Below, piece by piece: positions 1 through 64,000 of a stretch of DNA of 64,000 bases (its first letter is position 1; every line of letters starts with the position of its first letter). The stretch lies in the NCBI GenBank assembly GCA_030272585.1, contig BSYQ01000002.1, positions 8,680,001 through 8,744,000 on the forward strand, written 5' to 3'. The position numbers and the translations under genes were made by a program. The notes beneath the pieces were generated by a model that saw only the letters and a list, made by a program, of their open reading frames with translations, ran no database searches and was not told the origin of the DNA. The stretch is from Bryopsis sp. KO-2023. Lineage: Eukaryota > Chlorophyta > Ulvophyceae > Bryopsidales > Bryopsidaceae.

Positions 1-1415
1 CACTAAGAATGAGGTTCGAGGTCTTTTCCAGCTCTGGAACAATGGTAAGATAATATCAGTGATGCCTTCGTTGAATTTTTTGGGGTAGTCTTTTGCATGG
101 CAGAAGACTCTTTCTTGAACCCATTGAATATATTCAATGTATATATTATATTATATGAATGTGTATATTATTTGCTTGAAGAATGTACATTTCAAATGCC
201 AACTATTTTGATAAACTCCTTGACCTGATTTAAATTTGAGTGTTGTGTATGTTTTGATGATACAATGTACGTCTCATAATACAACAGGTATCTAACCATA
301 ACGGTAAATTCATTTCGTTTTTTCGTTGTTTTTTTTTCCATTTCGTGGGCACATTACCCAGAAATAGTACGAAATATTAAGGGGTGGCGGTACTGGACCA
401 CTGAATAAAGAACATTGAACTGAAAACCCAAAAACTTAATAATGAGTGCCTGAAAACTGTAGACCATAGGCTAGTTTTTATGTCCATCTAACAAGGATTG
501 ACTGAGTAATTTCTCCTACTAAAAAAAAAAGAATTCTCCTACTAAAAAAAAAAAAAAATTCTCCTATTACACGTAGCAGGTTTGGTGCTTCTGAGCCTCA
601 CATTCTGGGTTGTATGCTTTCTGGACTCTATTAACGCGATTGTGTGTGTGTTGTTTTTTTTTTTCTCAGCCCTTGCTCTGGACCCTGATGCTGTTGCTCA
701 GAGGTACTCCAAGAATGCAGTCTTGCTGCCCACTGTCTCAGATGTTCCCAGGACTGACTATGAGGGTATCAAAGACTACTTTGTTACTTTCCTCAAGAAG
801 GAACCCCAGGGGAAGATCTTGGATGGAGAGATTATTATCGGTGACAACTGGGCCCAGGATGCTGGTATCTATGAGTTCACCATGGGAACTGATGGTAGCA
901 AGATCAAGGGCCGATACTCTTACATCTATGTCTACGAGGATGATGAGTGGAAAATTTCCCACCACCACTCGTCTGTCATGCCTGAGGCGGTCCTCCCTGC
1001 AGCGATCACCAAGAAAGAAGTCCGTGCTTTGTTTGACTTGTGGAACGATGCCCTGGCTACTGGAAAACCCAAAAAGGTTGCATCTCGATACACTAAAGAT
1101 GCAGTCCTTTTGCCAACGATATCTGACTCTGCTCGCAATGATCCTGCTGGGATTGTGGACTACTTTGTGGATTTCTTGAAAAAAGAACCCCAGGGTGAGA
1201 TTCTGCAGGGGGAAATCAAAATTGGGACTAACTGGGCTCAAGATGCTGGTATCTATGAGTTCACGATGGGTGTTGATGGCTCCAAGACCAAGGGGCGTTA
1301 TTCGTATGTATATGTGTATGAAAATGGCGAGTGGATGATTAGCCACCACCACAGCTCCATCATGCCTGAGGGAGCTTTGGATGCAATTTCCAAAATCACT
1401 GAGTTGGGGGAGTGA
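1..1415 (+). CDS. Iota-type carbonic anhydrase, 3' part (partial at left edge)
   Basis: This is the 3' part of a gene for an iota-class carbonic anhydrase (the LCIP63-type family known from diatoms and other algae), which interconverts CO2 and bicarbonate, usually in the plastid compartment. Exon <1-44 reads TKNEVRGLFQLWN and joins exon 670-1415 in phase 1. The intron (45-669) is GT-AG and ends in a long T tract plus CTCAG. The join gives LWN-ALALDPDAV, which lines up with LWNDALATGKPKKV in the next repeat, so the splice is well supported. Two tandem CaMKII-association/DUF4440-type domains of about 115 residues follow, each closing with the family signature HHHSS(V/I)MPE at about 957-985 and 1341-1370. 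The stop is TGA 1413-1415. Further domains and any targeting peptide must lie left of the window. The domain family also contains non-CA proteins, but the repeat layout and HHHSS favour iota-CA. Confidence 0.85.
45..669 (+). other. Intron of the carbonic anhydrase gene
   Basis: The intron has a GTAAGA donor at 45 and a T-rich acceptor ending CTCAG at 665-669. It holds AT-rich non-coding sequence with several poly-A/T runs and no other recognisable feature. Confidence 0.8.
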
Positions 1416-4400
1416 GTGTTTGTGTTGGGACAGGGAGTTTGTACTCCTGCTGATGGGGTAAATTGAGAGAAGAATTTGTACTGTTACATATTATTTGATA
1501 TTTGTGTTTCCTCTTATTTATTTTATATGACTGATCATTTTTTTTTATCATTTTTGCTACATGACTGTGGAGTTGCAGAGTTGTGAATACACATGTAGCG
1601 CTGGAAAACAACATTTTTTTCGAGGGATGTGGGATGTGTAATGTTTGATATGTAAAAATCGTCAGTGTTTTACACACAATAACAGTCTGCAGTTTCAAAC
1701 ATGTTTGCCTTACAGCAGTATTGTGCTTTTTCATCAAATACATGCCCAATGTATTAGCAATGGGTGTTGTGTGAAAAAAAATCTGGAAAAAAAGTATCGT
1801 ACAGTGTGTAGTTAGGGAAACCTCACAACAACATGTGATACGAAAAAAAGGCACCTTCCCCAGTGATGAGATAATGTAACAAAAAAAAATTTTGCCATAT
1901 GATGTGGAAACAATTATGCTGAACATTCCCAGTACTTTATCAAACACTTATCAATACTTTATAAAATACTCTGCACTGATACTACAACAACGCCTTCTCA
2001 AAAATAAAAAGGAAAGGAAAACAGATCGAATCGATTTCTTCCCACTATTCGAAGTTGAAAAAAAATATATATATATTCTCTACCCCATGTACACAAAAAA
2101 AAAAAAAATACATAAATACATAAATAAATAATGAGATAATGAAAAATAAATAACGTTTTGAATTTGGGGACATATTGGTTCGTTCTTCACCAGTGTGTAA
2201 CATTTTTACTGCTGTTAAAAAAAAAAACGAAAAAAAATTATCACATAGTTTTATGATCATTTTTTCCTCTGCTTGCAAAGGAAAGGAACCTTAATTCGTT
2301 AAGCCCAGTTCATCTGTTGCAGCGACCGCACAGTCGTCAAAACACAAAAAACAAAAGAAAAAACCCAGAAAACTTGCTAGAAAGCAGGATCATGTATCCT
2401 TTCATTACAAAAGAATTTAGGATACCACAGGCACATCACACTTCGAAATGTCAACCTTTAAGAATCTTTTCGAGGCCTTTTTTTTTCCCCTTTTCCACAG
2501 GTCCCTTCCCTACAACGTAGCCCAGCCACCACCTCCAAATTACACACACAAATTTCATCTTCGATCTTGCGCCCAGCCTTGTTCTTTGATACTGAGATCG
2601 GGACCCACCTTTTTCAAAAATAGAAAAACCCCACCACTCCCATATGAAAGAAGGATGCAGAAAGAGCTGCGGTCCTTCCTTCGGCATTTTGCACATCAAG
2701 TTTGCAAACCCCATTATCCAAAAGGACCAGATCTGGGTTCCCAACATATGCGGCAGTCTGCAACGCTGTGCCGCCTGCCCAGAATTCTGGGCGTTCACTT
2801 TTGCACCTAGATGTGAAATAAACTATATTTTAGCAACAGCATTTTGATGGGCGGTGTATTTCTAAATACTAGTACCCCCCCACCTGTGGGTGCCGAATAT
2901 TTGCACTCACCTGTTTTTGAGTTCTTGTTTTTCGTCAAATATTTGCACCCAAATGTTTTCAGTTCTTGTTTTTTGGTGAAATATTTGCAGCCATCTTTTT
3001 GAACTTTTTTTTTCCACTCCGAACCCTTCTTACCTGAAGTATTATTTTATTATTTTACTATTTGCAACCACCTCTGCACAATTAAAGGGGTGCCTCCGTT
3101 GCCTCTTCTCAAATCCACAGTCGCATCTGATACATACCAACCACTAAATATCATTCCCCAAATTTGGAAAGTGTCTTTTTGAAAAGAGATGATAACAAGG
3201 TTGATTTCAACCTGTTCATATGTCAGACTAGGCATGTGGAGGAGCAGACTTTTTTGCAGTGTCTCTGAGAATTTTCATACGGATCACAAGAAGAACAGCG
3301 CAATGTTCCCAGAGTTCTCAAGTTGACTAAACCGGGGGGTTTTCTATTTTTTCTAATCCGATTTGAATCCAGACCAGTTCTACAGCTACTGTTAATCCAG
3401 ATTCCTAGATTCCATGTTACCTTCACAACCCAGAGATTCCCCATCGAAACAGAATGAATTTTTTGCCATTTTCTGAAGCTTGAGTGTCCACCAAAGTAAT
3501 TTCACGACACATGTATTTGGTGGTTGAACCTCACCAACTTGAATCGTAAACTGGCCTCAGGCAGCGGTGTGAAAATCAGCTGGTTGGGCGATTTTTGGTT
3601 TGGTTTTGTTTGGTTTGAAATCAAATTTGATGCATGGACTCCCTATCGTTGGCCATAATGCCAGTCAAAAGTTTTTCCTTCGCAGGCTGAACGTGCTTCG
3701 TTAAAGACACAATGAAAAGTAGCCGCCTTTTGTCGCAAATATTACCATCAGTGTTTTTTGTTTTGGCCCAATGTGGCCCCCCAAAATATTTGTCAAACAA
3801 CAAATATGTGCTCGCGAGCACATTTTCGGGCCACAAAAGGGTCGAAACGTTTTGAATTCAGCATATATTGCTCGATCTCCTACTTGAAAGGTTTGACCCC
3901 AGAAACCTGGGGTAAGTCCTTTGTCCACAAGCTCTGCTTTCCTTCTCTTTATCCGCGTCTTGATCAGATTTCGTTGTTGGTTTGTGAGTGTCCCTTCCAA
4001 ATTCTGTCGCCCTCAAAGTTGTACATTACCTCCACGGTCCCAAAAGCAGCTTGCTCAATTATGTAGAAAAATATTTACAACTTTGCTTTCGCCAGTAAAC
4101 GCAGCGTGCTGAAGAGAAACGAAACCATTGTTCACTCATTCATGATCAATTTATCAACTTTCTCAATTTTGGGCAAGGAACGTTAAAGAGGGGATATCCG
4201 AGAAACTGCGCGATCCAGACGTACTGTTTTTAAGAATCATGATGTTCTGAACATTTTTTAGGGAATTTGAAGTTTGGAACGATTTTGTTGGACCGAGGAT
4301 GATTATGAAGAAGAAACCCGTTGATGAAAATGCTCGAATTACACAATGGTCGTTTTTCTTTCCTTTTCTTTAACCTTTTTTCTTCCGAAATCTGAACTCA

Positions 4401-5400
4401 CTCAGTCAGACTCAATTTCTAAGGGGTTTGTTCTTCTTTGTATCTATTCCAGCTGGAATGCTGCAGCATAATGAAGGGTGCTGGATTTTTTTGGCTGTGG
4501 GTTGTAGTTATTCTTCTTTTTGATCAAGCAGGCGAAATCAGTGCTCCCCAAACATGAATAATCCACCCCTGAAAGGTTTTCCAAGGTCAACTCTGTGTTC
4601 ACACTGTGGACTCTGCAGCTAAGACGATCGCAATACCAGAGTTGGAGAAGGGATTACTACGCAACGCCACTTCCTTCGCTGTCGACAGTGGGTGATTTTT
4701 TAGTCTCAGAAATCAGGTTTGGTGTCACTTTCCTTGAAAAGAGGGGTTGGGGTTCAGCCGGGCTAAACGGGGCCGTGGGTGCTCTAACAGTTTTTTAGTT
4801 TTTTAATAGTTTTTGAGACTGTTGCTTTACTCAGTCTGATGAACGATTGCTTTAGTCTTGATGAGGAGGAATCATGCTTGGAAAGCTAGAGCTTCGATTA
4901 CGCTGCTGTTGAACAACACAGTGTGTGTGAGCGCGCGCTCGATTGATGGGCAGCCAGCTCGCTTCGAGGTGTCCCTCTTGCTTGATCAGTGTCACGGCCT
5001 CCCCGTTGTTTCGTGTATGTGATTAGTGGTTGGTTTACTTTTTGCTTCTGAAAAGTCAAATAGCTCTGCCACCCGAGAGTCGGCCGTGGAGGCAGAGACA
5101 AAAACCAAACCAACCATCACTACTTGCGAAAAACCACCCTTAAACGTTCAACTCCATCATAATACACTTGCATCTAAACTCAATACTTCGTTGTTCGTGT
5201 GCCAACACCAGATCGTTCCATTGCAGCGCCGCCGTTTGTTTGCTATGTTTCGATCGCACTGTGGTTGTCTTTTTTTGTGTTGGTTGCATGGAGATCTGGC
5301 CAGAGATGTGTGTTCTCAAGGAAGAATCAATCAATCAATGATTACATCTCAAGGAAAAATATGGGGCAAGTACGAGGTCAGACGGAATTGGGTTCGGTGT
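1416..5400. other. Non-coding stretch, no gene recognised
   Basis: The sequence is AT-rich with many homopolymer A/T runs and only short open frames lacking recognisable domains, consistent stops or conserved splice pairs. The only structure I can support is a 42-bp tandem repeat at 2897-3011. A 16-bp palindrome built on CTCGCGAG lies near 3806-3821. Confidence 0.5.
2897..3011. repeat. 42-bp tandem repeat, 2.7 copies
   Basis: Units start at 2897, 2939 and 2981 with ATATTTGCA and share the segment AGTTCTTGTTTT. The third unit is partial. The function is unknown. Confidence 0.8.
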
Positions 5401-5436
5401 GGACTTATAGATCATAATAATAATAATCATAATAAT

Positions 5437-5610
5437 CATAATTACAACCCACAGCAAAAGAGACTTATAGATCAAGGGGGGGCTGTGAACCCCCCCCCCC
5501 CACCACCTTCGCCCCATCTGCTAATTTAACTTGAGGCGTGTCGTTCGGATATCATGTGATGGCTCTCTTTTGCTGTGGGTTGTAATTATGATTATGATGA
5601 TATCATGTGA
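5437..5610. repeat. 26-bp perfect inverted repeat with nearby 12-bp direct repeats
   Basis: The segment 5437-5462 (core ACAACCCACAGCAAAAGAG) is the exact reverse complement of 5565-5590. The right arm lies between two copies of GATATCATGTGA (5548-5559 and 5599-5610), so about 39 bp look inserted with a 12-bp duplication. The same ACAACCCACAG word recurs near 37452. This is a small mobile or fold-back sequence of unknown class. Confidence 0.6.
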
Positions 5611-6621
5611 CATGATTCATGTCAGCTTCCGCCCCACCCCCAAGAGAGGGTGACTCAGCGTTTGTATTCGTGTCCGCGCGGGCCATTTTTATTTTATTTT
5701 ATTTTTATTCTTGGTTTTGTTTGGTTCTTGCGGGCCATTTTATTTTTCGTTTTCTCGATGGATCTGATTTCGCATCTCCAGCAAGTCCCCTGAGAAGGTT
5801 GATCATCAGCGGTTGACTCACGCCGAATCCAGGGGCACAGTCTGACTACGGCGCACCAGTGACTTCTTCGTGTGGTGTTGTTGTAGGTCGAGAACGAGCG
5901 TCGACCCCGCCAGGTAAGAGCACCTTATTCAGCTGCAACCATTTGTTCACCTTTCCACTGGGAAGTCCCCAAGTCCTGTGGTTCTGTTCGAGAACCCAGT
6001 CGGCTGCGGATGGCAACGCGAGATTCCGTCTTCCCACTTTTTACTGAGTGGAGGACTGTGTGGCGCACCCGAATGGAGCAACCAAACCAAACCAAACCAA
6101 AAATGGAGCAACGCTTGATCACACACACACCATAAGATCCACGATACACTACTAGTACTCGCATCTGCAGGATTGTGCTGACGTTTATTATCTTGCTGAC
6201 GCCCCCAGCAGAACGACTTGCTCAGGGAGCTCGTTCATCTAAATTTGGTTGGTTCTCTCCATCCGCAGCTTACCACGACTGTAAACATGGGCCCCCAGCG
6301 GGGTTGCTTGCGGTTTCCTCCTCTCTGTTCGCATGTCTGACTGGCGCCGTTGAGCTGATGAACCCTGTGTGGCTGGTGTGTTTGTAGCTGAAACAGGACA
6401 AGCAAGGAGAGAGAGGGTCGATATTGGTGGTGTCCGTTCCTCTGTTAACAGGGGGACTAGACCAGCGGCGTCATCGGGACGGGCCAGTTTAAGCAGTGTG
6501 GGCAGCTAAGCACCATCCAGGAGCGCAAGAACGGAAAGCCCCTGTCCGGTGTGTGCAAATGTCAATCTTAGCTTCATATATGAAGTCAGTATATATGGCT
6601 GGTTAGGCAGCAAGGTCTGAA
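5611..6621. other. Non-coding stretch, no gene recognised
   Basis: Short open frames only, none with a recognisable domain. It contains a run of ACCAA words at 6083-6100 and a short CA repeat at 6119-6130. Confidence 0.45.
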
Positions 6622-6717
6622 CCCTTGTATATAAGGGTTCTTTCTTTCAAAAGAATTCCGATGCTATAAGCTATAGGCCAGATCTGGCCTGGAATGTCTT
6701 GTGATATTTTCGGTTGG
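6622..6717 (+). mobile_element. Short interspersed element, copy 1
   Basis: Diverged forward copy of the 18-member family described in the findings: hairpin end CCTTGTATATAAGGG, core CTGGCCTGGAATGTCTTG, end CGGTTGG. Flanking GTCTGAAC and GTCTAACT could be a decayed target duplication. Confidence 0.6.
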
Positions 6718-7165
6718 ACAGTCTAACTAGCTTGTAGCTCAATAATAGAGTATCTGTTGTAAACATGTCCGAAAAAATTCAACATCAAATTACTTTTTTG
6801 TCTTCCTATGTCTTGGTTAAGGGTGGCTTCCCTCTTTAAGCCCACATCCACCAGAAATTTATGGAAATTTTTTGTGAACTTCTGTACTCCTTGAAACTAC
6901 TGATCATCATGTAAACTACATTTCCCATCAAACATCAGCAAAACGTTATGACAATTCTTATTAACTCGAGAAAAACCAACCTCAAATTCTGAATTTTTCT
7001 CTGCTGACAGACCAACCATCTTTAAACGGGAAAAGAAAAATTAGAACAAAATCTTTTCAGAAATATGTATAAATAAAAAGGTAAAACGAGCATTCAGAAG
7101 TGGAGTCGAACCTGTGTCCATCAAACAGTTCCTGTGCATCATTTCACTTATTGGTTTTTTTCTTG

Positions 7166-8150
7166 AAGGGCAACTGTCAGGGGCAGCAGGGCCAGCAGGG
7201 CCAGCAGAGCCAGCAGGGGCAGGAGGGCCAGGAGGGGCAGGAGGGGCAGGAGGGGCAGGAGGGGCAGGAGGGGCAGGAGGGGCAGGAGGGGCAGGAGGGG
7301 CAGGAAAGCCAGCAAGGCCAGCAGGGGCAGGAGGGGCAGGAGGGCCAGGAGGGGCAGGAAGACGAGGAGGACGATAATTTTGGGGATTTTTGCAAAAAGA
7401 TTGTTGACAAAGTCGTGGACAAAGTCGTGGACAAAGTCGTGGACAAAGCTGTGGATACAGCTCGGAAGGGTCTTGAGAAATTCAAAGACAGATTCAAAAG
7501 TAATGGAATGATAATAGAAAAAATTTACACTTCGTGAAAACATCTCGATGTTGAGAAGCAGCGAACAAGAACCCATTCCATCTAAATTGTTTTTTTCGTG
7601 TTTTCAGAGACACTTTTTCGAGTCTCCTGACAGTTTTTATTCTGTTGCAGACCCGAAGAGGCCTTTCCGCTTTAGGGGTTTTAGGGGTTTACTCAACAGC
7701 CCATGCCCTCCCCCATCGCCACCCCCATCGCCATCCCCATCGCCATCCCCACCACCCCCATCGCCATCGCCACCACCATACACCCCTGCTCCTCCTCCAG
7801 CTACCCCAGCACCACCACGATCCACCCCAGCACCGCCACCAGCTACCCCTGCTCCACCACCATCCACCCCTGCTCCTCCTCCATCGACCCCTGCTCCTTC
7901 CCCATCCACCCCAGCACCGCCACCATCCACCCCAGCACCACCACCATCCACCCCTGCTCCTCCACCATCCACCCCTGCTCCTCCTCCATCGACCCCTGCT
8001 CCTCCTCCATCGACCCCTGCTCCTCCTCCATCGACCCCTGCTCCTTCCCCATCCACCCCTGCTCCTCCACCATCGACCCCTGCTCCACCACCATCCACCC
8101 CTGCTCCTCCACCATCGAGGGGCCACTTTCATTTTTGTAACGTGCAGTAG
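7166..8150 (+). CDS. Hypothetical low-complexity protein: Q/G/E repeat, amphipathic helix, proline-rich tail
   Basis: No homologue recognised. The frame 7166-7537 encodes a QEG tripeptide repeat from a 9-bp minisatellite. It is followed by an acidic patch (DEEDDNFGDF) and VDKVVDKVVDK-type heptads that look like a real amphipathic helix. A plausible donor (AAAA|GTAATG, near 7498) and acceptors ending TTTCAG (7600-7605) or TTGCAG (near 7649) would link it to a proline-rich exon ending at the TAG at 8148-8150, with PAPPPSTPAPPPS-type repeats like algal cell-wall hydroxyproline-rich proteins. The 5' exon is uncertain: an alternative frame from about 7114 reads like a signal peptide (IKQFLCIISLIGFFLEG), so the true start may splice in. 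The two repeats could belong to separate genes. Whether the protein is made is an inference. Confidence 0.35.
7178..7365. repeat. 9-bp minisatellite (GGGGCAGGA)
   Basis: About 20 near-perfect units with a few GCCAGC variants. On the plus strand it reads as QEG repeats in one frame and as GGA repeats in another. Confidence 0.9.
7700..8118. repeat. C-rich minisatellite encoding proline-rich repeats
   Basis: Tandem units of about 18 bp (CCTGCTCCTCCACCATCC and variants) follow a shorter CCCATCGCC array. All three plus frames and their complements stay open because of the base composition, so open frame alone is weak evidence for coding. Confidence 0.9.
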
Positions 8151-8189
8151 AAAATCTGCTTAATAGGATTTTTTATTTTTTTTTCTTGC

Positions 8190-8262
8190 TAGCTTTTTTG
8201 GGGGGGCCAGAAATTTTTTAAGGGGGGCCATGCCCCCCAGGCCCCCCCCTGGTTGCGCCTAT
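8190..8262. mobile_element. G/C-homopolymer transposon-end-like fragment
   Basis: The run GGGGGGGCC...GGGGGGCCATGCCCCCC...CCCCCCCTGG followed by TTGCGCCTATG resembles the termini of some hAT-type DNA transposons. No transposase or matching second end is visible, so the assignment is tentative. Confidence 0.3.
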
Positions 8263-8269
8263 GGACCTC

Positions 8270-9590
8270 CTCGGCTCCAAGAAAAACAACAGCACCAGCA
8301 TGTTGGAAAGAAACCCATTTTTGCCTCGCAATCGCGGAGCAACCATTGCACCCAAACTACCTGCTGTCATTTGGAGGTAAAGAACAAAAAGCTGGCGAAA
8401 GTGTTCCTTTGGACACCAGGTCTCAGCACACACACCACGTCTCAGTTGGAAAGAAACCACGGCACCTGAAGCCTTTGCATCGCTGATGTAGTTTATCACA
8501 ACTCACTATGGAGAGTGTCGGTGCTCGCGCCATTTCCGAACTTCGTCGCAAATCTGCTTCGCAAAACGATCGTCAGAAAACGTACATCAAAACGAACAGC
8601 ACCAATCGTAGCGCCCACCCCATCCCCACCATTCTCCCTCCTCGTGTAACTTGTAGGAAAACAAAGCCACCTCTCAGTCCGTGGCTGGGATGCGGCGTCG
8701 CACTCTTTGGTGAATCCCCCCCCCCCCCCCCAATACGATACAAAATCGCCGTAAGGAGCACCGTGTCAAATTTATCCTTCGCCCAGGAGCATTCCTAAAA
8801 GGGATTCCCCTTTATCGGGGCGTTGAATCTCGGCCGTTGATCGTCAGTCAGTCAGTCAGTCAGTCAGTCGGCGTTTTTGACGGGCTCTCGACACTGAAAG
8901 AGGAGAGGAACACGATATATTGATGGTAGGGTTCGCCATATTCGGCATATTCGCCATATTCGAAAGGGTGCACCAACACTCTGGCAATTGCAATGGTCAA
9001 AGCTGGAGCGATGGGAGTAAACGCACCGACGAACCGTGCAATCAGTCACGAGTGTGTAACGAATCGAATCATGATTACACACGAAGAAGGTGGTAGGCTT
9101 TCATCGCGGAAAAATCGAGAAACCCGAGTGTGTAACATTTTCCGAGTTAAGTTTAGGCGGGAGGGCGACATAAAAAAAGGTGGTGCATACTATTCTATGT
9201 TTCATTCCTTGTTTTCCAAACAAACAAGGCAATAAGCGGATACAAGAGCCATCTCATATCCTCCCACATGTCGGGCACTGGGACTCCCACAGCATCGATC
9301 ACGTGACAGAGCCGTCGTCGAGATCACAGCTGACGCCCTAGCGATCGCGCCCTTACAATTCTAAACATGTCGAGTTATTGGTGTGTTCATCAACGCTCCT
9401 TCGTCAAGTTCGTGGGTTTATGTTTAGGTTTATTGCCTTATTTGGTTCATTTGTTGTTGTTTTTTTCTTTGTTCCCTCGTTTGCAAAACTCAGAAGGCCA
9501 GGAGCTGTCGCAGAAAAGCGAGCGATGGAGTGTTCGAAATTTTCGCTCGAAGGGTATCTAAAATCAGAGGCGGTTGTTTAAGCGGAGGCA
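8270..9590. other. Non-coding stretch, no gene recognised
   Basis: Contains a (CAGT)n microsatellite at 8844-8869, a poly-C run near 8709-8721 and repeated TCGCCATATTCG words near 8930-8962. Small frames (for example 9367-9561, with a hydrophobic stretch) show no family signature. Confidence 0.4.
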
Positions 9591-9651
9591 GGATGGTGGC
9601 TCGAGGTACATGGCGTGCACGTCTGTGTTTCGAGCACATCCCGTCGAAGGT

Positions 9652-9832
9652 TCGAATCCTTTTCTTTTCGACACACCACCGGATTGTTGTGCATCTCTGA
9701 CTGCCACTAACATCGAATCCTTTTCTTTTTGACACACCATCAGATTGAACATCTTTGACTACAACTAACATCGAATCCTTTCTTTTCGACACACCATCGG
9801 ATTGTTGTGCATCTCTGACTGCCACCAACAGC
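9652..9832. repeat. Tandem repeat, about 60-65 bp, three copies
   Basis: Three imperfect units share TCGAATCCTTT, a TTCTTTT stretch, GACACACCA and GACTGCCAC-type words. The array directly follows a tRNA-like B box (GGTTCGAATCC, 9649-9659) with an A-box-like TGGCTCGAGGTACATGG about 50 bp upstream, so it may derive from a tRNA-type SINE or pseudogene. Confidence 0.65.
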
Positions 9833-9901
9833 AAGAAAAAAAAATCAATCATGATTACACACAACAGCAAGAAAAGTTGTTACTCTAGAACAACGTAATC
9901 A

Positions 9902-9942
9902 TATTTTGATTTGATTTGATTTGATTTGATTTGATTTACTCT
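9902..9942. repeat. (TGATT)n microsatellite
   Basis: About seven consecutive TTTGA/TGATT units. Shorter runs of the same word occur near 10098-10130. Confidence 0.9.
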
Positions 9943-10216
9943 GGAACATCGTACGGCAGCACAATCTCGACTTTTACAGTTTACGACGTCAAACACCTGG
10001 ATTAGACGTCCAATCAGCCTTAATTGACCTTCCAGGGCTGATCCTTGGACGTCTTGATAGCTATCGTTTTGGTGATTTTTTTGGTATGTAATCATGATTT
10101 GATTTGATTTGGTGTTTTGATTTGATTTTTCTTGTGGGCACTTGTACCTAACATTCAGCAGTTTTGTTCGGGTTTTTTTTTCCCCAGCCCCGCAGTCGAA
10201 ACAAAGGAAAGGGAAA

Positions 10217-11752
10217 ATGGCGCCAGTCGTAATGGTGAGGAACTCAGGCAGAATCCAGTGGGCGTTCGCTTTCGCGATTCTCGTTCTAACAGGCAGCGCA
10301 GCTGGAAAAAAATCCAAAAAAATTCAAAAAAATCCTCTGAAGCTTATTCCAGACATTACTGGTGCGCGTTTTTCGGATCCAGTGAACATCGCCCGCTTTC
10401 CTCCTGAAGTCCTGTTCGCCGACACGGCGATCACGGTTCGCGCCGCCTTTGTAATGGCGGCGGCGGCTTGGGATCAGTTCGCGATATGCGATTCTAAAGC
10501 GTTGAATTTCTGGGGTCAACGTGAAGTGGCGGCGAAAGGGATCTGCGAGAGTTTTTTCGCTCGGAGCGAAATGTTCGCGTATTCCCTCATCAGGGTGGCG
10601 GAAAGAGAGGTCCAGATGGATAGCTACAAGGCGCTGATGGTGGAGGCTGGGTACGACCCTGAGGATCGATCGATGAACAAATCGACTGGGGTGGGCATGG
10701 GAAACGTGATCGGGGTTCGATTGACGGACTGGATGGCGAAGGATGGTTGGAATTCGATGGGTGATCTCTCCAGGTCAGACTACGCGCAGCCGTTTGAGGA
10801 TTACACTGGGTATGCACCCGTGAACCCCCCCGGATCGCCGTTGAAGTACCCGCTCAGGTGGCAACCTCTTACTCAGGCGGACAGTAGCAAGATCGGTCGA
10901 TTCACCGCCCAAACCCACGTGGTTCCATTTTTAGGTCAAGTCAGACCCCTGTTGATCAGCGAGGAAGAGCTCGAATCCAGGCAAGCCGCCATGCCGTACG
11001 AAAATATGGACGCCGAGCAGTTGAATGGGACTGACAGAGAAACCATGGATGCGTTGGTGAAAGACCTGTTTGAGCTGTCGGCGAACCTCACCCCGAAGCA
11101 GAGGTTTCTCGCCAGGTGGTGGGATAACAAGCTGACCTCGGTCGGAGCCTTTTTCCTCCAGCATTTCGATGGTGTGTTGACTCCTCGATGGATTTTGGGC
11201 GAAATGCTCGCGGAGTACGACGCCATGGTGGTGGTTTGGAAAGAAAAACGCAGGATCGATGCAGTCCGCCCTGAGACTGTCATAGCGAACTTTCACAAGG
11301 ATGAGGAGGTGATTGCGTATGTCCCTAAAGAGGGGAAAGCGAAAACCATCAAGGCTGGGGACTGGGAACCCCTAATCCCCACTCAGCCTCATTCGGAGTA
11401 TCCCTCGGCGACTGCTTCTCTTTGCACAGCGTTTGCTGATCATGGGGAGCTGATCGTGAAAGATTTGATGAAAAAGAGGGGGCTGGATGTTGAACCACCC
11501 ACCTCTATAAATATCACTTTCCTGGATCCAGAAATCAGAGAGGGGTTTGATGAAATCAAGTTCGATACTTTCAAGGAGGCGGGGAAAAGCTGTGGTCAAT
11601 CCAGACTGTGGGCTGGGGTGCATTTTGGACCATCAGTTCCTGCTGGGGAAAAACTGGCAAAAGGTTTGGGAAAATTAGCTTATGATTTCGTGAAAAAACT
11701 AGCTGAAGGGGAAGTCCCAGAAAACTGCTGGTGGTGTGAAACGAGCGAGTAG
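10217..11752 (+). CDS. Vanadium-dependent haloperoxidase-like secreted protein (copy 1)
   Basis: Single-exon protein of 511 residues from the first ATG (10217). The second ATG at 10232 gives 506 residues, which better matches the 505-residue paralogue at 32426-33943. The N-terminus (QWAFAFAILVLTGSAAG) is a signal peptide, so it is probably secreted or enters a secondary-plastid route. It belongs to the vanadium haloperoxidase / PAP2 helical-bundle superfamily, whose enzymes oxidise halides with H2O2. The vanadate-pocket motifs are recognisable: KEKRRIDAVRP (about residue 340), PHSEYPSATA (about 391) and SRLWAGVHF (about 463). In the middle motif the usual S-G-H is S-A-T, so the acid-base histidine is replaced. 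Activity is therefore uncertain; an acid-phosphatase-like or non-catalytic role is possible. A C/T-rich tract ending CCCAG just upstream (10174-10189) may be the acceptor of a 5'-UTR intron. AATAAA lies at about 11829. Confidence 0.8.
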   Translation: MAPVVMVRNSGRIQWAFAFAILVLTGSAAGKKSKKIQKNPLKLIPDITGARFSDPVNIARFPPEVLFADTAITVRAAFVMAAAAWDQFAICDSKALNFWGQREVAAKGICESFFARSEMFAYSLIRVAEREVQMDSYKALMVEAGYDPEDRSMNKSTGVGMGNVIGVRLTDWMAKDGWNSMGDLSRSDYAQPFEDYTGYAPVNPPGSPLKYPLRWQPLTQADSSKIGRFTAQTHVVPFLGQVRPLLISEEELESRQAAMPYENMDAEQLNGTDRETMDALVKDLFELSANLTPKQRFLARWWDNKLTSVGAFFLQHFDGVLTPRWILGEMLAEYDAMVVVWKEKRRIDAVRPETVIANFHKDEEVIAYVPKEGKAKTIKAGDWEPLIPTQPHSEYPSATASLCTAFADHGELIVKDLMKKRGLDVEPPTSINITFLDPEIREGFDEIKFDTFKEAGKSCGQSRLWAGVHFGPSVPAGEKLAKGLGKLAYDFVKKLAEGEVPENCWWCETSE

Positions 11753-12304
11753 TTTTATTTTGGGGAAAAAAAGAAACAATGGGGGCTGCTCAACAATGGA
11801 TGATGTGACATATTTACTTGAAATGCTAATAAAGGAGGTTTTTCTGCAAAGAAATTTTGAAAAGGGGGTTTCTTTTTTTTTTTTTAATGATCTGGTTGTA
11901 TATATGTATGATTGACTTCTTTTTTTTGTGCACTTTTTCTTTTCTTCTTTTTTCAAACAGACATTAACCTGAATACGGGTTTTCATTTCTTGATCGAGGT
12001 GTTTTTTTCCTTCTTCGATTGCCACAGGGCTGTTGTGGGGGGTCAGCATCTTGAAAAAAGAAATGGTTGGAAGAAAAATGCTGGGCAAAAATATGGATCT
12101 CCTACGATGTGCTGGGTCTTTTTTTATTCTTTTATTTATGTGTTTTTGGGGGGGGGGTATATTGCACCGGGGGACTGGCCGAAAGCTGATTTAAATGTCA
12201 TTTTTTATACAATCTTGGATGTCAGGAAACTTGAAATCAGAACAGTGGGGGGTGGGGGGGTGCAGATCTGTCCAGAATCGAAGAGCAGGTTGGAAATTGT
12301 GCTG
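11753..12304. other. 3' flank of haloperoxidase gene 1, non-coding
   Basis: T- and G-rich homopolymer runs and an AATAAAGG at about 11829 that could be a polyadenylation signal. No coding region recognised. Confidence 0.4.
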
Positions 12305-12432
12305 GTTTTTCTGAGTCAGACTTTTTTTCTGAGTCAGACTTTTTTTCTGAGTCAGACTTTTTTTCTGAGTCAGACTTTTTTTCTGGGTCAGACTCTTTCT
12401 GGGTCAGATTTTTTCCTGGGTCAGATTTTTTC
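12305..12432. repeat. 18-bp tandem repeat (TTTTTTCTGAGTCAGACT)
   Basis: Seven units, the last ones with CTGGGTCAGA variants. On the minus strand it reads SDSEKK repeats, but there is no other support for coding. Confidence 0.9.
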
Positions 12433-12650
12433 TTGGAAAAGAAAACTGGCTTTAGGTGCAGAAAAATGTGAAAGAAATGCTCTGAAATCCTCAAAGGGTA
12501 GATAAAGTCCCATTCGAAACCCACACCAGCACCAAAAGGGTTTGGGGAAAAAGTACAGCGGGAGTGAAAATGAAATTAAAGCCTCTCTGTTGCTAGTTGG
12601 TGTCTTCTTGACAGGTCCTGGTGTAGCCATTTTTCCCCGACGGAGCTTTC

Positions 12651-12768
12651 ACCAACCAAAAAAAATATTACCACACATTCCAGGCCAGCATTTTTATTTA
12701 TAAAGAATCCTATAGCATCAGGGAAATACAAAAGAGAAACCCTTAGGTAGGAAGCAAGGTTTATATCG
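12651..12768 (-). mobile_element. Short interspersed element, copy 2
   Basis: Reverse copy: ACCAACC start, CATTCCAGGCCAG core and full tail to GCAAGGTTTATATCG. About 20 bp of A/T-rich sequence is inserted before CCTATAGCATC, making this one of the longest copies. Confidence 0.65.
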
Positions 12769-13631
12769 TTTTAATCAATGCATCTAATCCATTCAAAGCA
12801 AATCATCAACCTCTCTAAAAGCTAATTCAACCAAACAGAAAAAGGGAAAAAATTGCCTGGGGCCAGATGGATCAATCAACCAACAAAATGTTGAAAGGAA
12901 ATGTTGAATTTCACACCAGATCCTAAGCCCGCTGGACGAACTTGCTTTCTTTCATAGGCTCACAGCCGTTCTTTCTTTGGGGGGGGGGGCTCTTTTTTGG
13001 GGGGGGGGGGGGGGGGTTGGGATGTCGTACTCGTTTGAGGCGTTGGTCGTACATGCACGCTGTCCAGAGCGTTTGCAGCATTGCTGCTCACAAGCAGAAT
13101 ACAAAAGATTAGTGTTTTATGAGATGTGCCCCAGAAGAAGGATCAGCATCAGCGGCGCGGATGACTCTGTCGTCGCGCTACCCTTTCGCCTTTTACTAAA
13201 GGATACCGAGGGTCATTCGCATGTTATCGCGTTTGGAAATTTCTGAAAGGCGCTTTGCGTCTTTACCTTTTTTTTTGAAACAGCGAAAACGTATTTTATT
13301 CAGCACAAGAAACATTTTCAACTACCTGATTCGTCCCAACAGCAGATTCAGACATCTTTGCGCTTGGGGCAATGCGATCGTCTATGAGGTTCTACCGAGA
13401 CATCGCTTTTGCTGGTTGAAAACTATTTCCAATGCCCCCCCCCTTTGCGGGGTGGAAATTTCTCAAGGCAGGGCGGCTTACGAGCCAGTATCCCAGTCTT
13501 GATAAAATTTACAGATATATAAACGAGCTTTCAAAATTTTCTAATAACATATTTCTCACTCTTTTACAGATCTCACACTTTTCAAATCTTTTATACTTCT
13601 GTCAGTCTACCACTTCAAATCATTGTATAAT

Positions 13632-13735
13632 TCTCACTCTTATTCAATCCGTCACTCAAAACTCTGATCAATCTCACTCTAATTCAATCCGTTACCCAAA
13701 ACTCTTATCAATGTCACTCTTTTTCACTCAATGAC
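13632..13735. repeat. 40-bp tandem repeat, 2.6 copies
   Basis: Units at 13632, 13672 and 13712 begin TCTCACTCT or TGTCACTCT; the first two share ATTCAATCCGT and end in ATCAA, and the third is partial. Confidence 0.8.
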
Positions 13736-13937
13736 ACATGGTGTCTGTTGTGTTGTGGTTGTTTCTACAGTGAAATAATGCTGAATAAAGATCGTTCAAC
13801 AGCCGTTTGTTTTGGTGCGGTATTAGAAATATGATCTAGATAATCCAAGATATCTTGATAAGAATGATTTAATCCTGAACCAGGCTGTGTTGAGAACGAA
13901 TGCGAAGGGGCCATGCGTTGCAAAGAAAACGCTCTCG

Positions 13938-13988
13938 ACGTTACGTCACGTTACGTTACGTTACGTTACGTCACGCTACGTTACGTTC
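13938..13988. repeat. (TTACG)n pentanucleotide array
   Basis: About ten TTACG/TCACG units in a row. It does not match a known telomere repeat and is interstitial. Confidence 0.85.
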
Positions 13989-14658
13989 GGGAAAGTTGGA
14001 ACCTGCATAGAAAGGAAAACCGATGGAAACTGCATGCTTTTTTTTTGTCTGTCGCGTTGGTTTTTGGCGGTCGGGTCGACTCCTGACACTTTTCCTACGT
14101 TGGTGGTGGTGGTGTCGACCCTTTCACTTGGTGTGTGTTTTTTTTTTGGAAAGCGCGGTTTTCTGGAAAAAAACGCACCAAGGATGCACCTACGCTTTTG
14201 TGATTCCTCTCCTGTCTTGGATGTGCTGTGGTTTTTGTGTTTTTTTTGTTTTTATTTGTTTTTTGGGGATTTTTGGGTTTTTCGTTTGTTTTTGTTTTTA
14301 TTTTTATTTTTGTTTATTTTGTTGTTTTGTTTACTCACAGTACTTGCATACCACTGAACTTCGCTTAAACATGGCATAACAGGGTTGATAATAAACGATT
14401 ACAACACTGTTTCCTGAGAAGCCGCTCAGCTTGCATGACAGGGTATGCTCTTTAACGTTTTGTTTTCCAGGTCCAGGTGAGGGGTTTTCCTTGCTGTCTG
14501 TTTTTCTGATATATGTAATGCTTCCTTTGATATACTTTGAAAGAATGATATCATTCTTTACCATTCATTCGATATCGATGGTTGTTTGACAGTAACCCAG
14601 CACAGTGGAATAGTATGCTCCTTGTTGCAAAATATATCTGTATTGATTCAGGAAGAAG

Positions 14659-14832
14659 ATGCTTTCACCAACCACCCCACCCAAAAACTTCAAAAGAGGA
14701 AAGACACCCCTTTCTGAGGAGATGGTAGTTCTGGATTTTGTAGCCAAAGCAAACAATGATGTTATATCAGTGGTTGAGCTGTTTGAAAAAAAAGACGCTG
14801 TAAAACCTAAAATCTACCCTTTTCCTTGTTAA
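14659..14832 (+). CDS. Possible ankyrin-type N-cap exon
   Basis: A 57-codon open frame beginning MLSPTTPPKNF and containing LSEEMVVLDFVAKANNDVI, which resembles the first helix pair of an ankyrin domain and the [19 protein letters not shown] exon of gene X. An acceptor (GATTCAG, about 14652) precedes it and a donor (GCT|GTAAAA, near 14801) could end the exon before the stop. It lies just left of duplicated block A and I find no counterpart in block C. It may be a fragment of another family member. Confidence 0.25.
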   Translation: MLSPTTPPKNFKRGKTPLSEEMVVLDFVAKANNDVISVVELFEKKDAVKPKIYPFPC

Positions 14833-15433
14833 AACATCAAAGGTAGCTGGAAATCCCTCAAACTCCATACTCTAAAATAACGTTATTTTAAAGGCGGAGT
14901 TTTTTCTTGCCAATTGAATAAAGGTGGCGAAAATTGATTCCAGGTGAGAAAGAGTTCTAGTCAAAAAATGCTCGGCGAAAAAAAAAAGTATTTCTTTAGA
15001 GTTTTTACCACAAAAGTATAATAACCCCCTTTTCCGCCGCCTATGGTTACTCTCGACGTCTAGTTTCCTTTTTGCATTTCAGAAAATAATGAACCACCAA
15101 AAACACCTCCAAAGATTGAAAATTTTGAACTAACTGATAGTGAACTCCTGTTCGCAGGACAGGCCCCAGCAAGACAATTTTGGATTCTTTGTGAAAAAAG
15201 GCGGGTTTTTTCATATATCGTCGAGAGGTCGCCGTTTAACTAAGGAACTTCGTCAGGTCTTCTGTCGTCGCTTCAGAAGAAAAAAAAAAAAAAGGGCGCT
15301 GTTTTGGAGAGCGAGTTCCAGTAGCCTCCTTAAGGAGGAAAGCTTTCCTTTTCATCCATTCTGTTTTTGTCTGCGCTTGTGGCGGCGGCGCACTCAATCT
15401 TTAAACACCTAACTATCGGACTAGTACTACAAT

Positions 15434-15520
15434 CTTGCTATAGCTGAGGGGTGTTTTTTTGTATTCCCCCGATGCTATTGGCTCTGGCCTGGCATGTCTT
15501 GGAATATTATCTTTGGTTGG
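15434..15520 (+). mobile_element. Short interspersed element, copy 3
   Basis: Forward copy (CTTGCTATAGC start, core CTCTGGCCTGGCATGTCTTG, end TTTGGTTGG) flanked by ACTACAAT and ACAACCAT, a decayed 8-bp duplication. Same site as copies 10 and 11 in block C. Confidence 0.75.
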
Positions 15521-16450
15521 ACAACCATCAACAGAGAGAGAGAGAGAGAGACAGGGCAAAACGCGCACTCCACATTTTGCATCCCATTTCCTCTCTTTTC
15601 ATGGAAAAAAATGAACGTTTTGTGTAATAAAAGTCAAAATCTTCTCGCATGTACTTATCTTTGTTTGCTTGTTTGTTGGTGTAATCAATTTTGGAGCTAA
15701 ATTCTAGGTTACTTTGTGTTTTCAGAAACGCTATTTATCAAGCTAAATCACCTGCTTGGAGAAAAGCTCTGACGATTACGACATGGTCTGACTGTGCTAC
15801 GAGATGTAGTGCCGGCACTACATCAAGGGCGCCCTTGTCCAAGGCTGTTTTTTGGAAAACATGTTTGTAGCAACTCCCAGGGTTAAAAGCACCTGGAGCA
15901 TTTTCCAATTAAACAAACAAACAAACACAAGTTTGGAATCCAAAAATAAAACAAGAAAAAAAAAGCAAGTTTGGATTCAAATAAACAAACAAACACACAT
16001 TACATTGAAACTGTAATTAAAACCAAACCTGAAACTAATTTAAAACTGTTTTCTTCACTCAATCGATCATATAACATGCACAAAAGTCCAGGCCTGTTTC
16101 ATCACATTCAAAACCCGCTTAATAATATGGAGTGTACAATATCAAAAAATCAACGTGAAAAAAAAAATCAATGTGCACACACCATGACAGTCATCAGATC
16201 ACCCATGCTAGACGCAACCAGCAATGCGCTCTCCTCTTCATCTGTTTTGTTGGGATTCATAGTCTGACATGTCGACCACAAGAATTCCTGAAGTGTTGTG
16301 ACACGTGGGAGTATTTGGCGTCCAGTCAGACAGGGGGCTGGGACAGACTGGGGGAGGCGGGGCAAAACAGGGGCAAAACGAGGTAGCAATTGTGGAGGGT
16401 TTGGGTTGTGAGGTCCCCCATGTAAACTTGGTGGCAGTTCTTTGTGTGGA

Positions 16451-16520
16451 TCCAACCAGAAATACTATTTCAAGACATGCCAGGCCAGAGCCTATAGCAT
16501 CTGGGGGCGAGTACAAAATA
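16451..16520 (-). mobile_element. Short interspersed element, copy 4 (chimeric)
   Basis: The part next to the ankyrin exon matches copy 12 of block C, while the other end (GGGCGAGTACAAAATAC) matches copy 13. This fits recombination between two such copies with loss of the exons between them. Confidence 0.65.
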
Positions 16521-17713
16521 CAAAAATACATCAATACGAGCCCACAGAGTGGTGGCGCTGTCCCTGTCCGCCGCCACCCCCTCTTCTTTCTTCCCCCCGA
16601 TAAACCGCGGGTCAAACATTCCGCGCTTGTTATGTGTTTTGTGTTATTTATCCAGATCAGTAAAAACAAAGAAAGAAAGTGCTCTAACATATCTCGATGT
16701 TGGGTTAAGTTTCAGTTTTTCTGAGTTGGCGGTTTCCCACGTGTTGTTCCCTGGACTGGTCGTCACATTCACTTTCCAAGTTTTTAAACTTTTCAACCTG
16801 AAAAGTTACACCTTTCACCAGCTTAGCTCGTGTTGAACACGGCGCTGGGCTCAGACGAAAGAATCAACCGATCAATCAATTAATGATTACTACATGTTGC
16901 CTGAGGAGTTTGTCACTCTGCTCCTATCCCAACCCAATACCAGATAATCACCTCATCAAAATAATAATAAACAGCTTGGATCCATAAGCCCTTCTGCAAG
17001 AAACAACCAAAAAACAAAACAAAATACAAAAAGAAAGTACCCCCTTCCCCCCCAAATAACTCACAGTCCAAGACGAAAGAATATATACTTTAAACGCAGC
17101 CATTATTCTTGCCACCGAAGAACGAGTAACGAGTTCGAACGTGCGCTCAGTTGAGTGAGACCTGTGGGTTTTGTTGGACGCTAAAAAAAACGACTTGCCG
17201 TTCTTTACCACAGACATATATGCTTTTTTTCTCCCCACGCTTTCTTTTGCGATGCCAGTTTTTATCCTGACTTTTCGGAGCTTTTCAGTGATTGGAGCTG
17301 AATGCTGCAATTTGGTAAGACTCCAGGAAACTTAAGTGAAACCACAAAAAAAAAAAAAAAACATGCACAGAAACGATTCAAATAAGTACACGATTGGTTT
17401 TCTTTCCTCCAATTCGTCGCACCCCCCTTGTAAAGTCATCTAATTCATGGCGGCCTGAAGGCTCGTCGCCCCCTGGACCGCTTTCCCCTCTTGATCTTAA
17501 CACAGCGAATTCTTATCTGTCCGTCATAGGTGCAGGGTTTGGGTCAGGTTCGTTCACTGAAGCGCTGGAAAAGAGCCCCCCGCCCGCCACTGTTCCCTCA
17601 GGGACTAGCGACGGACACGACTGCGTCCCATGGAGGCTCGCATATCTCTCGCAGCTCCGCAGTTTTTTTTTTAACGAGTTTTTGTCGACACAGGTAGTGC
17701 TTTTCTCTTCTGC

Positions 17714-20565
17714 GATCAAACAGCCAGAGGGACGTTTGGGGTGAAACGAGCTGAAGATCGAGGTTGCAAGGGGGCCATGTCAGACTTTCGCGATCGTGCG
17801 TTGCAAGGTAACTCGACCTGCTTGCGCTTATCCCCTCAGAAAAACACAGTTTTCTTTTGCCTGTGGAAGTGGCGGCGGCGCCGCCGCAGTAGCCAAATCA
17901 CAGCATTCTTTCCTTCTCGAACCTCAACAACGAAAGGGGTCTCGACCTGTGAAACCCCGTGTTGCTATGAAAAGTCGACAGAAGCGACCCTGGTGGTGTC
18001 TTGGAACCACCGAATGCATTTTTACGCTTTTTTTTTTAGGAGCTTTACCTGTGCTTTCATATAGAGAAATGTTTGAGTGAGCGTAAGGCGCCAGATTCTC
18101 AAGGGGAAATCGCTTATCTTCGTGCTCGTCTGGATGAGCTGGAAGGCAGGGATGATTTTGATAAGGTGTTGGCGCGCCGCAATCAAGAATTTCCTGTACG
18201 AGGTGAGAGAACCTTTTCTGAATGTTTTTTACCTTTCAAATAGTGGGTGCTCGAAATGATTTCACTTAAAAACAGGACTTTTTTTTGTCTAAGAGTTTTC
18301 TTTCTCGGCGTCGCGTTTATTTTTTGCAATTGAGCAGCCCCAGGGTGGAGATTGCAGGAGTCGCTGATGAAAGTCGACGACGTATCTGAACGGATACATT
18401 CGCTAAAGGTGCTCCAGGCTATTTTTGTTTTTTTCTCACCTTCACAGATCAGCTATCTCAAACTTGAAAAGTTGTTTCGCGTTACAAAACGACCCTTTTT
18501 CTCGTTTTACTTTTGTAAAACAAACCGAATTCGTCAATTCTGCGACCTATTTCACAGAATTTCACAGTCTCTCCCCCTCTAGTTTTCCCAAGGCGAACTC
18601 TACAAATTATGCAACGCCAGAAAGACTTTTTTGTTTGTGTGATATCATCCAGGTCGCTGTTGAGACGAAAGATATCGACCTGCGCCGCGTTATGAAGGAG
18701 CTCGCGGAAAAGAACAGTTGCATAGCCGCCAGGGACACCACCATTGCCGAGAGGGATGCCTTCATTTCGAAAGCCCTGTCCGACATGGGCGAACCACAAC
18801 CAGAACTCGCAAATCTGCAGGAAACTCACTTCATCATGCACTCCCTTCGCGAGCAGCTCAAGGAGAAGGCCGTCGCGATTGCTGTTTTTCGGGAGCAGTT
18901 GATTAACAGCGAGCACAAGGTTTTCGAGAAGGAGGCGGACATACAGGAGCACAAAGCGAGATTGGTGGAGCGGGATGCCATGATCGAATCTCTTCGAGCA
19001 AGTCTCGAAAAAGATCGTCGAATGGTGGATTCTCTCCGAGCAAGTCACGAAAAAGATCGCCGAACGGCTGATTCTCTTCATGTCGACCTCAAAAGCAGAA
19101 TAAACTCGAAAGCATCTGAGATCACTGCTTTGGGGAAGCAGTTGGCGACGAGCAGGTCCAACGCTGACAAAAAAGACATAGAGATACGGGAGCGCGAAGC
19201 TAGACTAACACAGAGAGATGCACTGATAAAGTCTCTCCAGGGGCGCCCACTGGCGAGAACACACACGGTTTTGAAAGTGTGTTTTCTGGGGCTTCTTTTG
19301 CTGGTTGCAGTCGGGTTCGTTGCCCATCCAAAAAGCAGAGGCCAGGCAGCGTTGCTGAAGAACATAAGTGCGACATTGTGGAAAATACCTAGCCAGTGTT
19401 TTTCGCTTTGTTTTTATCCTGAAAAATTCAAAGTTGAACCTCGGAAACACACCCTGATGTTCGCTTTTCGACGGATGAATTTATATTTCCACAGACAAAA
19501 AATGCACAGGTGGTTTTCACTTGTCAATCACAAGGAATTCTTTATTTAATAAAGCTCGTTCTTGTGTTGCAGAGAATATTGTCGTTCGACATTTTCCGAC
19601 AAATCAGGTAATCTTGTGATATGCTCCAAGTCTTTTTTGGTGCTTTTGATTGGGGACCTTCCTGTTTTCTTCAGGAAAATTTCTTTTTGAACTTCTTTTT
19701 TTGTTTTTGGAGTAACAGGCTGCAAGGGAATCTCTCTTTTTCGCTGCTAAGCGCGATGACCTTCAAATGGTCGAGGTAAAAAACAACCCATCCCGCTTTT
19801 CCCATCTCTCTGTTTCCTGTTTTTGTCGCAGTAGTTTTGTTAATGTATGTTTTCCAGCATCTTGGGGGGTTGATGGATCGATTTTGCAAACTGCATTCTG
19901 TTTGATTTTCAGTAATAGATGCCAGGCGACATCTTCGCATGTAATTATGTTTGATTGTTTGGTGTGGGTTAAAATTAAAGATTAAGTTTTGATGAATTCG
20001 TCATGTTGCCCTTCCTATTGCTCGGATTTGTTTGGTTGTCTAAAAACAATTGTGAAACTTTTAGGCCTTCATAGCTTTGGGGTTTGATGTAAATATTCGT
20101 GAACCTGAAACATACAACACTGCTTTGCATTTCGCATCTGCCTTTGGCAGCCCCCAAATGACCAAGGCGTTGCTCCAAGCTGGTAATTTTTTTTCCTGAT
20201 ATATATATATTTTAATATATTTATTATTTCGACTCATCCACTGTAACATTTTGGCAGTCGATAGATGGATTATCCACTTCGAGTAGAATAAAATTCTAAA
20301 CCAGTAGTTTAACTGCATCTGTTAGGTGTATCAAAAAAAAGACATGTTCAATTTCGCTTTGGTATTCAGGCAGACACAGTTCTCAAAGCTCCACCTCTTA
20401 ACTGTTATCGTTCCTTCTTTTGAGTTTTTTTTTTTTCCGTTTCTCGTTCAAGGGGCAAAAAAGTTGAGGAATTCTTACGATGCATATCCATTGAACGTCA
20501 TTGGAAAGTGGAACGCAAGACTTCCCCAAGCAACGAAGAACGATCTAGCTGAGCTGTTGAGATGA
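17714..20565 (+). pseudogene. Gene Y copy A, coiled-coil/TM/ankyrin gene, 5'-truncated and frameshifted
   Basis: Exons visible by comparison with block C: about 17714-17806 (GTFGVKRAEDRG), about 18071-18201 (GEIAYLRARLDELEG), about 18330-18410 (ESLMKVDDVSERIHSL), 18653-19395 (coiled coil, then membrane segment VLKVCFLGLLLLVAVGF), 19573-19607, 19719-19775 (ESLFFAAKRDDLQMVE), 20065-20182 (ankyrin, NTALHFASAFGSPQMTKALL) and 20453-20565 (C-terminus ATKNDLAELLR, stop TGA). The long N-terminal coiled-coil exon of Y-C has no counterpart here. One extra A near 19383 shifts the frame before the ankyrin exons. Two deletions of 44 and 13 bp just after the membrane segment add up to 57 bp and so cancel. 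It could still produce a truncated membrane coiled-coil protein. Confidence 0.55.
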
Positions 20566-20713
20566 ACACCTCAAAACTCTACAGTCGAGAGATGTGAATG
20601 GCTCGTGTGGTGGTTTGTAGGGAAGTTTCTAGTTTCTACCTCCCCAGGCGATGTGTAATCCATCGATTTATGAATGAGTTTTTTTTTTGCGATATAATGA
20701 ACCTGGCTTTCAA

Positions 20714-20790
20714 AGGGTTTTTCTTTGTATTCCCCCCTGATGCTATAGGCTCTGGCCTGGCATGTCTTGTAATATTTTTGGTCGAATGGT
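20714..20790 (+). mobile_element. Short interspersed element, copy 5
   Basis: Forward copy with intact core CTATAGGCTCTGGCCTGGCA. The right end is truncated after TTTTTGGTCG and no clear duplication flanks it. Confidence 0.65.
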
Positions 20791-20978
20791 TCTATGAAAT
20801 GGGATATGTTCGATATGAATGCTTAGAAAGCAACATTTTTTAGAAATGGAATAGGTGTATAATTGGATGGACCTTCCAACAACGGCTCTCTGGACCAGAG
20901 GATCGATAAAAAAAAAGCAAAGAACTTTTTTTCGATCAGAAATTTATTTGTCAGTTCAACCTGTTGGAATTCAAACAA

Positions 20979-21076
20979 ACAAATCAAAAATATTGGAAGA
21001 CATGCCAGGCCAGAACCTGTAGCATCGGTAGAATACAAAAAAGAAACCCTTCAGCTAGCAAGGTTCATTATATTGC
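20979..21076 (-). mobile_element. Short interspersed element, copy 6
   Basis: Near full-length reverse copy including the AGCTAGCAAGGTTCATTATAT tail. Its right flank is shared with copy 14 of block C, so the two are duplicates. Flanks TCAAACAA and TTAAAAAA are a weak match. Confidence 0.65.
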
Positions 21077-21169
21077 TTAAAAAAAACCATTCAGAAATCG
21101 ATGGATCGATGGATTACACATCGCCTGAGGAGGTAGTAGCCTCCAGAAAAAAAAAACAAACAAACAAAC

Positions 21170-21569
21170 TGTTAGTGTTTTAGAGCGCCGGTGTGACTTA
21201 GAGTGCGCCTGAGGGTGCCGAGGTTACTTAGGTTAGAGCCGAGGGTGACAGTGGTACACTGACGCGTGTTCGAACGCGAGTAAGACGGGTGTGACTCCAG
21301 CACCGTCAGTGTACTACACTTTCTAGTATATAAACCGGACTCGTTCATTGTTATTTGACCCCTAGTTGTAATACGGGATTCGTGGGAATGGTGTGTGCCC
21401 GCTTGTGTGTTGTGTGTGTGTGTTTTGTCTAAGTGTTTGCCTGACGCAATCACTTATCCACCTAAGTGTTCTAGTAGCGTTTACAACCGCGCTAGCTAGA
21501 GAGTTGTCTAACCACAGACTCCACAAGTATACTTGCGTTAACCGCAAGCTATCACGAATCCAACTAACA
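21170..21569. mobile_element. Possible solo LTR / LTR fragment
   Basis: About 400 bp, beginning TGTTAG and ending CTAACA, with a TATATAAA box near 21328 and no coding capacity. It lies exactly where the homology of gene Y copy B stops (21614). No convincing target duplication (CAAAC versus CAGCC) is seen, so the ends are tentative. Confidence 0.35.
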
Positions 21570-21613
21570 CAGCCAACCACTACTGCGTCACCCACGTTCA
21601 CAAGCTTCACTAT

Positions 21614-24600
21614 CATATTTCCACAATGTCGCACTCATGTTCTTCAGCAACGCTTCCTGGCCTTGTAACTGAATTTCTGCTTTTTGGATGGTTTCCTGAA
21701 GTGTCGAAACGGTAGATGCCTTTTCATGATTGAGCGCAACAAACCCCACTCCAACGAGCAAAAGAAGCCCTACAAAACACACTTTCAAAACCGTGTGTGT
21801 TCTCGCCAGTGGGCGCCCCTGGAGAGACTTTATCAGTGCATCCCTCTGTGTCAGTCTAGCTTCGCGCTCCCGTATCTCTATGTCTTTTTTGTCAGCGTTG
21901 GACCTGCTCGCCGCCAACTGCTTCCCCAAAGCAGTGATCTCAGACTCTTTCGTGTTTATTCTGCTTTTGAGGTCGACATGAACAGAATCAGCCGTGCGGC
22001 GATCTTTTTCGCGACTCGCTTTGACAGACTCAAGCATTGCGTCTCTCTTCTCCAATCTCGCTTTGTGCTCCTGTATCTCCATATCTTTTTTGTCAGCGTT
22101 GGAACTGCTCGCCGCCAACTGCTTCCTCAAAGCAGTGATTTCAGATGCTTTCGACTTGAGCTCAGGACGAAGAGAATCCACCATGCGGCCATCTCTTTCG
22201 AGACTCGCTTGGAGAGATTCGATCGTTGCATCCTTCTTCACCAATCTCGCTTTGTGTTCCTGTATGTCCGCCTCCTTCTCGAAAACCTTGTGCTCGCTGT
22301 TGATCAACTGTTCCCGAAAAACAGCAATCGCGACGGCTTTCTCCTTCAGCTGCTCGCGAAGGGAGTGCATGATGAAGTGAGTTTCCTGAAGACTTGCGAG
22401 TTCTGGTTGTGGTTCGCCCATGTTGGACAGGGCTTTCGAAATGAAGGCATCCCTCTCGGCAATGGTGGTGTCTCTGGCGGCTATGCAACCGTTCTTTTCC
22501 GCGAGCTCCTTCATAATGCGGCGCAGGTCGGTATCTTTCGTCTCAACAGCGACCTGGACGATATCACACGAACAAAAAAGTCTTTCTGGCGTTGCATGAT
22601 CTGTAGTGTTCGCCTTGGGAAAACTAGAGGGGGAGAGACTGTGAAATTCTGTGAAATAGGTTGCAGAATTGACGAATTCGGTTCATTTTAGAAAAGTAAA
22701 ACAAGAAAAAGGGTCCTCCTTCAACAAAAACATCTTGTCAAGTTCGAGATAGCTGATCTGCGAAGGTGAGAAAAAATTAAAACAGCCTGGAGCACCTTTA
22801 GCGAATGTATCCGTTCAGACACGTCGTCGACTTTCATCAGAGACTCCTGCAATCTCCATCCTGGGGCTGCTCAATTGCAAACAAAAAAACGCGACGCCGA
22901 GAAAGAAAACTCTTAGACGAAAAAATCCTGTTTTTAAGTGAAATAATTTCGAGCACCAACTATTTGAAAGGTAAAGAGAATTCAGAAAAGGTTCTCTCAC
23001 CTCGTACAGGAAATTCTTGATTGCGGCGCGCCAAAACCTTCTCAAAATCATCCCCGCCTTCCAGATCATCCAGACGAGCACGAAGATAAGCGATTTCCCC
23101 TTGAGAATCTGGAGCCTTACGCTTGCTTAAACATTTCTCTTTAAAAAAGCACAGGTAAAGGTAAAGCTCCAAAAACAAAAGCGTAAGAATGCGTTCGGTG
23201 GTTACAAGACACCACCAGGGTCGCTCCTGCCGACTTTTCATAGCAACACGGGGTTTCACAGGTCGAGACCCCTTTCGCTGTCGGGGGTCGAAAAGGAACG
23301 AAAGCTGTGATTTGGTTACTGCGGCGGCGGCGCCGCCACTTCCGCGAGCAGAAAAAAACTGTGTTTTTTTGGGGGAATAAGCGCAAACAGGACGAGTTAC
23401 CTTGCAACGCACGATCCTGAAAGTCTGACATGGCCCCCTTGCAACCTCGATCTTCAGCTTGTTTCACCCTAAACGTCCCTCCGGCTGTTTGTTCGCAGAA
23501 GGGAAGCACTACCTGTGTCGACAAGCCCGTTTGAAACTGCGAGGCTGCGAGAGATCAGCGAGCCTTCATGGGACGTGTCCGTCGCTAGTCGCTGAGGGAA
23601 CAGTGGCGAGCGGGAGGCTCTTTTCCAGCGCTTCAGTGAACGAACCTGACCCAACCCCTGCACCTATGGCGGACATAGAAGAATTCGCTGTTAAGATGAA
23701 GGGGAAAGCGGCCCAGGGGGCGACAAGCCTTCAGGCCGCAGTGAATTAGATGACTTTACAGGGGGTGCGACGAATTGGCGGCGTGAAGGAGGGAGGAAAG
23801 ATAACCAATCGTGTACTTATTTGAATATTCAAATAAGTACGATTAATCGTTTCTGTGTGTGGTGGTTTCACTCAGAGGGTTTCCTGGAGTCTGACCAGGC
23901 TGCAGCGACTATCAACTCTCAAAGAGATTTGTCAATTCGAAGTGTTGGAATTGAAACAACTTGTTTGAAACCAACCAAAAATATTGCAAGACATGCCAGG
24001 GTAGAGCCTATATTTATATAGCATCGGGGGAATACAAAGAAAAACCCCATTTGTTTGTTGTTTCTTGTTATTAATATATCATGGAATGGCTAGAAAGCAC
24101 ATTGAAAGGAGGAGCGAAAAATTGAACTCTTTTGCATACGAGCCAGACACCAAACGTGTAAAACTTATCTATGCCTTTTTTCGGTTGGTTTTGATGTTGC
24201 TCTGCCTTGAGCTCTTTTTTCATTTCCTTCAGGGTTCTGCAACCCCCCCCCCCCAAGCTGGAAAGTATACCCTGGTTGCATAGTGTTGATTGAGTGTGGG
24301 AAAACAGTAAAGGAAGATTTTCTGGAAGGTCCCTGGAATGAGATTAGGGCTGGGTGAAGAAGGAGGGAATAATTCTTTTAGGACTTTTAATCAATCGATT
24401 GAGGGGTGGGGAGATCTTGAAACAATTTCGATATCAATGAACTGGGGATGCATACTTTCGCCCTATGTTGAGGGGGGGGAAATAATCAAGAAAATTGTCC
24501 AAACACAAACCAAACACAAATCTCCAGAATTCTGATTCGAACCACCCCCCTTCCTCCCCCAACACACACACAGCGCCCATAATCTGAAAGGAGAATCAAT

Positions 24601-25420
24601 TGTCAGACTAACCAAAACCTCCAAACACCCTACCCCAAAGTAGTTTTTGTTTCACACATCCACGATCTCAAGAGTGGATACTTTCTCGAAGGCAAAGCGA
24701 AGCAATGTCTAACTAAAAACTACAAAAAATCAAGAAGAGTTGGGTGGATCATTCGATGTGTTGCTCCCATGTCTAACAACTTCGATCGTATCATCTCTTT
24801 CCGCCAGTCTTTCGTTGTAATCACACACCTCCGTCTTGCTGTCTGCCAACTCTTGCAATAAAACGCATATCTTTTGCCGTAACGCATATATCTCAGTGGC
24901 TTTGTCGTACACCTCCGACTTCTCTGTGCCAACTCCTGTCGTACAGTGCATATCTCGGTGGCTTTGTCGTACACCTCCGACTTTGTGTCGACCAATTCCT
25001 GTCGTACAGCGCTTATCTCAGTAGCTAAGGCGCATATCTTGGTTGCTTTCTCGCACACAACCGACTTGCTGTCTGCGAGCTCCTGTCGAATAGCGCATAT
25101 CTCAGTAGCTTTGTCGTACACCTCTGCCTTGCTCCTCGCCAACTCATGTCGAATAGCGCATATCTCAGCGTCTTTCTTGCGCCCCTCAGACTTGCTTTTA
25201 TCCAACTCCTGCCGAAAAACTCATATCTCAGTGGCGTCGTCGTACACCTGCGACTCGCTCTGTTCCAACAACTCAAGTGCCGCAACTCGATTAAAAAATA
25301 GAACTCTGTGAACCGTCGGGAAAATGAAAAAAGGGGGGAAAGGGCTACCTTTTGCATCCCTTCCGCCACGTTTCCCATTCTCATTGACGATTGCTGTAAC
25401 CTCTGCTGTGTTTTCTGCGC
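21614..25420 (-). pseudogene. Gene Y copy B, truncated and interrupted coiled-coil gene
   Basis: Third copy of gene Y on the minus strand. The membrane/coiled-coil exon (about 22546-21614) is open and encodes ERDAFISKALSNMGEPQPEL, several HKARLxKRDAxxES repeats and the helix VLKVCFVGLLLLVGVGF. Homology then ends abruptly at an LTR-like segment, so the ankyrin part is gone. The N-terminal coiled-coil exon (about 25280-24725) has a frameshift near 24925. Its acceptor reads TTTTTTAA where copy C has TTTTTTAG. Further upstream a gypsy element is inserted, splitting off the segment at 30949-31735. Together these make a functional product unlikely. Confidence 0.65.
23969..24050 (-). mobile_element. 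Short interspersed element, copy 7
   Basis: Reverse copy with an 8-10 bp TATTTATA insertion in the core. Flanked by TTGTTTGA and TTGTTTGT (7 of 8 match). Equivalent to copy 16 in block C. Confidence 0.7.
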
Positions 25421-25422
25421 AT

Positions 25423-25692
25423 TGTGGAAGGCACTTATTTGGTTCGTGTGGATGAGTCACCTTTTGGGAGGTTGGATGCAAGGCGGCTGACCTTGAGTTA
25501 GTCAGTTTGTATTAGTGGGGAAGCTTCTGAACACGTGGTTGGTAATGTGTAGTTGGGATTAGTTGGATTTGGTTCACGTGGTTGTGACGCTGTACAGTTA
25601 GTGGAAACGGTTATGGAATGAACGAGTATTTGATGGTCCTGTGGGTGACCAAAGTTGACTCTTGACGCTGTTGTAAAATTTTGCATTCGACA
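25423..25692 (+). repeat. 5' LTR of element 1
   Basis: 270 bp, TG...CA ends, same sequence as 30675-30944. Confidence 0.92.
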
Positions 25693-28600
25693 TGGTTTCG
25701 GAGCTCGGCCCTTGGGGCGGGTATCTTTGGTCCGTATTCATTTTCTCTCTGATTTTCTCTCAAGCAACCGCTCTCTCATTCGGAAGACGTGCTGGCCTAA
25801 AGAAGGATCAGCTCACAATCAAGGAATTCGGAAAGCTGGTCGAACGGTTAAAAAGCGGCGAACAGCTCAGTGATGGTGACGCAAAAGCTTTTCGAGAGCT
25901 CTCAGAATTGACCACACATTCAAAGCAAACCCAAGCACGTCCGGATGAGTCCACGGACAGTACAGTTGCGGCGGCGTCAGCAACAAAGAACAGTACTCGG
26001 GCAGACGAACTGGAAACGGCGATAAAACGATCAGGAGTATACGAACTGGTCGTCTTACTGGAGAGGATGTACCGCCAAATGAGGAATGTGTCACGATGGA
26101 AAAATACCTCGGCAGGATATGTACTGGCTATGAGTCTGCTTCTCAGTTACGCTCTGCATGGAGTGCAACGGATAGGTGGTATCGCAACAAAGATGATGCG
26201 ATTCTATCGGGAGAGCATGAAAGACTGGAGTTCGGAAAAAAAGACGGACGGGGTGGACTCTACCACTGCCAACATTATCAATCATGACGAAATACAAAAT
26301 CTTTTGGCAAATCTCACTCAATTGGCTGACTCCCTGGATGATCGATTGGAGGAATTGAAATGTATGGAAATCGTTCAGGATGGTATTACTCAATCCCGTC
26401 AGTATGGAGGCAGACGAGAACCCCGACCATGGCATGCACAACTCAGATGTCACCACTGTCACAACCTCGGACATATCGCACGACATTGCAAAGCTCGCTG
26501 GGAGCAAGGAAACACATCTCGAAATGAGGAGAGACCAACGAAAGCAGTGAGATTCGAACCGGCGACCCCCTCTGCTCCACCCCAAGATTCGGTATCCGCT
26601 CTGTGTGAAGCTCTACGTCATCAACTGGAGGCAAAACCTGTTTTGGAGCAGACAGCACAAACCGGTGCAGGGCCACTCATTCGCAAACAACTGCGAGTCA
26701 AAGTGCGATTGAATGGATGGACAAAACTGGAGCAGGCATTGATCGACAGTGGTTCCGCCATCAACGTACTGCCGCTGAGCCTATGCAGGAAGCACCACGT
26801 GACATTAAAAGAAAACTCGCCTATCACCCAAGTCACGGGCTTCAATGGCAGCAGAGAGGCAGTGGTCGGCATTACGGAGCTTCCAATTGAAGTCGGCCCC
26901 TGGAAATCAGTGGAACAATTCATAGTGACTGAAAGGGCCAGCAACATAATACTAGGCCTCCCCTCACTATCCCACATGAATGTGTCGATAGACTGTGCTC
27001 GCGATCGCATAAAGGATGAGGCAGGACGATTTATATCCTGCGAGGCGGTGTTCGCGGAAGAAAGGATGTGCTCAGCTATCTCCACCACTCCACTCCAGCC
27101 AACAGTACAGATCTCGCGGGGTCTACTGGGGAAACGAAACAAACCCCTCCTGCTACACCAAAAGCAAAATCGAATAAGGATTCCACTGGGAGCTTCTACA
27201 GTCATTGGGCCCTATGAAGTGGTAACCATGTGCCCTCCAGTGAAGTTGGTTGGAACAGGCATTTCGGGCCTTCTACCTGTTGGCCAAATCCCCAACTTAC
27301 TGCACACAGTCACATTGGGAACAGAGGGAAGGATACGCCTTCAACTGTACAATTGCTCAGCCCGAGCACGAATGCTGACAGCTCGCCTGTGTCTGGTCGA
27401 AGCTTGTCTATGCCTAGGAACCGAAGTCTCTTTCACGGATACGGAGACGTTGCAGAGCAGCCAGGAAACCACAGACACTCTCCCTAACCCTTCGGACCTC
27501 ACGTATCACAAGGACAGTTCCGATTGCAACGGGATTCCTCTATCGGAGCACTGCGACTCTGTGACACAGACATCTGGACACAAGGACTGGGGAAAACAGG
27601 GCAAGAATCAATCGGAGCCATCTCAGGACAGGGAGGGAAAGGAGGTACATGTTACAGACAGGGAAAATGAGGCATGTAGTGATTCCATTTCTCCGTACCT
27701 ATGGCATCGAGCAAAATACCCAGACATGTACTGGGAACCTGGCCAACACCAAAATCAAACCTCCATCCAGTGTGCTGCACTCAGTCACACTGTGCACCAT
27801 CCTCCCACTTTCACCACAGATCCACCACCCCACCAGGATGATACCAAGTGGGTCAGTCAATATCCCACAGTCTTCACCAAGGATTTGGCAAAGACCTCCT
27901 CATCACATGCAGTTACCCAGCTCAGGGTATGCCACAGGGAGGTGGAATGGAAGATACCATTCCCACAAATACCCCTCCAGAACAATGGAAATCGATACCT
28001 CCCAACAGATGCCACTGAGGAAGAAATCAGCCAACTTCTCTCTCTTCTGGAGTCACAAGGGGTCATACAAAAACTGGAGGGGCTCACTAAGGCTATGATC
28101 AGCCCATGCCTATTTCTCAGGAAGCCTTCGGGCAAGGTCAGGAAAACAGTGGACTTCCGCCTGCTCAATACTTACAGCCACTCATGGGGAGGGGATAACA
28201 TAAACGTCCTCCAGGTCGTCAGGTCCATCCCAGAGTCCTGGGACACCTTCTCCATACTCGATCTAGAGCAGGGCTTCTTCCAAGTCGAAACCTGCTCTAG
28301 CCTGGAAAGTTTATTTGGATTTCAAACGCCGGTGGGAGCCTACGTTTACAAACGCCTACCTCAAGGCTGGATTGTCTCTCCGGGGATCTTCCACGACAGG
28401 ATTGCCAAGGTGCTGGAGGGACAGCCGGCCAGGAGTTTTGTCGATGATATTTTGGTGGGAGGGAAAGGCCAGGCCCAGCACGATGAGAATCTACACAAAG
28501 TTCTCCAGACCTTGAGGAAGGCCAACCTGACCATCAACCCAGACAAGGCCCAATTGAGCAGAAGGGAGGTGGTATTCCTGGGCTACACAATTTCAGGAGG

Positions 28601-30614
28601 AGGTACATCCCTCAAGGACTATGTTCTGGAGCAGAAGAAAAAGCTGCCCACTATGCAGGGCCCAAGGGACATCAAGAAGGTTTTGGGTATGATGAACGTT
28701 TGTCGACCTGTCTGTCCAGCCCTCAATGAAATCCTCCAGCCCCTTCTCAATATCAAATCCGATTTCTCTCAAGGCCAGGTTCAACAACTGGTTCAAGATG
28801 CATGGGGTCAGGTGTTGGAGAACAACAGATCCTTACACAGGACTCAGGGGAGTTCAGGAGCTTTCTTTTTGCATACAGACTGGAGTGGAGGTGGTGCTGG
28901 TTACATCCTTTACCAAGGACACCCAAAAGAAGGCAGGATAGTGGCCATAAACAGCAAACAAATCCCTGGGGATTGTGACAGTTCCTTCTTGGGTGAACTG
29001 AGGGCAATTGTTTGGGCATTGAAGGATGTGGCTGGAATTTTGGTGGGACATCCTGTCACATTGCTGACTGATTCTGAATCTGCCCTCCAGAGGCTACTGA
29101 ACACTTCACACAAGAAATTAATTGAAGACTTGAGGGTAGCCAGATTGGCAGCTTGGCTGTGGGAAAACTTCCCCATTCCAGGGAGGTTATCCATTCGATT
29201 CATTCCAGGCGAGGATAATGAATGGGCTGATGTCTTATCTCGTTGGTACAAGCGTTCTGGAAGGCTATTCCCACAGACATCGGGGAAGAGGATAAGCACA
29301 AACACACAGACAGCGAAACCGAAGAGGACCAGAGTTGAATCACAATCAGGAAAGGTGCAAACAGTAATGAGGGATGGAGCTGGGAACGAAAGAGCCAGCA
29401 CTTCAGGAATTGGAAGTGATGCAATGGGAGACTGTCCACCAAGCTCTATTGCAGAACAAGCAGAGGCAGTGACACAGGAGGTAGTGGAAGAGGACTTGGT
29501 CAGCTCTGAGACTGACAAAGGACAAAGTAGTGGAGGTCCTGAAAAGGGGGTGCAGGAACCCAATGGGTCTGGAGAGTTACAAGATGAAACCAGCCCGACA
29601 GATGATTTGGATACAGGAACATCTCTCCCAACAGACACAACCCCAAATTTTCAATCGCAAATGTCGGCCCTTCGTCGACTACATTCTCGGGAGCATTGGG
29701 GCACGAGCAAACTCTGGATCATTACAAAGCAACGTGGTCTCAAAGTCTCCTATCGAGACGTTCAGGAAGTGGTCAAGCGGTGTTCCACGTGCCAATACTT
29801 TGCTCGAGCTCAGGAAAAAGAATTGCTTGGCGAAGTGTGTCCCCATGCAAAAAGGGCAGGACAAGTGATCAGTATGGATCTGGTGGGTCCTTTGGAGTTG
29901 GGGAAGAACAAAGAGAAGTATTTGGCCTGTATCGTGGACCACGTCTCACGTGTGGGTTATGCCAGAGGCATCGTGGCTGCGGACACAGCGAATGTGTTAC
30001 CGGTTTTGGAAACATGGATCAAAGATCGAGGTTGTCCGGAAACGTTGGTCTGTGACGGGGCCAGTTATTTTCAGTCCAAACAAATGCGGACATGGCTGGA
30101 GGCAAAAGGGATTGCAATGGTTCGCTTGCCCCCACATCATCACAGAGCAAATGGATTGGTGGAGAGATATCAACAATCGTTGATCACTCGAATTCGCAGG
30201 ATGGCCTTTGACAGAAAATGCAGTTGGACGAGCCTGATACCGGAGGTGGTGAGAGCAGTCAATCGATCGCAACATCGAGTAACGCAGTATTCGCCGGAAA
30301 CGCTGTGGAGGAGTGGTGAAGACCATTGGAAGACGGCCAGAGCACGTGGAGATGCAGCCAGAGCAAACACCAACAGTAAACGGCGTCTGTCTGTTCATTA
30401 TCATTTCATTGGTGAGAAGGTGTTATTGTTTGACAGTAGTCGAGAAAACGCGAAGCATAACAAATTTCGGCCATTTTGGAAAGGCCCTTATGTGATCAAA
30501 GAACTACTTTCGGGACGACGATTTCGGCTGGAATTGGTTTCGCAAACTGTGAAGAGGGGACGGAAACCATTTTTAGTAGCCCACAGCAATCAGCTGAAGC
30601 ATTTCTTTGAGTAA
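25692..30614 (+). CDS. Gag-Pro-Pol polyprotein of element 1 (single ORF)
   Basis: 1640 residues. The order Gag, protease, reverse transcriptase, RNase H, integrase defines a Ty3/gypsy (Metaviridae) polyprotein that copies element RNA into DNA and inserts it. Visible motifs: CCHC-type knuckle CHHCHNLGHIARHC (about 252-265), protease LIDSGS (about 350), RT core FVDDIL (about 915), RNase H LHTDWSGG (about 1058) and WADVLSRW, integrase zinc residues with CSTC (about 1364), and the core DLVGP / VCDGASYF / GLVERY (about 1395, 1453, 1488). Two oddities stand out. The ATG uses the last base of the LTR and the first two of the primer-binding site. The N-terminus (YLWSVFIFSLIFSQATALSF) looks like a signal peptide or membrane anchor, unusual for Gag. 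A second hydrophobic stretch lies near residue 140. No chromodomain is seen. Confidence 0.9.
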   Translation: MVSELGPWGGYLWSVFIFSLIFSQATALSFGRRAGLKKDQLTIKEFGKLVERLKSGEQLSDGDAKAFRELSELTTHSKQTQARPDESTDSTVAAASATKNSTRADELETAIKRSGVYELVVLLERMYRQMRNVSRWKNTSAGYVLAMSLLLSYALHGVQRIGGIATKMMRFYRESMKDWSSEKKTDGVDSTTANIINHDEIQNLLANLTQLADSLDDRLEELKCMEIVQDGITQSRQYGGRREPRPWHAQLRCHHCHNLGHIARHCKARWEQGNTSRNEERPTKAVRFEPATPSAPPQDSVSALCEALRHQLEAKPVLEQTAQTGAGPLIRKQLRVKVRLNGWTKLEQALIDSGSAINVLPLSLCRKHHVTLKENSPITQVTGFNGSREAVVGITELPIEVGPWKSVEQFIVTERASNIILGLPSLSHMNVSIDCARDRIKDEAGRFISCEAVFAEERMCSAISTTPLQPTVQISRGLLGKRNKPLLLHQKQNRIRIPLGASTVIGPYEVVTMCPPVKLVGTGISGLLPVGQIPNLLHTVTLGTEGRIRLQLYNCSARARMLTARLCLVEACLCLGTEVSFTDTETLQSSQETTDTLPNPSDLTYHKDSSDCNGIPLSEHCDSVTQTSGHKDWGKQGKNQSEPSQDREGKEVHVTDRENEACSDSISPYLWHRAKYPDMYWEPGQHQNQTSIQCAALSHTVHHPPTFTTDPPPHQDDTKWVSQYPTVFTKDLAKTSSSHAVTQLRVCHREVEWKIPFPQIPLQNNGNRYLPTDATEEEISQLLSLLESQGVIQKLEGLTKAMISPCLFLRKPSGKVRKTVDFRLLNTYSHSWGGDNINVLQVVRSIPESWDTFSILDLEQGFFQVETCSSLESLFGFQTPVGAYVYKRLPQGWIVSPGIFHDRIAKVLEGQPARSFVDDILVGGKGQAQHDENLHKVLQTLRKANLTINPDKAQLSRREVVFLGYTISGGGTSLKDYVLEQKKKLPTMQGPRDIKKVLGMMNVCRPVCPALNEILQPLLNIKSDFSQGQVQQLVQDAWGQVLENNRSLHRTQGSSGAFFLHTDWSGGGAGYILYQGHPKEGRIVAINSKQIPGDCDSSFLGELRAIVWALKDVAGILVGHPVTLLTDSESALQRLLNTSHKKLIEDLRVARLAAWLWENFPIPGRLSIRFIPGEDNEWADVLSRWYKRSGRLFPQTSGKRISTNTQTAKPKRTRVESQSGKVQTVMRDGAGNERASTSGIGSDAMGDCPPSSIAEQAEAVTQEVVEEDLVSSETDKGQSSGGPEKGVQEPNGSGELQDETSPTDDLDTGTSLPTDTTPNFQSQMSALRRLHSREHWGTSKLWIITKQRGLKVSYRDVQEVVKRCSTCQYFARAQEKELLGEVCPHAKRAGQVISMDLVGPLELGKNKEKYLACIVDHVSRVGYARGIVAADTANVLPVLETWIKDRGCPETLVCDGASYFQSKQMRTWLEAKGIAMVRLPPHHHRANGLVERYQQSLITRIRRMAFDRKCSWTSLIPEVVRAVNRSQHRVTQYSPETLWRSGEDHWKTARARGDAARANTNSKRRLSVHYHFIGEKVLLFDSSRENAKHNKFRPFWKGPYVIKELLSGRRFRLELVSQTVKRGRKPFLVAHSNQLKHFFE
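25693..25710 (+). other. Primer-binding site of element 1
   Basis: TGGTTTCGGAGCTCGG immediately follows the LTR, so the primer tRNA should end CCGAGCTCCGAAACCA. It shares its first 12 bases with the site of element 2. It also lies inside the coding frame. Confidence 0.7.
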
Positions 30615-30674
30615 GCAGTTATGGAATTGTTTTCTTTTTGTTCATTTTCTTGCATTCGGAGTAGCAGGGAAGCG

Positions 30675-30944
30675 TGTGGAAGGCACTTATTTGGTTCGTG
30701 TGGATGAGTCACCTTTTGGGAGGTTGGATGCAAGGCGGCTGACCTTGAGTTAGTCAGTTTGTATTAGTGGGGAAGCTTCTGAACACGTGGTTGGTAATGT
30801 GTAGTTGGGATTAGTTGGATTTGGTTCACGTGGTTGTGACGCTGTACAGTTAGTGGAAACGGTTATGGAATGAACGAGTATTTGATGGTCCTGTGGGTGA
30901 CCAAAGTTGACTCTTGACGCTGTTGTAAAATTTTGCATTCGACA
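30675..30944 (+). repeat. 3' LTR of element 1
   Basis: Matches the 5' LTR without visible difference. It is preceded by a short purine-rich stretch (GCAGGGAAG). Confidence 0.92.
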
Positions 30945-30948
30945 GCAT

Positions 30949-32425
30949 GTAATTTTTGGTTTGATTTGGTGTATTTTCTTCTCTTTTCTCGCCAATTCGA
31001 CTTGGTCGCTCACTTCCTCTCAACTACCCCTTCGTCACGTGACTGTGGTTTGGAAAGGCAGCTTCGGCCAATCTGTTTTATTTATTAGTGTATAACCTGG
31101 AACGGTGGGGGCAGACACTGGCGTTTGTGTCAGTCATAGAGGCAATAGAGGCTCAGGCTTCTGCGCACGTAATTTCTGGTTTGGTTTGTGTCGGTCGTTG
31201 GGAACTCCTTTTAGTCATCGTGGAAAGCGCCAGTCTGGCGGAGTCCCTGTTTCTGGCGCCTGGCGGCGTGTGGGCTCTAGTGTTCCAGTGTTCTAGGCTC
31301 TAGTGTTCGCGAGAGGGTGTTTCTGGCGTTTAGGGATGACGGATAGAGTGAGGGGAATTGTTTCTCCCAGAAGTCGACGTTTCGAATACCCCAGGCTGGG
31401 GTATATTAGTGGCGATCGTGTTTGTTGTTGTCGAAGGGGTTTCTCTAAGGGCTGTGTAAAACCGTTGCGTGTGGAGCGACTGCAGTTTCACACACGTGTC
31501 GACTCTGTGAAGATCTGCCTCGAACGACATCCCCAACCGCTGTCTAAAAAGTAATATATCACTCTTTTTCCGAACACGACGACTCCATTCCAGCATGAAC
31601 ACCAGGACGAAAACAAACAAACAAACATCATTTACATCATTTACACCAGGACGAAACTACACTGATTCTTATACCGAAAAAACTCATCTTTGATGATCGA
31701 AAACCTATGACTTACACTTTTCTGGAAGGGAGAACAGATATGCCAAAACCAAGAATATCACAAGATATGCCAGGCCAGAGCCTATAGCATGGGGGGAATA
31801 GTGGTGTTCAGAAAAAGGGAAAAATCAAAACGCTTTTCAACTCTGTTTTCACTGGGGGGTTCAGTCACCCCCCCCTCCCAGTGTTGCACTTTGCTGGAAG
31901 GCTTGAAAAAAGAGTTTGTAAGATTGATTTTTCTTATATTTTCTGGGGTATTATGTAATGGACATAAACATGCACAGTTGTCACGTGTAACGATTTCTTT
32001 ACAGATGTTTTTTAAAAATTGCTGTTTTACATATTCTTTAAAGATAGTTCCTTACATTGCTGTTTTACATGTTCGAACACAGTCCCGCACTTTTATCATA
32101 TACTAGCAGTTGTAACAATGATAAGCAAAATGGTATAGTATTTTGAAAAATTCCTTGTTTGTTTTTTTGAGATGTTCCCCTTCCTACCAGCGGCCCTGTG
32201 GCGATGGAGGGATGACTGACCACCTCGAATTTCCAAATATCGAAATGAAAACTTTCAAAAATCAGGTTTCCGTTTTCCTCAAAAAGAAGTGCAAGAACCA
32301 GTTCGTTCAAAAATGAATCAAAAACTCAATGCATCAATGTACAGTGAAAAAACCATTTTATCAAAAACTAGGAAGATTCTATTGTTGTTGTTCAGCCCCC
32401 ATATCGGTTTTTTTTTCCCAAAAAA
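30949..32425. other. Remnant of block B and non-coding flank
   Basis: 30990-31030 and 31680-31735 match block C (43680-43720, 43810-43862). Minus-strand codons near 31015 read EEVSDQVELARKEKK, matching a coiled-coil segment in block C. 31080-31660 is unique sequence of unknown nature with a TATATTAG box. The rest (31802-32425) holds nothing recognised. Confidence 0.45.
31748..31801 (-). mobile_element. Short interspersed element, copy 8
   Basis: Reverse copy, core only (ATATGCCAGGCCAGAGCC), truncated after GCATGGGGGGAATA. Confidence 0.65.
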
Positions 32426-33943
32426 CTACTCGCTCGTTTCACACCACCAGCAGTTTTCTGGGACTTCCCCTTCAGCTAACTTTTTCACGAAATCGTAAGC
32501 CAATTTTCCCAAACCTTCTGCCAGTTTTTCCCCAGCAGGTACTGACGGTCCAAAATGCACCCCAGCCCACAGTCTGGATTGCCCACAGCTCCTCCCCGCC
32601 TCCTTGAAAGTGTCGAAGCTTATCTCCTCAAACCCCTCTCTGATTTCTGGATCCAGGAAAGTGATATTTATAGAGGTGGGTGGTTGAATATCCAGCCCCC
32701 TTTTTTCCATCAACTCTTCCAAGATCAGCTCCCCATGGTCAGCAAACGCTGTGCAAAGGGAGGCCGACGCCGAAGGATACTCCGAATGGGGCTGAGTAGG
32801 GATGAGTGGCTCCCAGTCGCCAGCCTTGATCGTTTTCGCTTTTCCCTCCTTAGGGACATAAGCAGTCACCTCCTCATCCTTGTAGAAATTCGCTATGACA
32901 GTCTCGGGGCGGACAGCATCGATTCTGACCTTCTCCTTCCAAACCACCACCATGGCGTCGTACTCAGCAAGCATTTCGCCCAGGATCCATCGAGGAGTGA
33001 GTTCAACGTCGAAATGCTGGAGGAAAAATGCCCCGACGGAGGTAAACTTGTTATCCCACCACCTTGCAAGAAACCTTTGCTTAGGAGTGAGGTTCGCCGA
33101 CAGCTCAAACAGGTCTTTCACCAACGCATCCATGGTTTCTCTGTCTGTCCCGTTCAGCTGCTCCGCGTCCATATTTTCGTACGGCATGGCGGCTTGCCTG
33201 GATTGGACCTCCTCTTCGCTGATCAACAGGGGTCTGACTCGACCTAAGAATGGAACCACGTGGGTTTGAGCGGTGAATCGGCCGATCTTGCTGCTGTCGG
33301 CCTGGGTGAGCGGCTGCCACCTGAGCGGGTACTTCAACGACCAGGGGGGGTTCACGGGTGCATACCCAGTGTAGTCCTCAAACGGCTGCGCGTAGTCTGA
33401 CCTGGAGAGATCGCCCATCGAGTTCCAGCTATCCTTGGCTATCCAGTCTGCCAAGCGCACACCGATCACGTTACCCATTCCTACCCCAGTCGATTTGTCC
33501 GTCGAACGATCCTCAGGGTCGTACCCAGCTTCTACCATCAGCTCCTTATATCTCTCCATAGGAAACTCCCTTTCCGCCGCCCTTATGAGCGAGTATGCAT
33601 ACATTTCCCCAACGTTGAAAAAGTTCTGGCAAAACTCCTTCGGGAGCTGTTCTCGTTGCCCCCAGAAAGTCAACGCCTTCTCCTCAGGGTCGCACATAGC
33701 ATACTGGTCCCAAACGGCCACAGCCTGGATGAATGCGTACCGAACCGTGAGCGCCGTGTCGGCGTACAGGATCTCGGGGGGGAATCTGGCCAAGGCAACT
33801 GGGGAGGAGAAGCGAGCACCAGTGATGTCTGGAATAAGCGTCAGAGGATTTTTGAATCCTGGTTCCACCTCCCCGAATGTGCTGCGTGAAAGAAACAAGA
33901 TCGCGAAAGCGACCACCCATTGGCTCCCCCCTCCGATCTTCAT
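32426..33943 (-). CDS. Vanadium-dependent haloperoxidase-like secreted protein (copy 2)
   Basis: Single-exon 505-residue paralogue of the gene at 10217-11752, nearly colinear from the signal peptide (MKIGGGSQWVVAFAILFL) to the shared C-terminus ENCWWCETSE. Vanadate-pocket motifs: KEKVRIDAVRP, PHSEYPSASA and SRLWAGVHF. As in copy 1 the histidine of the S-G-H motif is missing (S-A-S). Differences cluster in the N-terminal 100 residues (QYAMCDPEEKALTF versus QFAICDSKALNF), and no frame damage is seen, which suggests both genes are under selection. ATG 33941-33943 is the only reasonable start and stop TAG is 32426-32428. The gene is on the opposite strand to copy 1 and next to block C. The role is an inference from the superfamily: halide oxidation or a derived, possibly non-catalytic function. 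Confidence 0.8.
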   Translation of the reverse strand: MKIGGGSQWVVAFAILFLSRSTFGEVEPGFKNPLTLIPDITGARFSSPVALARFPPEILYADTALTVRYAFIQAVAVWDQYAMCDPEEKALTFWGQREQLPKEFCQNFFNVGEMYAYSLIRAAEREFPMERYKELMVEAGYDPEDRSTDKSTGVGMGNVIGVRLADWIAKDSWNSMGDLSRSDYAQPFEDYTGYAPVNPPWSLKYPLRWQPLTQADSSKIGRFTAQTHVVPFLGRVRPLLISEEEVQSRQAAMPYENMDAEQLNGTDRETMDALVKDLFELSANLTPKQRFLARWWDNKFTSVGAFFLQHFDVELTPRWILGEMLAEYDAMVVVWKEKVRIDAVRPETVIANFYKDEEVTAYVPKEGKAKTIKAGDWEPLIPTQPHSEYPSASASLCTAFADHGELILEELMEKRGLDIQPPTSINITFLDPEIREGFEEISFDTFKEAGRSCGQSRLWAGVHFGPSVPAGEKLAEGLGKLAYDFVKKLAEGEVPENCWWCETSE

Positions 33944-34209
33944 GGCGGCTTGCGTTATTTCTTATTCTCCTGCGCGACGCGGGTGAACAGAAAATAAGAC
34001 AAAGAAAACTTCCGAGTCCGAGCCTTGAAAACAAAATTACAGAACAACCCCACACCACCCCCGCCGCCGGCGCCGCCGCTACGTCTGACAATTTCCCACC
34101 TTACTTGCTTTTAGTCGAAGAGGTTAGGTCGCACTGATATTCCCACGGTCGCAGCAAACCTCCAGCTCGCGAACAAAAAACAAACCCCCACGCCTATTGG
34201 CACGTACCA

Positions 34210-34260
34210 CTGATGCTACCGGCGCTGGCACGGCATGTCTTGTAATATTTTTTGGTTGGT
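34210..34260 (+). mobile_element. Short interspersed element, copy 9 (perfect 8-bp duplication)
   Basis: A 51-bp short form starting at CTGATGCTAC and ending TTTTTTGGTTGGT, flanked by perfect ACGTACCA duplications at 34202-34209 and 34261-34268. Confidence 0.8.
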
Positions 34261-34794
34261 ACGTACCATTCCGCGCGACGTTTCCCTCATAACATCGTAC
34301 GCTGAGTTAAAACAAATCAAATCATGAGTTACAACAGCTGCGCGCTGTTTCCCTCGAAACATCGTACTTTACGTTTGAGTCAATATAAAACGTTCCAATC
34401 AAAACCTCGTAAGCTACAGGAAAAACGCGACTAAAACGTACACACGAAATGGTACAGCGCACGGAAAGCTGGATCGTACATCCAAAACACGTTTCGTTTG
34501 AATGGAATCTGTCGAACGTGGATGGAAACTGTCCGCCCCTGGTCCTATGGCTGAGCATTGAGCTTGATTTTGTCTTTCCCCTCCCTCACTGAGGGGGGAC
34601 CTGGCAGGCGACAATTCTTTTGGTCGTATTTTTCTCAGAAAAATGCCAGGTGACCGTTTCTGAGGCGTGGTTTTGATCAACGGTTCAGTTGAACGCTTTG
34701 CGGTCGTAACAGGGTGCACCTGCTGGGAGTATAAGACGAGCTCGAGCAAATTCTAGAAGCACGGCAAAAAAGTCGCACGCTAGCGACGGCAAGT

Positions 34795-34860
34795 GGGGGT
34801 GGGGGTGGGGGTGGGGGTGGGGGTGGGGGTGGGGGTGGGGGTGGGGGTGGGGGGGGGTGG
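34795..34860. repeat. (GGGGGT)n array
   Basis: About ten uninterrupted GGGGGT units on the plus strand, enough guanine runs to form G-quadruplexes. Not coding; the PHPHP frames on the other strand are artefacts. Confidence 0.95.
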
Positions 34861-35341
34861 ACTGCCCCCAATCTCCTCTGGAATTGTGAGCACGTTGTAT
34901 CGCAAATATATGTTCAATATGTTTCAAAACACCACCACGACCACCTCTTCCCTTTTTTCTTGTTCAAACATGAAAGAAGCTGGCAAACCCTCATACTGCA
35001 TACTCTGAAATAACGTTTTTTAAAAGCAGGAATTTATTTCCGCCAGATGGAAAGGTGGCGAGAAAAAGAGTTCTAGCCAAAAAACTGCTCGGCGAAAAAA
35101 GAGAGTTTTTCTTTAGAGTTTTTACCACAAAAGTATATTAACCCCCTTTTCCGCCGCCTGTGGTAACTCTCGACGTCCCGTTCCTTTGCATTTCGGAAAA
35201 TAATGAGCCACTAAAAACACGTCCAAAGATTGAAAATTTCAAGTAACTGATAATGAACCCCTGTTCGCAGGCCAGGCCCCAGCAAGACAATTTTGGATTG
35301 CTTCGTGAAATAAGCCGATTTTTCAATCCTTAGGTCAGAAT

Positions 35342-37697
35342 TTAACTAAGGAGCTCCCTCAGGTCTTCCGTTGTCGCTTCAGAAAGGGCGCTGTTTTGGA
35401 GAGCGAGTTGCAGTGGCCTCCTGTCCTTTTCATCCATTCTGTTTTTGTCTGCGCCTGTGGCGGCGGCGCACTCAATCCTTAAACACCTAACTATCGGACT
35501 AGTACTACCATCTTGATATAGCCAAGGTTTTTTCTTTGTATTATCCCGATGCTATAGGCTCTGGCCTGGAATGTCTTGGTAGTTTTTTGGTTGGACTACC
35601 ATTTCTTGCTATAGCCAAGGGTTTTTCTTTGTATTCCCCCGATGCTACTATAAACTCTGGCCTGGCATGTCTTATAATATTATCTTTGGTTGGACTACCA
35701 TCAAGACAGGGAGAGAGACAGGGCAAAACTCGCAATCCACAGTTTGTATCCCATTTTCTCTCTGCTCATAGAAAAAGTGAACGTTTTTTTGGAATAAAAG
35801 TCAAAATCTTCTAGCATGTACTTGTCTTTTTGTACTTGTTTGTTGGTGTAATCAATTTTTTGAGCTAAAATTCAGGTTACTGAGTGTTTTCAGAAACGGT
35901 ATCTATCAAGCTAATCACCTGTTTGGAGAAGAGCTCTGACGATTGCGACATGACCTGACTGTGCTGCGAGATGTAGTGCCCTTGTCCGGCGGTGTTTTTT
36001 GGGGTACATGTTTGTATCAACTCCCATGGCTAAAAGCGCCTGGAGTATTTTCCAATTAAACAAACAAAGAAGCACAAGTTTGGAATCCAAAAAAGAAAAA
36101 GAAAAAAAGCAAGTTTGGAAACAAACAAACAAACAATACATTGAAACTGTAATTAAAACGAAACCTGAAACTAATCTAAAACTGTTTTCTTCACTCAATC
36201 AATCAGTATAACATGCACAGAAGTCCAGGCCTGTTTTTAATCACTTTCAAAACCTGCTTAATATGGAGTGTTACCACCAACAGGTTGGTCAACAAATTCA
36301 AATCCTTCTCCAGGTTCTTTTGGTTCAAATTTAATTCATACATGACCATATTGTCCTTTACCACCTGATTGCTTTACATATTTACCTTCAACTTCAGCAG
36401 CTTTAGTAATTGTTTCACAATAAGAAACTTGCGGAGCACCCACATACTTTTTTTTTTTACAATATCAAAAAAGCAAAGTGAATGTGTACACACCTTGACA
36501 GTCATCAGGTCACCCATGCTAGATGCAACCAGCAACGCGCTCTCCTCCTCATCGGTTTTGTCAGGTGGCACAGCCTGACATGTCGATCACAAGAATTCCT
36601 CAAGTGTTGTGACAGGTGGGAGCATTTGGCGTCCAGTCAGACAGGAGGCTGGGACAGACTGGGGAGGCAGGGCAAAACAGGGGCAAGACGAGGTAGCAAT
36701 TGTGGAGGGTTTGGGTTGTGAGGTCCCCCATGTAAACTCGGTGGCAGTTCTTTGTGTGGAACCAACCAGAAGTATTATTTCAAGACGTGCCAGGCCAGAG
36801 GCTATAGCATCGGGGGGGGGAAGAAACAATAACCCGTAGCTAGCAAGCAAGGTTTATATCGGCTTGTGTTGTCCCTGTTTCTTTCAGTTGTTTCCAAGCG
36901 GAAACTGAAAATGAAGCGTGAGGGTTTTGGGAGGGAGCAGTATGACTCACCCCCCTCCTCATCTCTGCGTCAGACGTGGGTGCCTGGTGCTGAAGGCCTA
37001 AATATCCCCAAACTCGATCTGGAAAGCCAAAAAAATCGCACTTTAACTACTTTTTCAAAAGAGTCGCTTGTTTTTTTTGAAAACACACGTACGTCTGACA
37101 AAAAAAACAAGATCAGCGAATTACTTAAGCATGACGAGAATCAACTCAACGAAAACACCTGTGGTGGCGACCAACCAACCAAAAATATCACAAGACATGC
37201 CAGGCCAGAGCCTATAGCATCGGGGGGCTCGTACAAACAAAATACCCCACCTGTGGTGGCGACCATTGCTGACATGTGACTTTTCCACTCTTTTTGCTCA
37301 TCAACCTTTCCTTCCAACTGATCTATCTTTTCATTTTTTACCCGAACAGCTTCCACCACTTCTTCCAGTTTCCGTTCCATCGACCTCAGGCGCTCTTTCG
37401 TGTTGCGGAGCTCTACCTCCTATTTTTTCAATCAATCGATCAATAATTACAACCCACAGAAAAATAGAGCAGCCATCCCCCCCCCCCCTTGATGCTGAAA
37501 CACGGACAAAAAAAAGGGAAAAAACTTTTGAAGCTGCCAATCGTAACCTGTTTTTCGGCGGCCGCCTCCTCCCTTTCACTGCTTTGACGCACCGAGACCT
37601 CCAGCTCATCAATACGAGCACGGAGAGCGGCGGCGCTGTCCCCGTCCGCCGCCACTCCCTCTTCTTTCTTCCCCCTGATAAACCGCGGGTCAAACAT
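35342..37697 (-). CDS. Gene X copy C: coiled-coil/ankyrin-repeat protein
   Basis: Hand-built exons on the minus strand: 37697-37548 (starts [20 protein letters not shown]; donor CAG|GTTACG), 37419-37251 (coiled coil [20 protein letters not shown]), about 36904-36589 ([14 protein letters not shown], then TATEFTWG and a Pro-rich part; interrupted by a mobile element), 36574-36494 ([20 protein letters not shown]), 36039-35919 (ankyrin, [20 protein letters not shown]) and 35454-35342 ([19 protein letters not shown], ending LRELLS, stop TAA). Phases agree at the joins used and recreate a continuous ankyrin domain (GADKN after LLQT). Ankyrin/coiled-coil proteins act as scaffolds; no enzyme domain is seen and the function is unknown. 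The C-terminus resembles that of gene Y (ATKDALAELLR), so X and Y are related. The connection of the third exon is uncertain and the element in it may inactivate the gene. Confidence 0.5.
35512..35594 (+). mobile_element. Short interspersed element, copy 10
   Basis: 83 bp, flanked by perfect ACTACCAT (35504-35511 and 35595-35602). Confidence 0.8.
35603..35693 (+). mobile_element. Short interspersed element, copy 11
   Basis: 91 bp, directly after copy 10 and sharing the ACTACCAT duplication, which recurs at 35694-35701. The pair arose by re-insertion at the same site or by unequal exchange; block A has a single copy here. Confidence 0.8.
36270..36460 (-). pseudogene. fusA: Fragment of a bacterial elongation factor G gene (TGA read as Trp)
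   Basis: 58 consecutive codons on the minus strand (36443-36270) encode a piece of translation elongation factor EF-G, from VGAPQVSY through [13 protein letters not shown] to [12 protein letters not shown]. The only in-frame stop is a TGA directly after QYGHV, exactly where Firmicutes EF-G has Trp (GHVWI). This fits a mollicute-type genetic code (code 4). Codon use is very AT-rich (GGT, AAA, GAA, TTT), unlike the surrounding genes. Ten T residues adjoin it at 36447-36458. The same intron in block A (16130-16140) runs from GGAGTG straight into ACAATATC, so about 190 bp were inserted here after the duplication. It cannot be expressed as EF-G. Plastid and mitochondrial genomes normally lack this gene, so a bacterial associate is the likely donor. 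Confidence 0.85.
36760..36863 (-). mobile_element. Short interspersed element, copy 12 (full length, in exon of X-C)
   Basis: 104 bp from ACCAACCAG to TTTATATCGGC, flanked by TTGTGTGG (36752-36759) and TTGTGTTG (36864-36871). Removing it restores a continuous reading frame of gene X-C across the site (ETGTTQ joined to TATEFTWG). Confidence 0.75.
37174..37247 (-). mobile_element. Short interspersed element, copy 13 (intron-like, at splice junction)
   Basis: 74 bp between two exact copies of an 18-bp sequence (CACCTGTGGTGGCGACCA; 37156-37173 and 37248-37265). On the minus strand each copy contains the exon end CCACAG followed by GTG, so a donor exists at the left edge and an acceptor at the right edge of the insertion. 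Confidence 0.75.
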
Positions 37698-38553
37698 TCT
37701 GCGCTTGTTATGTGTGTCGTGTTGTTTGTTCAAGTCAGTAGAAATCAAGAAAAGAAGTGCTGTAACCTGTCTCGATGCTGAGTTAAGTTTCAGTTTCTGA
37801 GTTGGCGCTTTCCCGCGTGTTTGTTTCATGGACTGGCCGTCACATTCAGTCGCTTTCTTTCAACCTGAAAAACTCCCTTTCACCAGCTTAGCTCGTGTTG
37901 AACACGGCGCCGCGCTAAGATGAAAAGAATCAACCGATCAATCAATGATTACATGTTGCCTGAGGAGTTTGCCCCTCTGCTCCTATCCCAACCCAATACC
38001 AGAAAATCACCTTATCAAAAAAAAGCAAAAAGCTTGGATCCATAAGCCCTTCTGCAAGAAACAACCAAAGAACAAAACAAAAAACAAAAAGAAAGTACCC
38101 CCCCCCCAAATAACTCAGAGTCCAGATGAAAAAATATATACTTCAAACGCCGCCAGCATTCCTGCCACCGAGTGACGAGCTCGATATAAACGTGCGCTCA
38201 GTTGAGTGATACTTGTGGGTTTTGTTGGACGCTCAAGAACGACTGGCCGTTCCTTACAATGGACATATGCTTTTCCCCTCCCCGCGCGCTTTCTTGCGAT
38301 GCCAGTTTCATTCTGGTTTTTCGACGCTTTTCAGTGATTGGAACTGAAACTCAAGACTTTTCTGATCGAAAAAAAAGTTCTTGGCACTGTTTTTTTCCGA
38401 TTCTCTGGTACAGGGAGCCGTTTCTGGAAGGTCCAGCCGACAAGACACCTATTCCATTTCTAGAAAATGTTGCTTTCAAATCGTTCCTATCGAACACATC
38501 CCGATTTTTGAAACATGGAAGTAGCGGACACCCGAAACGACCTGTTCAAAGAA

Positions 38554-38653
38554 ACCAACATCCCCAAAATCTTACAAGACACGTCAGGCCAGAGCCTATA
38601 GCATCGGGGGAATACAAAAAAGAAACCTTAGCTAGCAAGGTTCATTATATCGC
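38554..38653 (-). mobile_element. Short interspersed element, copy 14
   Basis: 100-bp reverse copy with full tail (CTTAGCTAGCAAGG...TATATCGC), flanked by TCAAAGAA and TCAAACAA (7 of 8). Confidence 0.75.
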
Positions 38654-38816
38654 TCAAACAAAACATTCAAAAATCGATGGATCGATGGACTACACATCGC
38701 CTGAGGAGGTAGAAACCACAAAATTTTCCCTAAACAATCGCTTTAATTAAAAAACATTTTTTCCCACACCGCCACACGAGCCATTCACATCCCTTGACTG
38801 TAGAATTTTGAGGTGT

Positions 38817-41800
38817 TCATCTCAAGAGCTCGGCTAAAGCGTCCTTCGTTGCTTGGGGAAGTCTTGCGTTCCACTCGCCAATAACGTCTACAGGATATTG
38901 GCCGTAGTGATTTTTCAACTTTTTTGCCCCTTGAACGAGAAAAAGAAAAACAACAGTTAAAGCCAGAGCTTTGAGAATTATGCTTGAATAACAAAGCGAA
39001 ATTGGACATATCTTTTGTTTGGAAAAACCAAACAGATGTAGCTAAAAGACTAGTTTGGAAGATGCCAGTTGTGGAAGTGGACAATCAATTTTTTATTTCA
39101 GATATACCTAACAGATGTAGTTAAAACACTGGTTTAGAAGATAGTTGATTGTCAAAGTGGACAATCCATCTATTGACTGCCAGAATGTTGCAGTGGATAG
39201 GTCCAAAAAACAAATATCCAGGGAAGCAAAATTACCAGCTTGGAGCAACGCCTTGGCCATTTCGGGGCTGCCAAAGGAAGATGCGAAATGTAAAGCTGTG
39301 TTGAGTGCGTAGTCACGAGTATTTACGTCAAACCCCATGGCTATGAGCGCCTAAAAGTTTCACAATGTTTTTTAGACAACCAAAAAGATTCGAGCAATAG
39401 GAAGGGCAACATGACGAATCAATCAAAAATTGATCATTAATTTCAACCCACACAAAACAAACAAACAAAACAAACATAATTACTGCAAAGATGCCGCCCG
39501 GCATCTATTACTGGAAAAAATCACTTCGCAAAATCGATCCATCAGCCCCCATGATGCTGGAAAACATATATTGACAAAACTATCGCGACAAAAACGAGAA
39601 ACAGAGAGATGGGAAAAGCGGGATGGTTTTTTTTTACCTCGACCATTCGAAGGTCATCGCGTTTAGCAGCGGAAAAGAGAGATTCCCTTACAGCCTGTTA
39701 CTCCAAAAACAAAAAAAGAAGTTCAAAAAAAATTCCTGAAGAAAACAGAAAGGTCCCCAATCAGAAGCACCCAAAAAGACTTGGAGCATACCACAAGATT
39801 ACCGGATTTGTCGAAAATTGCCGAACGACAATATTCTCTGCAACAAAAGAACGAGCTCTATTAAATAAAGAATTCCTTATGATTTACAAGTTAATAACAA
39901 CTGGTCACTTTTTGCCTGTGGAAGCTTAAGTTTATCGGTCGGAAAGCAAGCATCAGCGTGTGTTTCCTAGGTTCAAATTTGAATTTTACAGGATAAAAAC
40001 AAACCGAAAAGCACTGGCTAGGTATTTCCACAATGTCGCACTTATGTTCTTCAGCAACGCTTCCTGGCCTTGTAACTGAATTTCTGCTTTTTGGATGGTT
40101 TCCTGAAGTGCCGAAACGGTCGATGCCTTTTCATGATCGAGCGCAACGAGCCCGGCTGTAGCCAGCAAAAAAAGCCCTACGAAACACACTTTCAAAACCG
40201 TGTGTGTTTTTGCCAGTGGGCGCCCCTGGAGAGACTTTATCAGTGCATCTCTCTCAGCCAATCTTGCGTCGCGCTCCCGTATCTCCATGTCTTTTTTGTC
40301 AGCGTTGGACCTGCTCGCTGCCAACTGCTTCCCCAAAGCAGTGACCTCAGACGCTTTCGAGTTTATCCTGCTTCTGAGGTCGACATGAAGAGAGTCAGCC
40401 GTGCGGCGATCCTTTTCGTGACTCGCTCGGAGAGAATCAACCATGCGGCCATCTTTTTCGAGACTTGCTCGGAGAGATTCGATCATGGCATCCCGCTCCA
40501 CCAATCTCGCTTTGTGCTCCTCTATGTCCGCCTCCTTCTCGAAAATCTTGTGCTCGCTGTTGGTCAACTGCTCCCTAAAAGCGGCAATCGCCACGGCTTT
40601 CTCCTTGAGCTGCTCACGAAGGGAGTGCATCATGAAGTGGGTTTCTTGAAGACTGGCAAGTTCTGGTTGTGGTTCGGCTATGTCGGACAGGGCTTTCGAA
40701 ATGAACGCATCCCTCTCGGCAATGGTGGTGTCTCTAGCGGCTATGCAACAGTTCTTTTCCGCGAGCTCCTTCATAACGCGGCGTAGGTCGATATCTTTCG
40801 TCTCAACAGCGAGCTGGACGATATCACACAAACAATAGAGTCTAACTGGCGCTGCATAATCTGTAGAGTTCGCCTTGGGAAAACTAGAGGGGGGGGAGAC
40901 CGTAAAATTCTGTGAAATAGGTCGCAGAACTGACGAATTCGGTTCATTCTACAAAAGCAAGACAAGAAAAAGAGTCGTTCTGTGACGCAAAACAACTTAT
41001 CAAGTTCGAGATAGCTGATCTGTGAAGGTAAGAATAAAACAAAACAGCCAGGAGTACCTTCAACGAATGTATCCGTTCAGACACGTCGTCGACTTTCATC
41101 AGCGACTCCTGCAACCTCCACCCTGGGGCTGCTAGGTGGCAAAAAACGTGTTTGTTATCATTGCTATATTATTTTGTCCTGTTTTGAAGTGAAATCATTT
41201 CGAGCACACACTATTTGAAAGGTACAAAACATTCACAAACGGTTCTCTCACCTCCTACAGGAAATTTTTGATTACGGCGCGCCAACACCTTTTCAAAATC
41301 ATCCCTGCCTTGCAGCTCATCCAGACGAGCACGAAGATAAGCGATTTCCCCTTGAGAATCTGGCGCCTTACGCTCGCTTGATAATTTCTCTATGTGAAAA
41401 CACAGGTAAACTTTACTGTGGCTTGAAGCCCCTAAAAATAAAGCGTAAGAATGCGTTCTGTCGCTCCCACGACACCAGGGTCACTCCTGTCGACTTTTCA
41501 GAGAAACAGGGGGTTTCACAGGTCGAGACCCCTTTCGCTGTTGGGGGCTGAGAAGGAAAGAAAGCTATGACTTGGCTACTGCAGCGGCGCCGCCATTTTC
41601 GTAAGCAAAAGAAAAGCGTGTTTTTTTGAGGGCATAAGCGCAAGCAGGTCGAGTTACCTTGCAACGCACGATCCTGAAAGTCTGACATGGCCCCCTTGCA
41701 ACCTCGATGTTCAGCTGCACCTCGTTTCACCCCAAACGTCCCTCCGTGTATTTGATCGCAGGAGGGCAGCCTTACCAGTGTCGACAAAACTTTTTTGAAA

Positions 41801-43540
41801 CTGCTGACCTGCGAGAGACTCTTTATATCGGATATGCGAGCCTCCATGGGACGCGGTCGCCTCCGTCGCTATCTGCCACAGTCGCTGAGGGAACAGTGGC
41901 GGGCAGGGGGCTCCTTTCCATCGTTTCAGTGAACGAACCTGACCCAACCCCTGCACCTATGGCGGAGAGATAAGAATTTGCTGTTAAGATCAAGGGGAAA
42001 GCGGGTCAAGGGGCGACGAGCCTTCAGGCCGCCGTGAATTAGATGACTTTACAGGGGGGTGCGAGCACCCTTTCCTGTTGCGTTTGCACAGGGTTCTCTT
42101 GAATCCCCTGTCGCAGCACATATCCATGCCAGGTCCAGTGCAAGCCTTGATCTGAGCGATCCCTGCCGACGGATTGACGGCGTGAGGGAGGGAGGAAAGA
42201 TAACCAATCGTGTACTTATTTGAATCGTTTCTGTGCGTGGTGGTACCACTTGGGTTTTCTAGAGTCTGACCAGGCTGCAGCGATTATCAACCCTCGAAGA
42301 GATTTGTCAATTCGAACTGTTGGAATTCAAACAAACCAACCAAGAATCTTGCAAGACATGCCAGGTCAGAACCTACAGCATCGGGGGAACACAAAAAAAT
42401 AAACCATTTCGATCATGGAGTGGCCAGGAAACACATTGAAAGGAGGGGAAAAACTGAGCTCCATATGAGCCAGACACCAAACATGCAACACATATTTGTG
42501 CCTTTTTTGGTTGATATTGATGTTGCTCTACCTTGAACTCTTTTTTCATTCCCTTTGGGGTTCTGCACCCGCCCCTCCCCCCCCCTCTGGAGGATCTACC
42601 CTGGTTGCATAGTGTTGATTGAATGAGATAAAACAGTACAGGAAGGTTTTCTGTTTTTTCAAGGTCCCTGCAATATTGGGACATTAATGAGATTAGGGCT
42701 GGGTGAAGAAAGAGGGAATTTTCATTTTAGGACTCTTAAATCGATTGAGGGGTGGGGAAGATCCTGAAACAATTTCGATATCAACTAACTGGGGATGCAT
42801 ACTTTTGCCCTCTGCTAGGGGATCGAAAAACAGAAAATCGTCCGAAAACAAATATCCAGAATGCTGGTTAGAACCGCCCCCCCCCTCCCTCCCCCAACAC
42901 ACACACAGCTTATCATCTGAAAGAACCAAAAACTCTAAACACCCAACCTCAAAGTAGTTTTTGTTTTTCCACAAAGAAAGTCAACATCCACGATCTCTCT
43001 AAAATGGATATTTTCTCGAATGCAAAGCTGAGCAATGTCCGACTGAAAACTACAAAAACTCAACAGGATTGGGTGGATCATTCGATGTGTCCCTCCCATG
43101 TCCGACAGCTTCGATCGTATCATCTCTGTCGGTCAGTCTCTCACTATAGTCTACCACCTCCGACTTGCTCTGGGCCAACTCTTTCAGTAGAGCGCATATC
43201 TGCTGGCGTAACGCGTATATCTCAGTGGCGTTGTCGTACACCTCCGACTTGCTCTGTGCCAACTCAGTGGTTAGGGCGCATATCTTGGTAGCTTTCTCGC
43301 ACACAACCGACTTGCTGTCTGCCAACTCAGTGGTTAGGGCGCATATCTTAGTAGCTTTCTCGCACACAACCGACTTGCTGTCTGCCAACTCCTGCCGTAA
43401 GGCGCGTATCTCAGCGTCTTTCTTGCGCCCCTCAGACTTGCTCTGTGCCAACTCCTGCCGAAAAGTGCATATATCAGTGGCTTCGTCGTACAACTCCGGC
43501 TTGCTCTGTGCCAACTCTCCTGCCGCAACTCGACTAAAAA
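38817..43540 (-). CDS. Gene Y copy C: coiled-coil / membrane-anchored / ankyrin protein
   Basis: Best copy of gene Y. Minus-strand exons supported by splice sites and by copies A and B: about 43539-43065 (coiled coil with 21-residue repeats such as DSKSVVCEKATKICALTTEL), several small exons (about 41700-41667; about 41390-41250, GEIAYLRARLDELQG; 41131-41058), 40813-40015 (long coiled coil with HKARLVERDAMIESLRASLE units, then one transmembrane helix VLKVCFVGLFLLATAGLVAL), 39837-39803, 39694-39638 (ESLFSAAKRDDLRMVE), 39350-39236 (ankyrin, NTALHFASSFGSPEMAKALL) and 38929-38817 (KNHYGQYPVDVIGEWNARLP, stop TGA). Phases match across the last five exons and give a continuous ankyrin domain, so this copy looks functional. 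It resembles a tail-anchored scaffold; no catalytic domain is visible and its role is unknown. The start codon and first exons upstream of 43540 could not be fixed; a segment ending SSMRMGNVAEGMQK (about 43645-43592) is a candidate. Confidence 0.55.
42335..42406 (-). mobile_element. Short interspersed element, copy 16
   Basis: Reverse copy with a mutated core (CCAGGTCAGAACCTACAGC), in an intron-like region of gene Y-C, equivalent to copy 7. Confidence 0.65.
43170..43480. repeat. 63-bp coding tandem repeat in gene Y-C
   Basis: Two almost identical 63-bp units (21 codons, CEKATKICALTTELADSKSV) within a larger, more diverged array. In-frame expansion lengthens the coiled coil; copy B has a different number and order of units. 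Confidence 0.75.
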
Positions 43541-43860
43541 ATAGAACTCTGTGGACGGACGGAAAAATGAAGGGGGGAAAAAAGGGCTACCTTTTGCATT
43601 CCTTCAGCCACGTTCCCCATTCTCATTGACGACTGCTGTAACCTCTGCTGTAGTCCCTTTCTTTTTTGGCCAATTCTACCCAGCTGCTCACTTCCTCTCA
43701 ACTACCCATTTGTCATTGATCCCTGTGCTGAACGGCGCGCGCCGACTGTCGGACTGTGACGCTGTCCCGATGTCAGACATGGACGGAGTCGGAGTAATGG
43801 GCATAAACCCAAAGAACTCGTCTTTGATGATCGAAAACCTATGACTTACACCTTTCTGGA

Positions 43861-44640
43861 AGGGGGGAGGCTGGCCGCATGCATGTCAGCGGGCCAATTT
43901 TTCGTGTTTGCATTCTTTCTGACATATTTTCTTGAGCGAGGTGGGAAAAATCAAGGTGCTGGTGGTGATTCGTGAAACATGGAAGTAGCGGACACCCGAA
44001 ACGACCTGTTCAAAGAAACCAACATCCCCCAAATCTTACAAGACACGCCAGGCCAGAGCCTATAGCATCGGGGGAACACAAACAAAAATCCTCAGCCAGG
44101 TTGTGACGCTTTAATCTATTACGGACAGAAATTCGAGCGCGTTTTTTGAGGTCGCAACTCACTCTAAAAGATCCAAAAACATTAAGGTGCCAGCACCACC
44201 ACCTTTATTTCCATATGAGCCAGCCCGCCACCAAACCGACGGATTAGCACTTTTTTATTTTTTTTCCCCCAACAGGAGTCACCCCTCACCTGTTCATTTC
44301 GTTAACTGGTAGAATCTTGGAGAGGCGACGCTTACCCAGCAAAATTTACATTGCTTTGATCAATCTATCCAATCAAGTGAAAGTAAATTCTGTTGCAAGT
44401 TATCTTCCATTGTAAAGGAGACAAAAATTAAACATACCAACAGAGGAAAAACCTCAGGCAGGAGCTCTGAACAGACCTGGTTTGTCGGGTTGGGTCAGGT
44501 GTCGGGTAAAAAGCTGATGGTAGGCCTCTAAATGAACTGAAATTGCCAGGTTTCCAGTTTCCTTTCCAAATACACTAAAGCAAACAAGACCAGAAAAGAA
44601 AAAGACCACAAAAAAAAAGACCGCAAAAAGGAAAAGGAAA
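43861..44640. other. Non-coding stretch, no gene recognised
   Basis: Contains one short interspersed element. The segment 43976-44030 repeats 38511-38565 (GAAGTAGCGGACACCCGAAA), so a second small duplication lies here. Confidence 0.45.
44018..44102 (-). mobile_element. Short interspersed element, copy 15
   Basis: Reverse copy preceded by the same TCAAAGAA and 5' flank as copy 14, so it moved by duplication of flanking DNA rather than by independent insertion. Confidence 0.65.
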
Positions 44641-44666
44641 AGGAAAATGGATCCATAATGTATGCT

Positions 44667-44751
44667 TGCACAAGGTGGGGCCCGAACCCACGCGGAGACT
44701 AGCGCCATCAAGTCTTAAGTCTGACGCCTTGGACCACTCGGCCACTTGTGC
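44667..44751 (-). tRNA. tRNA-Leu (anticodon UAA)
   Basis: 85 nt with a perfect 7-bp acceptor stem (GCACAAG/CTTGTGC), D arm GCCGAGTGG...GGC, anticodon loop CTTAAGA (anticodon TAA at 44715-44717), a long class-II variable arm and a T arm GTGGG-TTCGGGC-CCCAC. The anticodon stem (TCAGA/CTTGA) has an A-C mismatch next to the loop and a G-T pair, unusual but tolerable. No intron. A TTTT run 3' of the gene (44645-44648, read on the minus strand) can end Pol III transcription. Box A and B regions are intact. Confidence 0.9.
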
Positions 44752-44845
44752 CCATGAAAACTATGGAAAAAAGATAAAAATTTCGTTTGTTCGCGAACAA
44801 AATGGACTCTTGTTTAAACAAAAGGAGCAAAAGGGGCGCAGCAAA

Positions 44846-45795
44846 TAAATTGAGCGGTCCCTCTGTGGTGGTTTGTCGCTGGTGCATTGTCCTCCCACCG
44901 AGGTAGGCGGCCAGTGATCGCTGCTCGGTTTCCCGCCTGGCGCTATGTCCGACACCTCACCCATTCCGCCGCCGACTCTTCAGAGAAGGAGCCAGAACGG
45001 ACCCACCCCTTGGAAAGGGTGCACCATCGACGCTCAGCACAGGACCAGGGACAGACACCCTCGATCCACGCTCAGCAGTCCCCGCTTGGGTGATAAGCAG
45101 GCGCTACTCTGCTCGACGTTCTATTTCCCCTGTTGACACCAGGCCGTTTTCAGGTTTTAAGGTAGATTTCAAGCTCAGGCGACAAAACGAGATGTCAGTT
45201 CTGCAAAGCTCCAGCGCACTCTGTGTGGTGGAGAACGAGGTGCACAGAGTGGAACGTGACGCTCCAACGGTGGGTGTGCTTTCCATTTATCAAGGGGACC
45301 CCAGTCCTTTTACCAGGGTCACAATATCGTGATTCTACATCGGAACAGCCTTCCACTCTGTGTACCTCAGGTACGCAGAGGCTCGTTCTCCACCACACAG
45401 AGTGCGGTGGAGCTTTGCAGAACTGACATTTCGTTTTGTCGCCTGAGCTTGAATTCTACCCCAAACCTGAAAATGGCCTGGTGTCAACAGGGGAAATAGA
45501 ACGTCGAGCAGAGTAGCGCCTGCTTATCACCCAAGCGGGGATTGTTGAGCGTGGATCGAAGGTGTCTGTCCTTGGTCCTGTGTTGAGCGTTGATGGTGCA
45601 TCCTTTCTAAGGGGTGGGTCTGTTCTGGCGCCTTCTCTGAGGAGTCGGTGGTGGAACGGGTGAGGTGTCGGGCATAGCGACAGGCGGGAAACCGAGCAAC
45701 GATCACTGGCCGCCTACCTCGGTGGGAGGACAATGCACCAGAGCTGATCACAGGGTTCACCAGTGACAAACCACCACAGAGGGACCGCTCAATTT
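44846..45795. mobile_element. Long fold-back (palindromic) element
   Basis: The left arm (44846-45252) and right arm (45350-45795) are imperfect reverse complements over about 400 bp, from AATAAATTGAGCGGTCCC at the outside to CTCTGTGTGGTGGAGAACGA inside, around a roughly 100-bp unpaired centre. A few indels distinguish the arms. No transposase frame and no clear target duplication are visible. This is a non-autonomous fold-back/MITE-type DNA element. Confidence 0.75.
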
Positions 45796-45799
45796 ATTA

Positions 45800-46640
45800 T
45801 TTAGTTTTATTGTATTTTGAACTCCGATGCCAGCTTGTTGGTCAGTACAGAAGGCGGCGCAACCACACCAATACAATGCATTTGAAAAAGGCAAAACTTA
45901 TTACAACACCCAATTAGTGCTTTTCACCATCGACCTGAAGGCAGAAAGGAAAAAGGTCCCTGGCTTTTCTTTGTTGTTCCGATGCTGTAGGCTCTGGCCT
46001 GGCATATCTTGTATTTTTTTGGTTGTTCTTTGGGAAAGTGGGCTATAGCTTGGTAGTGAGTTTGAAAGTTCTGTGACCTTTTCTTAGGGTGGATTCTTAC
46101 TTTTTCCGGCTTTTTTGTGGGGGGTGATTGCATTTTTTTGTTCCATTGAAAGTATTGGTTGTTTATTGATGAATTCAAACTCTGGACAGCCCTCTATGTC
46201 TGACACTGTGTACACAAATCAGACGAAAGAAAGGTAAAACAATACTGGAAAAAGAAGAAACGACCTCACGCAAATCCGTAAAAGCTTTCAGAGATGGATG
46301 TTTAAGTGATAATCCTGTGGAATTGGCTAGAATTATGATTCCAGCTAGTTCTATCCTTAATTAAGGGTTCGGGAGCCACTCCTGCGTCCTTGAAGCTTCT
46401 TGGACATTGCCTCATTCAGGTTCCCCCTAATCCACAACTCTCAGTGAACCCCTGCCGCCACAAATGAGCTAGCGACAGCTTCCCTGGGTGCCGCAACCTT
46501 TGACGTCTGTCTCACTGGCGGCATAAATACGGCGGATATATTGCACTCAGCTCCAACAGCTTCCTTGTTATTCCCCACACACAAACTCTGGAAGAAAGCC
46601 ACTCCTTTCGCGCGCCGTCAAGTTTTTGCTCCGGTCCGAA
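45800..46640. other. Non-coding region upstream of the PPR gene
   Basis: Holds one short interspersed element. ATAAATA at about 46523-46530 followed by a TTGCACTCAGC stretch could be core promoter of the PPR gene; this is a guess from position. Confidence 0.35.
45962..46025 (+). mobile_element. Short interspersed element, copy 17
   Basis: Forward copy with core CTCTGGCCTGGCATATCTTG and end TTTTTTTGGTTG; both ends shortened. Confidence 0.6.
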
Positions 46641-46649
46641 CTTCGAGAA

Positions 46650-47630
46650 ATGACCCTTGCTGTATCAAATCTGCCGTCCCTGAGAGCAGCGCTCAAGGCG
46701 GCGCAACAAGGCGGCTGTGAAGTGGGGCGCATCATAGAGTTCGCTGAGTTTCCGATAGGGCAACGTGCGTTCACCCATTTGATTATGACGTGTGGAAGGA
46801 TGGCTTCGTGGAAAAAAGCCCTCCAGGTTTTCCAAGCCATGTCTCTGCGCTGTGTTCAACCCAACTCTTTTACCTACACGGCCATCATATCCGTTTGCTG
46901 CAGCGCATCGCAATACGACTTGGCGATCGCGTACTATGAAGAAATGAAGTCGGCGGCGGCGGAGGGCGCCGACTGCGAGCCCGACGCCAAAGTGTACGAA
47001 ACACTCGTGCCTACGTGCTTGCAACACGCCAAATTCGACATTGTGCTGGCACTATTTGAAGATACCCGCTCCAGTGGAATCCAACTGGATGGAAACACTC
47101 TGGAGTCGGTTCTGGAGGCCAGCTGGCGGCGCCGCCGGTGGGATATTTCAGGTCAGGTGCTTGACGACTGTCATGCACGCGACCAAATCCTCTCCCAACG
47201 AGCCTACGCCAAGCTGCTTGGGGCTTGCGCCGACCATGGCGATCTGGACCAAGCTTTGGAGTTTTTCATCACCATGCAAGTGGCGGGAGCGCCAGCGGAT
47301 GCCTGTTCGTGCAGAGGTTTGATGCGCGCGATTGAGTCGGGGGGGAGGGCAGACATGGGTATTGGCCTGGTCTGCCAGATGCTGGAGAGTGAGATTTTCG
47401 TGGGCGCTGAGACTTACAATTGTTTGCTGAGGATGGTGTCGAAGTGTGGCCTTTGGAACGAATTGGCTGCTGCTATTTCAGATATGGAGCAACGAGGCAT
47501 TGTGAAAATCGTTCAATCCAGGGACGCGATCATGCAACACCACCACACTCAGTTGGGAGCTGGCGACCCCCAGCGCCGCCACCCCTCCAGCTTCGAGAAT
47601 GAAAGCTCCAGGAATCGTGATCGACTCTGA
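46650..47630 (+). CDS. Pentatricopeptide-repeat (PPR) protein
   Basis: 326 residues from the first ATG (46650); the frame is open further upstream without an ATG, so an upstream exon cannot be excluded. Seven tandem PPR units of about 35 residues fill residues 40-285, for example AFTHLIMTCGRMASWKKALQ, TYTAIISVCCSASQYDLAIA, AYAKLLGACADHGDLDQALE and TYNCLLRMVSKCGLWNELAA. PPR proteins bind single-stranded organelle RNA through residues 5 and 35 of each repeat and act in processing, stability or translation in plastid or mitochondrion. There is no DYW, SMR or other C-terminal domain; the tail is short and charged. No clear targeting peptide precedes the repeats, another hint of a missing 5' exon. 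GC content is higher than the flanks and codon use is even, as for a housekeeping gene. Confidence 0.85.
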   Translation: MTLAVSNLPSLRAALKAAQQGGCEVGRIIEFAEFPIGQRAFTHLIMTCGRMASWKKALQVFQAMSLRCVQPNSFTYTAIISVCCSASQYDLAIAYYEEMKSAAAEGADCEPDAKVYETLVPTCLQHAKFDIVLALFEDTRSSGIQLDGNTLESVLEASWRRRRWDISGQVLDDCHARDQILSQRAYAKLLGACADHGDLDQALEFFITMQVAGAPADACSCRGLMRAIESGGRADMGIGLVCQMLESEIFVGAETYNCLLRMVSKCGLWNELAAAISDMEQRGIVKIVQSRDAIMQHHHTQLGAGDPQRRHPSSFENESSRNRDRL

Positions 47631-50064
47631 AGCACAGATATCTGACCTTAAAAAAGGCGACTAAGTTTGTTTGTTGATCTAACGCAGTTGCAGGCTCGTC
47701 CTGTGTTCGTTGGGAGAGAATGTACCATTATCACTTGTGTGTGTTTATTGAGTTGGGCAGTTTTGTGAATCGTATTGCCAGGGGTGATCGTGAGAGGGGG
47801 GGAGGGAGCTTCTGTTTTTGAAATCTCGATGTGGGTTGGGCAAGGCAGCGGCGTGTAGTCAGTTAGGCTGAAAGGGTGGCTTCTGTGACTGACATATTGA
47901 CGAAGGGAAAAAAAGAAAGAATTTTTGCTGAGGAATGAGAAAAAAGTGCGCTGAGCTTCTCAATGTTGCGTTTCATCCTGATCGGGAAAAGAAAAAAAGA
48001 GTCCGGAACAGTTGCAGGTGTTTTACTGCTGAATTGGAAAAAAGAAAAAAAACAATTTCAAAAAAGTCAAAGAAAATAAGAAATTGAAAAGAAAGAAAAA
48101 GAAAAAAAGTTGTTTTTAAAAGGAAAAGTACGGATGTTTTTCTTGTCGTTCTTGGTTTTTCTGACAGGTTTTACTGGGCCGGTATACTGTTTTGCGTCTT
48201 AGAGAAAAGAGCTCTGTTTTATCCGGGACTTTGATACTGTTTTTTAAAAAGTGCTTTTTACTGAGTGGCTGACTGTTTTTCGCAAGCCGTTGTTTTTGTT
48301 TTTTTTCCGAATAGTGTTTCAACCCATGCGATCTATTCAGGACTTACTAAGTATCGACTTACTGAGCTTTACTTAGTAAGTAAAGCTTTTGAAAACTCTG
48401 CTTTGTGACTTCGGGGGTTAAAAGCGAAATTCGCGATTTCGTCGTTCGACGGAGATTCGACGAACCCTCCACAGAGCGTGAGTCTTCCCTAGTGATGCTT
48501 TCAACAGGATTTACACAAGACATTTGCGAAGAACGTGTGCAATTATATCCGATTGGCTGAGTCAGCCACAAAGAAAACAAGGGGAGTTCAACTGAATAAG
48601 TGCTTGACGGCCGGGGATGTTATAACATTGCCTCTGCCCACGAAAGAGTGCATACAGCCACAGGTGTTTTTTTTTCCTCGGAAAATATTTGATGCAGACG
48701 TAGGGATAGTTTTTTTACCCTCGTCCTCACGCTTTTTTGCGTCTAAGCAGAGCTAGGGACTGTTCCTCGTACCCGATTGGGGGTAAAACAGAGAAAAAGA
48801 AAGGGGGTGGTGGAACCCAATCCAGCTATGCGATAGCGTTCGCAAACAATAGCTTCAAAGACTCACGCTTGTTTGCCCCTTGTCCGGCGGCTGGTCCAAC
48901 CAAAACTAATACAGCCAGTCAGTCAATATTGACTGATTAATCAATCAAGCAATAAATCAATCAATAATTGCAAGCCACGATCACGTTGGCCAGGGTTAAA
49001 TACAGCCCCCTTCATACTCTCAAACCCACCGAAGTTCAAAACGCTCGTTCGTTTCTGCGAAAGGTTGTGTTGAAAAGTTTTGTGGAGTGTCAGGTGGACC
49101 CTTGCTTGGTTTTCACTGGGGTGTTGCAGATGTTGGCTCACCGCCAACAATTCCAGCTGAATTCCTCCAGGTGGACAATTGTCCAGAGTAGGGTTTTCAC
49201 TTTTGTATTCCCTCCCCCCCGTTGCTATAGGCTCTGTCCTGGTATGTCTTGTAATCTTTTCTGTTGGTTGGAAAGAGGTTTTTGTTGAAACAACTTGCTA
49301 TCGGTTCCAGCCAGCAGTTGGGTTGTATTTTTGCCTCCTCACGCTTCCCCCTTTAACAAGAGCGTGGAGAAAACGGCGTTGTTCATTCCAAAAGATTAAG
49401 AAAAACCATTCAGATCAGAGAATGCAATCCCAGGGGAATCAGGAGCAAGGCACTAAAAAAGGGAGAAGTGAGATTTTGGGAAAAAGGCCGGATGGCATGG
49501 GGATGGACACTTCAGTAAGAAGGAGAATGAGGTTCATAAATGGGAAGGACGTTGTGGTCATTGTCATCAGAACGGTTGGAGCGTGAAACACATACAGGGA
49601 AGGATTGTGTTGACATGTTGTATTATTCTTTCGACCTCCAGTGTGTTCGGTGGTTGTGCCATAACTTTACAGGCACACCACAATAGATCTAGGAGATCCT
49701 CCCAGTCAGCCACAACATCCAAAAGGGGGCAGAAATTCATGGTGAGAGGGGTATTCGAGCGAACCTCTCAGGCCCGTGCCTGCAGGGTGCTTCCCTCCTG
49801 AAGGGGAAACGGCGGTTGTGATATTTGATCTTGTACAAGCCTCTTACAGTGCCCCAACACCGTGTTTCCTTTACTGCACAGACCTGACCCTCGCGAAAAA
49901 AGCTCGACTGCTGCTCTCGAAAGACAAAAAAAAAAAACCGGAATCACAGCCGATTTTCTTTTTTCTGGAGTGTTCTGGGAGAAAGGGTGCAGCTCCATTA
50001 GTGCCATCCTCATCCCATCATTCCACAGACCCTATTGGTCCCTTCCCTTGGGAGTGGGGTGGGG
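47631..50064. other. Non-coding stretch, no gene recognised
   Basis: A-rich (47900-48110) then T-rich sequence. A TAGTAAG/CTTACTA-rich patch lies at 48345-48385 and AATCAATCAA-type words at 48930-48970. It holds one short interspersed element. Short frames show no domain. Confidence 0.4.
49189..49270 (+). mobile_element. Short interspersed element, copy 18
   Basis: Forward copy with diverged core CTCTGTCCTGGTATGTCTTG and intact ends (TTTGTATTCCC..., TTGGTTGG). Confidence 0.6.
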
Positions 50065-50723
50065 ACCAGGGTTTGCTAGTAGATTGGCTAGTAGGCTGAA
50101 AATCTACTAACGTTTAACTAACTTTCTACTAACTACTAAGGCAACTTTAGTTAGTAGGCAAAATCCTGAGCCAGTAGGTATTAACGTGGATATTTTCTAT
50201 TAATACCTACTGACTAGTTACATAATTATATATATCAAAAAAGAAACTTGGCGACAGTACTACGCTGTCGCGACATCATTCTCACGCTGCATGTGCGATA
50301 TCGGAACTCAGCACAGTCGGTCATAAGGATATCTCAACCAGGGGTTGCTAGTAGATTGGCTAGTAGGCTGGAAATACTACTAACGCCTACTAGCTCTAAT
50401 TATGTAACTAGCCTATCCACTACTTTCCCCCACAACTTCCATCTGGCTTGGACAACTTGGACGGCTTGGATGTGTGAGGTTGTGTGTCACGTGAGTGCCT
50501 TTGAGCGAAGCTTAACAAAATCAATAAAATGTGCATTCAAACATTGATTAGTACGTAGACCGACCTACCAACTAGCTACTAACTAGGGCATGCTATTAAT
50601 AGATACTATTAAGTAGGAAATTTCCCTACTAACGACTTTATTTAGTAGCCTTTCACCTCGTGCGAATTTTGACCTTCATTAGTTAGTAGATCGTTGCAAA
50701 TTGATCTACTAGCAAACCCTGGT
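50065..50723. mobile_element. MITE-like element(s) with 20-bp perfect TIRs, CTAGTAG-rich
   Basis: ACCAGGGTTTGCTAGTAGAT at 50065-50084 is the exact reverse complement of 50704-50723. A second, near-identical left end (ACCAGGGGTTGCTAGTAGAT) starts at about 50338, and a 15-bp inverted pair CTAGTTACATAATTA / TAATTATGTAACTAG lies between, so a second copy is probably nested inside. No coding capacity. Confidence 0.7.
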
Positions 50724-51840
50724 TTGCATGCTTTTCTTTGGATGATGTGGAGGGTATCGTTCGCCAGTCTGACTGAATTTTTCCCTGGGGTGGATTTTCT
50801 TTATTCGGTTTTCGCATGGTGGCGCCAATCCAGGAAGGGTTTTTGGAAACGTCTTGAGGGGCAGGGGCGATTTCCGCCGACGAAGAAACCACAAAAAAAC
50901 CTCCGAAAAGAGAAGAAACGAACGCCGGAGAGGGGGGGAGGGTGTTCGCATCGAGGCCAGGGATCCCACAGCACGGCGCGCGATATCAGGTAGAACGGTT
51001 TGTTGGCGACGAACCCCACCCTCCCTGTGTTTTCCCTTTTCTTTCTTCTTTTTTGTCTTTTGACCTGCCTTGATCTCTTGTTCAGGAAATCAGGGATGAG
51101 CGGTTGGGGCAAGTTTCCAACCGACGGGAAGGCGAGGGGTCGAATTACTGCTGGCTGGGTAAATCGAGATGGACTCTTTTGAAAGGGGGGGATGCTGAAG
51201 GGCTCGCGGGAAGAAGAGTTGGTGTTTACCGAGGAAAAACGTCGCGGAGGGAACGGAAGAGCCAGGGCTGTGTCGATGCGGATGACGTCTGAGGGCCGGA
51301 GAAAAAGAAGGGTTTTCAGGATGGCCGATTCGCGAAAAAAAAGGGAGAACTGCAGGGTGAGTCGCTGAGGAAACGATCGAGCAAGGTTGTCTCGATAAGG
51401 ACCAGGGGGGACGGACTGAGATCGTCCCCGTCAGGATATGTGGGTCCAAACACCGTTCTAAAGTTTCTAGAAACCTCGATTCTGTCGGTTCGTCGACGCA
51501 ACCGTCTGGGGCATCCCTCCCTTCCGCTTTTCAGGAGAAGGTGGATCCCCCGCACAGTTTTTTCTCTCCCTTTTTTTGGAGGTGTGGGGGGGTTTCTTGG
51601 TGCAACTGTTCAGATTAACCGTCCGGTCGATGTCGATGCAGGATGAGCGTGGGTGAGGAGTAGGGGTCGCGGCGAGTTGACTTGAAAAAGAGTAACCCTC
51701 GGGCTTCGGACGTCGACTGGGAGCTGGGGGCTGGGAATCCTCACAAAGCCGATCGGCAGCTCTCCGCGCCTGGAGGTGAAAAAAAAAATGCGATTTTCAC
51801 GATAGGGTTTAGTTTTTTTCGCTGGTCTAATCAATCATCC
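50724..51840. other. Unassigned GC-richer stretch, possible exon
   Basis: A good acceptor (T/C tract ending TTGTTCAG, about 51085) is followed by an open frame to TGA at about 51290 (EIRDERLGQVSNRREG...) with many charged residues. I recognise no family and no convincing start or upstream exon, so it remains unassigned. Confidence 0.25.
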
Positions 51841-54800
51841 ATGTCAATTCTCTCCTTGTTCTAAATTTATTATCACACGAACTTCAATCGATCTATGGCT
51901 TCGTAGGACAATCTATATAAAACAGAGATACTTATAAACCAAGCCTGTGAAATTAGTCAAAAATCTATCAAGGTGTCGGACTGAAATCTGAGGGTGATAC
52001 TCATATATGTAGAGAAGATTTTGAGAAAAATCTTATTACCGGCCGATATCCCAAAGGCCTTGTAACCAAATTCCAGGTAATGTATCTTCTTATCCTAAAA
52101 ATCTCGAGATCGGTAAGACTTGTTGCAAAGATTTTCCTGTTGGAGAAAACTATCGGAGAGGTATTGTAGAAATAAACAAGTAGAGAAGTTGTAGATCACG
52201 TAAATCAAATCTTAACTAATCAAATAAGGTTATCTCATCAACGTCGATACGACAAATTAGACCAAAACTGTACTAGCATAACCCGCTTTTAATAGTCGAT
52301 TAAAGGTGAATAATGTCCGATTAATTTTCGATACTTCATGCTAAAAATAACCTCAACATAAAGAATAGATTGTCTCAGTTAAGTATGTATATTTATCAAT
52401 GAGTGGTTTGATATTGCTTTACGTCGACGAGAAGTATTTTTTCTTCTAAGAAGTTAAATCTTAGAGGAATTATCTAGATGCACAAGCAAGGCCATACCAA
52501 GTCCACCCACCATTGTCAAGGGACCTTCAACTTTTTGTGGGAGCATTATATTCAGAAGTTGATTTCATTGAGTGAGCCGTGAGCTATTTGCAATCATAAA
52601 AAGTGCAAAAACTTGCAAATTTCCAGAAAAATCAGCAGCGGCTGCGCAATCAGCCCCTCTATCTCCGAAACTATAGAGAACTTAAAAAAATTAACGAGTG
52701 TTATCATGGCGTATCTATGAACTTTGAGCTATTGCCACCAATTCTCAATGCTCCAGACATGCTTGCTCTGGGTTCCCCTTCTGTAATCCCGATTCTAAGT
52801 AGTTGCATTTTGCATCGGTGATGTATTCCCATTTATCGGTAAGGATACAAATCTTGTCCTATGCTTATTCTTTTTTGATATCTAATACTAGTTTATCGAG
52901 TAGTCTCTTTGACATATTTTTAAAACTTCGTCATCTCGATTCTAAGCTCTCTGAACTCGGTAATCATATAAGATACGGACGATCAAGAAACTTTGAGTGC
53001 GATAAGGTAGAGCTTTTGTCGTAGAGAATGATGCGATATGGATCGTAAACTTAAGCTTTAGAAAAAGTACCTAAGTATTCAGGTAGTTGGAGGTGATCGC
53101 ATAGATAGTGATTGTAAAGATAAATCACCCTCTTGGGTGATAAAGCCCATTTTCCACTTGTCGAACTTCATAAGTAAAATATTCCCGAATTATATCTATT
53201 CCTTATTATTTCTACTTGATCCTTGGGGGATATGAGTCCAATTGATATTAGTAAAAGTGAAATTTGATAAGACTTGAGACCTTACCCTTTTCTTGTCGGT
53301 TGCACGTTGCCCTTCCACCCATCCCTTTGTCAGTGCGTTACTTTATACCTAATGCATTTTATTGTCATATTGATTAGCACATCACACATAACACATAAAG
53401 CAGCTGTGTATTCTAGGGAGTTTTATTCAAACATTCGAAACCACGATCATTGGAGGGGGGATAACCTTCATTTTCAGAAGCCCCAAGTTAAAATAATCTC
53501 GGATTCAACTGTGAGAGCAACTATGGTGTTAGTAAAGTAACCCGTATCCGAAAAAGAGTTTGTTGGTGTAGAACATAACATTTTGATCTATATCTTTATC
53601 ATAATATAGAGGGTGGGTTCGTTTTAAGTTTTCTATCGGGGTGGTGGGTTTTTTTTTGTGACCCGGGTAAATAGGAGTTCATGATATGAAAAAGAAAGCC
53701 TATTTCGCGTGGATAAACTTTGATAGAAAGTTTCCTTAATTTCAAGGACAAAGGGCCAAGAACCGCACCGTAAGCCAATCGTTCTAAGTGTCCAAGCTTC
53801 CATTTGGGATGAGTTCTGGACGATTGGAAAGAACATGACAAAATGGCTACAACTTATCGGATTCGATTGCTTTCTTTTAACCATGTATTTTTTTTATGAT
53901 GAATTAAAATGGGTTAGTGTAAGTAATCTCCCCACATCTCTGCAGCCATCTCTATTAGATACACAATTTATGCACGGGAGAGCGAAGTAAAACATGAAAC
54001 GATGACAAGCTGCGCATCCACTAGATCGTTTTTTCCCCCAACTTTGAGGAGCTATGACTCTATTATTGACATCCTAATTCACTTTCTTTTTTTAACCTAA
54101 ACTATGTTCTCCAACCTGCCACTAGGAAAACAAATTTCCCCCCTACGTCATTATGATGTCCACAGACCGTCTCAAAGTCAACGGTTTTGAATATCTTAGA
54201 ACCCCATAACTCGGCCTGAACTCACCCGAAAATCGAAAAATTTATAGCAAAAACTATGTATAACCCCTGAATTTTCATACGTTGAAGTTCCAGTATCTCC
54301 TTGTGATGCTTCCCGAGTCTTATTGATATTCTTAGCCATCTCTCTCAAAGAATCAGCATAGTCCTCCACACTCTCGTGTGGCATCTGCTGTTGGCTAGTG
54401 AGCTCATCTATAAGATCGTCTGTAGCGCCTATCCAACGCTTCATAAAAATTTTCCGAAATTCATCCCATATCATATCTACTGCCAAGGGATACGAATAAA
54501 TCATGCTGAGTTTTTCAGAATACTCGATTTATCTCCTAAAATTGTCGGTTGAGCAAAGTATGCTTTGAGATATCTGTTGTCGTCACCCAAAAGAAGTCTC
54601 GCTACTGTCTAGACACTTTTGCAATTCCACTAAAGTTTCGTTAAGCCCAACACTCTCGCCACTCAACGTATCCTTGCGTTGAGAAAGACATTCTATCCTA
54701 TCAACCCCCAGAAGATACCTTTGAAGTCTCATCTTGTTTTGCCGTAAAAGTTTTCTAACTACCCGCCCCTAGTCCGAGTCGAACTGTGATATTCTTTTTG

Positions 54801-55980
54801 GTATTCTAATATGTCTTCTCTTCATCAACTCTATATGAATTTTACGACGAACCTCATTAGAATCGATCAACATGGTAACAAAATTGTATATGCTCTCGTG
54901 GTTGGTCGTTGTTGAGTTAGTAGAAACACCTATAGCCGCAAAACTTCATCTATATGTTCACCCTCAAAGATTTTTTCAAAACACGTTAAATGGAAGTCAT
55001 TGAGTCGCAGGTCGTGGTGTCATTGCTGTCTAACAAGTCGTTCATCATGTTGAGGTTATGTCATAACGCGCATTTGTTTTCGTATTCAATAATGACAGCG
55101 GTGGTCTTTAGGATATCGTCCTCCTCTGAAATATGTTTCGAACGGAAGTATTTGATTGTATCCGGAGGGATCTAGGCATGTCGGAAAGCACGTATGTGCC
55201 CCACAATAATGAAGTCTTGATATCGGAACCTTTCCACCAGCTCAAAGCAAGGGAGGCCCAAGAACAGAAGAAGGTTCATCATTTGGTGGGAGCACGTCTC
55301 TTTCTCACACTTTCGACTTCGAATATGTTATGCAGTAACCATCTACAAGGCATAAGGCTCCGAGTTTTTCAAGAACGTCATGGTCGAAGTGTGAAAGTTC
55401 TTAAAGCGCGATAAAAAGATGATGAATACTGCATTGAGTAGAGTTCAACTTCAATAGAATTAACCTTGATTAATTCTTGTGGGATTCTTTTTATCATCAT
55501 TTCCATAGGACTCGGAATTAAGAGACTAAACAATCTTACATTCAGCACCATAAGCTGCTCAAACATTTCTTATCACAATCCTATTTCATCTTTAAACATC
55601 CCTTTAGTTCCATTCATCCCCTCCTCGAATCTAGCTTGTACCCTGGACATAAGAATAAAATTTGGGACTGGAAGCATCATCCTTGCTGCTGATGGGAGGG
55701 TGGAGGTATCTTGACTTCCCCCTCCGGGTTGATGGTAACTCTGGCCACCATAGCCTCAAACTCTTGTCTGGAGAGCATGCTTGCCCCTTTGGGGATTCCC
55801 TCCTGACACTGTTAGAATAAAGGCTCAATACCTTCTAGTTTCTCCAAGAATCATGTCACTCTCCCCAGAGAGAACCCAATGTGGAGGGTTGGAATGTGCG
55901 GAGACTCAGCTGATCCTATTTACAGGTGCACTTCCAGTTGGACCTGAATGTAATCCTCCATATCCAATCTGAGCTTTTCA
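51841..55980 (-). mobile_element. AT-rich island with decayed retrotransposon remnants
   Basis: Composition drops sharply to AT-rich at about 51840 and recovers at about 55980. Minus-strand remnants: a retrotransposon-gag-like segment (RWIGATDDLIDELTSQQQMP and ESVEDYADSLREMAKNINKT, 54504-54260) and an upstream piece (SRQEFEAMVARVTINPEGEV, about 55785-55690). No intact pol, LTRs or target duplication could be defined. The rest holds only stops in all frames. Confidence 0.5.
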
Positions 55981-56330
55981 TGTTACAGCTCCGTGGGTTA
56001 TGAGCTGTGTAACGAACTGAGGGTGGGGCGATAGACACACACGAGCACACTTGAAGGGAAAGATAACTTACAGAATAAAATAACGTTCGAACCTAGCACA
56101 GAGCCCTCCTTGTAACCTCTGTAGTACAATCGTACTCTGAGGTGACCCCTGTACTATCCCGTACTACCAAGTCAGACATGCAGCTGTCTGTACCACACAT
56201 GCGCTACAAACGCCGCCTCTTATCTAGTAAATCGTCCCGACTCTAAATAAGAAGATTGTCTGCTTGGAATGGTCAAATAAATTCAATAATCAATTCAATC
56301 ATTTCCAAATCATAAAACTGTAATCAAACT
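55981..56330 (-). repeat. 3' LTR of element 2 (inner end approximate)
   Basis: The left boundary is fixed by the match to 63927-64000. The right end is estimated from the start of C-rich (polypurine on the minus strand) sequence at about 56335-56370. Confidence 0.6.
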
Positions 56331-56788
56331 AAAATCCCCCAACCTTTTGATTCCCCCAGAAAACCCACCCCAGTTCCACTCAACGACCCCGAACACCCAT
56401 CACTGTCTCTGACGGTCTTGCGCGGCTACCACTGCGTCCACAGCATACTCTAGCTCCTTGCGCGCTCCAACAGTCCGCCATATCGACGGTGGTGTTTCTG
56501 ATCCAGTACCTCCAAACTCCTCTGCAGCAGTCCCCACAGTCGGCTGTTCACGCTAGCGGGATAACCGGTGTCTGCTCAGTCCTTCCCTTTAGCGCTAGGT
56601 AAACGTCCACCAAAACTGTCCCATACCAGCCCCAGTGGCGGTGCTGCCACCGGCCAACTGAAATCAGCGGATATGCTGAGAGTTTGTCGGCTCCTCGTTG
56701 AGTTCCACTTATTTCAGAACTGGTTTAAGCTCCCCTCGCCCACTGTCCGCCACTTGTTCTCGACGACGATAGATGTCCTCCCCAACAT
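56331..56788. other. 3' untranslated part of element 2
   Basis: Non-coding sequence between the pol stop and the LTR, C-rich near the LTR as expected for a polypurine tract on the opposite strand. Confidence 0.5.
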
Positions 56789-59700
56789 CTACCCCAAGCG
56801 TGCGGCAGCGCGGTATTCAGCTACAGCAAGTGGTGCGTTCTGCAGTTCATCGTCCGGTAACCACAGTGCCTCCTCCATGCCATATCCTCGCCACTTAACC
56901 AAGTACTCCAGGATCGTTCGCCGACCCCTTCTCCTTTCCCGGTGGTCCACAACTCGCTCTACTTCATATTCTTCTTCTCCTTCCACCAAATCCGCCGGTG
57001 GAGCTTCCAATTCACGGCGGCCATACTGCTGAGTGAAATGGAACTCACGCAGTAATGATACGTGGAAGACGTTGTGGATTCGCCACCCTCGAGGAAGTTC
57101 AAGACGATATGCAACATCCCCGACTTTCGCCAGGATGCGGAACGGACCTACATAGCGTGCCTGTAGTTTCTTGCTTGGCCCGCTGTGCATCAGCTCAATG
57201 TTCTTCGTCCGCAGTAGGACACGTTCTCCCATAGCAAAGTTTTGATCGCGTCGGCTCTGGTCCGCCAATCGCTTCATTCTTACTCTTGCTGCCCCCAAAT
57301 AGTTTTGTGCGGTTCTTAAGTCTCTTTGAATCCGCTGGGTGAACTGTCTTACCCCTTCCGCTCGCGCCTGTAGTGCGCCAGACACAAGTGCAGCGGGATG
57401 CTCCGGATGTATCCCATAGTTGAGATAAAATGGTGTATAGCGGGTAGCAGAGTGAACGCCATTATTATAGACATACTCCACTTGCGCCAACCGAAGATCC
57501 CAATCGTTTTGTCTCTCAGAAACGTACGCCCTCAGCGTTTCTTGTACAGTTCGGATATCCCGCTCCGTAATTCCATCTGTTTGCGGGTGAAAGGCGGTCG
57601 ACATGCGGAGCTCTCCGCCCAGCATCGCCCAGAGTGCTCGCCAAAACTCACTCGTGAACCTTACGTCGCGATCACTGATTATGGAACGTGGAAGTCCGTG
57701 GTACTTCCAAACGCCCTCAAAGAACAGTCGCGCGTATCCTTCAGCGGTAACACGTGTGGTAGTGGGAACAAGATGAATCATTTTGGTTAGGCGGTCAAGG
57801 AATACCGCAATGGCATCGAATCCCCGCTCTGTTTGAGGTAAAGCAACCACCAAATCAGTCGCGATGGATTCCCACTTCCGCCCTGGCACTGGCAATGGTG
57901 TTAACAAACCAGCCGGCCGTCGTGACTCCACCTTAGTTCGTTGACAAGTGGGACACGTGCGGACGTAGTGGTTGACCTCCTTCTTCCAGAATTTCCAGTA
58001 GAAGTATCTTCCCACTAATTCTCTTGTTCTTTCTTGGCCCTTGTGGCCGCTTGCAGGGCTATCATGACAGAGCCGCAGTATTTTGTTGCGGATGTTCCCC
58101 CGCGGTACCACCAAGCGTAGCTCCTCTTCATCCGATAGTCGTCTCTTGAGTAAACCGTCTTCCTCCATCACGTACATAGCTTCCGCTTCCGCTTCTCGCG
58201 CTTCTAACCGCAATACAATGTCCGCCACCAATGGATCCAACCTCTGTGCGTTTCTTATAGCATCAATGAGGTCATCAGTGGGACCGGTGCGCGCGTCAAC
58301 CAGAGCGGAAAGCTCTAGTGGCGGTTGAGACTTGTTTCCCCTATCGCCAGACTCCTCCCTCAACGGATCAACTTTGTCGGCCTGTGTCCGACTAGCTTTG
58401 TCGTCCAGCCTACTAATTTTGTCGTCCGTGTTGGACTCCGGGGCACGTCGAGCAAGTGCTTCCACTTCTTCAGCTGACGGATCCCAAAATTTCAATGGGG
58501 GCTCATCAAAAGCTACCTCCGACTGGTCCGATGCCCAGTCCCCCAATTGTCCTTTCCCCGGGCGGTCAAGTCTAGTGGCCTGTCCGCTTAAGTCTTCATC
58601 TGTCTTGCGGGATCCCACCCCAGGCTTTTGTCGTCCTGGGGGGTGTTTTTGTCCGCCGCCGCAAGGCACTTCCGTGTCCTCACGTAAAGGTCTTCGGGAT
58701 AATGCGTCCGCCACAATGTTGGCGGTCCCTTTAATATGCACAATGTCAAAATCAAAGGCACTTAGTAGCTCCACCCAACGTGCTTGTCGCCGTGTTAACG
58801 TGGGTTGTGTCCGGAGATACAAAAGGCTCGCATTATCCGTCCGGAGCTCAAATTTCCGTCCCTCAAGGTAGTGTCGCCAGGTGCGGAGACAATGCACCAC
58901 CGCCAACAACTCCTGTTCGTGTACAGGGTAGTTCCGCTCAGCGGGTATGAGTTTGTGACTCTCATATGCGATTGGTTGCAGTTGTCCGCCAGCTCCCTCT
59001 TGGCATAACACACCTCCTACAGCATGGTTGCTGGAATCCGTGAAAACCGTGAACGGTTTCCGTAAGTCAGGAAATAGTAGGACCGGACTCTCACTGAGAC
59101 ATGTCCGCAATGTCTTGAATGCCTTCTGGCACGCCTCAGTCCAGCGGAATACCACGTTTGCCTTGGTCAATTCATGAAGTGGGGCGGCTATTTCACTAAA
59201 CCGGAAGATAAACTTGCGGTAATAGCTCGCCATTCCTAAGAAGGAACGTACTTCAGTGATGTTTGTAGGACGTGGCCACTTCTTAAGCTTCGCCACCTTG
59301 TCGTCCATAGGCATAACGCCGGCCGCTGATATCCAATGTCCGAGATATTCTACTCCTGTCCGCGCCAGCTCGCACTTCGGCAGTTTGCAGTATAGCTTCT
59401 GCTCCCGAAGTTTCGCCAGAACCGCCTCCACATGACGGGCATGGTCTTTAGCTGTCCGCGAAAATACCAAGATGTCATCGAGGAAAACAACGACGAAGTC
59501 GTCCAGGTGCTCCCGCAGGATGTCGTTGAGCATCGACATGAAGTATCCTGGGGCTCCCGTTAGCCCGAACGGTACCACTAAAAACTCATAGTGGCCGTAT
59601 CTGCTTCTGAACGCGCTCTTGTGCACGTCCGCCGGGTCTAGACGCTGCTGCCAATATCCTGTTCGCAAGTCGATCTTGGTGAAGTAACGACTTCCCCCAA

Positions 59701-61447
59701 GTCGGTCGAACAATTCCTCAGTCCGCGGCAGAGGATACCTGGTTTTGACCGTGTGGCGGTTCAAAACGCGGTAATCAATGCACATTCGCATTGTTCCCTC
59801 CTTCTTGGGCACGAACAATATCGGTGCTCCGTATGGGGAATGCGATGGCCGGATAAACCCCTTCTCGAGTAGGAAATCGATTTGGGTCTTCATCTCGTCC
59901 AACTCTGCGGGACTGTACTTGTACAACGGCCGCCAAGCAGGCTTTGTCCCTGGTTCCAAATCGATCCTCATATCGTATTTGGGCCGCAAAGGCGCTATTC
60001 CAGGTAAATCTGCCGGAAACATGTCAGCATTCCTCTTAAACGCGTCTCTGATAACCTTCTCAGGTATCTTCTTGAGAGCGTCCCCAAACCGTGGATCCAC
60101 TTCCTTCGGTAGTTCGGTTGGTTCCTCCAAAGGTTTGTCGGCCTCTGGAAATGCTGATACTTTGCCCGTTGTAGGATGTATTAACAGTAACTCCAACTTC
60201 ATCTTCCCATCTGTTTCTGTCGGATTCCTTCGCGCTTGTCTCACGAGAACAAGACACGAACGCTTTCTCCTTTGTCTGAGCGCTTTAGCTGCTGCTTTAG
60301 CGGTCATGAACTCTCCTTTTAACGGTTTCTCCTCAGATATAGTCGGCACCACTCCTGGCGGGATACCCTTTACAAGAGCATCTGGTTGGTTCCGCCTAGA
60401 GATGTGCATTTCGTGTTCCCTCCAATCTATCTGTGGGTTGACTCTTGCTAGCCATGGTTTCCCCAAGATGATTGAATGACTTGTCTTCGGTAACACGTAC
60501 AAAGTTGTGGTGGACGTTGTGGGGCCAATCCGCACTACTGTTCGGACTTGATGCTTAACCTCCACTTTTGTTCCATCCGCTAGTGAGACTTCGGTGGGGG
60601 ATTCCACCTTCTCCAACTTGCGGTCCAACAACTTGACCACATCTTCCGCAATGAAATCGCCCGATGCGCCACTGTCGATAAGCGCCGTCACCGGGTGATT
60701 GGCGATTTTCACTTCGACCCGGAACAAGGTACCAATAGCGTCAGCTTCGCTAATAGAGGTAACCAATGTCCTCCTTCCAGGTTCAGAAGTACTAGAAGTT
60801 TGTTTGGTGGAACGAACTTGGCCTGTAGGACGGGCAACTGCGGAGAGCGCCGACTGTTCCAGAGGAAGTGTCTGGCAGCCAGTGCTACTTGATGACATCC
60901 GCAGTGGTTGTTTTGTGTCACAACTTCGGCTCTCAATAGCCAAACTCCGCCGCCAAGATTTAATTCCAGAGCGGTTTGCTTTGTTGGCCGGAGGGTTCGC
61001 GCTCTCTCTCGTGGGGGCTTGCGTCTTCCCTCTCCACTCTTGCCAAACTGTAGGATGTTGTCCACCTCCCCTTACCGGACTTTGGTCCTGCCGGTTTCCG
61101 CCAAAACATCCAGATTCGGTCATGTTCAGGTTGCCAATGTGCCTACTGAGCGATACCCCCGGGGTATCATGCACGTTGGAACAATCCGCTTGACGTCCTC
61201 TAGAGAATCCTTCCATAGCCGCTAATAACTTGTTTATCACACTTGCACGTTTTCTTCCTTGTCCACCCCGGACACCCCTTCTAACCCGCTTCTTCCTTTT
61301 ATCCCCTTGTGGTACTGCATGGTTCAGTCTCGCCGCCGATCCCCTCTTGTGGGCTTGCTTCAGTCGGCGATTTTTCCGCCTGCCAGGTCGTTTTACCTCT
61401 CCGGCAGCCCGATCGGAGGAGGCTAGTTTCCCTGTTTCTGTCTGCAA
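56789..61447 (-). CDS. Pol polyprotein of element 2 with C-terminal chromodomain
   Basis: About 1550 residues: basic N-terminus, aspartic protease (LIDSGASGDF, about 254-263), reverse transcriptase (TKIDLRTGYWQQ and FLDDILVFSR, about 590-664), RNase H (FTDSSNHAVGG, about 802), integrase zinc finger (H...H and CPTC, about 1127-1168), integrase core with D, D and E in ATDLVV, ISDRD and TDGITER, and a chromodomain (YEVERVVDHR ... EYLVKWRGYG, about 1480-1545) that in chromoviruses steers insertion to marked chromatin. The frame has no suitable ATG (the first usable codon at its left edge is TTG); it overlaps the end of gag and is reached by a -1 shift at GGGAAAC (61432-61426 on the minus strand). 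The stop is at 56789-56791. No internal damage is seen. Confidence 0.92.
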   Translation of the reverse strand: MQTETGKLASSDRAAGEVKRPGRRKNRRLKQAHKRGSAARLNHAVPQGDKRKKRVRRGVRGGQGRKRASVINKLLAAMEGFSRGRQADCSNVHDTPGVSLSRHIGNLNMTESGCFGGNRQDQSPVRGGGQHPTVWQEWRGKTQAPTRESANPPANKANRSGIKSWRRSLAIESRSCDTKQPLRMSSSSTGCQTLPLEQSALSAVARPTGQVRSTKQTSSTSEPGRRTLVTSISEADAIGTLFRVEVKIANHPVTALIDSGASGDFIAEDVVKLLDRKLEKVESPTEVSLADGTKVEVKHQVRTVVRIGPTTSTTTLYVLPKTSHSIILGKPWLARVNPQIDWREHEMHISRRNQPDALVKGIPPGVVPTISEEKPLKGEFMTAKAAAKALRQRRKRSCLVLVRQARRNPTETDGKMKLELLLIHPTTGKVSAFPEADKPLEEPTELPKEVDPRFGDALKKIPEKVIRDAFKRNADMFPADLPGIAPLRPKYDMRIDLEPGTKPAWRPLYKYSPAELDEMKTQIDFLLEKGFIRPSHSPYGAPILFVPKKEGTMRMCIDYRVLNRHTVKTRYPLPRTEELFDRLGGSRYFTKIDLRTGYWQQRLDPADVHKSAFRSRYGHYEFLVVPFGLTGAPGYFMSMLNDILREHLDDFVVVFLDDILVFSRTAKDHARHVEAVLAKLREQKLYCKLPKCELARTGVEYLGHWISAAGVMPMDDKVAKLKKWPRPTNITEVRSFLGMASYYRKFIFRFSEIAAPLHELTKANVVFRWTEACQKAFKTLRTCLSESPVLLFPDLRKPFTVFTDSSNHAVGGVLCQEGAGGQLQPIAYESHKLIPAERNYPVHEQELLAVVHCLRTWRHYLEGRKFELRTDNASLLYLRTQPTLTRRQARWVELLSAFDFDIVHIKGTANIVADALSRRPLREDTEVPCGGGQKHPPGRQKPGVGSRKTDEDLSGQATRLDRPGKGQLGDWASDQSEVAFDEPPLKFWDPSAEEVEALARRAPESNTDDKISRLDDKASRTQADKVDPLREESGDRGNKSQPPLELSALVDARTGPTDDLIDAIRNAQRLDPLVADIVLRLEAREAEAEAMYVMEEDGLLKRRLSDEEELRLVVPRGNIRNKILRLCHDSPASGHKGQERTRELVGRYFYWKFWKKEVNHYVRTCPTCQRTKVESRRPAGLLTPLPVPGRKWESIATDLVVALPQTERGFDAIAVFLDRLTKMIHLVPTTTRVTAEGYARLFFEGVWKYHGLPRSIISDRDVRFTSEFWRALWAMLGGELRMSTAFHPQTDGITERDIRTVQETLRAYVSERQNDWDLRLAQVEYVYNNGVHSATRYTPFYLNYGIHPEHPAALVSGALQARAEGVRQFTQRIQRDLRTAQNYLGAARVRMKRLADQSRRDQNFAMGERVLLRTKNIELMHSGPSKKLQARYVGPFRILAKVGDVAYRLELPRGWRIHNVFHVSLLREFHFTQQYGRRELEAPPADLVEGEEEYEVERVVDHRERRRGRRTILEYLVKWRGYGMEEALWLPDDELQNAPLAVAEYRAAARLG
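61396..61432 (-). promoter_or_regulatory. -1 ribosomal frameshift signal between gag and pol
   Basis: The heptamer G-GGA-AAC lies in gag frame directly before the gag stop TAG (61425-61423). Three bases later a stem CCTC(C)TCCG / CGGAGAGG with a 10-base loop (61422-61396) can form. Slipping back one base enters the pol frame at CTA-GCC-TCC. Confidence 0.75.
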
Positions 61448-63321
61448 TTGGCCGCTGTATGACCAGTCTTATTGCACACGGTACAGGTGCCAAGGGACAT
61501 TTGTGTTCCCTGTTGGCTTTGTCGGCCACCTCCTCTTCGGTTCCCTCTTGACTGACCTCTTCCGCCCTGAACACTTGCTTGTGATCCAGCGCCAGTACCT
61601 CCAGCAACTGAGGTGTATCCATATCCGCTTCCGCCGCCGGTTGTTGACCCTTGCGGCGCGGATTGTGTTTGTCTGCCACCTCTTCCGGAACGACCTCCTC
61701 TTTGTCCGCCTCGTCGTCCGCCCCTTTGGGTTTGTTGCTGGAACGGGTTATAACGGCCCGTCATCTGGGACAGCGTTCCCCCAATGTTCTGAATCATTTG
61801 GAGGGCGCCCTCGTAATCTTCGTCTAGCTCTGCCCGCAATCGAAGATCATACTGCAATTGAGTTGGCAACGAGGCTTCAAATATTCTGTAGGCCTCCTGG
61901 TCGCTCAACTCCCGACACCGCGAACGGTATAGTCGGAATTTCTGACAGTAGTCCACAATGTTCATGCTGCCAGCAAGCTTTAGACGTCCGAGCTCGTCCC
62001 GATTGTGCCGCTCCCGGTTAATAGGCTCAAAACGCGAAACGAATTGTTCCACAAATTCGTCCCACGACAGCGCCGATAAATATCTTCTTTGCATGGGCGT
62101 TGAAGTTACCCAAGCCGCCGCTGCGCCTCCGAGTAGGGTCAATGCTATTGGGACACGCTCCGGATCGTGGACGTTCAATGCATCAAAGTGAGTGGTGAGT
62201 CCCTCTATCCATTCCGAGGGTAACTCCCGGTTCTTATTTTCTGGATAGAACCGTTCTGGTGCGGGCAACCTTAGTGGGGCGACCGCAAACGGCCGTGCCG
62301 CTGCCGCTACCACTGGTGCCACCACCTGAGGTGGTTGTTGGGGAACAACTTGCGGCTGACCTTGTTGGTCAGGGTCAAAGAAGTTCGGAATGGCTTGTCC
62401 GCCTTCCACTTCTTCTTCCACTTCATCGCCGCCGAGTTCCTCCAATTTTGCCACCACCTCATCCACTCGTGCATTTAACTGCTGTTCCACTACATCCGTT
62501 CTTCCGCGCGCAGACCTTCTCAGATCATCCAGTCGCGCGTCGAAAGCACTTCTCTGCGTTCTTTGCGTGTCCGCCAAGGTGTTTGTTACTTGGGTTACAC
62601 GTTCTCCAATTTCTCGGACCGCATTTCCCATACGTGCAATTTCAGCTGGGTTTACCGCTGGTGGTGCGTCTGTAGGAATTTGTTCCACCCGCTGCTCCAC
62701 CGCCGCCAAACGGCGCAATAGCTGTTGCATTTGTCCGTTTGCGGTCTCGCGGAATTGCTGATTTGCGGTGCGATCCCTTCGTCGACTCTCCGCTGCATGC
62801 TGCAATGCTTGTCGGAGTTCTCCCACTTGGGCAGTCAATTGATCAATGCGCTGGTTAGCCTGATTGTTGCTCTCTCGTAACGTCCGCAGTTCATTTGAGG
62901 ATGTCGCCACTTCCGCTCGAAGTGGAGTGAGAGTTTCACGAACCTCTTGAACTTGTCGGTCGAGTGCTGCATACAAACCATCCAAACGCCGGGTTGCCTC
63001 GGTTAAACGTCGCACATTGCCTTGTCCGTCATTGCGGGTCTGCTCGATTAATCCGTGGATATTTTCAAGCTGTTGATCCACATGTGCTATCCGCGAATCA
63101 ATAGCCCGCTGTAGCTCTCGGTGCCGCGTATGCAACCGCATGTGGTCGGCATAGCGGGCATAAACTCCGCTAGAGCTAGCGGGAACTGTTCCCGGAGATA
63201 CAACTCGCGGTGTAGTTCCTCCTATGACGGACACATGTCCGACAACGTCGGCTTCCATCGGCTCACCATCACCACCATCATCATGGCGATGTGGCGATTG
63301 TGCTACGCTTTCCCGTGACAT
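61423..63321 (-). CDS. Gag protein of element 2
   Basis: 632 residues from ATG 63321. The first half is a long coiled coil rich in Q, R and T (LRESNNQANQRIDQLTAQVG). A retrotransposon-gag capsid region follows (about 365-520, with WDEFVEQFVSRFEPINRERH). A glycine/arginine-rich linker (GGRRGGQRGGRSGRGG) leads to one CCHC zinc knuckle, CTVCNKTGHTAANC, near the C-terminus (about 612-625) for binding RNA. It ends at TAG 61423-61425, just after the slippery heptamer. Gag packs the element RNA into virus-like particles. The long N-terminal coiled coil is larger than in most gypsy Gags. Confidence 0.9.
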   Translation of the reverse strand: MSRESVAQSPHRHDDGGDGEPMEADVVGHVSVIGGTTPRVVSPGTVPASSSGVYARYADHMRLHTRHRELQRAIDSRIAHVDQQLENIHGLIEQTRNDGQGNVRRLTEATRRLDGLYAALDRQVQEVRETLTPLRAEVATSSNELRTLRESNNQANQRIDQLTAQVGELRQALQHAAESRRRDRTANQQFRETANGQMQQLLRRLAAVEQRVEQIPTDAPPAVNPAEIARMGNAVREIGERVTQVTNTLADTQRTQRSAFDARLDDLRRSARGRTDVVEQQLNARVDEVVAKLEELGGDEVEEEVEGGQAIPNFFDPDQQGQPQVVPQQPPQVVAPVVAAAARPFAVAPLRLPAPERFYPENKNRELPSEWIEGLTTHFDALNVHDPERVPIALTLLGGAAAAWVTSTPMQRRYLSALSWDEFVEQFVSRFEPINRERHNRDELGRLKLAGSMNIVDYCQKFRLYRSRCRELSDQEAYRIFEASLPTQLQYDLRLRAELDEDYEGALQMIQNIGGTLSQMTGRYNPFQQQTQRGGRRGGQRGGRSGRGGRQTQSAPQGSTTGGGSGYGYTSVAGGTGAGSQASVQGGRGQSRGNRRGGGRQSQQGTQMSLGTCTVCNKTGHTAANCRQKQGN

Positions 63322-63926
63322 TGTTAGTCCGCCAAAACTTCGCAGGGATGTTTACAGGCCGAACCTTTCTCACACCAGAAGTTGGCGACTAGCAATTTCC
63401 TACACAGTGTTGAAGTCCGTTCTTCCCACACTTGTGTCGACCAATCCGCCTTGTCAACGAATAGTTAGTTTTCCGCTATGTGTGGTCACGTGATAGTCCG
63501 CCTATTCACAGTCCGCTGGGCACACTGCTGATTCTTCAGTGTTGCTCCAACACTTTTGTCCGCTACCCAATCCTTTGTCGGCCTTCCACCAACTTTTGTC
63601 GGCCTTCCCACTACTTTTGTCGGCCTTCCAACTACTTTAGTCGGCCGTCCACCTACTTTAGTCGGCCTTAAGTCCGACTAAACTTTGTAGGCCCTGGAAG
63701 TAGTACTTAATCACGCTCTGGACGACTATTTCCACAACAGTCGGCCCCTGGAGTCCGCCTTGGGATAGTAGGACCTCCAAACGTAGTAGCACTTCGTAGT
63801 ATAGCTTCCAGGCGTTGTAGGTTGTAGTTCTTGGACCGTGTTAGGGTTGGGTGCGCGCGAATTCGCCTCTCAGGTCGACCTTCGCTCTCTATTTCGCCTA
63901 GGCTCTTCGCCGGGCTCCGAAACCAA
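63322..63926 (-). other. 5' leader of element 2
   Basis: Untranslated region between primer-binding site and gag. It contains five imperfect tandem units of about 25 bp (ACTTTTGTCGGCCTTCCA type, plus strand 63547-63672). The primer-binding site TGGTTTCGGAGC is at 63925-63914 on the minus strand. Confidence 0.7.
63547..63672. repeat. Tandem repeat in leader of element 2
   Basis: About five units of 24-26 bp sharing TTTTGTCGGCCTTCCA or TTTAGTCGGCC. It might act in packaging or as a promoter; nothing in the sequence decides this. Confidence 0.75.
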
Positions 63927-64000
63927 TGTTACAGCTCCGTGGGTTATGAGCTGTGTAACGAACTGAGGGTGGGGCGATAGACACACACGAGCACACTTGA
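63927..64000 (-). repeat. 5' LTR of element 2 (partial)
   Basis: 74 bp identical to 55981-56054; continues beyond the window. Confidence 0.9.

Follow-up and report, generated by a model that had tools for sequence, protein, structure and literature searches.

The window is a stretch of 64,000 nucleotides from contig C2 of the Bryopsis sp. KO-2023 assembly, and it carries on its minus strand a 187-bp insert that holds a mycoplasma-type fragment of fusA, the EF-G gene (Table 1). The bounds of the insert are set by a paralogous site, block A, at which it is absent. Judged from sequence signals, the insert probably lies in an intron of a nuclear ankyrin-repeat gene for which the gene model is predicted. 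This predicted intron measures about 290 bp in block A and 454 bp with the insert, and ankyrin models match two ORFs of that strand, with best values of 1.1e-5 and 5.5e-8.

The EF-G reading frame of the fragment is incomplete, comprising about 57 of about 695 codons and containing neither a start nor a stop. Translated with code 4, the minus strand of the insert contains a single TGA, which is read as the W of GHVW. An earlier note on this DNA had recognised an EF-G fragment on the minus strand with one in-frame TGA at the conserved Trp, the mark of code 4, and both points are borne out. The insert peptide matches the Pfam model EFG_IV (E 1.1e-17), and among the solved-structure sequences 42 match it, with the EF-G entry 7pao_9, which we take to be the Mycoplasma pneumoniae protein, ranking first at 1.1e-20. 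The insert holds 57 in-frame EF-G codons, where the note counted 58. The final residues that the note read, NTPY, derive from CACTCCATA, which is host sequence beside the insert, as CACTCCATATTA occurs in block A too. The T10 run that the note placed at the boundary exists but is located inside the insert, where it forms, on the EF-G sense strand, the A-run of an A10-GT stretch. This A-run is either filler or was expanded later. The fragment is as AT-rich as the note had described, with a GC3 of 7% in the window copy (copy B) and 4% in a second copy (copy C). A search of the host genome (91 Mb, 28 contigs) with the insert peptide matched five places, with scores of 1.9e-36 at the window locus and 2.1e-33 at the second copy, and a chance match is therefore excluded.

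Table 1. Insert, host surroundings and comparison sites. Positions refer to the window unless a contig is named.
Feature	Position	Strand	Remarks
Block A paralog with empty insertion site (GATATTGTA/CACTCC)	15751..16420	-	
Predicted downstream exon with ankyrin repeat	from 36039 to 35911 (putative far end)	-	Pfam Ank 1.1e-5 on ORF 35911-36198
Predicted host intron around the insert (AAG/GTGTGT ... CTCCAG/GCG)	36040..36493	-	454 bp; splice signals only
187-bp insert (copy B)	36271..36457	-	A10-GT, then EF-G fragment, end GGTGGTAA; aligned to block A empty site and copy C
57 codons of EF-G domain IV, in frame under code 4 (VGAPQVSY...VDQPVGG)	36273..36443	-	
TGA codon, in frame, at the conserved GHVW Trp	36336..36338	-	located by counting along the sequence
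5'-terminal A10-GT on the EF-G sense strand (read as a T-run on the plus strand)	36446..36457	-	no EF-G counterpart; A9 in copy C
Second insert copy (copy C)	C2:8170745-8170930		
Example nuclear plastid inserts	C4:2462232-2462469; C6:5959340-5959472		

The region surrounding the insert is present three times on C2, as block A (window 15.8-16.4 kb), as B, the insert locus itself, and as C (locus L006), five first-look candidates having been scored. Copy C of the insert lies 546 kb away from copy B, has the same junctions and likewise contains one TGA. In block A GATATTGTA is directly followed by CACTCCATATTA, whereas in B and C the insert stands between these two sequences. Since block A reads through uninterrupted, its site is empty, and the insertion cost the host no bases and left no clean target-site duplication; the alignment thus upholds the note's observation that the paralogous intron lacks the fragment. 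Copies B and C differ at 7/186 positions in the insert, and at 17/273 and 15/354 positions in the two flanks (32/627 together). The insert has thus diverged along with its flanks and is chromosomal DNA that is inherited and drifts, which tells against a chimera of the assembly. The flanks of block A diverge from those of B and C by 8.4-10.3%, and in the 3' part of the intron the values are 7.4-7.9% for A against B and C and 5.2% for B against C. The simplest history would place the insertion between the splitting of the block A lineage and the parting of B from C. An insert that was in place before the segmental duplication must predate any culture. The seven changes between B and C fall at codon positions 3, 2, 2, 3, 2, 1 and 2, as expected of DNA that is free of selection.

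The codon usage and composition of the fragment point to a particular group of bacteria. Candidate donors were drawn from the best 80 of at least 580 confirmed loci in named bacterial and archaeal genomes, from an even draw on the class to which an Izemoplasma relative belongs (matches in 376 of 395 genomes) and from the order of genome G369, taken as Mycoplasmatales (308 of 320 genomes matched). The codon comparison covers 178 bacterial loci, three host loci being left out, and represents high-scoring rows, not a random draw. At the position of the GHVW Trp, the 70 Mycoplasmatales loci comprise 55 with TGA, five with TGG and ten in which no Trp motif was found; the other 108 comprise 92 with TGG and 16 without the motif. 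Among loci with a Trp at this position, TGA is therefore used in 55/60 Mycoplasmatales and 0/92 others. The median GC3 of the order is 14% (70 loci) and that of three host EF-G-like exons ranges from 56 to 64%. Among the rows compared, the best nucleotide identity of the fragment is 143/168 (85.1%); the first 15 rows of this ranking all have TGA at the Trp, and the 16th has TGG. These comparisons support as donor a code-4 Mycoplasmatales bacterium that read TGA as Trp. The genes neighbouring fusA appeared poorly conserved in the retrieved bacterial loci. A viral origin was considered and rejected, as the relatives encoded by 17 IMG/VR contigs reach an identity of just 45-52%.

P0102, the closest protein found, is a 695-aa EF-G encoded on an 8,136-base contig with the source given as 'lgn'. 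It is identical to each copy of the fragment at 53 of 57 residues (93%), and its match includes a 16-residue stretch that is absent from the other 24 matches listed. Two of the differences from P0102 are common to both copies (R to C, D to E), and two more are private to each copy. The main tree contains 118 reference rows (96 proteins left after thinning a set of 152, and 22 loci) and both fragments, 120 rows altogether, with the fragment rows aligned by hand to the columns of P0102. In this tree P0102 groups with the fragment at a UFBoot of 99 and the two are joined by P0144 ('Mollicutes bacterium PWAP') and L196 at 96, while the Mycoplasmatales side, which comprises 108 of the 120 rows and includes both fragments, has a UFBoot of 100. 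MAFFT placed the fragments as they had been placed by hand, and FastTree kept the grouping with P0102 (SH 1.0). When the six residues KEPGEG are masked, leaving 51 residues (FastTree only), the Mycoplasmatales side is retained with an SH of 0.995 and the grouping with P0102 is lost. The placement among Mycoplasmatales is thus well supported, and the phylogeny called for by the earlier note agrees with its proposal of a mycoplasma- or spiroplasma-like donor as far as the Mycoplasmatales are concerned (TGA, GC3 and side of the tree), but nothing indicates Spiroplasma. The putative sister relation to P0102 is less sure, as it depends on KEPGEG, and the exact donor lineage within the order is one that we infer. 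In a set without P0102, for which two copy-B residues were shifted by hand, likelihood placement gives Mycoplasmatales a weight of 0.80 and other Bacilli one of 0.17, and the KH test keeps several of the latter; with just 57 residues this placement is weak. A first tree, the alignment of which dropped a different residue from each copy (KPGEG versus KEGEG), had Candidatus Mycoplasma mahonii (P0021) as sister at a UFBoot of 77 and is superseded by the tree with P0102.

The earlier note proposed to search the same assembly for contigs of a mollicute symbiont. No mollicute 16S was found among the five scored of 1,239 candidates, nor did the assembly yield an intact mollicute fusA. A search with P0102 gave 49 matches, of which only the two fragments are mollicute-like; the remaining ones have at most 74% identity, a value reached in the conserved G domain on C9, where there is no TGA. 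A 302-aa EF-Tu query gave 11 matches in the host, none with a TGA, and no mollicute-like piece. The missing donor speaks for, though it falls short of proving, a contact that lay in the past. Mycoplasma 16S has been reported inside Bryopsis (PMC3196581), and in the account of the KO-2023 culture none of the 50 quality-filtered MAGs is named as a mollicute, the circular set of that work being confined to assemblies above 1 Mb (PMC12509668). It is a tentative and rather doubtful suggestion that mollicutes have long lived inside this algal lineage, that their DNA reached the nucleus by end joining as plastid DNA did, and that a datable succession of code-4 scraps is present in the genome. If this were true, in-frame TGA codons would reveal the scraps, which would record the history of the algal-mollicute symbiosis.

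The nucleus also carries scraps of organellar DNA, with which the insert can be compared. Contig C28 (91,672 bp) contains a plastid-type 16S and has a GC of 0.32 in the 4.5 kb read, in which we take psbE and its neighbours to be present. Contig C27 (356,152 bp) contains a second organellar-type SSU, taken as mitochondrial, and has a GC of 0.54 (4.1 kb). In Bryopsidales the mitochondrial GC is reported to be high and markedly above that of the chloroplast (PMC6944098), and the mitochondrial genome of Bryopsis hypnoides is reported at 408,555 bp with 57.9% GC (PMC11852573). A plastid query of 4,480 nt gave 43 matches (40 of 69 candidates scored), 39 of them outside C27 and C28. These 39 nuclear scraps are 44-238 bp long and 82-100% identical. 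Two of them, on C6, form a mosaic in which non-adjacent plastid stretches abut with 3 bases common to both at the seam, which is typical of end joining. A mitochondrial query of 4,081 nt (five candidates scored) gave six matches, the only nuclear one being the place of a 100% plastid match, and no mitochondrial-type nuclear scrap was obtained from this query.

The mollicute scrap resembles the plastid scraps in its size and in its clean empty site. At its 3' junction the expected bacterial sequence GGT AAA ATT CCA, deduced from GGKIP of P0102, has some letters in common, in register, with the host sequence, so that a microhomology-guided join is possible at this end. Capture by end joining, with the fragment as filler in break repair, is consistent with the junctions and would be the likeliest route, given how many plastid scraps (44-238 bp) are found in the nucleus. 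It is proposed that the algal nucleus received a fusA piece of about 175 bp from a Mycoplasmatales bacterium in which TGA encodes Trp, the DNA presumably having been released by an intracellular mollicute. The piece would have been taken up by end joining at a double-strand break, a route shared with the short plastid pieces, and ligated into the ankyrin-gene intron on C2 with no loss of host bases and no clean target-site duplication. This would have taken place after the block A lineage split, and a segmental duplication would then have separated B and C. The insert would since have been a passenger of the intron, lengthening it from about 290 to 454 bp and drifting neutrally with no coding function. 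As a whole, the capture of a Mycoplasmatales fusA piece into a nuclear intron followed by its duplication is the best explanation, with a probability of about 0.88.

Other explanations have to be weighed against this. A bacterial donor outside the order, that is an AT-rich member of the Bacilli with code 11 in which TGG became TGA by mutation in the host after the insertion, draws on L134 and L136, non-Mycoplasmatales rows with 82.7% nucleotide identity, on L115 and others that do not have a one-residue gap, and on the KH test, which keeps such placements when P0102 is absent. It is nevertheless quite unlikely, as TGA occurs at the Trp in none of the 92 such loci, the trees with P0102 place the fragment on the Mycoplasmatales side whether masked or unmasked, and the GC3 of the fragment is 4-7%. 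The A10 run that adjoins the fragment could be read as the tail of a retrocopy, a bacterial transcript that was reverse-transcribed and inserted by a host retroelement. The run precedes the EF-G sense sequence on its 5' side, however, which is the wrong end for a tail and would require an antisense transcript, and a clean target-site duplication is lacking; this origin is thus very unlikely. That the fragment is the remnant of an EF-G gene of the host itself (plastid, mitochondrial or nuclear), its Trp codon having mutated to TGA, has a probability close to negligible. EF-G-like exons do exist on C9, C1 and C8, but they are 47-52% identical over the peptide with a GC3 of 56-64%, and the fragment is 93% identical to the mycoplasma-type P0102, so that the best match to a host EF-G envisaged in the earlier note is not what is found.

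The capture of Mycoplasmatales DNA also has to be distinguished from an artefact. The KO-2023 culture is reported to grow with many bacteria (PMC12509668), and a read from a co-cultured mollicute might have been joined to an algal contig as a chimera or contamination. The two copies are separated by 546 kb and have both junctions in common, their inserts differ much as their flanks do, and the assembly yielded neither a mollicute 16S, within the scope given above, nor an intact mollicute fusA; a chimera is therefore barely credible. The worry raised in the earlier note is answered because two diverged copies have the same host junctions, and its proposal of a nuclear capture stands. The insert might further be in use as a cassette exon or an intronic regulatory element of the ankyrin gene, considering its sense orientation and that it is kept in both copies. 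Against such a function, which is highly improbable, are the in-frame TGA that halts reading in the standard code, the five of seven changes at codon positions 1 or 2, and a divergence like that of the flanks.

The insert shares features with several known systems. Like NUPTs and NUMTs, it is short and presumably non-functional and has kept its site whole, and at least 39 plastid pieces of this kind are present in the same genome; unlike them, it derives from a bacterium with another genetic code and not from an organelle. DNA of endosymbionts is also inserted in host nuclei, for example that of Wolbachia in insects, and is mostly dead on arrival. Here too DNA of an associated bacterium is found in the nucleus of its host, but the donor is a mollicute, the host an alga, the insert a single 187-bp piece of one gene, and a search of the assembly gave no live donor. 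With the EF-G of Mycoplasmatales the fragment shares the TGA at the GHVW Trp, AT-rich third positions and 53 of 57 residues of P0102, yet it retains only about 57 of about 695 codons and is decaying. The chloroplast genomes of Bryopsidales contain ORFs of bacterial origin that their authors link to intracellular bacteria (PMC4487195). These are a further case of bacterial DNA in a siphonous green alga, but they are in the chloroplast and not in the nucleus, and the terms mycoplasma, Mollicutes and Tenericutes are not used in the text (PMC4487195). A search of the literature, covering titles and the openings of abstracts, retrieved no prior report of such an insert. The insert is direct genomic evidence that mycoplasma-type DNA made its way into the heritable nuclear genome of a green alga, and it preserves, as a small molecular fossil, the trace of an old contact of the alga with such a bacterium. 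The reassigned TGA makes code-4 scraps unusually easy to separate from organelle DNA.

On contig C2, segmental duplications around the ankyrin-repeat gene are multi-copy and partly inverted (window 15400-17300, 31700-39100 and L006). On C24, a stretch of N adjoins the rDNA in the flank at L015 1-1216. The window further contains tandem arrays of 9-nt and 21-nt units at 7152-8147. A direct repeat of 270 nt with 100% identity is found at 25423-25692 and 30675-30944, 5.25 kb apart, and is probably a sign of recent duplication or conversion.
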